Below are positions 1-64,000 of a stretch of DNA of 64,000 nt, in pieces. The stretch's first letter is position 1. The number at the start of each line of letters is the position of its first letter. The DNA lies in contig NZ_LMSM01000006.1 in assembly GCF_001428125.1 (NCBI RefSeq), forward strand, positions 62,001-126,000. Reading direction: 5' to 3'. The position numbers and the translations under genes are program-made. This DNA is from Nocardioides sp. Soil774. Its GTDB lineage: Bacteria > Actinomycetota > Actinomycetes > Propionibacteriales > Nocardioidaceae. The notes under the pieces are model-generated. The model saw nothing but the letters and a program-made list of their open reading frames with translations. It made no database searches and was not told where the DNA came from.

Positions 1-642
1 GTCACCGGCGACCCGCTGCTGGAGGCGGCCCGCCTGGTGGCCGGCGGCTCCCCCGACGACCCCGACTACCGCACCCTGTGGCCGCAGGTCGAGATCAGTG
101 CGGTGACGGCGACGGACGGCGTGCTGCTCGTCGAGGTGCCGGGCGACGCGTTCACCGAGCGCCCCGACGGCATGACCGCGCGGGACGCCGAGCTCGCGGT
201 CCAGCAGCTGGTCCGCACGCTGCAGGGCGTGCAGCAGGAGCGGGTGCCGGTGCAGCTCGAGCGGGGTGGCGCTCCCCTGTTCGGGCTCGCGACCGACGCG
301 CCGTACGAGGCCTCGAGCGACCTCGAGACCCTCAACCTGGTCAACATCACCTCGCCCGCGGAGGGCGACACCGTCACCGGCGACACCCTCACCGTCACTG
401 GCGTGGCGAACTCCTTCGAGGCCTCGGGCCCCTGCCGCCTGATCGTGGGCGGCCAGGAGGTGGCGCTGGAGGCCTACCAGTCCGACGGCTGGATGGAGGA
501 CCGGCTGTTCGCCTTCGAGGTGGAGATCCCGCTCGAGGGCGTGAGCGGCGAGGCCGTCCTCCGGTGCTCGACCGACGACCCGTCGGGTGGCGCCGAGGGC
601 AACGGCCCGTCCGTCGACACCAAGAACATCACCGTCCAGTAG
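1..642 (+). CDS. GerMN/Gmad2-type protein, 5' end missing
   Basis: The reading frame is open from the first base of the window, so this is the C-terminal 213 residues of a longer protein. The visible part matches the distal half of the protein that starts at 1243: a DPDY-x-LWP motif, a GerMN-like alpha/beta segment, then a Gmad2-like immunoglobulin fold with 'SPAEGDTVTGDTLTVTG'. These domains are known from spore germination and cell-envelope proteins; in non-sporulating actinobacteria they usually sit in envelope proteins of unknown role. It lies 73 bases upstream of a sigma-factor gene. Given the paralogue, a missing N-terminal cytoplasmic stretch and single membrane helix are likely (inference). 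Function is unknown. Confidence 0.75.
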   Translation, partial: VTGDPLLEAARLVAGGSPDDPDYRTLWPQVEISAVTATDGVLLVEVPGDAFTERPDGMTARDAELAVQQLVRTLQGVQQERVPVQLERGGAPLFGLATDAPYEASSDLETLNLVNITSPAEGDTVTGDTLTVTGVANSFEASGPCRLIVGGQEVALEAYQSDGWMEDRLFAFEVEIPLEGVSGEAVLRCSTDDPSGGAEGNGPSVDTKNITVQ

Positions 643-715
643 GTGTCAACCGCCCCTTGCACTGGGGCGTCCCACTCATGTGATGACGACCGGACCACAC
701 CGACGGGGGGCGCCC

Positions 716-1246
716 GTGGCCGAGCACCTCTCGCTGCACGGTGCTGACGCCGACGCCGCGGTGGAGGCGATGTACGCCGCCCACTGGCGCCAGCTCGTGC
801 GCCTGTCCGCCCTGCTCGTGCACGACCAGGCCGCCGCGGAGGACGTCGTGCAGGACGCCTTCGTGGCGATGCACGGGCGCTGGTCACGGCTGCGCGACTC
901 CGACAAGGCGCTGGCGTACCTGCGCCAGGCGGTCGTCAACCGGTCGCGCTCGGCGCTGCGGCACCGCGCGGTCGTCGAGAAGCACACCCGCCGCGAGCAG
1001 GCCGTCGGCACGGTCGTCACCGGGCCGTCCCTCGGCGGCGCCCGGCGCGACGCCGTACGAGCCGCGCTCCTCGAGCTCTCGCAGCGCCAGCGCGAGGTAC
1101 TGGTGCTGCGGCACTACCTCGACTGGTCGGAGACACAGATCGCCGACGCGCTGGGCATCTCGCGCGGCGCGGTCAAGGTGCACGCATCCCGTGGCAGCGC
1201 CGCCCTGCGCGACCTGCTCAGTGTCTGGTGGGAGGACCCGTCGTGA
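716..1246 (+). CDS. SigE-family RNA polymerase sigma factor
   Basis: This encodes a small (176-residue) sigma-70 family factor of the SigE/ECF type, which directs RNA polymerase to a specific regulon. Region 2 is visible around residues 41-53 (AEDVVQDAFVAMH) and region 4 with its helix-turn-helix around 137-160 (WSETQIADALGISRGAVKVH). The GTG start was chosen because a run of G (701-710) precedes it at good spacing; an in-frame ATG at 683 has a weaker site. Its stop overlaps the start of the next gene by 4 bases (GTGA), so it is translationally coupled to a membrane-anchored protein that is the best candidate for its controller. The regulon is unknown. Confidence 0.85.
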   Translation: MAEHLSLHGADADAAVEAMYAAHWRQLVRLSALLVHDQAAAEDVVQDAFVAMHGRWSRLRDSDKALAYLRQAVVNRSRSALRHRAVVEKHTRREQAVGTVVTGPSLGGARRDAVRAALLELSQRQREVLVLRHYLDWSETQIADALGISRGAVKVHASRGSAALRDLLSVWWEDPS

Positions 1247-2331
1247 ACGACCAGAGGATCACTGACCTGCTCCACGAGGCGGCGGACGCCATCGAGCCCG
1301 GTGACCGGATCGAGGCGGTCCGTGCCGCCACCAGGCCGCCCGAGCGGGGTCGCGGCCGCAGCTGGTGGGCCGCAGGCGGCGCCGGGCTCGTCGCCGCCTC
1401 GGCCGTCACGGCGCTCGTGCTCGCGGCTGGGGACATGCCGGACGGCGCCGCGCCGGCACCGGCGGACGGACCGACATCCACGGCGACGCCGACCGACGAC
1501 CCGACCTCCGCCGCACCGGACCGCTCCGAGCGCCAGGACAGGCTCGAGCAGATGCGCCGCGCCTCCCAGGGGGTCCACGCGGTCTACTACGTCGGAGACA
1601 CCCCCGCGGGTCCCCGGCTCTACCGACAGCTCCTCACGATGGACCCTGCGGACCCGCTCGGTGTCGCCGTCGCCGCGGCCGTCGGCAGCACCCGCGACGG
1701 CAGGCGGCTGCCGCCCGAGGACCCGGACTACCGGGTGCTCTGGCCACCGCTCACCACCGCCTCGGCACAGCTCGCGTCCACCGGTGACGTCATCGACGTC
1801 TCGCTCGGCGGCGACCCGCAGGACGACCTCCGCTCGGCCGGCGCGCTCACGCCCGAGGAGGCGCGGCTCGCCGTCGAGGCCGTCGTCCGCACGGCGCAGG
1901 ACGCGGTGGGCAAGCAGCTGCCGGTCCGCTTCCGGCTGTTCGGCGAGCTCGCCGACACCGTCCTCGGTGTAGCGACGTCGACGCCGGTCACGGCCGGCCC
2001 GGACCTCGACGTGCTCGCTCACGTCAGCCTGTCGACCCCGTTCGAGGGACAGGTGGTCGACAATGACGAGCCCTTCACCGTGACCGGCGCGGGCACCGGC
2101 TACGAGGGCAACATCGTGACGCGCATCCAGCGCTGGGAGGGGACCTACGTCGTCGACCAGGTCCCGACGATCGCGAGCGGTGAGGGCACGCCCCGGCTCT
2201 GGCCCTTCTCGGTGACCTTCGACCTGGGCGGCGTGGCGCCCGGCGACTACGTCGTGATCTCCCAGACCGAGGACCCGTCGGGCCAGGGTGACTTCTTCAC
2301 CGACACCCGGCGCATCACCGTCATCGACTGA
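1243..2331 (+). CDS. Membrane-anchored GerMN/Gmad2 protein, putative anti-sigma partner
   Basis: A 362-residue protein with a short cytoplasmic N-terminus (about 40 residues), one membrane helix (residues 41-63) and a Pro/Thr/Asp-rich linker. An extracytoplasmic part follows, with a GerMN-like segment and a Gmad2-like Ig domain at the C-terminus ('STPFEGQVVDNDEPFTVTG'). The GTG start overlaps the sigma-factor stop and has GGGAGGA 7 bases upstream. Anti-sigma factors of SigE-type factors often have this single-pass layout and position, but no ZAS zinc motif is seen, so anti-sigma activity is inferred from context only. It is a paralogue of the truncated protein at the left edge. Confidence 0.75.
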   Translation: MNDQRITDLLHEAADAIEPGDRIEAVRAATRPPERGRGRSWWAAGGAGLVAASAVTALVLAAGDMPDGAAPAPADGPTSTATPTDDPTSAAPDRSERQDRLEQMRRASQGVHAVYYVGDTPAGPRLYRQLLTMDPADPLGVAVAAAVGSTRDGRRLPPEDPDYRVLWPPLTTASAQLASTGDVIDVSLGGDPQDDLRSAGALTPEEARLAVEAVVRTAQDAVGKQLPVRFRLFGELADTVLGVATSTPVTAGPDLDVLAHVSLSTPFEGQVVDNDEPFTVTGAGTGYEGNIVTRIQRWEGTYVVDQVPTIASGEGTPRLWPFSVTFDLGGVAPGDYVVISQTEDPSGQGDFFTDTRRITVID

Positions 2332-2338
2332 CGCGGCG

Positions 2339-3079
2339 TCAGGACCAGCGCGGCGTGCGCGACAGCAGCGCCGCGACGGCCACGACGCCGGCGGTGGAGG
2401 TGCGCAGCACCTCGGCCCCGAGGCGTACGACGTGGGCGCCGGCGTCGGTGAGCTCGGCCAGCTCGTCGGGGGCGATGCCGCCCTCCGGGCCGACGACCAC
2501 GACGATCCGGCCCGATGCGGGCACGTCGAGGGTGGCGAGCGGCTGGGTCGCGTCCTCGTGGAGCACCACCGCGAGGTCCGCGTCGGCGACGACCGCGGCC
2601 AGGTCGGCGGTCGAAGCGAGGGGCGTCACCGTGGGCAGCCACGACCGACGCGCCTGCTTGGCTGCCTCGCGGGCGGTCGCCTGCCACTTGGCGTGGGACT
2701 TCACGGCCCGCTCGCCCTTCCAGACCGCCACCGAGCGCGAGGCCGCCCACGGCACGACGCGGTCGACGCCGACCTCGGTGAGCACCTCGACCGCCAGCTC
2801 GCCGCGCTCGCCCTTGGGCAGCGCCTGCACGACCGTGATCGCCGGCTCCGGGCGGGTGTCGGTGGAGACCGACGCCACGGTGACGGAGAAGAACCTCTTG
2901 CCGGTCGAGGCGACCGCGCCGGTGACCGAGGTGCCGCGGCCGTCGGTCAGCACGACCTGCTCGCCCTCGCGCAGGCGGCGTACGGCGACGGCGTGGTGCG
3001 CCTCGTCGCCGTCGACCTCGACGACCGAGCCGGGGACGGCGTCCGTCAGCGAGTCGACGAGGTGGACGGGGAGCGACAC
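2339..3079 (-). CDS. rsmE: 16S rRNA (uracil-1498-N3)-methyltransferase RsmE
   Basis: A 246-residue SPOUT-class methyltransferase that methylates U1498 of 16S rRNA using S-adenosylmethionine. The trefoil-knot signatures are visible near the C-terminus: VVVVGPEGGI and LGAEVLRTSTA. The N-terminal part (EAHHAVAVRRLREGEQV) is the PUA-like RNA-binding domain. GTG start, 8 bases after the dnaJ stop; length fits the family. It is the third gene of hrcA-dnaJ-rsmE, an order conserved in many actinobacteria, so it probably shares the HrcA-controlled transcript. Confidence 0.93.
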   Translation of the reverse strand: MSLPVHLVDSLTDAVPGSVVEVDGDEAHHAVAVRRLREGEQVVLTDGRGTSVTGAVASTGKRFFSVTVASVSTDTRPEPAITVVQALPKGERGELAVEVLTEVGVDRVVPWAASRSVAVWKGERAVKSHAKWQATAREAAKQARRSWLPTVTPLASTADLAAVVADADLAVVLHEDATQPLATLDVPASGRIVVVVGPEGGIAPDELAELTDAGAHVVRLGAEVLRTSTAGVVAVAALLSRTPRWS

Positions 3080-3087
3080 CGGCCCGC

Positions 3088-4266
3088 TCAGCCCTGGAAG
3101 GCTTCGCGCAGCCGGCCGAACATCGACTTGTGCGGCGCCTCGTTCTGCCCGTCGGGCTGCTCCTCGCCGCGGATCGCCGCCAGCTCGCGCAGCAGCTCCT
3201 CCTGGCGCGGGTCGAGCCGCGTCGGGGTGTCGACGGAGATGCTGACGACCAGGTCGCCGCGACCGCCGCGGAGGCTGGGCACGCCGAAGCCGCGGATGAC
3301 CTGCTCGCTGCCCGACTGGGTGCCGGGGCGGACGTCGAGGTCGTAGGTGGTGACGGGCCTCGAGTCGGGGTCGGAGTCCTTCGGCGGCTCCAGGTCGGCC
3401 TCGAGCAGCGGGAGCGTGAGGTGGGTGCCGAGGGCCGCCGCCGTCATCGGCAGCGAGATCGTGGTGTGCAGGTCGTTGCCGTGGCGGGTGAAGGTCTTGT
3501 GCGGCTCGACGTGGATCTCGACGTAGAGGTCGCCGGCCGGGCCACCGCCGGGGCCGACCTCGCCCTGGCCGGTCAGCTGGACGCGGGTGCCGTGGTCGAC
3601 GCCGGCGGGGATCTTGACCGTCAGCGTGCGACGCGAGCGCACCCGGCCGTCGCCGGAGCACTCACGGCACGGGTCGGGGATGACCGACCCATAGCCGCGG
3701 CAGGCCGCGCAGGGGCGCAGCGTGCGGATCTCGCCGAGGAAGGAGCGCTGCACGACAGCGACCTCGCCCTGGCCGTGGCAGGTCTCGCAGGGCACCGGCT
3801 TGGTGCCGGGCGCGGTGCCCTCGCCCTCGCAGGCCTCACAGCGCAGCGCCGTGTCGACCTTGAGGTCACGCGTGACGCCGAAGGCGGCCTCCGCGAGCGT
3901 CACGTCGAGGCGGATCAGGGCGTCCTGGCCGCGCCGCGCACGCGAGCGCGGGCCACGCGCACCGGCGCCGGCGGCCGCGCCGCCACCGCCGAAGAAGGCG
4001 TCCATGATGTCGGTGAAGCTGAAGCCCTGGCCGGCACCGCCGAAGCCCTGGCTGAACGCGTCGCCGCCACGGTCGTACGCCGCCCGCTTGCCCGGGTCGC
4101 TCAGCACCTCGTAGGCGCGCGAGACGTCCTTGAAGCGCTCCTGCGTCTCCGGGTCGGGGTTGACGTCGGGGTGCAGCTGGCGGGCCAGCCGGCGGTAGGC
4201 CTTCTTGATCTCGTCGGCATCGGCGTCGCGGGAGACGCCGAGGATCTCGTAGGGGTCCTGGGTCAC
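3088..4266 (-). CDS. dnaJ: Chaperone DnaJ (type I, HrcA-linked copy)
   Basis: A 392-residue Hsp40 co-chaperone that stimulates DnaK ATPase and delivers unfolded clients. The J domain is at residues 1-70 with HPD at 32-34, followed by a Gly/Phe/Ala-rich linker. A zinc-binding region has all four CxxCxGxG-type repeats ([32 protein letters not shown]), and the C-terminal substrate domains follow. The GTG start overlaps the hrcA stop (GTGA), so the two are translationally coupled. Actinobacteria commonly carry two dnaJ genes; the one next to hrcA is usually called dnaJ2. Regulation by HrcA is expected from the upstream CIRCE element. Confidence 0.95.
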
Positions 4267-5285
4267 TGGTTTCCTTCATCGAGGATCCGCGAGACGTAGC
4301 GCGCGACGGCGCGCACGGCTGCCATGGATCCGGGGTAGTCCATCCGGGTCGGTCCGACCACGCCGAGGGAGCCGAGGTGCAGCTCCTGCGGTCCGTAGCC
4401 GGTGGCCACGACGCTGGTCGCGGCGAGCTCTGAGTAGGGGCCCTCGTGCCCGATGCGCACGGTGAGCGCGTCGACCCCCGACTCCCCCAGCAGCTTGAGC
4501 AGCACGACGTGCTCCTCCAGCGCCTCGAGGAGCGGTCGCACGGCGGTGTCGAAGTCGCCGTAGCGGGCGAGGTTGGCGGTGCCGCTGACGGCCACGCGCT
4601 CGTCGCTGCGGTGGTCCGACATCGCCTCGGTGAGCACCCCGACGACGGCGCGCGTGGAGTCTGCCTGCTCGGGGCGTACGTCGTCGGGCAGCGCGCCCAG
4701 CGCCGCCGCGGCGGCCGCGATCTGCACGCCCGCGGTGGCCTGGTTGACCGCGACCCGCAGCTCGGCGAGGTCGGTGTCGGCGATCGGTGCGTCGAGCTCG
4801 ACCAGGCGCTGCTCGACCCGCCCGGTGCTGAGGATCAGGATGACCATCACCCGGGTCGGGGTCAGCGCGACGAGCTCCACGTGGCGCACCGTGGAGCGCG
4901 AGAGCGTGGGGTACTGGACGATGGCGACCTGGCGGGTCAGCTGGCTCAGCAGCCGCACCGACTTCTGCACCACGTCGTCGAGGTCGACCGCGCCGTCGAG
5001 CAGCGTCGAGATCGCGCGGCGCTCGGCCATGCTCATCGGCTTGAGGGTGGCGAGCTTGTCGACGAAGAGGCGGTAGCCCTTGTCGGTGGGCACCCGGCCC
5101 GCGCTGGTGTGGGGCTGGTGGATGTAGCCCTCCTCCTCCAGCACCGCCATGTCGTTGCGCACCGTCGCCGGCGAGACGCCGAGCCCGTGACGCTCGACCA
5201 GCGCCTTGGAGCCCACCGGCTCCTCGGTGGCGACGTAGTCCTCCACGATCGCGCGCAGCACGTCGAGCTTGCGGTCGTCGACCAC
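4263..5285 (-). CDS. hrcA: Heat-inducible transcription repressor HrcA
   Basis: A 340-residue repressor of class I heat-shock genes. The N-terminal winged helix ([32 protein letters not shown]) binds CIRCE; the rest is the GAF-like and dimerisation domain. The GTG start was chosen because a perfect GAGGAGG lies 5 bases upstream; a longer frame from 5324 would run through the operator. It is the first gene of hrcA-dnaJ-rsmE and should repress its own operon through the CIRCE site 13 bases upstream of the start codon. Confidence 0.96.
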
Positions 5286-5297
5286 GGAACCTCCTCG

Positions 5298-5324
5298 CTG
5301 GCACTCAACTGACGGGAGTGCCAA
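5298..5324 (-). promoter_or_regulatory. CIRCE operator (HrcA binding site)
   Basis: On the minus strand the sequence is TTGGCACTC, 9 bases, GAGTGCCAG, which matches the CIRCE consensus (TTAGCACTC-N9-GAGTGCTAA) with only minor changes. It lies just upstream of the hrcA ribosome-binding site and about 30 bases upstream of the divergent hydrolase gene. Role: autoregulation of hrcA-dnaJ-rsmE by HrcA. Confidence 0.95.
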
Positions 5325-5353
5325 CTCTACTAGCAGGCCGTAGTGTCCGGGGC

Positions 5354-6217
5354 ATGCCCGACCTCACCCCCCGATTCGTCGAGGTGGCGCCCCGCGTCTG
5401 GGTGGCGCACTACGACTGGATGCACGTCAACATCACGCTGGTCGGAGGGTCCGACGGACTCCTCATGGTCGACACGCACGGCTCGGCGCAGCAGGCGCGC
5501 GTGGTCGCCGACGACGTACGCCGCCTGGGCGCGGGTCCGCTCACCGGGCTGGTCAACACCCACGAGCACTGGGACCACCACTTCGGCAACGCGACGATGG
5601 TCGAGCAGTTCGGCGAGATGCCGATCCACGCCACCGAGTGGGCCCGCGACCACGTCGAGGAGTCCGCGCGGCACACGTTCGAGATGTACGAGCAGGCCAG
5701 CGACCACCCGCGCCGCGAGGAGGTCCTCGCCACCACGCTGCAGCTGCCGACGCACACGTTCTCCTCGGCGGTCCAGGTCGACCTCGGCGACCGCGCGGTC
5801 GAGCTGATCCACCCCGGCCGCGGGCACACGGCGGGCGACCTGGTCGTCCGGGTGCCCGACGCCGACGTCGTGCTCGGCGGTGACCTCATCGAGGAGTCGG
5901 ACCCGCCCTTCATCGGCGACGACTCGTGGCCGATGGATTGGCCGTTGACGCTCGACCTGGTGCTCGGGCTGATGACCGACGCCACCGTCGTCGTGCCCGG
6001 CCACGGGCAGGTCGTCGACAAGGACTACGTCCAGGCCCAGCGCGCCGAGCTGGGCGTCATCGCCGAGACCATCCGCGACCTCGCCTCGCGAGGTGTGCCG
6101 CAGTCCGAGGCGCTCGCCCAGGGCGAGTGGCCGTGGGAGCCGGAGCGGCTCGTCAGCGCCGTACGCCTGGGCTACGAGCACCTGCCCCGCAGCCAGAAGC
6201 GCCTCCCGCTCGTCTGA
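5354..6217 (+). CDS. Metallo-beta-lactamase-fold hydrolase
   Basis: A 287-residue MBL-fold protein. The metal-binding motif H70-E-H72-W-D74-H75 is present, followed by GRGHTAGD (third His), a GGDLIEE segment with the bridging Asp, and a distal 'VVPGHGQVV' His. It resembles MBL enzymes of the glyoxalase II/subclass B3-like type; the substrate cannot be told. The ATG at 5354 was preferred because an upstream in-frame start at 5318 falls inside the CIRCE element. It is divergent from hrcA with 68 bases between start codons. Confidence 0.85.
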
Positions 6218-6281
6218 GCTCGTCTGCGCGGTCACCCCCCGGGGGCTGGCGCGGCCCGGTGCGCCTCGGTAGGACTGGGTG

Positions 6282-6602
6282 ATGACCGACAACAACGAGT
6301 CCACCCAGAGCACCGACACCCCGCGCTCCCAGAGCGGCACCAGCCCCGCGGACGCCGACCACGAGGGCGGCACCGCCTCGCCGGACTCCTCCACTCTCGG
6401 CGGGATCTCCGACGACCAGCTGCCCGAGGACCTGCAGCCCGGCGAGGACAACCCCCTGGCCGAGCCGCTCGACCCCGACGACGAGGCGACCAAGAGCCGC
6501 GAGGAGCTCGAGATGGACGCCACCCAGGAGGAGGACGAGGCGATCGCGAACGGCGACGGGAGCGGCGACGGCGCCCAGGGCGCCGGCATCTCGCAGGGCT
6601 GA
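6282..6602 (+). CDS. Small acidic, disordered protein
   Basis: A 106-residue protein very rich in Asp, Glu, Ser, Thr and Gly with no hydrophobic core, membrane segment or cysteine, so probably intrinsically disordered. An N-terminal Thr/Ser stretch leads into a strongly acidic middle and C-terminus. The frame and codon bias fit a real gene, and it ends 1 base before the convergent membrane-protein gene. I do not recognise a family; function unknown. Confidence 0.55.
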   Translation: MTDNNESTQSTDTPRSQSGTSPADADHEGGTASPDSSTLGGISDDQLPEDLQPGEDNPLAEPLDPDDEATKSREELEMDATQEEDEAIANGDGSGDGAQGAGISQG

Positions 6603-6603
6603 G

Positions 6604-6912
6604 TCAGCGCGTCAGCGCGAGCACGGCGATGAACGCGGCGTAACCGCCGAACACGAAGAGCACGATGCCGACGGCGACCAGGACCTCGGTCGAGGGCAGC
6701 AGCCGACCGAGACGGACCTGGTTGTCGTCGGCGTACTCCTCGTAGTGGTTGTGCGAGTCGCTCCAGTTGAGCCAGGCCGCGCTGCGCTCCCATCGGGTCA
6801 TCTGCTTGCCGGGCTTGTCGGGCCCCTTGAGCTCCTCGGACACGAAGCCGCTGCGCCCGCCGAAGGACCGGGCGATCGCGGACTGCTGGGTGGTGCGCTG
6901 CCGCCGCGACAT
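6604..6912 (-). CDS. Small membrane protein, unknown
   Basis: A 102-residue protein with a charged N-terminal 70 residues (Arg, Gln, Trp rich, 'WERSAAWLNWSDSHNHYEEY') and one C-terminal membrane helix (VLVAVGIVLFVFGGYAAFIAVLAL). Its ATG overlaps the stop of the upstream gene by 4 bases (ATGA), so the two are co-translated and possibly form a complex. No family recognised. Confidence 0.6.
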   Translation of the reverse strand: MSRRQRTTQQSAIARSFGGRSGFVSEELKGPDKPGKQMTRWERSAAWLNWSDSHNHYEEYADDNQVRLGRLLPSTEVLVAVGIVLFVFGGYAAFIAVLALTR

Positions 6913-7181
6913 CAGGCTCCCCGCGTCTGCGCCAGCCAGACGAAGAAGCCGACGAAGGACGCGGCTGCGACGGCGATGATCGCGGCGGAGATCCCCCAGT
7001 CGGCCCAGACCGACAGCCGCACCGGCCGGAAGACGCCGTCCTCCTCGTAGTCGTCGCGCAGGCGCGCCCGGATGCGCTCGCGCCACGAAGTCCGTCGCAG
7101 GCGTGCCGCGCGACCCCCGTCGCTGCCCCCGACCCCCTGCGCCGTGTGCTCGTTCTCCTGCGTCGTCGCGCGTGCTGCCAC
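6912..7181 (-). CDS. Small membrane protein, unknown
   Basis: An 89-residue protein with a basic N-terminal half (RLRRTSWRERIRARLRDDYEED) and one membrane helix near the C-terminus (WGISAAIIAVAAASFVGFFVWL). GTG start with a G-rich ribosome-binding site (GGGGGTGG). First gene of a two-gene unit with the following membrane protein. It is divergent from the DUF3097 gene with 46 bases between starts. No known domain. Confidence 0.6.
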   Translation of the reverse strand: MAARATTQENEHTAQGVGGSDGGRAARLRRTSWRERIRARLRDDYEEDGVFRPVRLSVWADWGISAAIIAVAAASFVGFFVWLAQTRGA

Positions 7182-7227
7182 GGCGTGCCACCCCCGATTG
7201 TGTCCGTTGGCCGCCTACCGTATCCCG

Positions 7228-8076
7228 GTGCCTGCGGATCGCTACGGAACAGACGTCCTCTCCGGCGACTGGCGTGTCCCGGCCAGGGGCCGTGCCGTCG
7301 AGACGCCCACAGAGCTCGGCATGGTGGTCGAGGAGGTCACCACCGACTGGTGCGGCGAGGTGGTCGCGGTCGACCGCGACATCGACACGCTGACGCTCGA
7401 GGACCGCCGCGGCAAGCGGCGTACGTTCCCCCTCGGGCCCGGCTTCCTGCTGGAGGGCAAGCCGGTCATCCTCACCCGCCCGGTGCGCGCAGGTGCGCCC
7501 GCCGCCCCCACGCGCACCGCGTCGGGCTCGGTCGCGGTCGCCGGCGCGAAGGCCCGCGTGGCCCGCGCCAGCCGGATCTTCGTCGAGGGCCGCCACGACG
7601 CCGAGCTGGTCGAGAAGGTCTGGGGCGACGACCTGCGCATCGAGGGCGTGGTGGTCGAGTACCTCGGCGGCGTCGACGACCTCGCCGACCACCTCCGCGA
7701 CTTCAAGCCCGGACCGCAGCGCCGCGTGGGCGTCCTGGTCGACCACCTGGTCCCGGGGTCGAAGGAGGCGCGCATCGCCCAGGGCATCGCCCGCTCCCCC
7801 ATCGGCAAGCACGTGCTCGTCGTGGGGCACCCCTTCATCGACGTGTGGCAGGCGGTCAAGCCCGACCGCCTCGGCATCCCCCGCTGGCCCGCGGTGCCCA
7901 AGGGCATCGACTGGAAGACCGGCACCTGCCAGCAGCTGGGCTGGCCGCACCGCAACCAGGCCGACATCGCGCGCGCGTGGAAGCACATCCTGGGCCGCGT
8001 GACGTCGTACGCCGACCTCGAGCCCGCGCTGCTCGGCAGGGTCGAGGAGCTCATCGACTTCACGACGCTTCCCTGA
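7228..8076 (+). CDS. DUF3097 family protein with toprim-like motifs
   Basis: A 282-residue protein of the actinobacterial DUF3097 family. The N-terminal third has 'GVVEEVTTDWCGEVV'-type beta segments; the middle carries IFVEGRHDAELVEKVWG (E120, D124) and, 48 residues on, VGVLVDHLVPGSKEARIA (D172, H173). That spacing looks like a toprim domain (as in RNase M5 and DnaG primase), though the second motif is DHL rather than DPD. A nucleic-acid role is therefore possible but inferred. The GTG start at 7228 fits the family N-terminus; frames starting at 7072 run through the divergent gene. Confidence 0.8.
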   Translation: MPADRYGTDVLSGDWRVPARGRAVETPTELGMVVEEVTTDWCGEVVAVDRDIDTLTLEDRRGKRRTFPLGPGFLLEGKPVILTRPVRAGAPAAPTRTASGSVAVAGAKARVARASRIFVEGRHDAELVEKVWGDDLRIEGVVVEYLGGVDDLADHLRDFKPGPQRRVGVLVDHLVPGSKEARIAQGIARSPIGKHVLVVGHPFIDVWQAVKPDRLGIPRWPAVPKGIDWKTGTCQQLGWPHRNQADIARAWKHILGRVTSYADLEPALLGRVEELIDFTTLP

Positions 8077-8148
8077 GCGCAGCGGAGGGAACATCACGTC
8101 GGGAGGTCGAGGAGGGCTCGCCCAGCCCTGAGCGGAGCGAAGGGCTGG
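8069..8148. repeat. Two REP-like copies of a GAGCG-AGCG-AGGG hairpin
   Basis: Two short imperfect palindromes with the same core: 8069-8091 (CCCTGAGCGCAGCGGAGGG flanked by TT and AA) and 8122-8148 (CCAGCCCT, GAGCGGAGCGA, AGGGCTGG). The first overlaps the stop codon of the DUF3097 gene. A related GGAGCGAAGCGAG stretch lies at about 12583. Such GAGCGNAGCG cores are dispersed in many actinobacterial genomes. Downstream, GAGACCCGCGG is directly repeated within 8150-8200. Confidence 0.5.
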
Positions 8149-8211
8149 CGACCCGTCACGAGACCCGCGGGCCGTCATGAGACCCGCGGACCCGGAGGTT
8201 CCAGATCAAAG

Positions 8212-8272
8212 CTGGAGCCTCACCCTCGAAGCTTCGGGGGTGAGGCTCCAGTTTCCCCGGATATCCGGGGAA
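8212..8272. terminator. Bidirectional double hairpin between convergent genes
   Basis: The first hairpin spans 8212-8251: a 14-base arm (CTGGAGCCTCACCC) pairs perfectly with 8238-8251, and the 12 bases between are themselves nearly self-complementary. Right after it is a perfect 20-base palindrome, TTCCCCGGATATCCGGGGAA (8253-8272). It lies between the convergent DUF3097 and hemW genes, so it can stop transcription from both sides. There is no strong U-tract. Confidence 0.7.
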
Positions 8273-8298
8273 CGCGACAGGAGGGGCGGCGGGCCGTC

Positions 8299-9540
8299 TC
8301 AGTCGACGAGGTCGCGCACGACCGCGTCGGCGAGCAGCCGGCCGCGCTGGGTGAGCACCAGCCGCTCGGTGGCGAGCTCGACGAGCCCCTCGGCGACCAG
8401 CCGGGCGACGTGGGATCGACCCGTGGCGTCGAGCGCGGTCACCGGGAGACCCTCGACGAGCCGGATCTCGAGCAGCACCCGCTCGACGCGCTGGTCGCGG
8501 TAGCCGAGCACCTCGCGCCCGATGGCGGGTGAGACCCCGCGCCCGAGCCGTTCGGCGTACGCCGCGGGGTGCTTGACGTTCCACCAGCGCACACCGCCGA
8601 CGTGGGAGTGGGCGCCGGGCCCGACCCCCCACCAGTGGCCGCCGGTCCAGTAGAGCAGGTTGTGGCGGCACCAGTGGTCGGGCGAGGTCGCCCAGTTGGA
8701 CACCTCGTACCACTTCAGGCCCGCGGCGCTGAAGCGCTCGTCGGCCATGAGGTACTTGTCGGCAAGGTCGTCCTCGTCGGGCATCGGCAGCTCGCCGCGC
8801 CGCACCTGCCGGGCCAGGGCGGTGCCGTCCTCCACGATCAGGGAGTACGCCGACACGTGGTCCGGCTCGCACGCCAGCGCCGCCTCGACCGAGGTCTCCC
8901 AGTCGGCCAGCGACTCCCCCGGCGTGCCGTAGATGAGGTCGAGGCTGACGTCGTCGAAGCCCGCCCGGCGGGCCCAGTCGACGGCCGCGGGCACCCGCAT
9001 CGGGTCGTGCGTGCGGTCGAGCGTGCGGAGCACGTGGTCGACCGCCGACTGCATGCCGAAGCTGATCCGGTTGAAGCCCGCGGTGCGCAGCTCCTCGAGG
9101 TCCCAGGCGGCGACGCTGTCGGGGTTGGCCTCGGTGGTGATCTCGACCCCGTCGGCCAGGCCGAACTCCGCGGCCGCGCTCGCCACGATCGCGCCCAGGT
9201 CGGCCGGCTTCAGCAGGGTCGGGGTGCCGCCCCCGAAGAAGATGGTCTCGATCGGCACGTCGCGGTGGCCCAGCACCTGCCGGGCGAAGCGGATCTCGCG
9301 GATCGCGGCCTCGGCGTAGGACGAGCGGCTGGCGCCGACCTCGTCACCGAGCTCGTGCGCGGTGTAGGTGTTGAAGTCGCAGTAGCCGCAGCGCACGCTG
9401 CAGAACGGGACGTGGACGTAGAGGCCGAACGGCTTGCTGCCGAACTCGGCCCACGCCTCGTCGGGCAGGAGGCCGTCCTCGGGGGCGACGTCGCCGTCGG
9501 GTTGAGCGGGGGGCACGCGGGTATCCAACCACGCGGGCAC
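8299..9540 (-). CDS. hemW: Radical SAM heme chaperone HemW (coproporphyrinogen III oxidase-like)
   Basis: A 413-residue radical SAM protein. The cluster motif is C47-x3-C51-x2-C54 in VPFCSVRCGYCDFNTY, followed by the family signature GGGTPTLL and 'TTEANPDS'. The C-terminal HemW domain includes 'HNLLYWTGGHWWGVGPGAHSHVGG'. HemW binds heme and inserts it into target proteins; older annotations call it oxygen-independent coproporphyrinogen oxidase. GTG start with no strong ribosome-binding site; a start about 24 bases further in is possible. It follows the acyl-CoA ligase gene by 23 bases on the same strand. Confidence 0.92.
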   Translation of the reverse strand: MPAWLDTRVPPAQPDGDVAPEDGLLPDEAWAEFGSKPFGLYVHVPFCSVRCGYCDFNTYTAHELGDEVGASRSSYAEAAIREIRFARQVLGHRDVPIETIFFGGGTPTLLKPADLGAIVASAAAEFGLADGVEITTEANPDSVAAWDLEELRTAGFNRISFGMQSAVDHVLRTLDRTHDPMRVPAAVDWARRAGFDDVSLDLIYGTPGESLADWETSVEAALACEPDHVSAYSLIVEDGTALARQVRRGELPMPDEDDLADKYLMADERFSAAGLKWYEVSNWATSPDHWCRHNLLYWTGGHWWGVGPGAHSHVGGVRWWNVKHPAAYAERLGRGVSPAIGREVLGYRDQRVERVLLEIRLVEGLPVTALDATGRSHVARLVAEGLVELATERLVLTQRGRLLADAVVRDLVD

Positions 9541-9563
9541 CCCCGCTCAGCAGTCCCGGCAGC

Positions 9564-11384
9564 TCAGGCGTACATCTCCTCGATGAGCGCCTGGTGGTTG
9601 TCCTGCACGACGTTGCGCTTGACCTTCATCGAGGGGGTCAGCTCGCCCGACTCGACCGTGAGGTCGTGGTCGAGGAGCTTCCACTTCTTGATGGTCTCCC
9701 AGCGGTTGAGGTGGCTGTTGAGCTCGTCGACGTAGTCGCCGACCATCTTCTGCACCTCGGGCGACTGCACGACCTCGGTGTAGGACTTGCCGCTCATGCC
9801 GTTCTCCTCGGCCCAGCCGGCCATCGCGTCCGGGTCGAGGGTGACGAGCGCGACGCAGTAGTTGCGCTCGTCGCCGAAGACCATGAACTGGCTGGCGTAG
9901 GGGCACACGGCCTTGAACTTCGACTCGATGGCGGGCGGGGCGATGTACTTGCCGCCGGAGGTCTTGAAGAGCTCCTTGATGCGCCCGGTGATGACCAGGT
10001 GGCCGTCCTCGTCGAGCGCACCCTTGTCACCGGTGTGCAGCCACCCGTCGGAGGTCAGCGTCTTGGCCGTCTCCTCGGGGAGGTTGTGGTAGCCGTCCAT
10101 GACGCCCGGGCCCTTGATCATGATCTCGTCGTTGTCGCCGAGCTTGACCTCGCTGCCGGGGAAGACCGGGCCGACCGTGCCGAACTTGTTCTGGTCGGGG
10201 TGGTTGACGAAGGAGCCGGCCGAGGTCTCGGTGAGGCCGTAGCCCTCGAGGATCTTGATGCCGGCCGCGCCGAACCACTCGGCGATGTCGCGGTTGAGCG
10301 CGGCGGCACCGGAGATGAAGAAGCGGACGTTTCCACCGAAGCGGTCGCGGATCTTGGTGAAGACCAGCCTGTCGAACAATGCGTGCTGCACCTTGAGCCC
10401 CAGCGGCACCGACTTGCCCTCGCGCTTGAGGCGCTCGACCTCGAGGCCGACCTTGAAGGCGTTCTGGAAGATCTTCTCCTTCGCACCGCCCTCGGCGGCC
10501 TGCATCGTGACGATCCGGCCGTGGGCCTTCTCGAAGATGCGGGGCGCGGCGCCCATGAAGGTGGGCTTCACGACGCCCAGGTTGTCGACGATCTTGTCGA
10601 CGCGGCCGTCGATGGCGGCCGCGAAGCCGCACGCCATCTGCGTCGACATCAGCACCTTGCCGAAGGAGTGGGCCATCGGCAGCCAGCGGAACTCGAGGTC
10701 GGTCTCGGACAGGATGCCCTGCGCGCGGATCGCCTCGCCCTCGTAGACCCACGACGAGTGACGCAGCCGTACGCCCTTGGGCCGGCCCGTCGTGCCGGAG
10801 GTGTAGATCAGCGTGGCCAGCTGGTCGGGAGCGATCGCCTGCGACGTCGTGCGCACCACGTCGGGCTGCTCGGCCAGCTTCTGCGCGCCCAGCGCCGCGA
10901 GGTCGTCGAGCGTGATCACCCAGTCGCCGTCGGCCTTGCCGTCGAAGGTGACGACCTTGCCGACGTGCGGCAGCTCGGCGCGGTGGGCGGTCAGCTTGGC
11001 GAGCTGCTCGTCGTCCTCCACGAAGACGACGCGGCTCTCGGAGTCGCCCAGGATGTAGACGGTGTCCTCGGCGTTGGTGCTGGGGTAGACCGTGGTCGTG
11101 GCGCCGGCGGCGCACATGATCGCCAGGTCGGCCAGGATCCACTCGTAGCGGGTGCCCGAGGCGATGCCGACGCGCTGCTCGGGCTCGACGCCCAGGGCGA
11201 TGAGGCCAGCCGCGAGCGCCTCGACCTTGTCGCCGGCCTGCTTCCAGGTGACCGACTCCCACGCCTCCCCGCGCGGGAACCGGAAGGCCTCGCTGTCGGG
11301 CGACGCGGCCACCCGGTCGAAGAACTGCACGGCGACGTTGGCCGGCATCGTGTCGAGGAAGGTCGTGTCGATCGTGGTCGGCAT
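9564..11384 (-). CDS. Long-chain fatty acid-CoA ligase (AMP-forming)
   Basis: A 606-residue ANL-superfamily acyl-CoA synthetase that activates fatty acids via an acyl-adenylate. The ATP-binding motif IYTSGTTGRPKGV lies near residue 200 and GYGLTETSA in the middle. HTGDKGALDEDGHLVITGRIKE (A8 region) and the C-terminal catalytic-Lys region follow. Length and motifs match the FadD15/long-chain ligase group. ATG start with AGTAGG 6 bases upstream. The 184-base upstream region holds an 18-base perfect palindrome. Probably a two-gene unit with hemW. Confidence 0.92.
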   Translation of the reverse strand: MPTTIDTTFLDTMPANVAVQFFDRVAASPDSEAFRFPRGEAWESVTWKQAGDKVEALAAGLIALGVEPEQRVGIASGTRYEWILADLAIMCAAGATTTVYPSTNAEDTVYILGDSESRVVFVEDDEQLAKLTAHRAELPHVGKVVTFDGKADGDWVITLDDLAALGAQKLAEQPDVVRTTSQAIAPDQLATLIYTSGTTGRPKGVRLRHSSWVYEGEAIRAQGILSETDLEFRWLPMAHSFGKVLMSTQMACGFAAAIDGRVDKIVDNLGVVKPTFMGAAPRIFEKAHGRIVTMQAAEGGAKEKIFQNAFKVGLEVERLKREGKSVPLGLKVQHALFDRLVFTKIRDRFGGNVRFFISGAAALNRDIAEWFGAAGIKILEGYGLTETSAGSFVNHPDQNKFGTVGPVFPGSEVKLGDNDEIMIKGPGVMDGYHNLPEETAKTLTSDGWLHTGDKGALDEDGHLVITGRIKELFKTSGGKYIAPPAIESKFKAVCPYASQFMVFGDERNYCVALVTLDPDAMAGWAEENGMSGKSYTEVVQSPEVQKMVGDYVDELNSHLNRWETIKKWKLLDHDLTVESGELTPSMKVKRNVVQDNHQALIEEMYA

Positions 11385-11409
11385 CTGTTACCTACTCATT
11401 CGTCTTGGC

Positions 11410-11427
11410 GTGACGCGGCCGCGTCAC
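11410..11427. promoter_or_regulatory. 18-base perfect palindrome upstream of the acyl-CoA ligase gene
   Basis: GTGACGCGG-CCGCGTCAC has no mismatch and no spacer, centred about 34 bases upstream of the ligase start codon. The position and symmetry suggest an operator for a dimeric regulator (for example a TetR-type fatty-acid regulator), but no such regulator gene is adjacent. It could also fold as an RNA hairpin in the leader. Confidence 0.45.
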
Positions 11428-11568
11428 ACAGCGGGGGCTGGCTGCTGACTTGGCTGTAACCTAGATCACTGGGATTACCGGGGGGTAGCAAACAGGCCCA
11501 ATTGTCCGGACCACGGACCCGAATGCGACTTTCGGCCCACCTGGTGGGCACTGCGCGGCGCCTGCGCC

Positions 11569-12501
11569 TCAGTCCTGGACGGCCTTGGTGATCGCGATGC
11601 AGCGGGTGATCCAGTCGCGCTCGTCCGCGTGGAGCCCGCGGTCGGCGCGGCGGGCGTCCTGGACGGTCCACCCGGCGTTGAGGACCATCCGCACCACCAC
11701 CCAGTCACGCGCGCGCGCCTCGTCGAGCCCGCCGGCGTCGACGAGGGCGTGGAAGCGGCGGCGCAGCCCGTCGCGCACCGAACCGACCGCGAGCGGGCCG
11801 GTGAGCTCGTCCATCCGGTTCCACAGCATCGGTGCCGGCTCGTAGTGCGGGTCGCCGGCCATCGGCTTGGGGTCGATGGCGAGCCAATCGCCGGACTCGT
11901 CGGCCATCACGTTGTCGTAGTGCAGGTCCCCGTGCACGACGACCGGCTCGCGGCCGTCGGCCAGCAGGTCGCGACCCAGCGAGAGGGCCTGCTCGACGTA
12001 GCGCCGCGGCACCGGGAGGTCGCGACCGAGGCCGTCGAGCTCGCCCAGCCAGCGCTCGACGTACGACGCGACGGTGGCCAGCTGCGGCAGCGCGGGGACA
12101 TGGAGGCGTCCGTAGAGACCGCCCACGACCTCACAGGCCTCGACGTCCCACGTGTCGGCGAGGTCGGGCCCGGGCAGCCAGTCGAGCAGCAGCGCGCGGC
12201 GGTGCGGGTCGGCACGCAGCAGACGTACGGCGCCGCGCCCGCCCCAGCGCTGCAGGGCGAGGCCCTCGTGCAGCGACTCGTCGTCACCGTCGAAGGTCAC
12301 CTTGAGCGCCCCGGGCGTGCCGTCCGGGTCCACGACCGGGACCACCAGCGAGCAGAACCCGTGCAGCGAGGTCGCGACCGGCGTGAGCCGCCACTCCTCG
12401 ACCAGCTCCACCGCCAGCCGTGGCAGCCGGTCGAGCCAGCCCGCCCAGTCGGCGCCGAGCGCCCGCTGCTCGAGCAGCCCCGGGGGGATGGCGACGGACA
12501 T
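11569..12501 (-). CDS. Aminoglycoside/hydroxyurea kinase-like protein, APH(6) family
   Basis: A 310-residue protein of the APH(6)/Hur family (streptomycin 6-kinase-like). The catalytic loop HGDLHYDNVM is present, followed by 'AIDPKPMAGDPHYEPAPMLWNR', a signature of this family. An N-terminal ATP-binding lobe (GALKVTFDGDDESLHEGLAL) and a mid-region LLLDWLPGPDL are typical. Real substrates of chromosomal copies are mostly unknown, so resistance should not be assumed. Divergent from the XdhC-like gene. It is one of three APH-fold genes in the window, but from a different subfamily than the tandem pair. Confidence 0.85.
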   Translation of the reverse strand: MSVAIPPGLLEQRALGADWAGWLDRLPRLAVELVEEWRLTPVATSLHGFCSLVVPVVDPDGTPGALKVTFDGDDESLHEGLALQRWGGRGAVRLLRADPHRRALLLDWLPGPDLADTWDVEACEVVGGLYGRLHVPALPQLATVASYVERWLGELDGLGRDLPVPRRYVEQALSLGRDLLADGREPVVVHGDLHYDNVMADESGDWLAIDPKPMAGDPHYEPAPMLWNRMDELTGPLAVGSVRDGLRRRFHALVDAGGLDEARARDWVVVRMVLNAGWTVQDARRADRGLHADERDWITRCIAITKAVQD

Positions 12502-12605
12502 GCGCCGAGCCTAGGCTGCGTGTCATGGGCGAGCGCCAGCGAGCCCATCAACGAGGACAGCGCGCCACGTGCCTCATGCGCGCACGGAGCGAAGCGAGTA
12601 CGCGT

Positions 12606-13058
12606 ATGAGCATTCGGGAGCAGGCGTGGTCCGACGAGCGGGGCGAGCACGGGCGGATCCTGGTCCTCAGCGACAACCCGATCTCGCGGGCCATCGCCGT
12701 CATCGCCTCCACCGTGGGGCGCACGGTGGTCGTCGAGTCGGCCGACGACGGCGGCCCGGGCCTGGACCCGCGCCCCGGTGACGCGGTCGTGCTGTGCGAC
12801 CACGACGCCCCCGACGCCCCGGCCGTGCTGCGCGCCGCACTCGCCTCGGACGCCGCCTACGTCGCCATGATGGCCAGCCGGCGCCGCGCCGCCGGGCTCA
12901 TCGACGACCTGCGCGCCGAAGGCGTGGACGTGACCGCGCTGCACGTGCCGGCCGGGCACGACCTCGGCGGCAAGGCGCCGGGCGAGATCGCCCTGTCGGT
13001 GGTCGCCGAGATCGTCGCGGAGTCCTACGGCCGCCCCGGCGGCGCGATGCGCGGCTAG
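12606..13058 (+). CDS. XdhC C-terminal (Rossmann) domain protein
   Basis: A 150-residue protein matching only the C-terminal half of XdhC, the chaperone that inserts the sulfurated molybdenum cofactor into xanthine dehydrogenase. Visible are a Rossmann-type beta-alpha-beta region, DAAYVAMMASRRRAAGLIDDL and the family end motif GHDLGGKAPGEIALSVVAEIV. The N-terminal XdhC/CoxI domain is absent and no xanthine dehydrogenase genes are nearby. The ATG at 12606 was chosen; an in-frame ATG at 12576 is the alternative. Its stop overlaps the stop of the convergent esterase gene at a CTAG. Confidence 0.7.
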   Translation: MSIREQAWSDERGEHGRILVLSDNPISRAIAVIASTVGRTVVVESADDGGPGLDPRPGDAVVLCDHDAPDAPAVLRAALASDAAYVAMMASRRRAAGLIDDLRAEGVDVTALHVPAGHDLGGKAPGEIALSVVAEIVAESYGRPGGAMRG

Positions 13059-13906
13059 GCCGGCCCGACCGCGGCGCGGACCTCCCCCGCGACCATCGCC
13101 ATCGTCGAGCGCGCCCGCACGGGGTCCTCGGTCAGGAAGTAGTGGTCGACCCCGGGCGTCACGTCGTGCACCACCCGTACGCCGGCCGCGCGCAGGCGCA
13201 CGGCATAGGCGTCGCCCTCGGCGCGCAGCACGTCGCGCTCGGCCGTGAGCACCACGGCCGGCGGGAGGCCGGACAGGTCCTCGGCGAGCAGCGGCGAGGC
13301 GTAGGGCTCACGCCGGGTCGCCGGGTCGGGCAGGTAGACGCGGCGCACGAGGCGGCGCAGCGACGGCGAGACCATCCCGGGGTCACCGTCGCGCGGCTCG
13401 GCCGACAGGTCGAGGGCCGGGATGCCGAGCACCTGCAGCGTCGGGGCGAACGACCCCGCGTCACGCGCCTGCAGCGCGACGGAGGCAGCCAGGCCACCAC
13501 CGGAGCTGAAGCCGCCGACCGACACCGGGGTCCCGTCGGCCGCCAGCGCCGCCGCGACGTCGTGCGCCTGGTGCTGGGCGACGGGGTAGGTGACGCGGGG
13601 CGCGACCTCGAAGTCGACGTTGGCCACGACGACACCGGCGGTGGCGGCGAGGTAGCGGCACCACCAGTCGTCCATCGCGGGGAACCGCATCAGGAACGCC
13701 CCGCCGTGCAGGTGCACGTGCACCGGCAGCGGGCCGGGCCCCGGCCGGTAGAGGTGGACCGGCACGTCACCGTGGCGGCTCGGGACGACGATCCGCTCCG
13801 CCGCCGGCAGGTCGCGGCCGGCGAACCTCAGCCCGTCGCCGTACGACACCGTGAAGCGCGCGGTGGCGCGCATGACCTCCACCCGGAGCCGGTCGTCGAG
13901 GCGCAT
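13055..13906 (-). CDS. Alpha/beta hydrolase (HSL-type esterase)
   Basis: A 283-residue alpha/beta hydrolase of the hormone-sensitive lipase family. It has the oxyanion motif HGGAF, the nucleophile elbow GFSSGGG, an acid region (VLTAERDVLRAEGDAY) and the catalytic His in PGVDHYF. No signal peptide, so cytoplasmic. Probably cuts small carboxylic esters; the exact substrate is unknown. It is the last gene of a possible lepA-hutD-esterase unit. Confidence 0.88.
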   Translation of the reverse strand: MRLDDRLRVEVMRATARFTVSYGDGLRFAGRDLPAAERIVVPSRHGDVPVHLYRPGPGPLPVHVHLHGGAFLMRFPAMDDWWCRYLAATAGVVVANVDFEVAPRVTYPVAQHQAHDVAAALAADGTPVSVGGFSSGGGLAASVALQARDAGSFAPTLQVLGIPALDLSAEPRDGDPGMVSPSLRRLVRRVYLPDPATRREPYASPLLAEDLSGLPPAVVLTAERDVLRAEGDAYAVRLRAAGVRVVHDVTPGVDHYFLTEDPVRARSTMAMVAGEVRAAVGPA

Positions 13907-13942
13907 GCCGGTCCTTCGCTGCCCGGGCCGCGACCGGATGGG

Positions 13943-14448
13943 TCAGGCGCGCTCGAGGGTGACGACGGCGACGGTGCAGCGACCCTCGACCTCGCCCGGG
14001 CCGAGCACCAGGCAGCCCGCCTCGGCACCCGTCAGGACGTAGGCCGCCTGGTCGGCGGCGAGCGGCAGCGCCGAGCCCCTGCCCAGCTCGAGGACGGTCA
14101 CGAACGGGGCGACCGCAGCCGGGTCGACGACGACGTTGAGCGCGCGGACCGGTCCGTCGGGCACCGACGCGAGGACGGTGGCGTCCCCGGAGAAGGCGAA
14201 CGGCCGGTGCGGCTCGACGACGTGCGTCTCGCCGTCGACCTCCAGCCCGAGGACCGGGCCGTCGACGACGGTGAGCAGGCGCCGGCGGCCGGGGAACGCC
14301 GAGAAGGGGCCGTCGCGCTCGACGTCGGCGACGCTGATCCGCCAGGCGTCGTCGTCGGCGCGCGCCAGCACCCGCGTCGTACCGCCCCCGTTGGCCCAAG
14401 GCTCGGGGCGTACGTCGCCCGGGCGCACGACGCGGTGCGGACCGGCCA

Positions 14449-14449
<1 letters not shown>
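13943..14449 (-). CDS. HutD family protein
   Basis: A 168-residue cupin-like HutD (DUF886) protein. Seen are the N-terminal PWANGGGTTRV, 'WRISVADVERDGPFSAFPG' and the C-terminal FSGDATVLASVPDGPVRALNVVVD. HutD is linked in other bacteria to histidine utilisation, but its biochemical role is unsettled; no hut genes are nearby. The GTG start shares one base with the lepA stop (TAGTG), implying coupling to lepA. Confidence 0.85.
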
Positions 14450-16323
<1,874 letters not shown>

Positions 16324-16410
16324 GGACTGCTTTCGGGAGTACGACGGCGGGGTCGGGTCATTCTTCCACGCGGGTCGGGCCCCGACGAACCGGCGCGTTA
16401 GCGTGCGGGG

Positions 16411-17331
16411 GTGAGCTCCCGGACCGCGACCGCGCTGCCGCTGGTCCCAGCAGGGATGTTCGTGCTCGTGTGGTCCTCGGGCTACATCTCCGGTCCCGCG
16501 GCAGTCCACGCGGCGGCGCCGTTCACGGTGCTCGGCTGGCGCTTCGCGCTGGCCGCGGTGCTCGCCGCCGGCCTGGCGCTGGCGCAGCGGCGCCCGACCC
16601 GCATGGACCGCGCCACCCTCGGCCGGGTCGCCGCCGTCGGCTTCGTGATGAACGCGGTGCAGTTCGGGCTGATGTACGTCGCCTTCGACCTGGGCCTGGG
16701 CGCCACCCTGGCCTCGCTGTTCCACGCCCTCAGCCCGGTGCTGACCGCACTGCTGGCCGCGGGCCTGCTGGGCGAGCGGGTCTCGCCGCTCCAGGTGGCG
16801 GGGTTCGTCGCGGGCGTGGTCGGGGTGCTCCTCGTGCTCGGCGCCGACCTCGACCACGCAGGCGGCGCGGTGGCCGTCGTGGTCGGGTGCCTGAGCATGC
16901 TGACGCTCAGCCTCGGCACGCTCGGTCAGCGCTGGATCGGAGCGCAGCCCGACCTGCTGTGGTCGGCCGCGGCGCAGTTCGCGGTGTCCGCGCCTCCCCT
17001 GCTGGTCCTCGGCTGGACCACCGAAGGCGCCTGGCCGGTGACCGACACGCGCCAGGCGCTGGTCGCCGTGGCCTTCATCGCGATCGTGAACTCGATCGTC
17101 GGGCTCGTGCTGCTCTCGCACCTGGTGCTGCGCGGCGGCTCCGGCGCCGCGGCCAGCCTGTTCTTCCTCAGCCCGCCGGTGACCGCGGTGCTCGCCTGGC
17201 TCGTCCTCGGCGAGACCCTGTCGGGGCTGCAGCTGGTCGGGCTCGTGGTCGCGGTCGTGGGCGTCGGCGCGGCCACCCGCATCCGGCGGGCGCCTGCCCC
17301 GACCCCCTACCCCGGGGTCGGCACCCAGTAG
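16411..17331 (+). CDS. EamA/DMT-family transporter
   Basis: A 306-residue membrane protein with about ten hydrophobic helices in two EamA repeats. The first repeat contains '[25 protein letters not shown]', and '[25 protein letters not shown]' and '[25 protein letters not shown]' are the equivalent ends of the two repeats. Members export metabolites, often amino acids or nucleosides; the substrate here is unknown. Divergent from lepA; its 3' end overlaps the convergent GNAT gene by 25 bases. Confidence 0.88.
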
Positions 17332-17837
17332 CGGCGCTTCACGCCGCGCACGTCCTCCAGCTCGCCGCCCGCCGCCTCGATGACCCGGATCGACCCGACG
17401 TTGTCGTCGTCGCAGGTGACCAGCGCCCGTTCGATGCCCAGGCCGCGCGCCCACGGCAGGGCCTCGCGCAGCATCGCGGTGGCATGCCCCTCGCGCCGGC
17501 GGGAGGGGCGTACGTCGTAGCCGATGTGCCCGCCGACGTCGAGCAGGAAGTCGTTGAGGACGTGGCGGATGGCGAGTCGGCCGAGGTAGTCCTCGCCGTC
17601 GACCCACCACAGCGTCGTGCAGGGCACGTGCCACTCGAGCCGTGGGGTCTCCTCCAGCGCGTCCGCGCGCACCGCCTCGACGAAGGAGACGAAGACGTCG
17701 GGGTCCTGCCAGCCGGGGGCGTTGTGCTCGATCCAGGCCGCGGTCTGGCTGAACTCCGCCCCCTCGGCGACGAACTCGTCCATCGCCTCCAGGAAGGACT
17801 CGCGCACGGACGGGGTCGGCAGGACGAGCTCAGGCAT
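17307..17837 (-). CDS. GNAT-family N-acetyltransferase
   Basis: A 176-residue GNAT protein. The acetyl-CoA binding loop appears as [28 protein letters not shown], preceded by beta strands '[13 protein letters not shown]' and followed by [19 protein letters not shown]. Substrate unknown. The ATG at 17837 was chosen over an upstream in-frame start at 17873 because the family normally begins near this position. Confidence 0.87.
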
Positions 17838-17894
17838 GGCGCCATCCTGTCGCGCCCGTCCTGCGGCCCGCACCCGGGTTTCGTCCCACGACGA

Positions 17895-18695
17895 TCAGAA
17901 CACCACCCGCGCCGCGCGCAGCCGGGCCGCCGCGGTCGGGTCGCCCTCGCACGCCAGCACGCACTCGTCGGAGCGGCCCGACAGCAGCCGCATCAGGGCG
18001 ACGGCGTCCTCGCTCACCTCGGCGACAGGTGCGCCGTCGCCGACCCGCCACCGACCACCACCGCGGCCGGTCAGCGTGAGGACGAGGGCCGGGCCCGTCC
18101 AGTCGAGGTCGAGGTCGCGCACCACCTGGGCGACGACCTCGCCCTCCGCCGACGAGAGCGGCATGTCCGCCCCGGTCGCGCGGTGCAGGTCGACCCGGTG
18201 CAGCCACACGTCGCGCACGTAGACCACGTCGAGCAGGTAGGCCATGCGTGAGCCCGGCCGGAGCCCGGCGAACGCCGGCAGGGGCGTACGTCGCAGCAGC
18301 CCGGGCTGGCGGCGTCGACCGTCGGGCGCCCCGTGCGCCCAGCGGCGGAGGTCGGCGGCCAGGTCGGCGTCCGACATCTGCTCGCGGTCGCGGACCTGCA
18401 CCTCGCACAGCAGGTCGACCAGCGGCCCGCGCCCGCGTCGTACGCCGGCCAGCGCCGCGGCCTGGTGGCGCAGCATGACCGGCAGCCGGCACCCCTCCTC
18501 CGCCGCGCCCGCGAGGTGCGCCACCATCTCGCGCACCCGCCAGCCCGTGCAGTCGGTCGGCCGCTCCCAGTCGCTGTCGGTGAAGCCGTCGACCATCGCG
18601 ACCAGGGCGGCGTACTCCGCGACGGCGAGGTCACGGCCCCGGTCGGGGTCGGTCTGGGCGAGCCCGGCGGCCCGCGGTGCGGTGGTCGTGGTCAT
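17895..18695 (-). CDS. Mycothiol-dependent maleylpyruvate isomerase-family protein
   Basis: A 266-residue protein of the MDMPI/DinB-like family, with an N-terminal four-helix domain (WERPTDCTGWRVREMVAHLAGAAE, where the conserved His of the metal site is seen) and a C-terminal SCP2-like part. Such proteins use mycothiol, the actinobacterial thiol. The reaction is not known for most members. The ATG overlaps the tetR stop (ATGA) and has CGGAGC upstream, so it is translationally coupled to the regulator and is the likely effector of that operon. Confidence 0.82.
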   Translation of the reverse strand: MTTTTAPRAAGLAQTDPDRGRDLAVAEYAALVAMVDGFTDSDWERPTDCTGWRVREMVAHLAGAAEEGCRLPVMLRHQAAALAGVRRGRGPLVDLLCEVQVRDREQMSDADLAADLRRWAHGAPDGRRRQPGLLRRTPLPAFAGLRPGSRMAYLLDVVYVRDVWLHRVDLHRATGADMPLSSAEGEVVAQVVRDLDLDWTGPALVLTLTGRGGGRWRVGDGAPVAEVSEDAVALMRLLSGRSDECVLACEGDPTAAARLRAARVVF

Positions 18696-19333
18696 GGCGT
18701 GCTCCGTGGTGGGTGGGTGGAGGGGCGAGGCGAGTAGTGGTCGACGTACATCCGCACGAGCGCGGCGCGGTGGCGCGAGGTGCGTCCCTCGTCGACACCC
18801 ACCCCCGGCTCGTTGGACAGCTGCTGGGAGATGACGCCCGTGGTGAGCGCGGCCCAGACCTGCACCAGCTCCTCGGGCTCGGGCGCCGGGTCGAGCAGGC
18901 CGAGCTCCTGGGCGCGGGCGAGCGCGGCACCCGCCCGGGCGAGCGCCCGCGCGGCGGGCTCGAACGCGGCAGGCGATGGCTGCCACCGGGCGATCGGACG
19001 CCAGAACATCAGCTGGGCGTCGGCGGGGTGCTCCAGCGCCCACCCGACCGCGACGTCCAGCGCTTCGGTGAGCAGGGCGTGGATGTCGGTGCCGTCCGTG
19101 GGCTCGAGGTGCGCGGTCGCGGCGCCGAAGTCGGCCCAGCCACGCCGGAACAGCTCGTCGCAGAGGTCCGCCCGCGAGGCGACGTAGCCGTAGAGCGACG
19201 GGGTCCGCATGCCCACGCGCCGCGCGACCTCGCCCAGCGTGAGCGCTGCCGCGCCCTCCTCCGCGATCACCCGCCGCGCCGCCGCCACAATCGTGTCGGT
19301 GGTGCGGGCCCGGCGCTCCGCGACGCTTCCCAT
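18692..19333 (-). CDS. TetR-family transcriptional regulator
   Basis: A 213-residue TetR repressor with the N-terminal helix-turn-helix LTLGEVARRVGMRTPSLYGYVASRADL and an alpha-helical ligand domain of the WHG type. It is the first gene of a two-gene unit with the MDMPI-like enzyme. A 19-base palindrome 13 bases upstream of the start codon is very likely its operator, so it should repress itself and the enzyme. The inducing ligand is unknown. Confidence 0.9.
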   Translation of the reverse strand: MGSVAERRARTTDTIVAAARRVIAEEGAAALTLGEVARRVGMRTPSLYGYVASRADLCDELFRRGWADFGAATAHLEPTDGTDIHALLTEALDVAVGWALEHPADAQLMFWRPIARWQPSPAAFEPAARALARAGAALARAQELGLLDPAPEPEELVQVWAALTTGVISQQLSNEPGVGVDEGRTSRHRAALVRMYVDHYSPRPSTHPPRSTP

Positions 19334-19346
19334 GCGGTCGACGATT

Positions 19347-19365
19347 CTCCTAATGCCATTAGGAG
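19347..19365. promoter_or_regulatory. TetR operator palindrome
   Basis: CTCCTAATG-C-CATTAGGAG is a perfect 9+1+9 palindrome, notably AT-rich for this genome. It sits between the divergent tetR and the APH-fold gene, 13 bases from the tetR start and 72 bases from the other start, so it could control both directions. Size and symmetry fit a TetR dimer site. Confidence 0.8.
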
Positions 19366-19437
19366 TCAAGGTGCTCCCACGTGGTCTGGACCGATATCTG
19401 CTCGTGGACCACACGACGGTGGGGAAGGATGCCGCCC

Positions 19438-20400
19438 ATGTCCCGCACCGCACCCGTCGCGCCCTATCCGCTGCCGCACGACCGCACCGCCCGGAGGCTC
19501 GAGTGGGCCTTCCTCCCGCCCAACCTGCGGGCGTGGATCGAGCGCAAGTGCGGCTCCCCGGTGGTCTCGGCGATCTCGCAGACCAGCGGCTTCACGCCCG
19601 GCTTCGCCTCGGTGCTCGTGTGCGAGGACGGCTCGCGCCACTTCGCCAAGGCCGCCTCGGTGAAGGCGCAGAAGATGTTCGCCGACTCCTACCGCGAGGA
19701 GGCGCGCAAGCTCGCCGCACTCCCCGCTGAGGTCCCGGCCCCGCGGCTGCTGTGGCACCTCGACGACGACTGGGTGGTGCTCGGCACCGAGTACGTCGCC
19801 GCCCGGACGCCGCACCGGCCCTGGCGCGCCGACGACCTCGACGCCCTGCTCGACTCGCTCGAGCTCGTCGCCGACACCCTCACGCCGCCTCCGGCCGACC
19901 TCGCCCTCGACGCCGCGGAGGACGACTTCGCGCCGCTGGTGGACGGGTGGTCCGCCATCCGGGAGACCCGCACCGACCTCGACCCCACGCACCTCGCCGA
20001 GGCCGAGGCGCTGGCCCGCCGCTACGCCGACGTGGTCGGGGGCGACACCCTGGTCCACACCGACATCCGCTCCGACAACGTGCTCATCGACGCGGGTGGC
20101 CGCGCCCTGCTGTGCGACTGGAACTGGCCGGTGCGCGGTGCCGCATGGTTCGACTCCTTCGCCGCGCTGATCGGACCGCGGGGGGAGGGCATCGACGTCG
20201 ACGCGGTGATCGCCGGGCGCCGGCTGCTGCGTGACGTCGACCCCGAGGCGCTCGACATCAACCTCGCCCTCTACGTCGGCTACTTCCTCGCCCAGTGCGA
20301 GCTTCCGGTCCCGCCGAGCTCGCCCCACCTCCGCGACCACCAGCGCTGGCAGGGCGAGGTGTGCTGGGACTGGCTCGCGGAGCGCCGGGGCTGGTCGTGA
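19438..20400 (+). CDS. APH-fold phosphotransferase-family protein
   Basis: A 320-residue protein with the aminoglycoside phosphotransferase fold. The catalytic loop HTDIRSDNVLI and the metal-binding LLCDWNWP are intact; an N-lobe (QTSGFTPGFASVLVCEDGSRHFAKAAS) carries the ATP-binding Lys. Natural substrate unknown. The ATG at 19438 has GGGGAAGG 9 bases upstream; an ATG at 19429 is too close to that site. Followed by a paralogue with a 4-base overlap. Confidence 0.83.
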   Translation: MSRTAPVAPYPLPHDRTARRLEWAFLPPNLRAWIERKCGSPVVSAISQTSGFTPGFASVLVCEDGSRHFAKAASVKAQKMFADSYREEARKLAALPAEVPAPRLLWHLDDDWVVLGTEYVAARTPHRPWRADDLDALLDSLELVADTLTPPPADLALDAAEDDFAPLVDGWSAIRETRTDLDPTHLAEAEALARRYADVVGGDTLVHTDIRSDNVLIDAGGRALLCDWNWPVRGAAWFDSFAALIGPRGEGIDVDAVIAGRRLLRDVDPEALDINLALYVGYFLAQCELPVPPSSPHLRDHQRWQGEVCWDWLAERRGWS

Positions 20401-21341
20401 CCGCGCCGCGCGCCGTCGGCGTACGCCTGCCCTACGGCGCGGTGCCCGCACGCGTGCGGGCCTGGGTCGAGGAGACGCTCGGCTCTCCCGTCACCGAGGT
20501 GGCCGAGCAGGTCGGCGGGATGTCACCGGGCTGCGCGAGCCGGCTCACCTGCGCCGACGGCACCCGCGCCTTCGTCAAGGCGGTCGGCGTCGAGCTCAAC
20601 CCCGACACCCCGCGGCTGTTCCGGCGCGAGGCCGCGGTGCTGGCCGCGTTCGGCGAGCACGAGCTGTGGGCGCCACTGCTGGCGTCGTACGACGACGACG
20701 CGTGGGTCGCGCTGCTCATCGAGGACGTCGAAGGCCGCCACCCCGACTTCGCCGACGCGACCGAGCTCGAGGCGGTCCTCCGCGCGACCGACCGGCTCGC
20801 CGAGGTGCTGCACGAGCGTGACGTCCCGGCGTCGGCCGACCTGGTCGACGTGGGCCACGTGATGGCGAGGTGGGCGGAGTCGCTGGAAGGGCTCGCGGCT
20901 GCCCCGGACACCGTGCCGGTGCCCGACTGGCTGCGCAGCGACCCGCACGGGTGGGCCGCGGTGCTGCGGGAGCAGGCCGGACGCCCGATGGGCCAGGTCT
21001 GCCACTGGGACATCCGCGTCGACAACCTCCTGCGCCGACCGGGCGGCGAGGTCGTCTTCGTCGACTGGGGTGTCGCCGCGCGCGGGCCCGCGTGGGCCGA
21101 CCCGCTGCTGGCCCGGCTGGAGCGGGTCGACGAGCCGTGGTTCGACGACTCCGTCGCCTCCTCCCCCGCCCTCGCCGAGGCCGGCGACGAGGTCGTCACC
21201 GCCTTCCTCGCCGGGTTCGCTGCGCACCTGGCGGTGCGCTCGGTGGTGGCGGTCGACGTCAACCTCCCGACGCTCAACGATTTCCGGATCGCCGAGTCGC
21301 GCCGGATGATGGGTGCCGTCACCCGCCGGGCCGGTCGCTGA
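20397..21341 (+). CDS. APH-fold phosphotransferase-family protein, paralogue
   Basis: A 314-residue homologue of the preceding protein, evidently a tandem duplication that has diverged. It shares [22 protein letters not shown] in the N-lobe, [10 protein letters not shown] in the catalytic loop (the usual HxDxxxxN pattern kept) and [14 protein letters not shown] in the metal site. The GTG start overlaps the upstream stop (GTGA). Substrate unknown. Confidence 0.82.
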
Positions 21342-21366
21342 CCGCGGTTGCCGGCGTACGACGGAT

Positions 21367-21396
21367 TTGGGCGCGCACGCCGCCTGCCGGTAGTGT
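21367..21396 (+). promoter_or_regulatory. Candidate rpsT promoter
   Basis: TTGGGC (21367-21372), an 18-base spacer and TAGTGT (21391-21396) resemble a housekeeping promoter. The start point would be near 21403, leaving a leader of about 110 bases before rpsT, long enough for S20-type autoregulation. Confidence 0.45.
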
Positions 21397-21511
21397 TTCT
21401 CCTTGCGTGTCCGGCGCCCGCCCCACACCGTCGCACCAGGTGGGGGTTGCCTGGCAGCCGACAGCACCAGACTTCCTTTTCAGACCAGTTCGAGCATCCG
21501 AGGATCCACAC

Positions 21512-21772
21512 GTGGCGAACATCAAGTCCCAGATCAAGCGCAACAAGCAGAACGAGAAGGCGCGTCAGCGCAACCAGGCCGTGAAGTCGCGCCTGAAGAC
21601 CGCTGTGCGCAAGTTCCGCGAGCTCTCCGAGGCTGGCGACAAGGACGCTGCCGTCGCGGCCAGCCGTGACGCGATGAAGGCCCTCGACAAGGCCGCCTCG
21701 AAGGGCGTCATCCACGCCAACCAGGCTGCCAACCGCAAGTCGTCGATCGCCAAGAAGGCCGCCTCCCTCTGA
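21512..21772 (+). CDS. rpsT: 30S ribosomal protein S20
   Basis: An 86-residue basic protein that binds 16S rRNA at the bottom of the 30S subunit. The N-terminus [20 protein letters not shown] and the C-terminal [19 protein letters not shown] are characteristic. The GTG start with GAGGAT 7 bases upstream gives the exact family length. Monocistronic, with its own promoter candidate and terminator. Confidence 0.97.
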
Positions 21773-21792
21773 GGAGTCCCTTCCCCGCCGAG

Positions 21793-21816
21793 CACCCGCC
21801 CACGTGGCGGGTGTTT
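21793..21816 (+). terminator. rpsT terminator
   Basis: Hairpin CACCCGCC, loop CACGT, GGCGGGTG followed by TTTC, 20 bases after the rpsT stop. It lies between convergent rpsT and holA. Confidence 0.8.
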
Positions 21817-21833
21817 CGCATTTGGGGCAGGTG

Positions 21834-22820
21834 TCAGCGGGAGTCGCGCAGTCCCGCCACGGTGAGCACGAGCCGCTCCAGCGTGTAGGACGCGTCGTGG
21901 GCCTGGCCCTTGATGTCGGCGTCGGCCTTCGCGACCGCGCGGACCGCCGCGGCGATGCCCTCGGGGGTCCACGCACGCGACTGGTCGCGCACCGTGCGCA
22001 CCTTCCACGGCGGCACCCCCAGCTCGCGGGCGAGGTCGCCGTCGCGGGCCCCGCGCGGCGAGCCGAGGAAGCGCGCCAGGCTCCGAGCCGAGGCCGCCAT
22101 CGCCGAGGTCACGAGCACCCCGGCGGTGCCGGTGTCGAGGGCCCAGCGCAGCTCCTCGAGCGCGAGCGCCCGCTTGCCGGAGAACGCGGCGTCGGCGACG
22201 GTGAACGACTTGGCCTCGGCGCGGCCGCCGAAGTAGCGCTGGACCTTCTCGACGCTCAGCTGCTCGCCGGGGTAGTCGTTGGTGAGCTGGTCGGCGGCGG
22301 CAGCCAGCGAGCGCAGGTCGCTGCCTACGGCCTGCACCAGGAACGCAGCGGCGTCGGAGTCGATCCTCGACCCGTGCGAGGCCACCTCCGCGGTGACGAA
22401 GGAGGGCATCTCGCTGGCCCTCACCTCCTCCGACTTGGCCTCGGTCACCGCGGGCAGCTTGCGGAGCTTGGTCAGCACCCCGCTGCCCTTCGCGCCACCG
22501 GAGTGCACCAGCACGAGGGCGACGTCGTCAGCCGGTGCGGCGCAGTAGGCGAGGAACCCGTCGACGGACTCGTCCGGCAGGTCCTCCAGCGCCCGCACGA
22601 CCACGCAGCGGATCGAGGAGAACAGCGACGGAGCCGACATCTCGCCGAGCGAGGCCAGGGTCAGGTCGGCGGCCGTGGACTCGGCGAGCTCGGCCTCCGC
22701 GTCGTGCGCCCGCACGGCGTCACGGACCGAGGCGACGGTGCGCGCGGAGAGGTATTCCTCCTTGCCCGTCACGAGGACGACGTGGCCGAGGACCTGGGCG
22801 GCGGTGGGGGTGCGAGCCAT
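21834..22820 (-). CDS. holA: DNA polymerase III subunit delta
   Basis: A 328-residue clamp-loader subunit that opens the sliding clamp. Features include the N-terminal 'VLVTGKEEYLSAR', the middle 'IDSDAAAFLVQAVGSDLRSLAAAADQL' and the C-terminal helical region 'DIKGQAHDASYTLERLVLTVAGL'. Length matches the actinobacterial family. It lies downstream of comEC, a gene pair conserved in actinobacteria, with 12 bases between. Confidence 0.93.
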   Translation of the reverse strand: MARTPTAAQVLGHVVLVTGKEEYLSARTVASVRDAVRAHDAEAELAESTAADLTLASLGEMSAPSLFSSIRCVVVRALEDLPDESVDGFLAYCAAPADDVALVLVHSGGAKGSGVLTKLRKLPAVTEAKSEEVRASEMPSFVTAEVASHGSRIDSDAAAFLVQAVGSDLRSLAAAADQLTNDYPGEQLSVEKVQRYFGGRAEAKSFTVADAAFSGKRALALEELRWALDTGTAGVLVTSAMAASARSLARFLGSPRGARDGDLARELGVPPWKVRTVRDQSRAWTPEGIAAAVRAVAKADADIKGQAHDASYTLERLVLTVAGLRDSR

Positions 22821-22832
22821 GGTGGCGCGATC

Positions 22833-25100
22833 CTATCCGCGGGTGACGACACCCACCTCCCCGTCGCGCGCCACGACCGCCACGTCACCGGCGAGGTCGG
22901 TGCGCCACACCTTCATGCCCGCGGCGGTCAGGGCGGTGACCACGTCGGGCGAGGGGTGCCCGTAGTCGTTGTCGGCCCCCACCGACACCAGCGCCACCCG
23001 TGCGCCCAGCGACGTCAGCCAGCCGAGGTCCTGGTGCCGGCTGCCGTGGTGGGGCACCTTGAGCACGTCGACCTGCAGCCCCGCCAGGTCGCGCTCCAGC
23101 ACTGCCTGGGCCGAGGGCTCGACGTCGCCGGTCAGCAGGACGTGGATGCCCGCGACCTCGGCCACCATCACCACGCTGGAGTTGTTGGGCGCGCTCTCCC
23201 CCGCGTCCCCGGGCGGGGCCCCGGGCCGCGGCCACACGACCTGGAGCCGCACCAGGCCGAAGGTCCGCGTCGCGCCGTACGCCGCCACACCGGGGTCGCG
23301 ACCGGTCGACTCCTCGACCACGCGCACCCCCGCCGCGGGGTCGAGGAAGCCGGTGCCCTCGACCGCGCCGACCTCGCGGCCGTCGAGCACGCCCGCCGCG
23401 CCGTCCACGTGGTCGGCGTGGAAGTGGGTGAGCAGCAGCAGCGGCACCTCGCGCACGCCGAGCCGATCGAGGCAGGCGTCCATCACCGCCGGGTCCGGTC
23501 CCGCGTCGACCACCACTGCCGCGTGCTCCCCCGCGCGCAGCACGAGCCCGTCGCCCTGCCCGACGTCGCACATCGCCAGCACCCAGCCCTCGGGCGGCCA
23601 CCCCGGCGTCGGTGGCCGCACCAGCATCACCACGACCAGCAGGCCGGTGCAGGCCAGCGTCGAGCCGGGGCGCCCCAGCAGGCGCGGCGCGAGCGGCACC
23701 GCGGCCAGGCACAGCAGCGTGAGCAGCACCAGCGCGAGCGGGCCCGTGCCCCAGGCGACCGCGGCGGTCGGCACTCCTGCGCCCCACCGCGCGACCGCGA
23801 TGATCCACCCCGCCGACCAGGCTGCCGGCGCCGCCACCACGACGCCCAGGGACGTCCAGGCCAGCCCCAGGACGCCCCCGCCCAGGCCCAGGACGGTCGC
23901 CGGCGCGACGGCAGGGGCCGCGAGCAGGTTGGCGCCCACCGCGACGAGGCTGACCTGCCCCGACAGCGCGGCCACCACCGGCGTGCAGGCCACCTGGGCG
24001 GCGAGCGGCACCGAGACGGCCTCGGCCACCCAGCGCGGCGTCCAGCGCATGAGCGCGTCGCGCCACGGCGGCGCCAGCAGCAGGATGCCCCCGGTCGCCA
24101 TGACCGACAGCGCGAAGCCGGCCGTCACCGCCAGCCGTGGCCAGACCAGGAGCAGGAGCAGCACCGCGACGCCCAGGGCGCGGGTGCCGCGCGAGCGGCC
24201 GTTGCCGCCCATCCCCACGAGCGCCACGGCGCCCATCGCGGCGGCGCGCACCACGCTGGGCTCGGCCCGCGCCGTCATGACGAAGCCGGCGATCCCGAGG
24301 GCAGCGAGGAGGTGCAGCCAGCGACCGCGTACGCCGCCCCAGCGGGCGAGCACGAGGACCGAGCCGACCACGAGCGTCAGGTTGGTGCCGCTCACCGCGA
24401 GCAGGTGGGTCAGGCCGGTGGTGCGGAAGTCGTCGGCGAGGTCGGGGTCGAGTCCGCCGTCGTCGCCGACCACCAGCGCCGGCACGAGCTCGCGGGCATC
24501 GGCGTCGCGCCCGGCGACCGCGGCCCGCACCGATCGGCGTACGGCCGCGGCGGCGTCCCACCAGACGTCCGGCTCGGCGACCACGCGCGGCGCGCCCGTC
24601 GGTCGCACCAGCGCGGCCACGTCGCCGTCACCGGGCACCAGCCGCGCCGTCGTGTCGAGCACCGTGCCCAGGGGCAGCCGCGGCCACTGCGCGCCGGCCA
24701 TGACCACGACCGGGGCCTCGAGCCGCCACGCACTCTCCCGGCCCTCGACGCGCGAGACCCGGGCGTGCACGACCTGCAGGTCGCCGAACTGACCGGTGAC
24801 GACACGGGTGTCGGAGGTGAGCTCGAGGCGTACGTCGACGACCGCGCCCTCGGAGGCCAGGCTCGCGAGCGGCGAGGTGGCGAGCAGGGCCTGCTGGAGC
24901 GCGGCGACCCCCGCGACGGCCGCCAGCGCCGCAGCCGGACCGAGCCACCCGAGCCCGAGCCGACGACGTGCCACGAGCAGCCCGGTCGCCGTGAGGAGCA
25001 GCACGACGAGGGCGAGCGCGAGCCGCCCCGGCAGCAGCAGCGCAGTGAGAGCCCCGGCCCACGCGCCCACCCCGAGCGCGACCGCGCGCAGGTCAGGCAC
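22833..25100 (-). CDS. comEC: ComEC/Rec2-family DNA uptake channel protein
   Basis: A 755-residue polytopic membrane protein. An N-terminal soluble OB-like region is followed by the Competence domain with many membrane helices (conserved 'AGTNLTLVVGSVL'-like HLLAVSGTNL). A C-terminal metallo-beta-lactamase domain carries the metal motif HFHADHVDG. ComEC carries single-stranded DNA across the membrane in natural transformation; the MBL part may degrade the other strand. GTG start 3 bases after the comEA stop, so co-transcribed with comEA and probably holA. Whether this organism is competent cannot be told; pilus genes are not in view. Confidence 0.92.
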   Translation of the reverse strand: MPDLRAVALGVGAWAGALTALLLPGRLALALVVLLLTATGLLVARRRLGLGWLGPAAALAAVAGVAALQQALLATSPLASLASEGAVVDVRLELTSDTRVVTGQFGDLQVVHARVSRVEGRESAWRLEAPVVVMAGAQWPRLPLGTVLDTTARLVPGDGDVAALVRPTGAPRVVAEPDVWWDAAAAVRRSVRAAVAGRDADARELVPALVVGDDGGLDPDLADDFRTTGLTHLLAVSGTNLTLVVGSVLVLARWGGVRGRWLHLLAALGIAGFVMTARAEPSVVRAAAMGAVALVGMGGNGRSRGTRALGVAVLLLLLVWPRLAVTAGFALSVMATGGILLLAPPWRDALMRWTPRWVAEAVSVPLAAQVACTPVVAALSGQVSLVAVGANLLAAPAVAPATVLGLGGGVLGLAWTSLGVVVAAPAAWSAGWIIAVARWGAGVPTAAVAWGTGPLALVLLTLLCLAAVPLAPRLLGRPGSTLACTGLLVVVMLVRPPTPGWPPEGWVLAMCDVGQGDGLVLRAGEHAAVVVDAGPDPAVMDACLDRLGVREVPLLLLTHFHADHVDGAAGVLDGREVGAVEGTGFLDPAAGVRVVEESTGRDPGVAAYGATRTFGLVRLQVVWPRPGAPPGDAGESAPNNSSVVMVAEVAGIHVLLTGDVEPSAQAVLERDLAGLQVDVLKVPHHGSRHQDLGWLTSLGARVALVSVGADNDYGHPSPDVVTALTAAGMKVWRTDLAGDVAVVARDGEVGVVTRG

Positions 25101-25103
25101 GAC

Positions 25104-25958
25104 TCAGAGCGTCACGAGAGGAGCGAGGTCGGCCAAGGTCGCCTCGCCGATCCCGTCGACCTCGAGCAGCTCGTCGACCGAGGTGAACCCGCCGTGCTCC
25201 TCGCGCCACGACAGGATCGACTCCGCCGTCACCGGGCCCACGCCGGGGAGGGTGTCGAGCGCCGCCGCGTCGGCGGTGTTGAGGTTGACCAGCGTGCCTC
25301 CCGCGGGGGACGGCGAGTCGAGCGTGCCCGCGACACCCGCGACCGGCTGCACGCCGACGAGGATCTGCTCGCCGTCCACGACCGGTCGGGCCAGGTTGAG
25401 CGAGGTGAGGTCGACCCCGGGCCGCGCACCGCCCGCCGCCTCGAGCGCGTCCACCACCCGCGCGCCCGGCGGGAGGACGGCGATGCCGGGTCGGCGTACC
25501 TTCCCGGCGACGTCCACCACGAGCTCCGCGTCACGATCGGCCGCTCCGGAGGCGGGGGCCTCCTCGCCGGGACCCGCCGGGGTCACCGAGGTGAGCGGCG
25601 TGGCGGCGGGCCCGTCCGGCGAGATCGGCACCGCCTCGGCCTGGTCGCGCACCGCCCACCACGCGGCCAGGCCGACCGCCAGCGCCGCCAGGACGGCGAC
25701 CACCGCGAGGTGGACCGGGCCCAGCTGGAGGCCACCGACGTGGAGCCGCCGCGACGCGTGGCGCCCCGGCACCGGCAGCTCAACAGGCGCCACGGCAGCG
25801 GTGGCGACCGGCTCGCCACCGTCCCGCACGCGGGTGTGGGCCGACGGCTCGTGCGCCGCGTCGGGCTCACCACGGACGGCCGCCAGCTCGGCGCTCAGCG
25901 TCGCCAGTCGCCGCGACACCGCCTCGGCGTGCTCGGAGGAGGACTGAGATCGGCGCAT
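25104..25958 (-). CDS. comEA: ComEA-family DNA-binding protein
   Basis: A 284-residue protein with a cytoplasmic Arg/Ala-rich N-terminus, one membrane helix (residues 82-103) and a Pro/Ala linker. A SLBB domain follows (about 146-200; 'VDVAGKVRRPGI...GARVVDALEAAGG'), with a C-terminal helix-hairpin-helix domain (LVNLNTADAAALDTLPGVGP) that binds double-stranded DNA at the cell surface. First gene of comEA-comEC-holA. Confidence 0.92.
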   Translation of the reverse strand: MRRSQSSSEHAEAVSRRLATLSAELAAVRGEPDAAHEPSAHTRVRDGGEPVATAAVAPVELPVPGRHASRRLHVGGLQLGPVHLAVVAVLAALAVGLAAWWAVRDQAEAVPISPDGPAATPLTSVTPAGPGEEAPASGAADRDAELVVDVAGKVRRPGIAVLPPGARVVDALEAAGGARPGVDLTSLNLARPVVDGEQILVGVQPVAGVAGTLDSPSPAGGTLVNLNTADAAALDTLPGVGPVTAESILSWREEHGGFTSVDELLEVDGIGEATLADLAPLVTL

Positions 25959-26096
25959 GCCTCCACGCTAGGAACGGCGCACGCCCGCCGACAGGGGTGC
26001 CGGGCGATCTGTGGACAGCCGGGCGATGCCACTCGAGGAACGCCCGGCGCGGCCTTGTCGACCGGGATGGACGCCTGACGCCCGGCATGCCGTGCG

Positions 26097-26120
26097 TCGA
26101 GCGGACCGTGGTCCGCTCGA
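26097..26120 (-). terminator. degV terminator hairpin
   Basis: An 11-base perfect stem (TCGAGCGGACC pairing with GGTCCGCTCGA) with a 2-base loop, 7 bases beyond the degV stop. No U-tract, as is usual in this GC range. Confidence 0.6.
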
Positions 26121-26126
26121 GTCGCC

Positions 26127-26984
26127 CTACGGACGCGGCGACACGCAGACCGCGACCATGCCCGGCCCGACGTGCGCGCCCAGCACCGCGCCGAGCTCGC
26201 CGCACATCACCTCGCGGCCCTCGAGCCCCGCGGCCAGCCGGTCGGCCAGCGCGGTCGCGAGCTCGTGCGCGCGCTCGGCGTTGGCCAGGTGGGAGACGCA
26301 GACGTCGACGGGCTGGTCGCCCGCCGCCTCCACGGCGAGGTCGGCGAGCCGGGCCAGCGCGCGTGACGCCGTACGCACGCGCTCGCGCGGCGCGACCCGG
26401 CCCTCGGAGATCGCGAGCAGCGGCTTCACCGACAGCGCGCTGCCGACGATGGCGGCGGCGGCGCCGATGCGCCCGCCGCGACGCAGGTATTCGAGGGTGT
26501 CGACGTAGAACAGCGACGTCGCCGCCTCGCCGCGGTCCAGCGCCGCCGCGGCGGCCTCCTTCGCCGTGCCGCCGCTGTCGAGGACGTCGGCCGCCGTGAG
26601 CGCGGCGTAGCCCGTCGCGATGCCGACCTGGCCGGAGTCGACCACGTGCACGGGCACGTCGGCCTCGAGCGCGGCGAGCTGTGCGGACTCGACGGTGCCG
26701 CTCATCTCCCCCGACAGGTGCACCGACACGATCTCCTCGGCGCCCTCGGCCGCGAGCGAGCGGTAGAGCTCGGCGAAGAGCGCCGGCGCCGGGCGCGAGG
26801 TGCTCACCGGCACGAAGTCGCGCAGCGCCTCGGCCACGACCTCCGGCGTCGCGCCGTCCGGGCCCTCGTCCAGCACGCGCGCGCCGATCACGACCTGCAG
26901 CGGCACGACCCGGATGCCGCGAGCCTGCGCCACGTCCGTGGGCAGGCTCGCGGTCGAGTCGGTGACGACCACGACGCGAGGCAT
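26127..26984 (-). CDS. DegV family fatty-acid-binding protein
   Basis: A 285-residue DegV protein. The N-terminal VVVVTDSTASLP, the mid-region SVHLSGEMSGTVESAQLAA and the VDTLEYLRRGGRIG motif are diagnostic. DegV/FakB proteins bind a fatty acid and present it to the kinase FakA; no fakA is in this window. ATG start. It follows leuS by 28 bases on the same strand. Confidence 0.93.
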   Translation of the reverse strand: MPRVVVVTDSTASLPTDVAQARGIRVVPLQVVIGARVLDEGPDGATPEVVAEALRDFVPVSTSRPAPALFAELYRSLAAEGAEEIVSVHLSGEMSGTVESAQLAALEADVPVHVVDSGQVGIATGYAALTAADVLDSGGTAKEAAAAALDRGEAATSLFYVDTLEYLRRGGRIGAAAAIVGSALSVKPLLAISEGRVAPRERVRTASRALARLADLAVEAAGDQPVDVCVSHLANAERAHELATALADRLAAGLEGREVMCGELGAVLGAHVGPGMVAVCVSPRP

Positions 26985-27012
26985 GCGGCGACCCTAACGT
27001 CCGACGAGACCG

Positions 27013-29502
<2,490 letters not shown>

Positions 29503-29554
29503 GGCGTGTCTCCTGCGGTGCTGGCTGGTGGCAGTGGTGCTGGCTCTTGGCATG

Positions 29555-29578
29555 AAAAAACCCCTCACATGGAGGGGT
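29555..29578 (-). terminator. Intrinsic terminator in the leuS leader (putative attenuator)
   Basis: On the minus strand: ACCCCTC, loop CATGT, GAGGGGT followed by TTTTT. This is a classic Rho-independent terminator, 53 bases upstream of the leuS start and reading toward leuS. Another short hairpin (GTCCTG, 8 bases, CAGGAC; 29590-29609) lies just upstream and could form the alternative structure. No convincing Leu-rich leader peptide or T-box was found. Confidence 0.65.
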
Positions 29579-29722
29579 GGCCGCGTGTCGGTCCTGGTGG
29601 GTGTCAGGACGCTATCAGCGCGGCTGTCGAAGAAGGAGCTGCTCGTGCACGGCACCAGCATACCTCCCGCGATGCTGCACGCATCGACCGCAGACCTGAG
29701 CACGTACGACGACGTGCTGGCG

Positions 29723-29790
29723 CTGCTGCCCGGCCCGGACCTCACGGTCCGGTCCCGGGCAGCAGTCGCGTGGCAGGACCGAGGTCCTGC
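29723..29790. terminator. Two strong hairpins between DUF4870 gene and leuS
   Basis: Hairpin one (29723-29765): CTGCTGCCCGG pairs with CCGGGCAGCAG, with an inner CGGACC/GGTCCG stem and a 4-base loop. Hairpin two (29773-29790): GCAGGACC-GA-GGTCCTGC. They follow the DUF4870 stop on the minus strand, so they probably terminate that gene; they could also be in the leuS leader if its promoter is upstream. Confidence 0.55.
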
Positions 29791-29796
29791 GCGAGC

Positions 29797-30291
29797 TCAC
29801 CTGACGAACGACGGGGTCAGCGGCGGGTCCCACCACTCGCCGTTGAAGGCCTTCACCGCGCCGATGACGTGCAGGATGCCGGCGAAGACCAGCGGCACGA
29901 GGAACACCGGCAGGAAGACGAAGAAGCCGACGCCCAGGGTCACGATCCCGAGGATGACATAGAGCACGGTCGCGACGACCAGCCAGATGAACATCGAGAT
30001 CTGGACGTTGAGCGAGTTCGCCGCGTGGGCGCGGACGAACGGGCCGCGGTCCTTGTGGATGACGTAGACCGCGAGCGAGGCGAGGAAGCCGAGGAACCCC
30101 GCCGAGCAGATCATCGCGACGACCGCGCCGGCGTGGCTGATCGCACCCCAGGTGCGCTCGTCCTGCGGCGACATCGTCGTCGGCGTCGCCCGGTAGGCCG
30201 ACGGCGCGGGCTGCTGGCCGTACGCGCCCTGCTGGGCCGGGTCGCCGGACCGGTAGGGGTCCTGCGGGTGCTGCGGGTACTGGTCGGACAT
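29797..30291 (-). CDS. DUF4870 domain membrane protein
   Basis: A 164-residue protein with a Gln/Pro/Tyr-rich cytoplasmic N-terminus (QYPQHPQDPY...YGQQPAPSAY) and a DUF4870 domain of three to four membrane helices, including 'WGAISHAGAVVAMICSAGFLGFLASL' and 'FVRAHAANSLNVQIS'. Function unknown. The ATG at 30291 has AGGAG 5 bases upstream; a GTG at 30300 overlaps that site. Confidence 0.82.
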   Translation of the reverse strand: MSDQYPQHPQDPYRSGDPAQQGAYGQQPAPSAYRATPTTMSPQDERTWGAISHAGAVVAMICSAGFLGFLASLAVYVIHKDRGPFVRAHAANSLNVQISMFIWLVVATVLYVILGIVTLGVGFFVFLPVFLVPLVFAGILHVIGAVKAFNGEWWDPPLTPSFVR

Positions 30292-30498
30292 CTCACTCAC
30301 TCCTCGGCCGGCCCGGTGGCCGCGCCCTCGAGGTCAAGCCAAGCACGTCCACGGCCCCTGAGCACGCGTTCCCGGGGTCGGACCGGGGTGCGCTCAGGGT
30401 CGGTCGCGGGACCTCCATCACCCGCAACTGCCCAAGAAGTGTTTGACAGTGGACCGTCCACCCCGCACGCTACTCCCCAACGACTCTTGGAGGGTGGC

Positions 30499-31068
30499 AT
30501 GGACGAGACCGACACCGACGCCGTGGCACGGCTGCGGGCGAGCGCGCACCCCGTGCGGCTGCGCATCCTGTCGCTGCTGACCGCCGAGGCGATGAGCGCC
30601 GCCGAGGTGGCGCGCGCCCTGGACCTCACCCACGCCAACGCGTCCTACCACCTCCGGGTGCTGCACGACGTCGGCGAGCTCGTGGTGGAGGGCGAGGAGA
30701 AGATCCGCGGCGGGGTCGCCAAGCGCTACCGCTACGACGCCACGCGCCAGCACCCCGACCGCCTCAGCGGCGTGGACGACCGGGTCGCCTACGCCCGCGC
30801 CAACGCCGTGGAGGTGGAGCGCCGCCTCCTCGGTGCCGGCACGGGCTCCGCGACGTCGAGCGACCTCGAGGCCTGGGTCTCCGTGGAGGCGTGGCACCGC
30901 GCCCTCGACCTGCTCCACGAGGCCTCGCACCTCCTGCACGACGAGGCGCGGCCGGCCGGCACGGCCGGCACCGTCCACATCAGCCTCACCACCCACGCCT
31001 TCACCATGACCGGGGGCCTCGAGGGCGAGGCCGCGCGCTGGGTCCCGCGAGAGGAGCAGGGCCGATGA
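30499..31068 (+). CDS. ArsR-type winged-helix regulator
   Basis: A 189-residue protein with an N-terminal ArsR-like winged helix ('HPVRLRILSLLTAEAMSAAEVARAL', 'THANASYHLRVLHDVGELV') and a longer C-terminal region than metal sensors; no metal-binding cysteine pair is seen. The ATG has GGAGGG upstream. A TTGACA box at 30443-30448 lies 50 bases before the start, with a weak -10 (CACGCT) 17 bases on. Overlaps the MFS gene by 4 bases (ATGA) and probably regulates it. Confidence 0.87.
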   Translation: MDETDTDAVARLRASAHPVRLRILSLLTAEAMSAAEVARALDLTHANASYHLRVLHDVGELVVEGEEKIRGGVAKRYRYDATRQHPDRLSGVDDRVAYARANAVEVERRLLGAGTGSATSSDLEAWVSVEAWHRALDLLHEASHLLHDEARPAGTAGTVHISLTTHAFTMTGGLEGEAARWVPREEQGR

Positions 31069-32315
31069 CCTGGAGGGCATCCGTCTCACCGCTCGCCGAG
31101 CGCAACTTCGCGTGGTACTTCTCCTCGCGGCTGGTCAACACCCTCGGCGCGATGATGGCCAACATCGCGCTGACCTTCGCGGTCCTCGACATCGACGGGC
31201 GCGCGATCGCGATCGGTCAGGTGCTCGCGGCCCACACGATCCCGATGATCCTGCTGCTGCTGTGGGGCGGCGTCCTGTCCGACCGCTTCCCCCGCGCCGT
31301 GGTGCTGCAGGTGTCCAACGTCCTGTCCGCCCTGTCGCAGGGCGCGATCGCGGTGCTGGTGCTGACCGGGCGCGCAGAGCTGTGGATGATCATCGTGCTC
31401 AGCGCCTTCCACGGCGCGGTGTCGGCGATGTCGATGCCGGCGATGGCCGGACTGGTCCCCCAGCTGGTGCCCCGCGAGTCGCTGCAGCAGGCCAACGCCC
31501 TGCTGTCGCTGACCCGCAACGGGCTCACCGTCCTCGGCCCGTCCCTCGGTGCGTTCATCGTGGTCACCTCGGGGCCCGGCTGGGCGCTCTTGGTGGACGC
31601 TCTCGCCTGGGCCGTCGCGGCCGTCCTGCTCGCCCCGGTGAAGATCCCGCCGCGACCGGCACGGGCCGAGGCCACCTCGACCTGGGCCGACCTGCGCGAG
31701 GGCTGGGCCTTCTTCCGCAGCGTCACCTGGCTGTGGGTCGTCGTGCTCGGCTTCGGTGCGCTCAACATGATCCACAACGGCGCCCTGTTCACCCTCGGTC
31801 CCGTGGTCGCCGAGGACACGATCGGGCGCCAGGCATGGGGATTCGTGCTCTCCGCCGAGGCGCTCGGCCTCCTGGCGATGGCGGTGGTGCTGCTGCGCTT
31901 CCGGCTGGAGCGGCCCCTGCTGTGGGGCATGCTCGCGATCACCCTCAACGCCGCACCCATGGTGATGCTCGGCGTCGACCCGGTCGTGGTGGCGCTCGTC
32001 GCAGCCGCGTTCGTGGGTGGCATGGGCATCGAGGTGTTCTCGATGGGCTGGTCGCTGGCGATGCAGGAGAACATCGACGACGACATGCTGAGCCGGGCCT
32101 ACTCCTACGACATGCTCGGGTCGTTCATCGCCATGCCGATCGGCCAGCTCGCGTGGGGCCCGCTCGGCCTGGCGTTCGGCAACGAGCGGGTGCTCGTGGC
32201 CTCCGGGATCGCGTACGCCGTCATCTGCGCGCTCGTCCTCTGCTCGCGCTCGGTGCGCGACCTGCCGCGCGCACGGGTGACCCCCGCGGCAGACGTGAGC
32301 AGCGCCACGTCCTAG
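31065..32315 (+). CDS. MFS efflux transporter
   Basis: A 416-residue major facilitator protein with about 11-12 membrane helices. The helix 2-3 loop motif is GGVLSDRFPRAVVL (motif A), and 'SRLVNTLGAMMANIALTFAVLD' starts helix 1. It resembles macrolide-type exporters of the MefA group; the drug is not known. The ATG overlaps the regulator's stop (ATGA), so both are one operon. Confidence 0.88.
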   Translation: MTWRASVSPLAERNFAWYFSSRLVNTLGAMMANIALTFAVLDIDGRAIAIGQVLAAHTIPMILLLLWGGVLSDRFPRAVVLQVSNVLSALSQGAIAVLVLTGRAELWMIIVLSAFHGAVSAMSMPAMAGLVPQLVPRESLQQANALLSLTRNGLTVLGPSLGAFIVVTSGPGWALLVDALAWAVAAVLLAPVKIPPRPARAEATSTWADLREGWAFFRSVTWLWVVVLGFGALNMIHNGALFTLGPVVAEDTIGRQAWGFVLSAEALGLLAMAVVLLRFRLERPLLWGMLAITLNAAPMVMLGVDPVVVALVAAAFVGGMGIEVFSMGWSLAMQENIDDDMLSRAYSYDMLGSFIAMPIGQLAWGPLGLAFGNERVLVASGIAYAVICALVLCSRSVRDLPRARVTPAADVSSATS

Positions 32316-32324
32316 GGTCCCAAC

Positions 32325-33086
32325 ATGGGAGTCATGGACATGTTCCGCCTGGACGGCAAGGTCGTCATCGTCACCGGGGCCTCGAGCGGCCTCGGGGTCG
32401 CGTTCGCCCACTGCTTCGCCGACGCCGGCGCCGACGTGGTGCTCGGCGCGCGCCGTGTCGACAAGCTCACGCGGGTCGCTGAGTCCGTGCGCTCGACCGG
32501 GCGCCGCGTGCACACGGTCGCCACCGACGTCGCCGACCCCGAGCAGTGCCAGCGGCTCGTGGACGAGGCGATGGCGAAGTTCGGACGCGTCGACGTGCTG
32601 GTCAACAACGCCGGCATCGGCACCGCCGTCCCGGCCACCCGCGAGACGCCGGAGCAGTTCCGGTCCGTCATCGACGTCAACCTCAACGGCTGCTACTGGA
32701 TGGCGCAGGCGTGCGGCCGCGTCATGCAGCCCGGGTCGAGCATCATCAACATCTCCTCGATCCTCGGCATCACGACCGGCGGCCTGCCGCAGGCGGCGTA
32801 CAGCGCCTCCAAGGCCGGCCTGGGCGGCCTGACCCGCGACCTGGCCCAGCAGTGGACGGGCCGCAAGGGCATCCGCGTCAACGCCCTCGCGCCCGGCTTC
32901 TTCACCTCGGAGATGACCGAGACCTATCCCGAGGGCTACCTCGACCTCGCGCTCCAGCGCGTGCCGGCCGGCCGCAAGGGCGACCCGCACGAGCTCGCCG
33001 CCACCGCGGTCTGGCTGGCCTCCGACGCCGCCGGCTACGTCACCGGCCAGATGATCCCGGTCGACGGCGGCCTCACGATCGCCTGA
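32325..33086 (+). CDS. SDR-family oxidoreductase
   Basis: A 253-residue classical short-chain dehydrogenase. The cofactor motif TGASSGLG, the NNAG motif, the catalytic Ser in 'NISSILG' and YSASK (Tyr, Lys) are all present, and the C-terminal 'TGQMIPVDGGLTIA' is typical. NAD(P)-dependent; substrate unknown. It starts 9 bases after the MFS gene, possibly on the same transcript. Confidence 0.9.
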   Translation: MGVMDMFRLDGKVVIVTGASSGLGVAFAHCFADAGADVVLGARRVDKLTRVAESVRSTGRRVHTVATDVADPEQCQRLVDEAMAKFGRVDVLVNNAGIGTAVPATRETPEQFRSVIDVNLNGCYWMAQACGRVMQPGSSIINISSILGITTGGLPQAAYSASKAGLGGLTRDLAQQWTGRKGIRVNALAPGFFTSEMTETYPEGYLDLALQRVPAGRKGDPHELAATAVWLASDAAGYVTGQMIPVDGGLTIA

Positions 33087-33102
33087 CGTCCGCTCCCCTG
33101 CT

Positions 33103-33177
33103 TGTGCGGTGGTCGTGGTGCGGCTGATGCACCACGATCACCGCACAGCCGTCGGGATCCCCGGATATCCGGGGATC
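33103..33177. terminator. Bidirectional double hairpin between convergent genes
   Basis: A 19-base stem (33103-33121 with 33129-33147, one G-U pair, loop GGCTGAT) is followed by a perfect 22-base palindrome at 33156-33177 whose core is CCCCGGATATCCGGGG. The same core follows a hairpin at 8253-8272. It lies between the convergent SDR and aminotransferase genes. Confidence 0.7.
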
Positions 33178-33205
33178 GCAACGACCGGCGACCGCCGCGG
33201 AGAGG

Positions 33206-34441
33206 TCAGCCGCCCGCGAGGATCTCGGTGACCGCGGAGACCAGCAGCGCGACGTCGTCGTCGCTGGCGACCAGCGGCGGGGCGAAGCGCACGGTCGAGC
33301 CGTGGGTGTCCTTGGCGAGGATGCCGCGCGCCATGAGCGCCTCGGACATCTGCCGACCGGTCATCAGGGCGGGGTCGATGTCGATGCCGGCCCACGCACC
33401 GCGCACGCGTACGTCGACCAGGCCGCGGCCCACGAGGGGGCGGAAGCCCGCCTCGATCTGGTCGCCGATCTCGGCGGCGCGGGCCTGGAAGGTGCCCTCC
33501 TCGAGCATCGCGACGACCTCGGTGCCGATGGCCGCGGCGAGCGGGTTGCCGCCGAAGGTCGAGCCGTGCGAGCCGGGGGTGATGACGTCCATGACGTCGT
33601 GGTCGGCCGCGATGGCGGAGACGGGGTAGATGCCGCCGCCGAGCGCCTTGCCCATGACGTAGATGTCGGGCACGACGTCCTCGTGGTCGCACGCGAAGGT
33701 CTTGCCCGAGCGGGCCAGGCCCGACTGGATCTCGTCGGCGACCATCAGCACGTTGCGCTCGGTGCACAGCGCGCGCAGGTCGCGCAGGAAGCCCTCGGGC
33801 GGCATGACCACGCCACCCTCGCCCTGGATCGGCTCGAAGAGCACCGCGACGGTCGTCTCGTCGATGGCGGCGGCCACGGCGTCGATGTCGCCGTAGGCGG
33901 CGCGACGGAAGCCGGAGGTGAACGGGGCGTAGCCCGACGTCGCGACCTCGTCGTCGGAGAAGCTCACGATGGTCGTCGTGCGGCCGTGGAAGTTGCCCTC
34001 CATGGTCACGATCGAGGCCTGTCCGGCGGGCACGCCCTTGACCTCGTAGCCCCACTTGCGGCTGACCTTGATCGCGGTCTCGACGGCCTCGGCGCCGGAG
34101 TTCATCGGCAGGATCATGTCCTTGCCGGTCAGGCGCGCCAGCGCCTCGGCGAAGCCGCTGAGGCGGTCGTTGAAGAAGGCGCGGCTCGTGAGCGTCAGGC
34201 GGCCGAGCTGCTCGCGCGCGACCGCGACCAGGCGCTCGTTGGAGTGCCCGAAGTTGAGCGCGGAGTAGCCCGCGAGGCAGTCGAGGTAGCGCTTGCCGTC
34301 GACGTCGATGACCCAGGCGCCGTCGCCCTCGGCGAGCACCACCGGGAGGGGGTGGTAGTTGTGCGCGGCGTAGCGCTCGGTGGTCGCGATGTGAGCGGCG
34401 GTGAGCTCGGAGGTGCTGGCGGAGAGGTCGGTCGCGGTCAT
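33206..34441 (-). CDS. rocD: Ornithine--oxo-acid transaminase
   Basis: A 411-residue class III PLP aminotransferase that converts ornithine plus 2-oxoglutarate to glutamate semialdehyde. Visible are 'YLDCLAGYSALNFGHSN', PMNSGAEAVETAIK, 'EPIQGEGGVVMPPEGFL', ADEIQSG and the PLP Lys in VMGKALGGGIYPVSA. The pattern fits RocD rather than acetylornithine transaminase. The ATG at 34441 was chosen; a GTG at 34447 is possible. No other roc genes adjacent, although proA (also a glutamate-semialdehyde enzyme) lies 2.5 kb upstream. Confidence 0.9.
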   Translation of the reverse strand: MTATDLSASTSELTAAHIATTERYAAHNYHPLPVVLAEGDGAWVIDVDGKRYLDCLAGYSALNFGHSNERLVAVAREQLGRLTLTSRAFFNDRLSGFAEALARLTGKDMILPMNSGAEAVETAIKVSRKWGYEVKGVPAGQASIVTMEGNFHGRTTTIVSFSDDEVATSGYAPFTSGFRRAAYGDIDAVAAAIDETTVAVLFEPIQGEGGVVMPPEGFLRDLRALCTERNVLMVADEIQSGLARSGKTFACDHEDVVPDIYVMGKALGGGIYPVSAIAADHDVMDVITPGSHGSTFGGNPLAAAIGTEVVAMLEEGTFQARAAEIGDQIEAGFRPLVGRGLVDVRVRGAWAGIDIDPALMTGRQMSEALMARGILAKDTHGSTVRFAPPLVASDDDVALLVSAVTEILAGG

Positions 34442-34500
34442 GAGCACATGGTGCCACCGACCATTTCAGAACGCCGACTCGGCGAGGCCTGAGAAAAACG

Positions 34501-34531
34501 AAGAAGTCCGGCGCTCTGCGCCGGACTTCTT
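34501..34531 (-). terminator. tRNA-Ala terminator
   Basis: A 14-base perfect stem (AAGAAGTCCGGCGC and its complement) with a 3-base loop, 3 bases after the tRNA 3' end on the minus strand and followed there by CGTTTTTC. Confidence 0.85.
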
Positions 34532-34533
34532 GT

Positions 34534-34609
34534 TGGTGGAGCTGAGGGGACTCGAACCCCTGACCCTCTGCATGCCATGCAGATGCGCTACCAGCTGCGC
34601 CACAGCCCC
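34534..34609 (-). tRNA. tRNA-Ala (GGC anticodon)
   Basis: A 76-base cloverleaf on the minus strand. Acceptor GGGGCTG pairs with CAGCTCC, the D-arm is GCGC-AGCTGGTA-GCGC, and the anticodon stem-loop is TCTGC-ATGGCAT-GCAGA with anticodon GGC. The T-arm is AGGGG-TTCGAGT-CCCCT, and the 3' end ACCA is encoded. It reads GCC and GCU Ala codons. It has its own promoter and terminator. Confidence 0.97.
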
Positions 34610-34620
34610 AACAGCCGGAA

Positions 34621-34649
34621 ACATTAGCGGACGCCCCCGCCGAGGTGAA
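34621..34649 (-). promoter_or_regulatory. tRNA-Ala promoter
   Basis: On the minus strand: TTCACC (-35), 17 bases, TAATGT (-10), with the -10 box ending 11 bases before the tRNA 5' end. Spacing and distance fit a sigma-70-type promoter. Confidence 0.65.
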
Positions 34650-34663
34650 ATCGGGGTCCCCGG

Positions 34664-35134
34664 TCAGGTCAGCCAGCGCCAGAGGAGCCAGATCCCGAGC
34701 ACCGTGGCGACCACGCCGGCGAGCACCGGGACGACCATGAGCGCCACCGCGCCGACGACGTAGGCCGGCGTCGGCGGCTCCCGCAGGGGCTCGCGCTCGA
34801 GCTCGCGCAGCAGCAGCCGGAGGTTCTTGCGGTTGGCGCGGTGGGCCACGTCGAGCAGGTCGCCGATGCCCGGGACCAGCCCGAGCACGGCGTCGAGGAG
34901 CAGGTTGAGGCCCATCCGGGCCAGCACCACCATCGGCACCCGGGCGCGGACCGCGTCGCGCACGATGACGGTCGACAGCGCACTCCCGAGCGCGTCACCG
35001 ATGCCGGGCACCAGCCCGATGACGGCGTCGAGGCCCACCCCGATGCGGGTGCCGGGCACGGTGACGGCGTCGTCCATGACCCGCGCGACCTGCCGGCTCA
35101 GGGCCACGTCGACCTCGCGGGCGCGCTCGCTCAC
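34664..35134 (-). CDS. DUF4112 domain membrane protein
   Basis: A 156-residue protein of the DUF4112 family: two copies of the motif LVPGIGD ('DAVIGLVPGIGDALG', 'DAVLGLVPGIGDLLD') in hydrophobic segments, plus a C-terminal membrane helix. Function unknown. The GTG overlaps the stop of the upstream mutase gene (GTGA), so it is the last gene of the nadD-rsfS block. Confidence 0.85.
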   Translation of the reverse strand: MSERAREVDVALSRQVARVMDDAVTVPGTRIGVGLDAVIGLVPGIGDALGSALSTVIVRDAVRARVPMVVLARMGLNLLLDAVLGLVPGIGDLLDVAHRANRKNLRLLLRELEREPLREPPTPAYVVGAVALMVVPVLAGVVATVLGIWLLWRWLT

Positions 35135-35760
35135 CCGACCACCCGGTTCCAGGCGGTCATCCGCCACCGCTCACGCCCGCCGGTCCAGAAGGAGGCGGAG
35201 TGCTCCAGCTCGACCCAGCCGCAGTTGGCCAGGCCACCGAGCGCGTCCTCCCCCGGGTCGGCGCCCCAGCCCAGGAACGCCGGCACGCACGTGCGCAGGG
35301 CGGCGCCGTGGGAGACCAGCAGGCCGGTCTCGCCCTCGCCCAGCGAGTCGGCGTACGCCGTCAGCGCGGGGAGGAAGCGGGCGAGCACGTCGTCGCGGGT
35401 CTCGCGCCCGGGGATCGCGGCGATGTCGCCGGCGACCAGGGCGGCGTGCTCGGCGGGGTGCGCGGCGGCGTACTGGGTCGACGTCAGGCCGACCCGGTTC
35501 GGGCCGACGTCGTACTCGCGCAGGCGGGCGTCGAGCACCGGCTCGAGGCCGCACTCGGCCGCGACCGTCGACGCCGTGCGCGCGGCTCGCGCGAGGTCGG
35601 AGGACCAGATCGCGACCGGCGCCATCGCGGCGAGGACGGGCGCGACCTCTTTGGCCTGCGCGGCGCCCACCTCGTCGAGGTCGACGTCGGCGTGGCCCTG
35701 GGCGCGACCGGAGTCGTTCCAGGCGGTGCGTCCGTGCCGCAGCAGGACCAGGCGCCTCAC
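35131..35760 (-). CDS. Histidine phosphatase/phosphoglycerate mutase family protein
   Basis: A 209-residue protein with the phosphohistidine motif LLRHGRTAWN at the N-terminus, 'DLARAARTAS' and the second catalytic His in LLVSHGAALR. Members are broad phosphatases or mutases; the substrate is unknown. The GTG overlaps the rsfS stop (GTGA). This rsfS-phosphatase pair is common in actinobacteria. Confidence 0.87.
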   Translation of the reverse strand: MRRLVLLRHGRTAWNDSGRAQGHADVDLDEVGAAQAKEVAPVLAAMAPVAIWSSDLARAARTASTVAAECGLEPVLDARLREYDVGPNRVGLTSTQYAAAHPAEHAALVAGDIAAIPGRETRDDVLARFLPALTAYADSLGEGETGLLVSHGAALRTCVPAFLGWGADPGEDALGGLANCGWVELEHSASFWTGGRERWRMTAWNRVVG

Positions 35761-36116
35761 GTCAGGGTGAGCGGGATGACCGGGCAGTCGCTCCACAGGC
35801 GCTCGAGGGCGTAGAACATCCGCTCCTCCTCGTGCTGCACGTGCACGACGATCTCGCCGTAGTCGAGCAGCACCCAGCGACCCTCGCGGTGGCCCTCGCG
35901 ACGGATCGGCTTTGCGCCGGCCTCACGCAGCTTGTCCTCGACCTCGTCGACGATGGCGCCGACGGCGCGCTCGTTGCTGGCGCTGGCGATGACGAAGGCG
36001 TCGGTGATGGCGAGCTGCTCGCTGACGTCGAAGGCGAGCACCTGGTCGGCCTTCTTGTCGTGCGCGGCCTGGGCTGCGACGGCGACGAGCTCGAGGGCGT
36101 GGTCGGTGGCTGTCAT
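35757..36116 (-). CDS. rsfS: Ribosome silencing factor RsfS
   Basis: A 119-residue protein that binds ribosomal protein uL14 and blocks subunit joining in slow growth. '[36 protein letters not shown]' and '[28 protein letters not shown]' are diagnostic. The ATG overlaps the nadD stop (ATGA). The nadD-rsfS order is widely conserved. Confidence 0.95.
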
Positions 36117-36730
36117 GCGGGGTCCTTGCTGTAGAGGTGGTGCTTGGAGATGTACTGCACGACGCCGTCGGGCACGAGGTACCAGACCGGCTCGCCGCGC
36201 CGGGTGCGGTCGCGGCAGTCGGTGGAGGAGATCGCGAGTGCGGGGATCTCGACCATGGTGACCTTGTCGGAGGGGATCTTGTCGAGCGTGGCTGCGTCCA
36301 TGGCGTAGCCGGGCCGCGTGCAGCCGACGAAGTTGGCGAGCTCGAAGAGCTCGTCGACGTCGCGCCAGGTGAAGATGTCGGCCAGCGCGTCGGCGCCGGT
36401 GATGAAGAACAGCTCCGCGTCGGGCATGACGGCCTTGAGGTCGCGCAGCGTGTCGATGGTGTACGTCGGCCCGTCGCGGTCGATGTCGACCCGCGAGACG
36501 TTGAAGCGCGGGTTGGCAGCCGTGGCCACGACCGTCATCAGGTAGCGGTGCTCGGCCTCGGTGACGTCGCGGTCGCTCTTCTGCCAGGGGTCGCCCGTGG
36601 GCACGAAGACGACCTCGTCGAGGTCGAACCACGCCTGGACCTCTGAGGCGGCGACGAGGTGGCCGTGGTGGATGGGGTCGAACGTCCCGCCCATCACTCC
36701 GACGCGGCGCCCGGCCGCGGGAGCAGTCAC
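36113..36730 (-). CDS. nadD: Nicotinate-nucleotide adenylyltransferase
   Basis: A 205-residue enzyme that joins ATP and nicotinate mononucleotide in NAD synthesis. The nucleotidyltransferase motif [11 protein letters not shown] is at residues 14-24 and the second motif ISSTDCRDR near the C-terminus. It heads the tightly overlapping nadD-rsfS-mutase-DUF4112 block and follows a tiny membrane-protein gene by 13 bases. Confidence 0.95.
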
Positions 36731-36743
36731 GAGATCGCCGGCC

Positions 36744-36893
36744 TCAGCTGTGCTCGCGACCGCCGCCGAAGGAGACCACGGCCAGGAGCAGCACCAGCAG
36801 CAGGGCCAGCGCGATGCCGCCGACGACGAAGGGGCTGATCACGGGGTCGCCGTGCTCGGCCTCGGCGGCGAGGACAGTCAGGGAGCTCAACAT
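36744..36893 (-). CDS. 49-residue single-pass membrane protein
   Basis: A short gene: ATG preceded by AGGA at 9 bases, 50 codons, between proA and nadD on the same strand. The protein has a short outer N-terminus (EAEHGDP), one membrane helix of about 22 residues ([21 protein letters not shown]) and a small Gly/Arg tail (GGGREHS). Codon bias fits a real gene. No known function. Confidence 0.65.
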
Positions 36894-36926
36894 GGGCGCG
36901 ATCCTATCGCCTGCCCGCGCCAGCTC

Positions 36927-38177
36927 TCAGCGCACGTGCCCGTCGCCCACCACGACGTACTTGCTCGAGGTCATCTCGGGCAGGCCCATGGGCCCCCGCG
37001 CGTGCAGCTTCTGGGTCGAGATGCCGATCTCCGCACCAAAGCCGAACTCCCCACCGTCGGTGAAGCGGGTCGAGGCGTTGACCACCACCGCCGCGGAGTC
37101 GACGGCCGCCACGAAGCGCCGGATCGTCGCCTGGTCACGCGCCAGGATGGCCTCGGTGTGGCCCGAGGAGAAGCGCCGGACGTGCTCGATCGCACCCTCC
37201 ACGTCGGCGACGACCGCAGCCGAGATCTCGAGCCCGAGGAACTCGGCGGCGTGGTCCTCGTCGGTCACCGGCACCACGCCGTCGTACTCCGCGAAGGTGG
37301 CGTCGCCGTGCACCAGCACGCCCGCCTCCTGCAGCGCCTCGACGACGCGGGGCACGAACTCGTCGGCGACGTCCTCGTGCACGAGCAGCGACTCGGCGGC
37401 GTTGCAGACGCTGGTGCGCTGGGTCTTGGCGTTCATCACGATCGCCAGCGCCTGGTCGAGGTCAGCGGAGGCGTCGACGTAGACGTGGCAGTTGCCGACG
37501 CCGGTCTCGATCACCGGCACCGTGGACTCCTCGACCACGCTGCGGATCAGGCCCGCTCCCCCGCGCGGGATGAGCACGTCGACCAGTCCCCTGGCCCTCA
37601 TCAGCGCCTTGACGCTGTCGTGGGTGTCGCCCGGCACCAGCTGTACGACGTCCTCCGGCAGGCCGCTGCCCGCCAGCGCCTCCCGCATCGCCGCGACGAT
37701 CGCGGCGTTGCTCGAGCGCGCACTGGACGAGCCGCGCAGCAGGACGGCGTTGCCGGCCTTGAGGCAGATCCCGGCGGCGTCGGCGGTGACGTTGGGGCGC
37801 GCTTCGTAGATCATGCCGACCACCCCGAACGGCACCCGCACCTGGCGCAGCTCGAGGCCGTTGGCGAGGGTGCTGCCATGCAGCACCTCGCCGACCGGGT
37901 CGGGCAGGCCCGCGACGTCGCGCAGCCCCTGCGCCATCGCGGCGAGCCGGGCGTCGTCGAGGCGCAGCCGGTCGACGATGTTGGCCGGGGTGCCGCCGGT
38001 CTCCGCACGCGCGACGTCCTCGGCGTTGGCCGCCAGGATCGCCGGCGCCGAGGCCAGCAGCGCGTCGGCCATCGCGTGCAGCGCGGCGTCCTTGACCGAA
38101 CGGGTGGCCGTGGCGAGCACGTGGCTCGCGGTGCGGGCCCGGCCGGCGACCTCGCGGACTGCTTCCTCGCTGCTCAT
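36927..38177 (-). CDS. proA: Gamma-glutamyl phosphate reductase
   Basis: A 416-residue NADPH-dependent enzyme of proline synthesis, reducing glutamyl-5-phosphate to glutamate semialdehyde. Visible are [27 protein letters not shown] (split here by its family spacing), the catalytic Cys in '[17 protein letters not shown]', and '[23 protein letters not shown]' near the end. The ATG at 38177 gives the family length. proB is not in this window. Confidence 0.95.
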
Positions 38178-38216
38178 GACGTCCAGCGTAGGTCGATCGG
38201 ACCTAGGGTGAGGCGC

Positions 38217-39764
38217 ATGTCTCGCATCACGGGGGTGGTCGTCGCGCTGGCGACGGCAGCGACGGTCCTGTCCGGCTCGACGGCGGAGGCGGCCCCGCCG
38301 CCCGGCACGGGCGGCGTGGCCGGGACGGCGGACCTGCCACGCGAGATCCCGGGAGGGGTCGAGCTGAGGCTCGCCGACGGCGACCGGCTGCGTGTGTGGG
38401 CCTCGGAGAGCTACCGCACCGTGCGGGCGAGGCGCCTCGAGGCGACCACAGGGGTGTGGTCGGACCCGGTGGTCGTCCTGCGCAGGAAGCGGCTCTTCTG
38501 CGGCGACGTCGACGCTCGCACCGCCGGCGGCGCTGTCGCCGTCGTCGCCGAGTGCGACCGGGGCGGATACGCCGAGGACGAGGCGCCGACCTCCTCGCAG
38601 GCGCTGTGGTCGCCCGACACGGTCACGTGGTCGGCGTACGAGCTGGAGGGCGAGGCCTACGAGGAGCCGGGCATCTCCCCCGGGGGCACGCGCGCCATCT
38701 ATCCCGAGGGCGGCGGCTACGTGACGTTCGGCCCGGAGGGGTTCGTCCGGCACCGGCTCGAGACCCCGGGCCAGGAGTACACCGCGACCGCCACCATCAC
38801 CGACGACGCGCAGGTCTCCTACCTCTACGGGTCCGGGCTGGCCAGTCACTGCAGCATCGTCGTGCTGACGCGCACCGGCGACGAGGCGCCCGTGCGCCAG
38901 GAGCTCGCTCCCGACGACGCGTGCTCCGACACCGACTTCGCCAACGTCGACGCCTTCACCACGCTCTTCGGCTGGTTCGGCGACCCCGGCCAGGTGGCCG
39001 TCATCTCCCGGCCGGACGCTTCCTCGCCGTGGGCGGTCACGCAGGTCGCCCCCCAGGATGCCCCCGGGCTGGTGCTCCCCGACGAGTGGCCCCTCGACCG
39101 CCAGTTCTTCTCCGCGCCCGGAGTGCCGCTCGTCGCGCTCGGCTCACGGACCAGCCGACGGGTGCGTGCCCAGGTCTACGACCCGGTGGCCCAGGCGTGG
39201 GGCCCGGCGACCACGATCCACCAGGCGCGGGCGCGGTGCACGTGGAGCGACGCCGACCCGGTGGGCCCGCTCGCCGTGCTCGTCGCCGTCGTGACCTGCG
39301 GCGACGACAACGTCGTGCTCACCACCCGCGACGGCGTGTCCTGGCAGGCGCTGCGGATGGGACCGCGGCCGCTGGGCCAGTCCCGCGACGGGCGGTACGT
39401 CGCCGTGCCCAGTCCGACCAGCACGCACGTGATCTCGCCCGAACGGGGCGTCGTCACCCTCCCGGGCGGCGTGGGCGGCGCACGCTGCGACGTCGTGGTG
39501 CCCGACGGGCCGGACGCCGCCGTGCGCGTGGTCGCGACGCGCGGATCACGCCGGTGGCCGGTGCGCCTCGAGCGCGTGTCAGCCCTGGGCTCGGAGAGGC
39601 TGGGGCGCGTCGCCGCGCCGACCCCGGGCAGGTGCAGCGACGCCGACCAGTTCTACGACGACCCCGGCAGCTTCGACATGATCAGCACCGCGATCGACCG
39701 CGGGCAGGTCCTGCGCATCGTGAGGCGGGGCGACGGGTGGAAGGCGCGGGCGCAGGCCTGGTGA
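38217..39764 (+). CDS. Secreted protein, unknown (beta-propeller-like composition)
   Basis: A 515-residue protein with a clear signal peptide ([20 protein letters not shown]... cleavage near AEA). The mature part is beta-rich, with repeated Trp/Gly/Asp turns such as '[12 protein letters not shown]' and '[13 protein letters not shown]', the look of a BNR/propeller-type fold, but no clear family was recognised. Several cysteines suggest disulfides outside the cell. Divergent from proA with only 39 bases between starts. A strong terminator follows. Confidence 0.65.
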
Positions 39765-39773
39765 CCCGGACGC

Positions 39774-39810
39774 ACGAACGCCCCCGGCCGCTGCGGCCGG
39801 GGGCGTTCGT
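39774..39810. terminator. Bidirectional terminator
   Basis: A 17-base perfect stem (ACGAACGCCCCCGGCCG and its complement) with a 3-base loop between two convergent genes, the secreted protein and etfA. Suited to stop both transcripts. Confidence 0.8.
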
Positions 39811-39827
39811 CGTGGGTCGGGCGGGGA

Positions 39828-40781
39828 TCAGCCCTTGCGCTCCTTGACCTTCTCGGTCGCGGCGGGCAGCACGGTGTGCAGGTCGCCGACGACGCCGAAG
39901 TCGACGAGCTCGAAGATCGGGGCCTCGGGGTCCTTGTTGACCGCGATGATCGTCTTCGAGGTCTGCATGCCCGCGCGGTGCTGGATCGCACCCGAGATGC
40001 CGTTGGCGACGTAGAGCTGCGGCGAGACCGTCTTGCCGGTCTGGCCGACCTGGAACGCGTGCGGCATCCAGCCCGAGTCGACCGCGGCACGCGAGGCGCC
40101 AACGGCCGCGCCGAGCGAGTCGGCGAAGCCCTCGACGGGCTCGAAGTTGCCGCCGGTGCCACGACCGCCGGAGACCACGATGGCGGCCTCGGTGAGCTCG
40201 GGGCGCCCGGTCGACTGGCGCGGCTGGGTGGCCACGATCTGCGCGGTCTTCGCGGCGTCCGACACGGTCGCGGCGAACGCCTCCACGGTGCCGGCACCCT
40301 CGGCCTCCTCGGGGGCGGCCGAGTTGGGCTTGACGGTGATGATCGGGGTGCCGTGGGTGACCTTGGCCTGCACCGTGTAGTTGCCGGCGAACACGCTCTG
40401 CGTCGTCGTGCCGTCGTCGGCGACGTCGACGGCGTCGGTGATCAGGCCCGAGCCCAGCTTGATCGCCAGGCGACCGGCGACCTCCTTGTTCTCGAACGTC
40501 GAGGGCAGCAGGATCGCGGCCGGGCTGGTCTTCTCGGCCAGCTGCTGCAGGGCCTCGGCCTTCGGCGCGACGAGGTAGCCCTTGATCTGGGCGTCGTCGA
40601 CGACGTAGACCTTCGCGGCGCCGTACTTCTTCACCTTCTCGGCCACGGCGTCGCCCTGCTCGGGCGAGCCGAAGAAGACCGCCGACGGCTCGCCGAGGCG
40701 ACGCGCGATCGTGAGCAGCTCGAAGGTCGGCTTCTTGACCTCGCCGTCGGCGTGGTCGATGACAACAAGAACCTCAGACAT
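39828..40781 (-). CDS. etfA: Electron transfer flavoprotein subunit alpha
   Basis: A 317-residue FAD-binding subunit. The C-terminal FAD domain is clear: [20 protein letters not shown], '[21 protein letters not shown]' and [21 protein letters not shown] (within the usual order). It accepts electrons from acyl-CoA dehydrogenases and passes them to the quinone pool. ATG with GAGGAG upstream, 13 bases after etfB. Confidence 0.96.
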
Positions 40782-40794
40782 GTCCAGCAGCTCC

Positions 40795-41595
40795 TCAGAT
40801 GAACTTCTTGGAGGCGAGGAAGTCGACCAGCGCGCCAGCGCCCGAGCCGTCCTCGTCGGTGACGATCTCGCCGGCGGTGCGCGGCGGGCGGGCGGTGGTG
40901 TCCTCGACCTGCGTGTAGGCCACCGACAGGCCGACCTGCTCTGCGTCGAGGCCCAGGTCGGACAGCGACCAGGTCTCGAGCGGCTTCTTCTTCGCGGCCA
41001 TGATGCCCTTGAAGGAGGGGTAGCGGGCCTCGCCCGACTGGTCGGTCACGCTCAGCACGATGGGGAGCGTCGCACCGATGACCTCAGTGGAGCCCTCGTT
41101 GTCGCGCTTGATGCGGACCTGGTCGCCCTGCGACTCGATCACCGAGGCCAGCGTCACCTGGGGCATGCCGAGGCGCTCGGCCAGCATCGCCGGCACGACG
41201 GAGCCCGACGCGTCGGTCGAGGCCATGCCGCAGAGCACGAGGTCGGCGCCGGAGTCGGCCTTGACCTTCTCGATGGCCTTGGCCAGCACCAGCGAGGTGC
41301 CGAGGTAGTCGGAGCCGGCGATCGCGTCGTCGACGACGTGGACGCCGGAGTCGGCACCCATCTGCAGCGCCTTGCGCACCGCGTCGACGGCCTTCTCGGG
41401 GCCCACGGTCAGCGCGGTGACGGTGATGTCCTCACCCTCGCGCTTCTCGCGGAACTGCAGCGCCTGCTCGACGGCGTACTCGTCGAGCTCGGAGAGGAGC
41501 CCGTCGACGCCGACGCGGTCGACGGTGTAGTCGTCCTCGAACTTGCGGTCGGCCGTGGCGTCCGGCACGTACTTCACACAGACAACAATGTTCAT
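40795..41595 (-). CDS. etfB: Electron transfer flavoprotein subunit beta
   Basis: A 266-residue partner of EtfA that binds AMP. 'MNIVVCVKYVPDATADRKF', 'DLVLCGMASTDASGSVVPAMLAERLG' and the recognition loop 'GIMAAKKKPLETWSL' are typical. It forms an operon etfB-etfA. Fits with fatty-acid oxidation genes in the window (acyl-CoA ligase, enoyl-CoA hydratase). Confidence 0.96.
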   Translation of the reverse strand: MNIVVCVKYVPDATADRKFEDDYTVDRVGVDGLLSELDEYAVEQALQFREKREGEDITVTALTVGPEKAVDAVRKALQMGADSGVHVVDDAIAGSDYLGTSLVLAKAIEKVKADSGADLVLCGMASTDASGSVVPAMLAERLGMPQVTLASVIESQGDQVRIKRDNEGSTEVIGATLPIVLSVTDQSGEARYPSFKGIMAAKKKPLETWSLSDLGLDAEQVGLSVAYTQVEDTTARPPRTAGEIVTDEDGSGAGALVDFLASKKFI

Positions 41596-41730
41596 GGTGG
41601 TGTGGCCTCGCGGCCCCTCCTGTGGACTCGGGTGTGCTCGTGAGGTTACTTGCCCGTCCACCGGGGCGGAATGGCGATCCGGGTGGGGTCCCTCACAGTG
41701 GAACTGTCACGGTCGCGGCCGGGCGGCGGG

Positions 41731-42417
41731 TCAGGTGCCGCTGACGCGGAAGCGCTCGACCCGGCGCTGGCGCAGGTGGTCGGGGTCGCCGGTGTAGGTG
41801 ACGACGGCGCGGTAGGCGCCGCGACGCAGCCGGCCGAACGGCGCGACCGCGAGGCCGGTGGCGTCCACGGGCACGACGACCCGGACCGTGCGCCGGGTGC
41901 CCGTGCGGTGGAGCACAACCCGGACCCGGCCGGACGGGCGCGTGCCGTACTCACCGTCGACCTGCGCCCGGACCGCGGTCGGGCCGGTGGTGCGGCGACC
42001 GGTGACCTGCACCGCGACGCGCGTGCGCACCTGCTGCACGACCCAGTCCACCGGCGCCGAGGTGCTGGTGACAGTCGGGTCGGGGTACTGCACGAAAGTG
42101 GCGACCACCGGGTGCGAGCCGACGTGGAGGCGCGGCAGGACCACGCTCGCGGTGCCGTTGCCCAGCAGGTTGGCCTTGATGTTGAGGTTGTCGACAGCGA
42201 AGTAGACGTCGCCGTTCGGCGCGCCCGCGCTGCTGGTGACCGACGCCGTCGCGGTGACCGCCTGGCCGTAGACGGACTGCACGGTGCTCAGGCTCACGAC
42301 CGTCGTTGTCGTGGTCGCGTTCGCCGTCGCGGGCACGGCGTACGCCGCCCCGCCGCCGGTCGGGACGAGCCCCAGCACACCGGCGACGAGGAGGGAGGCT
42401 GACCGCGCGGACGACAT
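41731..42417 (-). CDS. Secreted Ig-like (Big_3_5-type) domain protein
   Basis: A 228-residue protein with a signal peptide (MSSARSASLLVAGVLGLVPT...AYA) and at least one bacterial Ig-like domain ('SVYGQAVTATASVTSSAGAPNGDVYFAVD'). A second Arg-rich beta domain follows ('PSGRVRVVLHRTGTRRTVRV'). Such modules occur in cell-surface adhesins, but here there is no anchor motif. Function unknown. Confidence 0.75.
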   Translation of the reverse strand: MSSARSASLLVAGVLGLVPTGGGAAYAVPATANATTTTTVVSLSTVQSVYGQAVTATASVTSSAGAPNGDVYFAVDNLNIKANLLGNGTASVVLPRLHVGSHPVVATFVQYPDPTVTSTSAPVDWVVQQVRTRVAVQVTGRRTTGPTAVRAQVDGEYGTRPSGRVRVVLHRTGTRRTVRVVVPVDATGLAVAPFGRLRRGAYRAVVTYTGDPDHLRQRRVERFRVSGT

Positions 42418-42461
42418 GGCGCCGACCCTACGCCGTGCCGGCCCGGCGTGTCGGGCTCGCG

Positions 42462-42764
42462 TCAGGGCTTGACGATGCGGTCGAGGATGCGACCCACGAC
42501 CAGCCAGGCGATCGCGCCGAGGCCCCAGTTGAACAGCGCGTTCTTCACCTCGGCGCCCTGGCCGCGGAACTGCTTGATGCCGTCGCCGCGCGAGAACACC
42601 CCGAGGTCGACCACGTCGGCGGCGCGCAGCACCGCGTCGACGAGGTCGTTGGACTTGTTGGCGTCCAGGGCGATGAGCAGCGCGCCCACGGCCAGCAGCA
42701 GCGCGGCGAGTGCGCACGCCAGCCACAGGACTTGGGCCACGGTCGCCCGGATCTTCGTTGCCAC
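42462..42764 (-). CDS. Small two-helix membrane protein
   Basis: A 100-residue protein with an N-terminal membrane helix (VLWLACALAALLLAVGALLIAL), a central polar loop (SNDLVDAVLRAADVVDLGVFS) and a weaker C-terminal helix ('ALFNWGLGAIAWLVVGRIL'). GTG start with GAGGAG upstream. Family unknown to me; related short proteins are common in actinobacteria. Confidence 0.65.
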   Translation of the reverse strand: MATKIRATVAQVLWLACALAALLLAVGALLIALDANKSNDLVDAVLRAADVVDLGVFSRGDGIKQFRGQGAEVKNALFNWGLGAIAWLVVGRILDRIVKP

Positions 42765-42833
42765 GGTGGTGGTCTCCTCGCGTCGGCCGCTCGGCGGCGG
42801 CCTGGTTCTGGGTGGTGGGTTGCAGCGGCGGGG

Positions 42834-43610
42834 TCAGCGACCCACGAAGGTGGCCTTGCCCGGCCCGACCTCAACGAACGAGGTGATGCCGCGGGTACGG
42901 TCCTCGGTCGCAAAGACTCCGGCGAACTGCTGGCGCTCGATCTCCAGGCCGGTGTCGAGGTCGACCTCGCTCCCCCGGTCGATGCACTCCTTGGCCGCAC
43001 GGATCGCCAGCGCGGCCGCGTTGCTGAACTGGGCGGCGTACGCCGTCGCCTCGGCGAGGACCTGGTCGGCCGGGACGACCCGGTCGACCATGCCGATGCG
43101 CAGCGCCTCGTCGGCCGTGACGAAGCGGCCGGTGAAGATGATGTCCTTGGCCTTCGCGGTGCCCACGAGGCGGGTCAGCCGCTGGGTGCCGCCGGCGCCG
43201 GGGATGATCCCGAGCAGCACCTCGGGCTGACCGAAGACCGCGTCCTCGGCGGCGAAGCGGAGGTCGGCCGCCAGGGCGAGCTCGCAGCCCCCGCCGAGGG
43301 CGTAGCCGTTGACAGCGGCGACGACGGGCTTGGGGATCCGGGCGATCGCGGTCGTGGCGGAGCTGACGGAGGCCGAGACCTTCACCATGTCGGAGTAGGT
43401 CATCTCGGCCATCTCCTTGACGTCGTTGCCGGCCGCGAAGACGCGCTCGCCGCCCCAGAGCACGACGGCGCGCACGTCGTCGCGCTCGGTGAGCTCGGCC
43501 GCGGCCTCGCGGAGGTCGGCCTGCACCTGGACGCTGATCGCGTTCATCTTCGGCCGGTCGAGGCGCAGGACCGCGACCCCGTCGGTCACGTCGATCGAGA
43601 CGAACTCCAT
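42834..43610 (-). CDS. Enoyl-CoA hydratase/isomerase
   Basis: A 258-residue crotonase-family enzyme that hydrates trans-2-enoyl-CoA in beta-oxidation. Both catalytic glutamates of the classical hydratase are present: GGGCE and, 20 residues later, GQPE, followed by GIIPGAGGTQRL. The oxyanion loop 'FAAGNDVKEM' is seen. ATG with GGGGAG 7 bases upstream. Chain-length preference unknown. Confidence 0.92.
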   Translation of the reverse strand: MEFVSIDVTDGVAVLRLDRPKMNAISVQVQADLREAAAELTERDDVRAVVLWGGERVFAAGNDVKEMAEMTYSDMVKVSASVSSATTAIARIPKPVVAAVNGYALGGGCELALAADLRFAAEDAVFGQPEVLLGIIPGAGGTQRLTRLVGTAKAKDIIFTGRFVTADEALRIGMVDRVVPADQVLAEATAYAAQFSNAAALAIRAAKECIDRGSEVDLDTGLEIERQQFAGVFATEDRTRGITSFVEVGPGKATFVGR

Positions 43611-43696
43611 GGCTTGCTCCCCTTCGTCGGTGCGTCGGTGCCGGGCTCGCGCCACGGCGTGGGCGCATTCTGCCGTGAGAGGTGTCAACCATCACA

Positions 43697-45898
43697 ATGG
43701 CTCACGTGACACCGCCCCCCGACGTCGAATCAGTCTGGAACCACGATGGCGAGACCCGAGCGGTCTGGCCGGGGCGCAACTACCCCCTGGGGTCGACCTG
43801 GTCGCACGAGTCGACCAACTTCGCCGTCTACGCCCCCAACGCCACGCGCGTCTGGGTGTGCCTGTTCGACGACGACGGCGCCGAGACCCGCCACCTGCTG
43901 ACCGAGCACTCCCTCGGCGTCTGGCACGGCGCCCTGCCCGGCGTGTCCCCCGGCGCGCGCTACGGCTACCGCGCCCACGGGCCGTGGCAGCCCGAGGCGG
44001 GCCTGCGCTTCAACGCCGCCAAGCTGCTGCTGGACCCCTACGGCAAGGCCGTCTCGGGCGACCTCGTGGTCGACGACGCGATCTTCGGCTACGTCCCGCG
44101 CGAGCCCGAGACGATCAGCGACCTCGACTCCGCGCCGTACGTCCCGCGCAGCGTGGTGGTCTACGACGACTTCCAGTGGGGCGCCGACACCTCGCCGAGA
44201 CGGCGCTGGCGCGACACGGTGATCTACGAGATGCACGTGAAGGGCATGACCGCGCTGCACGACCGGGTGCCCGAGGAGCTGCGCGGGACCTACGCCGGGC
44301 TGGCGACGCCGGCGGTCACCGACTACCTCAAGGACCTGGGCGTCACGGCTGTGGAGCTGCTGCCGGTGCAGCAGTTCTTCTCCGAGCCGGCGCTGTCCGA
44401 GCGCGGCCTGGTGAACTACTGGGGCTACAACTCCCTCGGCTTCTTCGCGCCCCACAACGCCTACGCCCGCAGCGCGAGGTCGGAGGGCGGCGACCGCGGC
44501 CAGCAGGTGACCGAGTTCAAGCAGATGGTGAAGGCCTTCCACGAGGCCGGCCTCGAGGTCATCCTCGACGTGGTCTACAACCACACCGCCGAGGCGGGCC
44601 CGCTCGGACCGACGCTGAGCTTCCGCGGCCTCGACGACCTCGGCTACTACCAGCGGGTGGTGCCGCCGGCGCGCGAGGCCGACGAGGACCCGATGCCCGA
44701 CACCTACTGGGACGTGACGGGGTGCGGCAACACCGTCGACGCCACCCACACCCAGAGCCTGCGGATGATCCTCGACTCGCTGCGCTACTGGGTCAACGAG
44801 ATGCACGTCGACGGCTTCCGCTTCGACCTGATGAGCGCGCTGACGCGCACCAACCAGGTCGTCGACATGGGCAGCCACCTCATCACTGCGATCGGCCAGG
44901 ACCCGGTGCTGCGCCACGTGAAGCTCATCGCCGAGCCGTGGGACGCCTCGATGGACGGCTACAAGGTGGGGCAGTTCCCACCGCCGTGGATCGAGTGGAA
45001 CGACCAGTTCCGCGACACGGTGCGCGACTTCTGGCGCGGGCACTCCGGCGGCGTACGCACCGTCGCGACGCGGCTGGCCGGATCGAGCGACCTGTACGCC
45101 GACGACGGCCGCTCGCCCTACGCCTCGGTCAACTTCGTCACCGCGCACGACGGCTTCACCCTGCGCGACCTGGTGTCCTACAACGACAAGCACAACGAGG
45201 CCAACGGTGAGGACAACCGCGACGGCACCGACAACAACCGGTCGTGGAACTGCGGCGTCGAGGGCGAGACCGACGACCCCGACATCATCGCGATGCGGCG
45301 GCGCCAGGCCGCCAACCTGATGGCCACGCTGTGCTTCTCCAGCGGTGTGCCGATGCTCACCGCGGGCGACGAGCGCGGCCGCACCCAGGGCGGCAACAAC
45401 AACGCCTACGGCCAGGACAACGAGACGTCGTGGATCGACTGGCGCCCCGACGACGCCTGGCTCGACGTCTACGAGATCACCAAGACCGCGCTCCGGCTGC
45501 GCCGCGAGCACCCCGCCCTGCGCCAGCGGCACTGGTTCGAGGGGCGGCCCACGATCCGCGGCGGCATCAAGGACCTGGTGTGGGTGCACCCCGAGGGCCG
45601 CGAGATGTCCACCGGGGACTGGAACGACGACTCGGTGCGCACCGTCGGGATGTTCCTCAACGGCGCGCCGCTGCGCTACCCCGGCCCGCGGGGCGAGCAG
45701 ATCCGTGACAAGTCGTTCATGATCTGGCTCAACGCCGGCGCCGACGACGTGAAGCTGGTGCTCCCCGACAACCAGTGGGTCCACCACGGCGAGGTCGTGC
45801 TCTCCACCAACGCCGGGGTCGCCGAGGGCACGCCGGTGGTCGCCGGCACGTCGCTGCTGCTCCAGGCCCGCTCGGTGCTGGTGCTGCGCCAGACCTGA
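43697..45898 (+). CDS. glgX: Glycogen debranching enzyme GlgX
   Basis: A 733-residue GH13 enzyme (isoamylase type) that cuts alpha-1,6 branches after phosphorylase has trimmed the chains. An N-terminal CBM48 domain (YPLGSTWSHESTNFAVYAPNA) precedes the barrel: VILDVVYNHT, DGFRFDLMSALT (nucleophile Asp), LIAEPWD (acid Glu) and FVTAHDGFTL (transition-state Asp). The ATG at 43697 is chosen; a GTG at 43682 in the same frame has no room for its ribosome-binding site. It lies 7.6 kb from the other glucan genes but on the same side of the region. Confidence 0.93.
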   Translation: MAHVTPPPDVESVWNHDGETRAVWPGRNYPLGSTWSHESTNFAVYAPNATRVWVCLFDDDGAETRHLLTEHSLGVWHGALPGVSPGARYGYRAHGPWQPEAGLRFNAAKLLLDPYGKAVSGDLVVDDAIFGYVPREPETISDLDSAPYVPRSVVVYDDFQWGADTSPRRRWRDTVIYEMHVKGMTALHDRVPEELRGTYAGLATPAVTDYLKDLGVTAVELLPVQQFFSEPALSERGLVNYWGYNSLGFFAPHNAYARSARSEGGDRGQQVTEFKQMVKAFHEAGLEVILDVVYNHTAEAGPLGPTLSFRGLDDLGYYQRVVPPAREADEDPMPDTYWDVTGCGNTVDATHTQSLRMILDSLRYWVNEMHVDGFRFDLMSALTRTNQVVDMGSHLITAIGQDPVLRHVKLIAEPWDASMDGYKVGQFPPPWIEWNDQFRDTVRDFWRGHSGGVRTVATRLAGSSDLYADDGRSPYASVNFVTAHDGFTLRDLVSYNDKHNEANGEDNRDGTDNNRSWNCGVEGETDDPDIIAMRRRQAANLMATLCFSSGVPMLTAGDERGRTQGGNNNAYGQDNETSWIDWRPDDAWLDVYEITKTALRLRREHPALRQRHWFEGRPTIRGGIKDLVWVHPEGREMSTGDWNDDSVRTVGMFLNGAPLRYPGPRGEQIRDKSFMIWLNAGADDVKLVLPDNQWVHHGEVVLSTNAGVAEGTPVVAGTSLLLQARSVLVLRQT

Positions 45899-45999
45899 GC
45901 TTCCGCTGCACAGGACCTCCTGCCCGCGGCGGAGGGCCCACCGGCACTCCCCCTCCCGCCGGCGCGGCACGAGACTGGGGACGAGGAAGGGAGTCGGCC

Positions 46000-46311
46000 A
46001 TGAACACCTCCACCCACCCGGTGGGCACCGCCCGCTCCTCCGACACCGCCAGCACCGTCACGCTGGTGCTCGGCGTGCTGTTCTCGCTGTCGGTGGTGCT
46101 CACCTACGTCCTGAGCCTGAGCGACGTCGTCGACCCGCCCAGCTGGGCCCGCGCCATCGCCCTGGCAGGCCTGCCGATCGGCCTCGGCGGCATCCCCGTC
46201 GCGTACGCCTTCGCGCGCCACGGCTCGGGGCGTGACCGCGCCCGGCTCGGGGTGGCCGTCGCCCTCGTGGGCCTGGTCGCCTTCGTCGCACTCGTCGTGG
46301 CGCTGGGGTGA
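46000..46311 (+). CDS. Small membrane protein, three helices
   Basis: A 103-residue protein with a polar N-terminus and about three membrane helices ('VTLVLGVLFSLSVVLTYVLS', 'AIALAGLPIGLGGIPVAYAF', 'GVAVALVGLVAFVALVVAL'). ATG with GGGAG 7 bases upstream. Coupled to the next gene by a GTGA overlap. Unknown. Confidence 0.65.
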   Translation: MNTSTHPVGTARSSDTASTVTLVLGVLFSLSVVLTYVLSLSDVVDPPSWARAIALAGLPIGLGGIPVAYAFARHGSGRDRARLGVAVALVGLVAFVALVVALG

Positions 46312-46667
46312 GTGCGATGACGACCACCCGCCACCCCGCTCCCGGCGCGACCGCTCCCACCCGCCGCGCGTGGCTGTCCCTGCTCGGCTTCGTGCCCAGC
46401 TTCGGGCTGGCGTTCCTCGTCGGCGAGGGGCTGGTGTCCGCGATGGGCTACGACGTCGGCAGCGACCAGCCTCCGTGGCCGGTCGCGGTCGCGGCCGTCG
46501 TGCCGGCCCTGCTGGTCTTCGCGCTGCCGGCGATCGCCGCGGTCCACTTCGGCCGCCAGGCGCTCCGGCTCGGCGACCGGCGCGCCCGGGTGCCGATGAC
46601 GATCGCGGTCGTCGTCGCGACGGCCTTCGTCCTGACCAACGCGCTGGCCCCGCTGCTCGGCGGCTGA
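46308..46667 (+). CDS. Small membrane protein, three helices
   Basis: A 119-residue hydrophobic protein with three predicted helices, an Arg-rich loop ('RQALRLGDRRARVP') and a Pro/Trp periplasmic segment. Its GTG overlaps the upstream stop; an ATG at 46317 is an alternative. Together with the previous gene it looks like a two-subunit membrane unit of unknown role. Confidence 0.62.
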   Translation: MSAMTTTRHPAPGATAPTRRAWLSLLGFVPSFGLAFLVGEGLVSAMGYDVGSDQPPWPVAVAAVVPALLVFALPAIAAVHFGRQALRLGDRRARVPMTIAVVVATAFVLTNALAPLLGG

Positions 46668-46674
46668 CGGCGCG

Positions 46675-47181
46675 CTAGCTCGCAGCGCCGGCCACCCACT
46701 CCATCGGGTCGCCGGCGTCGAGGTCGGTGATGCCGAGGGTCTCGTAGGCGCCGAGCACGACCAGGCGTCGTACGGCCGCGAAGGTCAGCACGTGGGCGAT
46801 CATCCCGCCGTAGGTGAAGACCCGGGGTGGGTCGCAGGTGACGTCGACGAACGTGTCGTCGAGGCGCCCCTCCTCGACGGTCGCGCGCACCTGCGCCAGG
46901 AAGGTCGGGCCCTCCTCGGCGAGCTCGCGGCGCAGGGTGCTCACGGACTTGCCGCGCTCCTGGTCCCAGTCGTAGGACCGCTGAGTCACCGCGGCGTTCC
47001 ACTGCGCGAGCTGCCCCACGAGCCTGCCGAGCACCGAGCGGATGGACATGTCGTCGTCGATCGTGCCGATCGGCACCTCGATCCGGGCGTCGAGCTGCTC
47101 GTCGGTGAGCCGTCCGGCCCGCTCGAGCAGCTCGGAGGTCAGCCACACGTGGTGCTCGATCATGCGCGTCATCAGGTCCAT
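46675..47181 (-). CDS. DinB-like domain protein (C-terminal part of the broken fusion)
   Basis: The 168-residue C-terminal half remains open and has its own ATG with AAAGGTG 6 bases upstream, so it could be made alone. It begins DLMTRMIEHHVWLTSELLE and has a DinB-type four-helix pattern with 'GRLVGQLAQWNAAV' and 'GGMIAHVLTFAAVRR'. His residues at the start and in MIAH could bind a metal. Whether it acts alone or only as the end of the fusion is open. Confidence 0.6.
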   Translation of the reverse strand: MDLMTRMIEHHVWLTSELLERAGRLTDEQLDARIEVPIGTIDDDMSIRSVLGRLVGQLAQWNAAVTQRSYDWDQERGKSVSTLRRELAEEGPTFLAQVRATVEEGRLDDTFVDVTCDPPRVFTYGGMIAHVLTFAAVRRLVVLGAYETLGITDLDAGDPMEWVAGAAS

Positions 47182-47585
47182 CGGTGTCACCTTTCGCCGG
47201 GTGGGCAGCCGCAGGCTGCCCGGTGGGTGGAAGTGCACGCCGCTCGGAGCCTCGATCCGGGTCCGGGTCGGCTGCTGACGCCAGCGGCTCGGGGCGGCGC
47301 CGTACTCCCGCGCGAACGCCCGGGTGAACGCCTCGTGGAGCCGAAGCCTGCCTCGAACGCGATGTCGACCACCGGCTGGTCCGTCGCGAGCAGCCGGTGG
47401 GCCGCCCGCTCCAGCAGAAGCCGGCGCCGCATCCGCTCCGGCGGCTCGCCTCCCGCCGCCGCCACGACGTGGTCGAGGTGCGAGCGCGAGAGGTGGAGAC
47501 GCCGAGCACGCTCCTCGCTTCCCAGGTCGAGCGTCTCGGCCAGGGTGTCGAGGAAGGCGGTGAAGGTGTCCGCCGCTGTCGTCAT
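46675..47585 (-). pseudogene. AraC-DinB fusion regulator broken by a one-base frameshift
   Basis: The N-terminal part from the ATG at 47585 encodes an AraC-type helix-turn-helix: 'LHLSRSHLDHVVAAAGGEPPERM' and 'VVDIAFEAGFGS'. After GFGS the frame breaks. In the next frame the expected AraC continuation appears at once (EAFTRAFAREYGAAPSRW), then a linker with GVHFHPPGSLRLPTRRKVT and the DinB-like domain. One missing C around 47335-47338 explains this. Known relatives carry the HTH and DinB parts as one protein. It is either a recent mutation or a sequencing error; the one-frame reading would be about 304 residues. Confidence 0.7.
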
Positions 47586-47649
47586 GCCCACCACCCTGCT
47601 GGTCCGGGTCCTTCCGCGCTTGATCGCACCTGCGCAGTCTGCACCCGCC

Positions 47650-48123
47650 TCAGGCCGGCGCCATGGTCTCCCGGGTGGCGTCCTTCGCAGCGTCGATGAC
47701 GCGCGTCAGCCGGTCGCGCAGCTCCACCAGCTCGTCGAGGTCCATCCCGAGGCGCTCCAGCACACGCACCGGGACGTCCAGGGCCTCCTCACGCAGGTCC
47801 CGGCCCCGGGCCGTGAGGCCGACGGCGAGGCTGCGCTCGTCGGCGGGGTTGCGCTCGCGCGTGACCAGCCCCGCCGACTCGAGCCGCTTGAGCAGGCGCG
47901 AGAGGGTGCCGACGTCGAGCTCGAGCACCCGGCCGAGCTCGGTCACCGAGAGCGGTTCGCGGCCCCAGAGGGCGAGCATCACGAGGTATTGCGGGTGGGT
48001 GAGCCCCATCGGCTCGAGAACCGGGCGGTAGACCGAGATGACCGTGCGCGAGGCCACGGCGAGCGCGAAGCAGACCTGGCGCTCCAGTGCGAGCGGGTCG
48101 TCGGTTGGGCCCGTGCGCGGCAT
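47650..48123 (-). CDS. MarR/OhrR-like transcriptional regulator
   Basis: A 157-residue winged-helix regulator. The N-terminal ERQVCFALAVASRTVISVYRP matches OhrR proteins, including the peroxide-sensing cysteine (C18). The DNA-binding part is 'LSVTELGRVLELDVGTLSRLLKRLESAGLV'. OhrR loses DNA binding when its Cys is oxidised by organic peroxide; ohr itself is not adjacent. Divergent from a small membrane-protein gene with 51 bases between starts, where a short palindrome lies. Confidence 0.85.
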   Translation of the reverse strand: MPRTGPTDDPLALERQVCFALAVASRTVISVYRPVLEPMGLTHPQYLVMLALWGREPLSVTELGRVLELDVGTLSRLLKRLESAGLVTRERNPADERSLAVGLTARGRDLREEALDVPVRVLERLGMDLDELVELRDRLTRVIDAAKDATRETMAPA

Positions 48124-48135
48124 TCCGTTAGCCTA

Positions 48136-48146
48136 ACAACTGTTGT
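48136..48146. promoter_or_regulatory. Candidate MarR/OhrR operator
   Basis: ACAAC-T-GTTGT, a perfect short palindrome in the 51-base divergent region. On the minus strand a candidate -35 (TTGCTG) and -10 (TAACGG), 18 bases apart, flank it, so binding would block the regulator's own promoter. AT-rich compared with surroundings. Confidence 0.5.
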
Positions 48147-48174
48147 CACAGCAACGAATCCCTGGAGGGACAGC

Positions 48175-48540
48175 ATGGCAAGCAGCGTTCCGGCGCGACG
48201 GACCGAGAAGGGCCGCGGCCACCTGCTGGACCTGGACGCACCCCGTCGGGTCGTCCAGGACCCGGAGAAGGACGCCCGCGACCTCGCCCGCGTGCAGAGG
48301 TGGGTCATGTCGACACTGGCGGTGACGACGATCCTGCACCTCGTCGTCGGCCTCGTGGTCGCGGCCGTCATGCTCGACGGGCCGCCGAGCTCGCGTGCCG
48401 GCCTGGCTGTGATCGCGGGCGTCTTCGGCGCGATGGCCGTCGCCACCGGGCTGGCCATCCACGGCAAGCGGATCGTCTCGCCGTGGCTCCTGCTGGGGGT
48501 CGTCCCGACCCTCGTCGGGCTCTACCTCGCCTTCGGCTGA
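48175..48540 (+). CDS. Membrane protein next to the OhrR-like regulator
   Basis: A 121-residue protein with a charged cytoplasmic N-terminus of about 45 residues and three membrane helices ('VTTILHLVVGLVVAAVML', 'GLAVIAGVFGAMAVATGLAI', 'WLLLGVVPTLVGLYLAF'). ATG with GGAGGG upstream. Probably the target of the divergent regulator (context). No family recognised. Confidence 0.65.
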   Translation: MASSVPARRTEKGRGHLLDLDAPRRVVQDPEKDARDLARVQRWVMSTLAVTTILHLVVGLVVAAVMLDGPPSSRAGLAVIAGVFGAMAVATGLAIHGKRIVSPWLLLGVVPTLVGLYLAFG

Positions 48541-48577
48541 GGCGCTACCGCGGCGACTTGTCAGGCTCTTCCTGAGG

Positions 48578-48637
48578 TTGTCAGGCCGTGCACGGGCCGA
48601 CAAGCTCAGTGATCCCCGGTCAGCCGGGGATCACTGA
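48578..48637. terminator. Bidirectional double hairpin between convergent genes
   Basis: A hairpin at 48578-48603 (TTGTC-A-GGCC with GGCCGACAA, one bulge) is followed by a perfect 14-base stem at 48606-48637 (TCAGTGATCCCCGG, loop TCAG, complement). The second shares the CCCCGG-N4-CCGGGG core with the double hairpins at 8.2 and 33.1 kb. It separates the membrane-protein gene from glgP. Confidence 0.7.
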
Positions 48638-48649
48638 AGAGGCGCAGAC

Positions 48650-51232
48650 TCAGGCGGGCTCGGCCACCAGGCCCAGCTCCGCGACCGAGGCGAGCGCCTC
48701 GTTGCGGGGCACCACACGCACGGTGTAGCCGAAGGGGCCCGACAGCCGCAGCGGGACGGCGGCGTCGAAGCGGTGGCGGTTGCCGTCGTAGGACTCCCCC
48801 ACCAGCATCGGCGTGGCCGAGGTCGAGGTCAGCACGTCGTCGGAGCCGATCCGCCCGTGCACGACCTGCACCTCGACGTCGTCGGGCGAGAGCGACCCGA
48901 GGGCCACCCACGCGCGCACGGCGAGCGTCGCGCCGACCTCGGCCTGGTCGCCCACGCCCTCGGAGTCGACGTGCTCGACGCGTACGCCGTGCCACGCCGC
49001 GCGGACGGTCTGCTTCCACTCCGACAGCGAGCGGGCGCCGGCGTAGTCGGAGTTGAGCGAGCGCGCTGTGTGCGCGGCCGGGGCGTAGAGCTCACGGACG
49101 TAGTCGCGCACCTGACGGGTCGCCAGCACCTTGGGGCCGAGCGACTTGAGGGTGTGGCGCACCATCTCGAGCCAGCGCGGCGGCACGCCCTCGTCGTTGG
49201 TCTCGTAGAAGCGCGGCACGACCTCGCCCTCGAGGAGGTCGTAGAGCGCGTGGGCCTCGAGGTCGTCACGGCGGTCGGTGTCGTCGATGCCGTCGGCCGA
49301 CGGGATCGCCCAGCCGTTGTTGCCGTCGTACCACTCGTCCCACCAGCCGTCGAGGATGGAGAGGTTGAGGCCGCCGTTGAGCGCGGCCTTCATACCCGAG
49401 GTGCCGCAGGCCTCGTAGGGACGCAGCGGGTTGTTGAGCCACACGTCGCAGCCGGGGTAGAGCGGCTGCGCCATCGCGATGTCGTAGTTGGGCAGGAAGG
49501 CGATGCGGTGCCGGATCTCGGGGTCGTCGGCGAAGCGCACCATCTCCTGGATGAGCCGCTTGCCGGTCTCGTCGGCCGGGTGCGCCTTGCCGGCGATGAC
49601 CAGCTGGATCGGGCGCTCGGGGTCGAGCAGCAGCTTCTTGAGCCGCGCGGGGTCGCGCAGCATCAGCGTCAGGCGCTTGTAGGTCGGCACGCGTCGCGCG
49701 AAGCCGATGGTCAGCACGTCGGGGTCGAGCGCGGTGTCGATCCAGGTGGTCTCGGCCGGCGCGAAGCCGCGCTTGGCCGCCGAGCGGCGCATCCGGTCGC
49801 GGGCGTCGTCGATGAAGCGCGTGCGCAGCGTGCGCTTGAGGTCCCAGATCTCGCGGTCGCCGATCTGGTCCACCATCGGCCACAGGGCGTCGGTGTCGTC
49901 GCCGTCGATGTCGGCGCCGCGGCTCGCGGCGAGCTCGATGACCTCGCGGGCGATCCAGGTGGGGCCGTGGACGCCGTTGGTGATCGAGGTGATCGGCACC
50001 TCGGCCTCGTCGAAGGCCGGCCACAAGCCGTTGAACATGCCGCGCGAGACGTGGCCGTGCAGCTCGGAGACGCCGTTGGCGCGCTGCGCGAGGCGGAAGC
50101 CCATCACGGCCATGTTGAACACGCCGGCGTCGCCGCCCTCGTAGTCCTCCGCGCCGAGGGCGAGCACGCGCTCGACCGGCACGCCGGGCGTCGGCGAGCT
50201 GCCGCCGAAGTACTGCGAGACCAGCTCGCGCGGGAAGCGGTCGATGCCCGCGGGCACCGGCGTGTGGGTGGTGAAGACCGTGCCGGCGCGCGAGACCTCG
50301 AGCGCGGTGTCGAAGTCGAGGTGCGGTCCGTCCTCGGCGACGGTGAGCTCGCGGATCCGCTCGATGCCGAGGAAGCCGGCGTGGCCCTCGTTGGCGTGGA
50401 AGACCTCGGGGGCCGGGGCCCCGGTGATGCGCGACCACACCCGCAGCGCGCGTACGCCGCCGATGCCGAGGAGCAGCTCCTGGCGCAGCCGGTGCTCGGA
50501 GTTGCCGCCGTAGAGGCGGTCGGTCACGTCGCGGTAGTGGGCGCTGTTCTCCTCGATGTCGGTGTCGAGCAGGAGCAGCGGCACCCGGCCGACGTGGGCG
50601 ACGAGGATGCGGGCCACCAGGTCCGGGCCGTCCGGCAGGGCCAGGGAGACGATGGCTCGTGAGCCGTCGGCCTCGCGGAGCACCGTCAGCGGCAGCTCGT
50701 CGGGGTCGAGGACCGGATAGCTCTCCTGCTGCCAGCCGTCGCGGTCGAGCGCCTGCTTGAAGTAGCCGTGGCGGTAGAACAGGCCGACGCCCACCAGCGG
50801 GATGCCGAGGTCGGACGACGCCTTGAGGTGGTCACCGGCGAGGATGCCGAGGCCGCCGGAGTACTGCGGCAGCACCGACGTGATGCCGAACTCGGAGGAG
50901 AAGTAGGCGATGGCACGGGGCGCGTCGTCGCCGGCCTTGCGGGCATACCAGCGGTCCTCGGACAGGTAGCGCTGGAGGTCGGCGTGGGCCGCGTCGAGGC
51001 GGGCGCGGAACTCCTGGTCGCCGCTCAGCTCGTCGAGCCGCTCGCGACCGACGGCGCCGAGCAGGCGCACGGGGTCGCACTTGACCTGGCGCCAGAGCGC
51101 GGGGTCGATCGAGGAGAACACGTCCTGCGTGGGTGGGTGCCACGACCAGCGCAGGTTGCCCGCGAGGACGGACAGGGCGCCGAGGGGCTCGGGCAGGACA
51201 GGACGGACGGTGAATCGTCGGAACGCTCGCAC
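48650..51232 (-). CDS. glgP: Alpha-glucan (glycogen/maltodextrin) phosphorylase
   Basis: An 860-residue GT35 phosphorylase releasing glucose-1-phosphate from alpha-1,4 glucans. The N-terminal DUF3417 domain begins RRFTVRPVLPEPLGAL, followed by the phosphorylase body: 'YFSSEFGITSVLPQYSGGLGILAGDHLK', 'EVFHANEGHAGFLG', and the PLP region 'LNNPLRPYEACGTSGMKAALNG'. GTG start with no ribosome-binding site; the -10 box (TAGCGT) ends only 8 bases before it, so the mRNA may be leaderless. Divergent from the M36 protease gene with a palindrome between. Confidence 0.93.
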   Translation of the reverse strand: MRAFRRFTVRPVLPEPLGALSVLAGNLRWSWHPPTQDVFSSIDPALWRQVKCDPVRLLGAVGRERLDELSGDQEFRARLDAAHADLQRYLSEDRWYARKAGDDAPRAIAYFSSEFGITSVLPQYSGGLGILAGDHLKASSDLGIPLVGVGLFYRHGYFKQALDRDGWQQESYPVLDPDELPLTVLREADGSRAIVSLALPDGPDLVARILVAHVGRVPLLLLDTDIEENSAHYRDVTDRLYGGNSEHRLRQELLLGIGGVRALRVWSRITGAPAPEVFHANEGHAGFLGIERIRELTVAEDGPHLDFDTALEVSRAGTVFTTHTPVPAGIDRFPRELVSQYFGGSSPTPGVPVERVLALGAEDYEGGDAGVFNMAVMGFRLAQRANGVSELHGHVSRGMFNGLWPAFDEAEVPITSITNGVHGPTWIAREVIELAASRGADIDGDDTDALWPMVDQIGDREIWDLKRTLRTRFIDDARDRMRRSAAKRGFAPAETTWIDTALDPDVLTIGFARRVPTYKRLTLMLRDPARLKKLLLDPERPIQLVIAGKAHPADETGKRLIQEMVRFADDPEIRHRIAFLPNYDIAMAQPLYPGCDVWLNNPLRPYEACGTSGMKAALNGGLNLSILDGWWDEWYDGNNGWAIPSADGIDDTDRRDDLEAHALYDLLEGEVVPRFYETNDEGVPPRWLEMVRHTLKSLGPKVLATRQVRDYVRELYAPAAHTARSLNSDYAGARSLSEWKQTVRAAWHGVRVEHVDSEGVGDQAEVGATLAVRAWVALGSLSPDDVEVQVVHGRIGSDDVLTSTSATPMLVGESYDGNRHRFDAAVPLRLSGPFGYTVRVVPRNEALASVAELGLVAEPA

Positions 51233-51252
51233 GGTCCAGCACGCTAGGGCAT

Positions 51253-51272
51253 TTCTTGGATCGATCCAAGAA
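51253..51272. promoter_or_regulatory. 20-base perfect palindrome between glgP and the M36 protease gene
   Basis: TTCTTGGATCGATCCAAGAA, centred on CG, has the symmetry of a LacI-family operator. On the glgP strand the palindrome contains a -35 (TTGGAT) with a 17-base spacer to TAGCGT. On the other strand its right end is 17 bases from CATAAC (51290-51295), a -10-like box of the protease gene. A bound regulator would cover both promoters. Confidence 0.7.
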
Positions 51273-51324
51273 CCTGAGGTCAACGTCTGCATAACTCACC
51301 AGTAGCCAGCGGCGTTGTTGCGGC

Positions 51325-54300
51325 ATGACCTCGCCCCGCCCCCGCCTCGGCCGCACCTCGCTCGCGGCCGCGACGCTCCTCGCGATCTCCGCCCTCACCG
51401 CCGTCGCCGGCCCCGCCACCGCCGAGCGCTCCGCGTCGGCCGAGCAGGCGGTCGCCCCCGGCGCCACCCCGGCCGACGTGCGCACCCTCGGCGACCCCGT
51501 CGCCGGCCCGCGCGACGTCGACACCCGCGGCACCGCCCTCCCGACGGCGCTGCAGCGCCAGGCGGTCGACGCGCTCGGCGACGTCACCGCCCGGTGGAAC
51601 CAGCTCGGCACCCCGGCGTCCCTGCTCCCCGCCGACGGGTCCCTCGGCGCCGCACCCGGCGCCCCTGTCGACGGCGCGCGCGCCTGGCTCCGTGACCACG
51701 CAGCGCTGTTCGGCACCGATGCTGCCGGCATCGACTCGCTCGAGCTGGTCTCCGCCCAGCCGCTGGCGCGCTCCGGGGCGCGTGCGGTGCTCCTCCGCCA
51801 GGACTTCGACGGCGTCGCGCCGGCGCTCGGCGGGCTGGTGACCGTCGGCGTCGCCGACGGGCAGGTCGCCTACGTCTCCTCCTCCCTTGCCCGTACGACG
51901 ACGAGCGTGCTGCCCGCGGCCGTGCTGACGCCGCTGCAGGGATGGCTCGAGGCCGCGAAGGACCTCTCCGTGGGCGTGCCCGTCGACCAGGTCGCGTCGA
52001 TCACGAGGACCGTCAGCGGCGGCTGGACCCGGCTCACCGTGCCGGGCTTCGCCCAGGAGCAGCAGGTGCGCCTGCGCGCCCTGCCCATGGCCGACGGCAC
52101 GGTGCGTCCGGTGCTCGAGGCCAACGTGGTCGACGTCGCCGGCGCCGGCGCGCTGGCGTTCACCAGCCTGGTCGACGCGGTCACCGGCGAGGTGCTCGCC
52201 CGCCACAACCAGGTCGACAACTTCGCCTACAACGACGTGTTCACGGGCAGCGTCACCCCGACCGAGTGTGGCCCGAAGCACGCGTTCGACCTGACCGACG
52301 ACCTCACCCGCTCGATCACGGCCGGCGCGACCGGCGTGCCCGCCGACGACTTCGTCGTGAAGATCTTCAAGGGCGACTCGCTGCTCGCGACGGGCGACAA
52401 CGCGACCAACCCCGAGGTGGCGACGTACTCCTCGGCCTCGATGCCGGCCGGCACCTACTCCGCCCAGGTCTGCCCGTTCGACGCCGCGTCCGTGGTGGTC
52501 GGGCAGTACACCCTGGCCGTCACCACGAGCGACGCCGCCGCGCCGGGCACCGGCGACCTGACCGGCAACCCGATGTGGCGCTACTTCACCGCCAACCCGA
52601 CCCTCGACTCCCCTGACGAGGTCCCGACCAACTCGGTCGTCGGCTGCTGGCGCCTGGTCGACCCCGCCTGCACCACCCCGCCCGGCGAGCTGCGCACCAT
52701 CGCCTCCTTCGGCCCGTGGGACACCGTCGGCGCGCTCTCGACCTTCACCACCGTGGGCAACAACGCCAACACGCACGAGGCGTGGGCAAGCCCGCTGACC
52801 CCGGGCGGCACGGCGCAGGCGCCGGTCTCGGCGACCCGCGCCTACACCAAGGACTTCGAGGACCGCTGGAACAACAGCCGCTGCGACACCTCCGAGCTCG
52901 TCCCCGGCGGCAACGACATCGAGGCCTCGGTCGGAAACCTCTTCGTCGCCCACAACCGGATGCACGACTTCTCCTACTACCTCGGCTTCACCGAGGAGAA
53001 CTACAACCTGCAGCTCGACAACGGCAGCCGCGGCGGTGCCGCGGGCGACCAGGAGGTCGGCAACGCGCAGGCCGGTGCCGTCAGCGGCGGCAGCCCGACG
53101 TTCCAGGGCCGTGACAACGCCAACCAGATCGCGCTGCAGGACGGCGTGCCCGGCATCACCAACCAGTACCTCTTCGAGCCTATCGCCGGCGCGTTCTACG
53201 CCCCCTGCACCGACGGCGGCCTCGACATGGGCATCGTCGGCCACGAGTACACCCACGCCATCAGCAACCGCATGATCGGCGGCCCCGACGAGGGCATCAG
53301 CTCCGAGCAGGGCGGCGCGATGGGCGAGTCGTGGGGCGACCTGGTCGCCGGCGAGTACCAGTTCGCCCACGGCTACAGCAACGGCGGCAACGTGTGGGCC
53401 GTCGGCGCCTACGCGACCGGCAACACCGAGACCGCCATCCGCGACTACTCCATCGACGACAACCCGCTGAACTACTCCGACTACGGCTTCGACACCACCG
53501 GCCCCGAGGTCCACGCCGACGGCGAGATCTGGAACGGCACGATGTGGGAGGTCCGCCAGGCACTCGTCGAGAAGTACGACGCCCAGTACCCCTACGCCGA
53601 CAAGGCCCTGCAGCTGCAGTGTGCAGACGCGACGGCCACCCGCACGCCGCGCGCCGTCGAGACCTGCCCGGGCAACCGGCGTTGGGTGCAGCTGGTCTTC
53701 GACGCCTTCCTGCTCCAGCAGGGCGCGACGTCCATGCTGGACGCGCGTGACGCCATGATCGCCGCCGACCAGATGCGCTTCGGCGGCGCCGACACCGACG
53801 TGCTGTGGGCGGCGTTCGCCCGCCGCGGGATGGGTGCGGACGCAGCCGTCGTCGACGCCGACGACCCCGAGCCCACTCCGAGCTTCGCGACCCCGACCGG
53901 GCCGACGTCGCGGATCACCTTCGACACCACCGGTGCCGCGAAGATCTACGTCGGTGACTACGAGGCCCGGGTCACGCCGGTCGCCGACACCGACCCGGAG
54001 ACCGCGCTGGGCGACAGCGCGAGCTTCACCCCCGGCACCTACGACATGGTGGCCGTCTCCCCCGACCGCGGCGCCACCCGGTGGACGATGACCGTGCTCG
54101 CGGACGGCGCAGCGCGCACCGAGACCCTCGGCGACGTGGTCAACCTCGCCAGCTCCCCAGCCGGCGCGAGCGTCATCGGCTCGACCGCGGGCTCGCTCAA
54201 CCCCGAGGCCCTCATCGACGGCACCGAGGCGACCAACTGGGGCGGGGTGACCGCGACGCAGGTGGACGAGTCGCACCCGTCGGTGTCGGTCGACCTGGCC

Positions 54301-55164
54301 GGCGAGGTCAGCACCGTGCGGCGGGTCCAGGTGAGCGCGTACCTCACTCCGGCACCGCCGTCGGCGACCGACGTCCCGCTCGCGCAGGACGACCCCGACT
54401 CGGGCTCGCGCTTCACCGCCCTGCGCCAGTTCGCGCTGGAGGCGTGCACGGCCGCCTGCGAGACGGCGGACGCCACCTGGACGCGCTTCTACACCTCGCC
54501 CGCCGACGCGTTCCCGAGCGTCCTGCCGCGCCCGGTCGCGCCGACGCTCAACCTGCGCGAGTTCGACGTGCCCGACACCGAGGCCGCCGCCGTGCGCCTG
54601 GTGACGCTGGAGAACCAGTGCACCGGCCAGCAGGCGTACGCCAGTCAGCAGACGGCCAGCACCACCGTCCTCACCGACTGCAAGGAGGGCTCGGACCGGG
54701 GCACCATCGTGCACGCCGCCGAGCTCCAGGTCTTCGGCGACGACGCGACCCTGCCGACGCAGCCCACCGCGCCCGGCACGCCGGGCACGCCGCCCGGCAC
54801 CGGCACCCCGCCCGGCACGGGCACCCCGCCCGCCACCGGCCCGGACGCGGGCACGCCCGCGCGCACCCGGACCCGCATGATCGTCAAGCGGGCCTACCAG
54901 ACGTCGCGGAAGCCGGCCCCCGTGCTGTTCCTCACGGTGCGCTCGGCCGTCGAGCAGGAAGCGGGCAGGTTCGTGGTGAGCATCGACGGCCGCACCTGGA
55001 GGTCCGTCAGCACGAACGACGGCACCGCCCGGGTCAGGGTGCCGAAGAAGGCGCTCCACCGGGGCCGGAACACCGTGCGAGTGCGATTCGTGCCGCGCGA
55101 CCGAGAGGCTCTCGCGCCCTCGCGGACGCGCCTGCGGGTGATCACGGTGGCCGCGGGCTCCTGA
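51325..55164 (+). CDS. Secreted M36-family metalloprotease, multidomain
   Basis: A 1279-residue exported zinc protease of the fungalysin-like M36 family. Layout: signal peptide (1-33), FTP-type propeptide to about 310, an inserted pre-peptidase-like beta domain (about 310-420), then the catalytic domain with the zinc motif GHEYTH and the third ligand in GESWGD. A beta domain with 'NPEALIDGTEATNWGG' (F5/8 type C, ligand binding) follows. After it come a Pro/Gly/Thr repeat linker (TPGTPPGTGTPPGTGTPP) and a basic C-terminal beta module. Likely degrades proteins outside the cell. Its divergent partner glgP and the shared palindrome suggest co-control with carbon status (inference). Confidence 0.88.
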   Translation: MTSPRPRLGRTSLAAATLLAISALTAVAGPATAERSASAEQAVAPGATPADVRTLGDPVAGPRDVDTRGTALPTALQRQAVDALGDVTARWNQLGTPASLLPADGSLGAAPGAPVDGARAWLRDHAALFGTDAAGIDSLELVSAQPLARSGARAVLLRQDFDGVAPALGGLVTVGVADGQVAYVSSSLARTTTSVLPAAVLTPLQGWLEAAKDLSVGVPVDQVASITRTVSGGWTRLTVPGFAQEQQVRLRALPMADGTVRPVLEANVVDVAGAGALAFTSLVDAVTGEVLARHNQVDNFAYNDVFTGSVTPTECGPKHAFDLTDDLTRSITAGATGVPADDFVVKIFKGDSLLATGDNATNPEVATYSSASMPAGTYSAQVCPFDAASVVVGQYTLAVTTSDAAAPGTGDLTGNPMWRYFTANPTLDSPDEVPTNSVVGCWRLVDPACTTPPGELRTIASFGPWDTVGALSTFTTVGNNANTHEAWASPLTPGGTAQAPVSATRAYTKDFEDRWNNSRCDTSELVPGGNDIEASVGNLFVAHNRMHDFSYYLGFTEENYNLQLDNGSRGGAAGDQEVGNAQAGAVSGGSPTFQGRDNANQIALQDGVPGITNQYLFEPIAGAFYAPCTDGGLDMGIVGHEYTHAISNRMIGGPDEGISSEQGGAMGESWGDLVAGEYQFAHGYSNGGNVWAVGAYATGNTETAIRDYSIDDNPLNYSDYGFDTTGPEVHADGEIWNGTMWEVRQALVEKYDAQYPYADKALQLQCADATATRTPRAVETCPGNRRWVQLVFDAFLLQQGATSMLDARDAMIAADQMRFGGADTDVLWAAFARRGMGADAAVVDADDPEPTPSFATPTGPTSRITFDTTGAAKIYVGDYEARVTPVADTDPETALGDSASFTPGTYDMVAVSPDRGATRWTMTVLADGAARTETLGDVVNLASSPAGASVIGSTAGSLNPEALIDGTEATNWGGVTATQVDESHPSVSVDLAGEVSTVRRVQVSAYLTPAPPSATDVPLAQDDPDSGSRFTALRQFALEACTAACETADATWTRFYTSPADAFPSVLPRPVAPTLNLREFDVPDTEAAAVRLVTLENQCTGQQAYASQQTASTTVLTDCKEGSDRGTIVHAAELQVFGDDATLPTQPTAPGTPGTPPGTGTPPGTGTPPATGPDAGTPARTRTRMIVKRAYQTSRKPAPVLFLTVRSAVEQEAGRFVVSIDGRTWRSVSTNDGTARVRVPKKALHRGRNTVRVRFVPRDREALAPSRTRLRVITVAAGS

Positions 55165-55267
55165 CCCTGCGGCACCCGCAGCACCGGCCGCGGCCGGGCC
55201 GTCCCAAGGGGTGGCCTCGGCCGCGGTCGGCTTGCATGCGGGTGTCGGGTCCGAAAGTGTGGGGGCC

Positions 55268-57258
<1,991 letters not shown>

Positions 57259-57262
<4 letters not shown>

Positions 57263-59022
57263 CCCAGCACCCCACGTCAGCGCAGATGCCGACGGAGGCC
57301 GGAGCGGCCACCGCGGTGCTCAACGCCGAGCCCGAGTGGTTCCGCACGGCGGTCTTCTACGAGGTGCTGGTCCGCTCGTTCCGCGACTCCAACGGCGACG
57401 GCACGGGCGACTTCAAGGGCCTGATCGAGAAGCTCGACTACCTCGAGTGGCTCGGTGTCGACTGCCTGTGGATCCCGCCGTTCTTCACCTCGCCGCTGCG
57501 CGACGGCGGCTACGACGTCGCCGACTACAACAACATCCTCCCCGAGTGCGGCACCGTGGAGGACTTCCACGAGTTCCTCGACGCCTGCCACCAGCGCGGC
57601 ATCCGCGTGATCATCGACTTCGTCATGAACCACACCAGCGACGCGCACCCGTGGTTCCAGGCCAGCCGCAGCGACCCCGAGGGTCCCTACGGCGACTTCT
57701 ACGTCTGGTCCGACACCGATGAGCTCTACCAGGACGCGCGGGTCATCTTCGTCGACACCGAGCCGTCCAACTGGACCTGGGACCCGGTGCGCCAGCAGTA
57801 CTTCTGGCACCGCTTCTTCCACCACCAGCCCGACCTGAACTTCGACAACCCCAAGGTCCACGACGCCATGCTGGAGGCGATGGCGTTCTGGCTCGACATG
57901 GGCCTCGACGGCTTCCGGCTCGACGCGGTGCCCTACCTCTACGAGCGCCCCGGCACCAACGGCGAGAACCTGCCCGAGACGCACGAGTTCCTCAAGAAGT
58001 GCCGCCGCTTCGTCGACGAGAACTACCCCGGTCGCGTGCTGCTCTGCGAGGCCAACCAGTGGCCCGCCGACGTCGTGGAGTACTTCGGTCCCGAGCAGAC
58101 CGAGGACGGCAGCTGGATCGGCACCGAGTGCCACATGGCGTTCCACTTCCCGGTGATGCCGCGCATCTTCATGGCCGTGCGCCGTGAGTCGCGCTTCCCG
58201 ATCTCGGAGATCCTCGAGCAGACGCCGGCGATCCCCGACGGCTGCCAATGGGGCATCTTCCTGCGCAACCACGACGAGCTCACCCTCGAGATGGTCACCG
58301 ACGAGGACCGCGACTACATGTGGTCCGAGTACGCCCACGACCCGCGGATGAAGGCCAACATCGGCATCAGGCGCCGTCTCGCGCCGCTGCTCGACAACGA
58401 CGTCAACCGCATGGAGCTCTTCACCGCGCTCCTGCTGTCGCTGCCCGGCTCCCCCGTCCTCTACTACGGCGACGAGATCGGGATGGGCGACAACATCTGG
58501 CTCGGCGACCGCGACGGCGTCCGTACGCCGATGCAGTGGACGCCCGACCGCAACGCGGGCTTCTCCTCGGCCACGCCCGGCAAGCTCCACCTGCCGGCGG
58601 TCCAGGACCCGATCTACGGCTACCAGTCGGTCAACGTCGAGGCGCAGCTGGAGAACACCTCCTCGCTGCTGCACTGGACGCGCCGGCTCGTGCACACGCG
58701 CCGCCGTCACCCGGCGTTCGGCCTGGGCGACTTCGTCGACCTCGGCGGTTCCAACCCGAGCGTGCTCTCCTACGTCCGCGAGCACTCCCCCGACGGAGCG
58801 GGCCCCGAGGGACGCGACGTCATCCTGTGCGTCAACAACCTCTCGCGCTTCCCGCAGCCCGTCGAGCTCGACCTGCGCCACTGGGAGGGCATGGTGCCCG
58901 TCGAGCTGCTCGGCGGCGTGCCGTTCCCCGCGATCGGCGAGCTGCCCTACCTGTTGACGCTGGGCGGCTACGGGTTCCTGTGGCTGCGCCTGACCGACCC
59001 GAACCCGGGGGTGGAGCAGTGA
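57259..59022 (+). CDS. treS: Trehalose synthase (maltose alpha-D-glucosyltransferase)
   Basis: A 587-residue GH13_16 enzyme that interconverts trehalose and maltose. Motifs: [49 protein letters not shown] and '[24 protein letters not shown]'. TTG start: it overlaps the glgE stop as TTGA and has AGGAGG 6 bases upstream, better than the in-frame ATG at 57286. Not fused to the maltokinase, unlike in some actinobacteria. Confidence 0.95.
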
Positions 59023-60440
59023 GCACGAACGACGGCCATGACAACAGGGACCACGCCCTGACCGCCTGGATCGGCGAGGCGCGCTGGTTCGGCGGCAAGG
59101 GACGCGAGTGGAGGCTCGCGGGCCTGCGCCGCGTCGGCGAGCTGCCCGAGGCCCCACCGGGCCTCCACGTGTCGATCGAGCTCGCCGAGGTGGCGTACGC
59201 CGCTGGCCAGGGTGACGCGAGCGAGCTGTACCAGCTGCCGCTGGCGTTCTACGCCGAGCCGCAGGAGCGGCTCGCCCACGCCCACGTCGGCGAGTGGGAC
59301 GACGGGGAGTTCGGGCACGCCCACGTCTACGACGCGCTGCACGACCGCGAGTCGATGGGGCTGTGGCTGCGTGCCTTCGCGGCACCACCGTCGAGCACCG
59401 ACCGTGGGCAGCTCGACTTCCACCGCCTCGGCGACCACGAGCTCGACCTCGACGCCCACTCGACGCTGTTCTCCGGCGAGCAGTCCAACTCCTCGGTCGC
59501 CTTCGGCGAGGACGCGCTGATGAAGGTGTTCCGCAAGGTCACGCCAGGCGTCAACCCCGACGTCGCGATCCACCAGGTCCTCACCGAGGCGGGCTCGACG
59601 CACGTCGCGTCGCTCTACGGCTGGCTCGACCTGGTCGACGAGCAGACCGACACCACGATCCAGCTGGCCATGCTCCAGCAGTTCCTCCGCACCGCGAGCG
59701 ACGGGTGGGACCTGGCGCTGGCCAGCGTGCGCAACCTCCTCGCCGAGGCCGACCTGCACGCCGACGAGGTGGGTGGCGACTTCGCCGGCGAGGCCGCGCG
59801 GCTCGGCGTGGCGCTGGCCGAGGTCCACGCCGACCTCGCCGAGCACTTCCCGGTCGAGGAGCGCGACGCCGCTGCCCTGGCCGGCCTGGCCGGGGCCATG
59901 GAGGGCCGGCTCGCCGCGGCGCTCGAGGTGGTGCCCGACCTCGCGCCGCACGAGGCCGGCCTGCGGGCGACGTACGCCCGGCTGCGCGAGCTCGACCGTG
60001 TCGAGGTGCAGCAGGTCCACGGCGACCTCCACCTCGGGCAGACCCTGCGCACCGCGCGGGGATGGAAGATCGTGGACTTCGAGGGCGAGCCGGCCAAGCC
60101 GCTCGCCGAGCGGCTCGAGCCCGACTCGGCGTGGCGCGACGTGGCGGGCATGATCCGCTCCTTCGACTACGCCCCGCGCGTGGTCGCCCTCACCAGCGGC
60201 GACTACGACGCCAGCGAGGCCGACCAACGCACCTACCGGGCCGCCGAGTGGTCGGCGCGCAACCGTGCCGCCTTCCTCGAGGCCTACACCGCCCAGCGGG
60301 GCGACGCCCTCGAGGGGGCCGGGCAGACCCTGCTCGAGGCATACCTGGCCGACAAGACGGTCTACGAAGCGGTCTACGAGGCCCGCAACCGACCGGGATG
60401 GCTGTCCATCCCGCTGGCAGCGCTGGAGGAGACGACATGA
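59019..60440 (+). CDS. mak: Maltokinase (Pep2/Mak)
   Basis: A 473-residue kinase that makes maltose-1-phosphate from maltose and ATP, feeding GlgE. The N-terminal cap has [16 protein letters not shown]. The kinase core has '[25 protein letters not shown]' (ATP-binding Lys), [11 protein letters not shown] (catalytic Asp) and [14 protein letters not shown] (metal Asp). GTG overlaps the treS stop (GTGA). APH-like fold, but clearly the maltokinase family. Confidence 0.95.
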
Positions 60441-62320
60441 ACGAGACGACCGACACGCACGCACCCGGTGAGCTCGACCTGCACCTGATCGGTGAGGGCC
60501 GCCACGAGGAGCTCTGGACCGTCCTCGGCGCCCAGGTCACCGACACCGGCACCTCGTTCCGCGTCTGGGCCCCCAACGCCCTCGAGGTCCAGGTGGCCGG
60601 GCAGTGGGCCGGCTGGGACGGCTCGCAGCACCCGATGACGCGCCTCGACGGGTCCGGCGTGTGGCACGTCCACGTCGAGGGAGCCGGCGTCGGCTCGCAG
60701 TACAAGTACCGCCTGCGCGGCGCCGACGGACAGTGGGGCGACCGCGCCGACCCGATGGCGCAGTACGCCGAGAAGCCGCCGAGCTCGGCCTCGGTGGTCT
60801 GGAAGTCCCAGCACCAGTGGAACGACGACGCGTGGCTGGAGAAGCGACGCACCGGCCAGCCGGTCGACGAGGCCATGTCGACCTACGAGGTGCACCTCGC
60901 CTCGTGGCGCAAGCACTACTCCGGCGAGCTCTACTCGTGGGACGAGATCGCCGACGCGCTCGTGCCCTACGTCGCCGACCTCGGCTTCACGCACGTGGAG
61001 TTCATGCCGGTCATGCAGCACCCGTTCGGCGGCTCGTGGGGCTACCACGTCACCTCCTACTTCGCCGCGGACGCTCGCTTCGGCGACCCTGACGGCCTCA
61101 AGCGGCTGATCGACCGGCTGCACCAGGCCGGCGTCGGCGTGATCCTCGACTGGGTGCCCGGGCACTTCGCCACCGACGAGTGGGCCCTGGCCAGGTTCGA
61201 CGGCACCCCCCTCTACGAGGACCCCAACCCGCAGCGCGGGTGGCACAAGGAGTGGGGCTCCCACATCTTCAACTTCGGGCGCAACGAGGTGCGCAACTTC
61301 CTCTACGCCAACGCGGTCTTCTGGCTCGAGGAGTTCCACGCCGACGGCCTGCGGGTCGACGGCGTCGCCTCGATGCTCTACCTCGACTACGCCCGCGAGC
61401 ACGGCGAGTGGTCGCCCAACAAGCACGGTGGCCGGGAGAACCTGGAGGCCGTTCAGTTCCTCCAGGAGATGAACGCCACCGTCTACAAGCGCGTGCCCGG
61501 CATCGTCACCATCGCCGAGGAGTCCACCGCGTGGCCGGGCGTCACCGGCCCGACGAGCGACGGCGGGCTGGGCTTCGGCTTCAAGTGGAACATGGGCTGG
61601 ATGCACGACTCGCTCAACTACGTCGCCAAGGACCCGCTCTACCGCAGCCACCACCACGGCCAAATGACGTTCTCCCTCGTCTACGCCTACGCGGAGAACT
61701 ACGTCCTGCCGATCAGCCACGACGAGGTCGTCCACGGCAAGGGCTCGCTGCTGCGCAAGATGCCCGGCGACCGCTGGCAGCAGCTGGCCAACCTGCGCGC
61801 CTACCTCGCCTACATGTGGGCTCACCCGGGCAAGCCGCTGCTCTTCATGGGTTGCGAGTTCGGCCAGGAGTCGGAGTGGGCCGAGAGCCGCGAGCTCGAC
61901 TGGTGGCTGCTCGAGCACCCCGAGCACTCCGGCGTGCACGCGATGGTGCGCGACATGAACGCCACCTACGCCGCCAGCGGCGCGCTGTGGGGCCGCGACA
62001 ACGACCCGTCCGGCTTTTCGTGGATCGACGCCAACGACGCGGGCCGCAACACGTTCTCCTTCGTGCGCAGCGCCCCGGGCCACCCCGACCTCGTCTGCGT
62101 GACCAACTTCGCCGGCACCCCGCACGAGGGCTACCGGCTCGGGCTGCCGTCCGACGGGCGCTGGGACGAGGTGCTCAACACCGACGCCGAGACCTACCTC
62201 GGCTCGGGGGTGGGCAACCTCGGCGTGATCACGGCGACCAAGGGCGATCACCACGGGCAGCCGGCGTACGCCGACATCGTGGTCCCGCCGCTGGCCACGG
62301 TCTGGTTCCGCAAGGCCTGA
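60437..62320 (+). CDS. glgB: 1,4-alpha-glucan branching enzyme
   Basis: A 627-residue GH13_9 enzyme that makes alpha-1,6 branches. CBM48 (TSFRVWAPNALEVQVAGQW), then HVEFMPVMQHPFGGSWGYH, DGLRVDGVASMLYLDY (nucleophile Asp), VTIAEESTAWP (acid Glu) and LPISHDEVVHGKGS are all present. Shorter than GlgB types with an extra N-terminal domain. The ATG overlaps the mak stop (ATGA). Last gene of the GlgE operon, with a strong terminator. Confidence 0.96.
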   Translation: MNETTDTHAPGELDLHLIGEGRHEELWTVLGAQVTDTGTSFRVWAPNALEVQVAGQWAGWDGSQHPMTRLDGSGVWHVHVEGAGVGSQYKYRLRGADGQWGDRADPMAQYAEKPPSSASVVWKSQHQWNDDAWLEKRRTGQPVDEAMSTYEVHLASWRKHYSGELYSWDEIADALVPYVADLGFTHVEFMPVMQHPFGGSWGYHVTSYFAADARFGDPDGLKRLIDRLHQAGVGVILDWVPGHFATDEWALARFDGTPLYEDPNPQRGWHKEWGSHIFNFGRNEVRNFLYANAVFWLEEFHADGLRVDGVASMLYLDYAREHGEWSPNKHGGRENLEAVQFLQEMNATVYKRVPGIVTIAEESTAWPGVTGPTSDGGLGFGFKWNMGWMHDSLNYVAKDPLYRSHHHGQMTFSLVYAYAENYVLPISHDEVVHGKGSLLRKMPGDRWQQLANLRAYLAYMWAHPGKPLLFMGCEFGQESEWAESRELDWWLLEHPEHSGVHAMVRDMNATYAASGALWGRDNDPSGFSWIDANDAGRNTFSFVRSAPGHPDLVCVTNFAGTPHEGYRLGLPSDGRWDEVLNTDAETYLGSGVGNLGVITATKGDHHGQPAYADIVVPPLATVWFRKA

Positions 62321-62330
62321 GGAGCCTCGA

Positions 62331-62368
62331 CCGCCGGCCCCCGGAGCGAGCGCTCCAGGGGCCGGCGG
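62331..62368 (+). terminator. glgB terminator
   Basis: An 11-base stem (CCGCCGGCCCC with its complement) encloses a second stem, GGAGCG-AG-CGCTCC. It starts 11 bases after glgB, before the convergent gene. No U-tract. Confidence 0.75.
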
Positions 62369-62396
62369 CCTGCATCGTCGTGCCCGACGCCGCGCG

Positions 62397-63266
62397 TCAG
62401 GTGAGGTGGATCATCTCGATCATGCCCATCAAGGCGTGCGGCATGCCGCCCATCTTCGGATCGGGCATGAAGCAGAGCACGACGTACTGACCGGGCGGCA
62501 GGTCGTAGTCCACGGTCATGGATCGACGCTGCGAGATGACGTCGGCCTGCATGGATCCAGGCATGAACCACGGGGGCGGCCCCTGCGTCTCCGGGCCCTG
62601 GAACGTGGCAAGCACCTCCTGCACCGTGGTGCCCTCCTTCACGCGCTGCAGCTCGACGAAGTGGAGGACCTTCGTGGTGGCGGCGTTCTTGAACAAGAAC
62701 GTGCCCTTGGCGGGCATGGTCGAGCTTCCGCGCCAGCCCGGTCCGTCGGCAGCGACGATCCGGCCGTCGACGTGCGGGGCCCGGCTCCTCCGCCTCGCCC
62801 CGACGACGAACTCCGCCGGCTTAGACGGCCCCTTCTCGCCGAAGGTGAAGGCGAAGTACTTCCCGGGGTGGGGGAAGACGATGGTGCCGGTCCCCCCGGG
62901 AGCCAGTCCACCGATGGCGTCGGTCTTGGCATAGATCCGCTTGATGGCCGTCGCCTTGTTCTTGACGAAGCCGGCCACGAGGTCGTGGGAGAACGACGTC
63001 CAGGAGTACCCGCGGCGGAGCGTCCCGAACGACACGGTGGTGTCACCCTTGCCCGTGACCACGAGCTCGGCGCGACCCGCGTGCAGGCCGTCGACCCCGG
63101 TGAGCCTCACCCCTGTGCGTGTGATGTGGGCAGTGATGGTGGGCACGGCCGCACGCGAGTGCTGCACAGGCCGTGGGTTGGCTGTCGCGGTCACCGAGGG
63201 TGCCGCGACGAGCGCCGTCGTGCACAGCACGGCCACAGCCGCGTGCACGAGCATCTTGATCCGCAT
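62397..63266 (-). CDS. Secreted Met-rich protein, copper-linked context
   Basis: A 289-residue protein with a signal peptide (residues 1-29, VAVLCTTALVAAPSVTATA). The mature part is beta-rich. The C-terminus, PPGQYVVLCFMPDPKMGGMP followed by HALMGMIEMIHL, has one Cys, one His and seven Met in a small region, a composition seen at copper sites and at cupredoxin-like C-terminal loops. Metal binding is inferred. Divergent from a cupredoxin gene; the two probably act in the same process outside the membrane. Confidence 0.7.
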   Translation of the reverse strand: MRIKMLVHAAVAVLCTTALVAAPSVTATANPRPVQHSRAAVPTITAHITRTGVRLTGVDGLHAGRAELVVTGKGDTTVSFGTLRRGYSWTSFSHDLVAGFVKNKATAIKRIYAKTDAIGGLAPGGTGTIVFPHPGKYFAFTFGEKGPSKPAEFVVGARRRSRAPHVDGRIVAADGPGWRGSSTMPAKGTFLFKNAATTKVLHFVELQRVKEGTTVQEVLATFQGPETQGPPPWFMPGSMQADVISQRRSMTVDYDLPPGQYVVLCFMPDPKMGGMPHALMGMIEMIHLT

Positions 63267-63423
63267 GTGGTGCCTCCGTAACTGGGTGGTGCCAGGTCGG
63301 CGACCGCCGGCCACTTCTCGACGAACGCACCCTTGCACCACTCCTCGTCAGTGGTTCTGCTGATGTCCAGACCACCCGACTTTTGGGGATGCCGGACGGG
63401 TGCGGGAGACAGATACTTCACGC

Positions 63424-64000
63424 GTGGGGGGCACGGTCAGGCAGCGATCGGTCATCGGGCTCGCAGTCGCGGCCTGGTGTGCCGCAGCGCTCGTCGCCTA
63501 CGACGTGACCCCGCTGACGATCGTTGCCGGCACCAGTTCGCCAGCGGCACGTGCAGAGGCTGCATCAGGCGGGACGTCGGCCACGATCGTGATCAACCGC
63601 GGGGACGCGAGCAAGTCGTACTCCACACCCCTGGTGACCGTGTCCGGTGATGGCACCCTCAGCGTCACGAACCTCGACGTCTACGACCACACCGTCACGT
63701 CCATCGCGCTGGCAGGCGACGGCACTCCCTTGTTCGACGTCAAGGTCCTGCACGGCACCACGGTGGCCATCCCGGCGGTCGACGGCCTCGCCTCCGGCAG
63801 CTACGACTTCTACTGTCGCTTCCACCCCAACATGCGCGGCACCCTCGTGGTCGACCGGAGCGGTGGGGGCACTGCGCCCGAACCGGTGGCGTTCGACCAA
63901 CCCCTCGTGATTCCCTCCGTGCTCAGCGGCCCGCACGTCCGGTTGCGCATGCGCGAGGCCGGCGTACGCATCCTCCCGACGGGACCGCTCACGCGCATGT
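63424..64000 (+). CDS. Cupredoxin-domain protein, 3' end cut by window
   Basis: The frame is open to the window end, so only the first 192 residues are seen. An N-terminal signal or anchor helix (residues 8-26) is followed by a cupredoxin fold with type-1 copper ligands: His89 in YDHTV, then Cys131, His134 and Met137 in YCRFHPNM (C-x2-H-x2-M, amicyanin-like). After residue 150 a new segment begins (PEPVAFDQPLVIPSVLSG) that looks like the start of a multicopper oxidase-type domain. The GTG at 63424 was chosen; GTG at 63400 is possible. Confidence 0.8.
   Translation, partial: MGGTVRQRSVIGLAVAAWCAAALVAYDVTPLTIVAGTSSPAARAEAASGGTSATIVINRGDASKSYSTPLVTVSGDGTLSVTNLDVYDHTVTSIALAGDGTPLFDVKVLHGTTVAIPAVDGLASGSYDFYCRFHPNMRGTLVVDRSGGGTAPEPVAFDQPLVIPSVLSGPHVRLRMREAGVRILPTGPLTRM

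Follow-up and report, generated by a model that had tools for sequence, protein, structure and literature searches.

A predicted two-domain cupredoxin encoded beside a cupredoxin-fused multicopper oxidase in Nocardioides, and its possible role in an exported copper redox system

Analysis of a 64,000-nucleotide stretch of the Nocardioides sp. Soil774 genome (hereafter, the window) revealed two divergent genes, one encoding a Met-rich protein (MRP) that is predicted from profiles and a structural model to be a tandem, two-domain cupredoxin in which only the C-terminal domain keeps a ligand set, and the other encoding a multicopper oxidase (MCO) that has all three core domains and, fused to them, a cupredoxin providing a second type-1 site. 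We give roughly even chances to the reading that the two products form an exported two-part copper redox system, with MRP as the secreted blue-copper redox partner of MCO. Both genes lie where the original prediction of a divergent secreted pair had placed them, and export-type N termini were read from both translations. The features of the MRP gene are as follows.

62397–63266, minus strand: MRP gene (ATG at 63266, stop at 62397–62399, 289 aa; from the ORF and its translation).
63174–63266, minus strand: N-terminal stretch of MRP that resembles a signal peptide (residues 1 to about 31, an approximate boundary read from the translation).
62793–63140, minus strand: N-terminal cupredoxin-like domain of MRP, residues 43–158, without copper ligands (strand order, profile match).
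62403–62774, minus strand: C-terminal cupredoxin domain of MRP, residues 165–288 (profile match and predicted structure).

The AlphaFold2 model of MRP (pLDDT 89.4, pTM 0.83) is confident apart from the leader, residues 1–24 having low model confidence, and contains two successive domains with the same strand order in each. Compared as profiles, the two halves also matched (score 44.4, P = 1.6e-7); the reversed control scored 12.9, and none of 20 column-shuffled controls scored above 15.8. MRP thus contains an internal duplication. A profile built from 51 homologues matched auracyanin 6kol (E = 1.1e-4), with auracyanin B as a weak further match (E = 0.026), and the C-terminal domain alone matched 6kol with a profile E of 0.0015. 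In the structural comparison, the top match of the C-terminal half was 4hcf, a Bacillus cupredoxin with bound copper (Z 6.6, rmsd 2.4 Å over 91 residues), followed by auracyanin 1qhq (Z 6.5) and then by rusticyanin and plastocyanin. All of the cupredoxin Z values of MRP fall below 8, in the range termed 'middling' by the structure-matching tool, and the auracyanin sequence match therefore matters. On the basis of the predicted structure and the auracyanin profile match, MRP is predicted to have the Greek-key cupredoxin fold.

Pfam and NCBIfam searches of MRP yielded no meaningful match. Neither Copper-bind nor Cupredoxin_1 of Pfam matched the MRP of the window at the curated cut-off, and these two models matched 3 and 2 of the 51 homologues weakly (best E values of 0.017 and 0.026, respectively). 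A PDB search with the single MRP sequence gave a chance match only (E = 0.41), so that the profile was required. Other assignments were also considered. Two-domain laccases were at the top of the Foldseek results (E = 1.3e-7), but with a TM of about 0.24 and an rmsd of about 17 Å; the domains fit one after another and not as a single body, and MRP was therefore not named a laccase. The C-terminal domain of MRP matches the N-terminal cupredoxin of MCO weakly (probability 6, score 20.4), and we do not claim that either arose recently from the other.

The last 30 residues of MRP hold six Met residues, and the mature protein contains a single Cys (C265). Four residues of the C-terminal domain are candidate copper ligands.

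62661–62663, minus strand: MRP His202, candidate copper ligand (invariant in 51/51 and 25/25 sequences; opposite the conserved auracyanin His in the profile alignment).
62472–62474, minus strand: MRP Cys265, candidate copper ligand (invariant in 51/51 and 25/25; aligned with the Cys of auracyanin).
62436–62438, minus strand: MRP His277, candidate copper ligand in C-x11-H (invariant in 25/25; also in 51/51, where it was part of the search pattern).
62421–62423, minus strand: MRP Met282, candidate axial ligand in H-x4-M (invariant in 51/51 and 25/25).

A His, Cys and His together with an axial Met thus occupy conserved positions in both alignments. Four of the 29 extracted sequences, including one with Asp in place of the Cys and one lacking the ligand set, were left out of the first alignment, and 2 of 52 sequences were left out of the second. 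The sequences of the second alignment had been retrieved by searching for GMPHA[LFM]MG, a pattern that covers H277 but none of H202, C265 and M282. Three Deinococcus homologues found without the pattern keep the His, Cys, His and Met and have lost M275 and M280, which favours the classical ligand set in MRP. In two Deinococcus homologues, those of D. aetherius and Deinococcus sp. D7000, the Cys-His-Met motif is present in both halves of the protein; therefore, the ligand-free first half of the MRP in the window is most simply explained as a loss. The original prediction had regarded this protein as having no known function; profile, model and conservation instead point to a two-domain cupredoxin with conserved His/Cys/His/Met residues.

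The loop between the Cys and the second His is unusual. It comprises 10 or 11 residues at all 56 of the 56 sites counted in the MRP family and 9 residues in two Deinococcus N-terminal halves, whereas plastocyanin, azurin and auracyanin have 2–4 residues at this position. MRP does not have the short loop of these proteins and is therefore ranked as a variant blue copper protein. In the alignment with auracyanin, the axial Met falls opposite Met275 and not Met282 of MRP, and no His is present in MRP at the position of the auracyanin loop His in the profile alignment. M275, M280 and M282 lie near H277, forming a Met-rich ligand loop, the shape of which (H-x3-G-M) presumably resembles that of the nitrite reductase NirK. 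We infer that the C-terminal site binds copper and that the long loop completes a type-1 site; given the auracyanin alignment, the C-x10/11-H loop may nevertheless fail to do so.

The second gene runs out of the window, and its end was read from contig C6 of the same genome (positions 122000–136000), on which the window spans 62001–126000. Its features are as follows.

63400–64000, plus strand: part of the MCO gene in the window (GTG start at 63400 or 63433; the gene ends at window-equivalent position 65292; 630 aa).
63571–63855, plus strand: N-terminal cupredoxin domain of MCO, residues 58–152 (Cupredoxin_1, E = 3.9e-6).
63688–63690, 63814–63816, 63823–63825 and 63832–63834, plus strand: cupredoxin ligands H97, C139, H142 and M145 of MCO (invariant in 25/25 sequences).

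Pfam placed Cupredoxin_1 at residues 55–151, Cu-oxidase_3 at 195–308, Cu-oxidase at 366–447 and Cu-oxidase_2 at 512–628 of the product, and the three MCO domains (PF07732, PF00394 and PF07731) each exceeded the cut-off. The copper motifs HxH, HxH, HxxHxH and HCHxxxHxxxxM are all present, and the core ligands (H238/H240, H284/H286, H557/H560/H562 and H611/C612/H613/H617/M622) are invariant in all 25 aligned sequences, namely the own sequence and those of loci L068–L091. PDB sequences matched include MCOs of the bilirubin oxidase type and CotA (8z59, E = 3.5e-60; 1gsk, E = 3.2e-56). Although the model predicted for MCO is middling (pLDDT 72.6, pTM 0.75), its core can be overlaid on experimental MCO structures (8z59, Z 38.4, rmsd 3.1 over 422 residues). 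The NCBIfam equivalog cut-offs for CueO (204 of 525 bits) and PhsA (189.7 of 950 bits) were not reached. The cupredoxin with full type-1 ligands was recognised correctly in the original prediction, and the suspected multicopper oxidase proved to be a complete one once the sequence beyond 64000 was read. In two relatives, MCO has a tail rich in His and Met and also a hydrophobic stretch at its C terminus, possibly a membrane anchor (L089:3378-5465 and L090:2643-4727).

A conserved box is located in the region between the two genes.

63362–63376, minus strand: conserved box GGTGGTCTGGACATC between the divergent genes, a possible shared regulatory site.

The sequence TGGTCTGGAC is present exactly in 15 of 25 MRP–MCO intergenic regions and is absent, even at one mismatch, from the other ten. 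The longer GGTGGTCTGGACNTC has a single exact 15-mer match in the own genome, at the MRP–MCO intergenic region, and six sites at one mismatch (three for the reversed control). The box possibly serves both genes as an operator or promoter element. Reading TGGTCTGGAC followed by GATGAC as -35 and -10 elements was rejected; their spacing varies among subgroups of the alignment, and no sigma factor was therefore assigned.

The own genome (3.85 Mb) contains one MCO match at E ≤ 0.001 and two MRP genes, one of which adjoins the MCO gene; the pairing is therefore more than chance. The second MRP gene is located on contig C7 (L005:4423-5295), between truB and ribF and without an MCO, and the same placement was observed in 10 other Nocardioides loci (L093, L095, L097, L099, L100, L101, L102, L104, L106 and L126). 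A 32-base DNA match on contig C1 proved to be an unrelated coding region and not an MRP gene. Among 145 genomes of the genus and order, including the own genome, MRP was matched in 22 and a long MCO (at least 52% identity) was found in 20. In 17 of these 20 genus genomes with a long MCO, the two genes lie next to each other in divergent orientation. In the remaining three, there was no MRP match (G010), or the genes are far apart (G024) or on different contigs of a fragmented assembly (G048). Additional long MCOs, none of them beside MRP, are present in G026 and G053. The original prediction would have been weakened had the genes not been neighbours in relatives, and in many relatives they are.

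A scan of 84,980 species genomes identified 48 MRP loci, the organisms of which overlap with those of the genus/order and class samples. A divergent MCO gene lies beside MRP in 24 of them (L068–L091), and in two more (L108 and L109) MCO is located downstream of MRP on the same strand; the stretch examined contained no MCO in the other 22, some of which are short contigs. At L068, L089 and L090, two tandem MRP genes adjoin one MCO gene. In L068–L088, the pair is flanked by glgB and, in most, also by a GNAT-Nudix gene and PPDK. Because of these common flanks, the 21 loci are not independent, and adjacency within the genus is largely shared synteny. The pair is retained at L089, L090 and L091, where the usual genus flanks are absent. 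The pairwise distances of MRP and MCO are correlated at r = 0.88 (partial correlation of 0.80 given glgB) over 20 of the 21 loci, the pairs not being independent and L072, with its cut glgB, being left out. Among 18 neighbouring proteins picked from the loci, none recurred by function as a further neighbour besides MCO; two more proteins in the comparison were the MCOs themselves. The gene after MCO encodes a fused GNAT acetyltransferase-Nudix protein (L004:5333-6355, window-equivalent 67332-68354), which has a partial match in some relatives.

Linkage was also found outside the genus. In a class sample of 394 genomes, one other family (f17) has the divergent pair in four genomes (G180, G260, G157 and G212), where it adjoins 4 of the 10 long MCOs of that family. 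The pair is thus kept in seven places with differing flanks or in another family, namely L089–L091 and the four f17 genomes, although two of the latter lie on contigs equal in length to those of L089 and L090. In two further actinobacterial families (G315 and G393; G204 and G187), MRP is followed by a co-directional MCO of a different type, with no recognised N-terminal cupredoxin. Four plasmid records match MRP, at five places of which the best in each record was examined, and the homologues are annotated as 'hypothetical protein'. The gene order is MRP then MCO on a Deinococcus ficus plasmid and MCO then MRP on a Deinococcus sp. D7000 plasmid; the last stretch of the D7000 MCO matches the window MCO profile over its N-terminal cupredoxin, and a similar cupredoxin-like stretch was seen by eye at the end of the D. 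ficus MCO. No MCO was found within 5 kb of MRP at the best place in D. aetherius or in Streptomyces NBC_01001, and none of 11 deeper phylum relatives has an MCO within 1.5 kb (0/11). The side-by-side genes in some distant bacteria suggest that MRP and MCO work together outside the cell. In addition, a Chloroflexi metagenome-assembled genome contains four tandem MRP-like genes (L114:2670-6477), and at another locus (L184:4977-6547) a gene for a sigma-70-family factor lies divergently opposite a ligand-intact MRP.

We also compared the ligand state of MRP with its linkage. The class sample yielded 42 MRP matches at E ≤ 1e-20, of which one was incomplete and left out. With 'beside an MCO' labels assigned by hand from the loci, 14 of 25 ligand-intact MRPs were beside an MCO, as against 1 of 16 ligand-less ones (one-sided Fisher, 0.0012, relatedness not being corrected for); in the lone ligand-less case, MCO is 1 kb away. 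The remaining 11 of the 25 ligand-intact MRPs are away from any MCO, as is the paralogue in the own genome. Actinomycetes homologues minus one or more ligands are found at L190–L203. The existence of ligand-less homologues indicates that the fold can be kept without copper. The fold, the ligand conservation, the fusion architecture and the linkage are all supported by computation.

Several known systems resemble parts of the pair. The auracyanins of filamentous anoxygenic phototrophs (6kol and 1qhq/1ov8) are the best profile match of MRP and share its cupredoxin fold and aligned His and Cys; however, auracyanin is a single domain with C-x4-H-x4-M (6kol, 1ov8), whereas MRP has two domains with C-x10/11-H-x4-M and is not of the auracyanin type. 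The core of MCO is like that of the laccases and MCOs CotA, bilirubin oxidase and CueO (8z59, 1gsk, 2yxw) in sequence, fold and copper motifs, but differs from them in having a further cupredoxin, with type-1 ligands of its own, at the N terminus. Hyphomicrobium NirK (2dv6) is a copper nitrite reductase in which a type-1 copper domain is fused to a cupredoxin-built catalytic core. It is among the structural matches of MRP (Z 5.4) and offers an analogue of how a fused cupredoxin works; in contrast to NirK, the enzyme here is an MCO of the O2-reducing type, accompanied by a separate two-domain cupredoxin. In the PcoC/PcoA (CopC/CopA) systems, a Met-containing exported copper protein occurs with an MCO, but no CopC match in Pfam was obtained for the window MRP at E ≤ 5 or for the 51 homologues at E ≤ 0.1. 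In Rhodobacter capsulatus, a published account (PMC8456105) describes CutF, an exported protein of 118 aa with a CxxxC motif and a Pro-rich tail, as an accessory protein encoded beside the MCO CutO, strictly needed for its activity and proposed to supply it with copper. MRP differs from CutF in its length of 289 aa, its cupredoxin fold and the absence of CxxxC.

Under the redox-partner reading, MRP would be a secreted blue-copper-type protein with a C-terminal site made up of His202, Cys265, His277 and Met282, which would take single electrons from a cell-surface reductant and pass them to MCO. The electrons would enter via the MCO's own cupredoxin or go straight to the core type-1 copper, and the trinuclear centre would reduce O2 to water. 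The combination of an O2-reducing core with two cupredoxins, one fused and one separate, suggests electron delivery, by analogy with the cupredoxin-fused NirK. The electron flow and its direction, the reductant, the contact between the partners, the substrate and the physiological purpose of the system are what we infer here. We would extend this reading only tentatively to an undescribed extracellular chain, running from a diffusible two-domain long-loop blue copper protein through a fused cupredoxin to an O2-reducing MCO, that was assembled in both Actinomycetota and Deinococcota with differing MCO architectures and gene orders.

The main rival to the electron-transfer reading is copper delivery, in which MRP would be a copper carrier or maturation factor giving MCO copper as a cofactor, or Cu(I) as a substrate. 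Gene neighbourhood is unable to separate the two. The Met-rich loop of MRP would suit a carrier, and CutF and CutO, as described in PMC8456105, provide a precedent for a small exported copper-site protein beside an MCO. However, the fold of MRP is that of a cupredoxin, its His and Cys fall opposite the corresponding residues of a blue copper protein in the alignment, the Met residues lost in the Deinococcus homologues are M275 and M280 and not those of the ligand set, many MRPs occur without an MCO, and the copper chaperone families of Pfam had no match at the thresholds used; we regard the carrier reading as somewhat unlikely. The original prediction of an extracellular copper delivery or oxidation system stood insofar as the pair is real; the predicted cupredoxin domains of MRP and their conserved ligand set speak for electron transfer no less than for delivery.

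It is also conceivable, although improbable, that MRP is a structural or ligand-binding protein, or carries a relict or different metal site, and shares regulation or environment with MCO without interacting with it. Consistent with this, 16 of the 41 classifiable matches in the class sample lack the ligands and many copies, such as those between truB and ribF, are distant from MCO; on the other hand, MRP recurs beside MCOs in several gene orders and in two phyla, and the copies beside MCOs are enriched in intact ligand sets. The adjacency might even be nothing other than the inherited gene order of one genus together with coincidence, as the flanks shared by L068–L088 would allow. This explanation is very improbable, being largely refuted by the persistence of the pair without those flanks in L089–L091 and by its occurrence, in different gene orders, in further families and a second phylum.

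Cupredoxin chemistry is known, as are MCOs. In the open-access literature searched, we recognised no paper describing the MRP–MCO pair, and the available part of PMC5158116 does not concern it. Within that literature, neither the long-loop protein with its two domains nor its repeated association with MCO appears to have been described. To our knowledge, no natural electron source is known for many bacterial MCOs. If MRP indeed serves as their dedicated redox partner, a set of exported MCOs would have a physiological electron donor that can be put to the test, and the cupredoxins would gain a type with an unusually long Cys-His loop that is missed by present family models. Should MRP prove to be a copper carrier, it would represent a structurally new kind of factor for loading MCOs. 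On either reading, the pair provides a gene-neighbourhood handle on proteins that are annotated as hypothetical.
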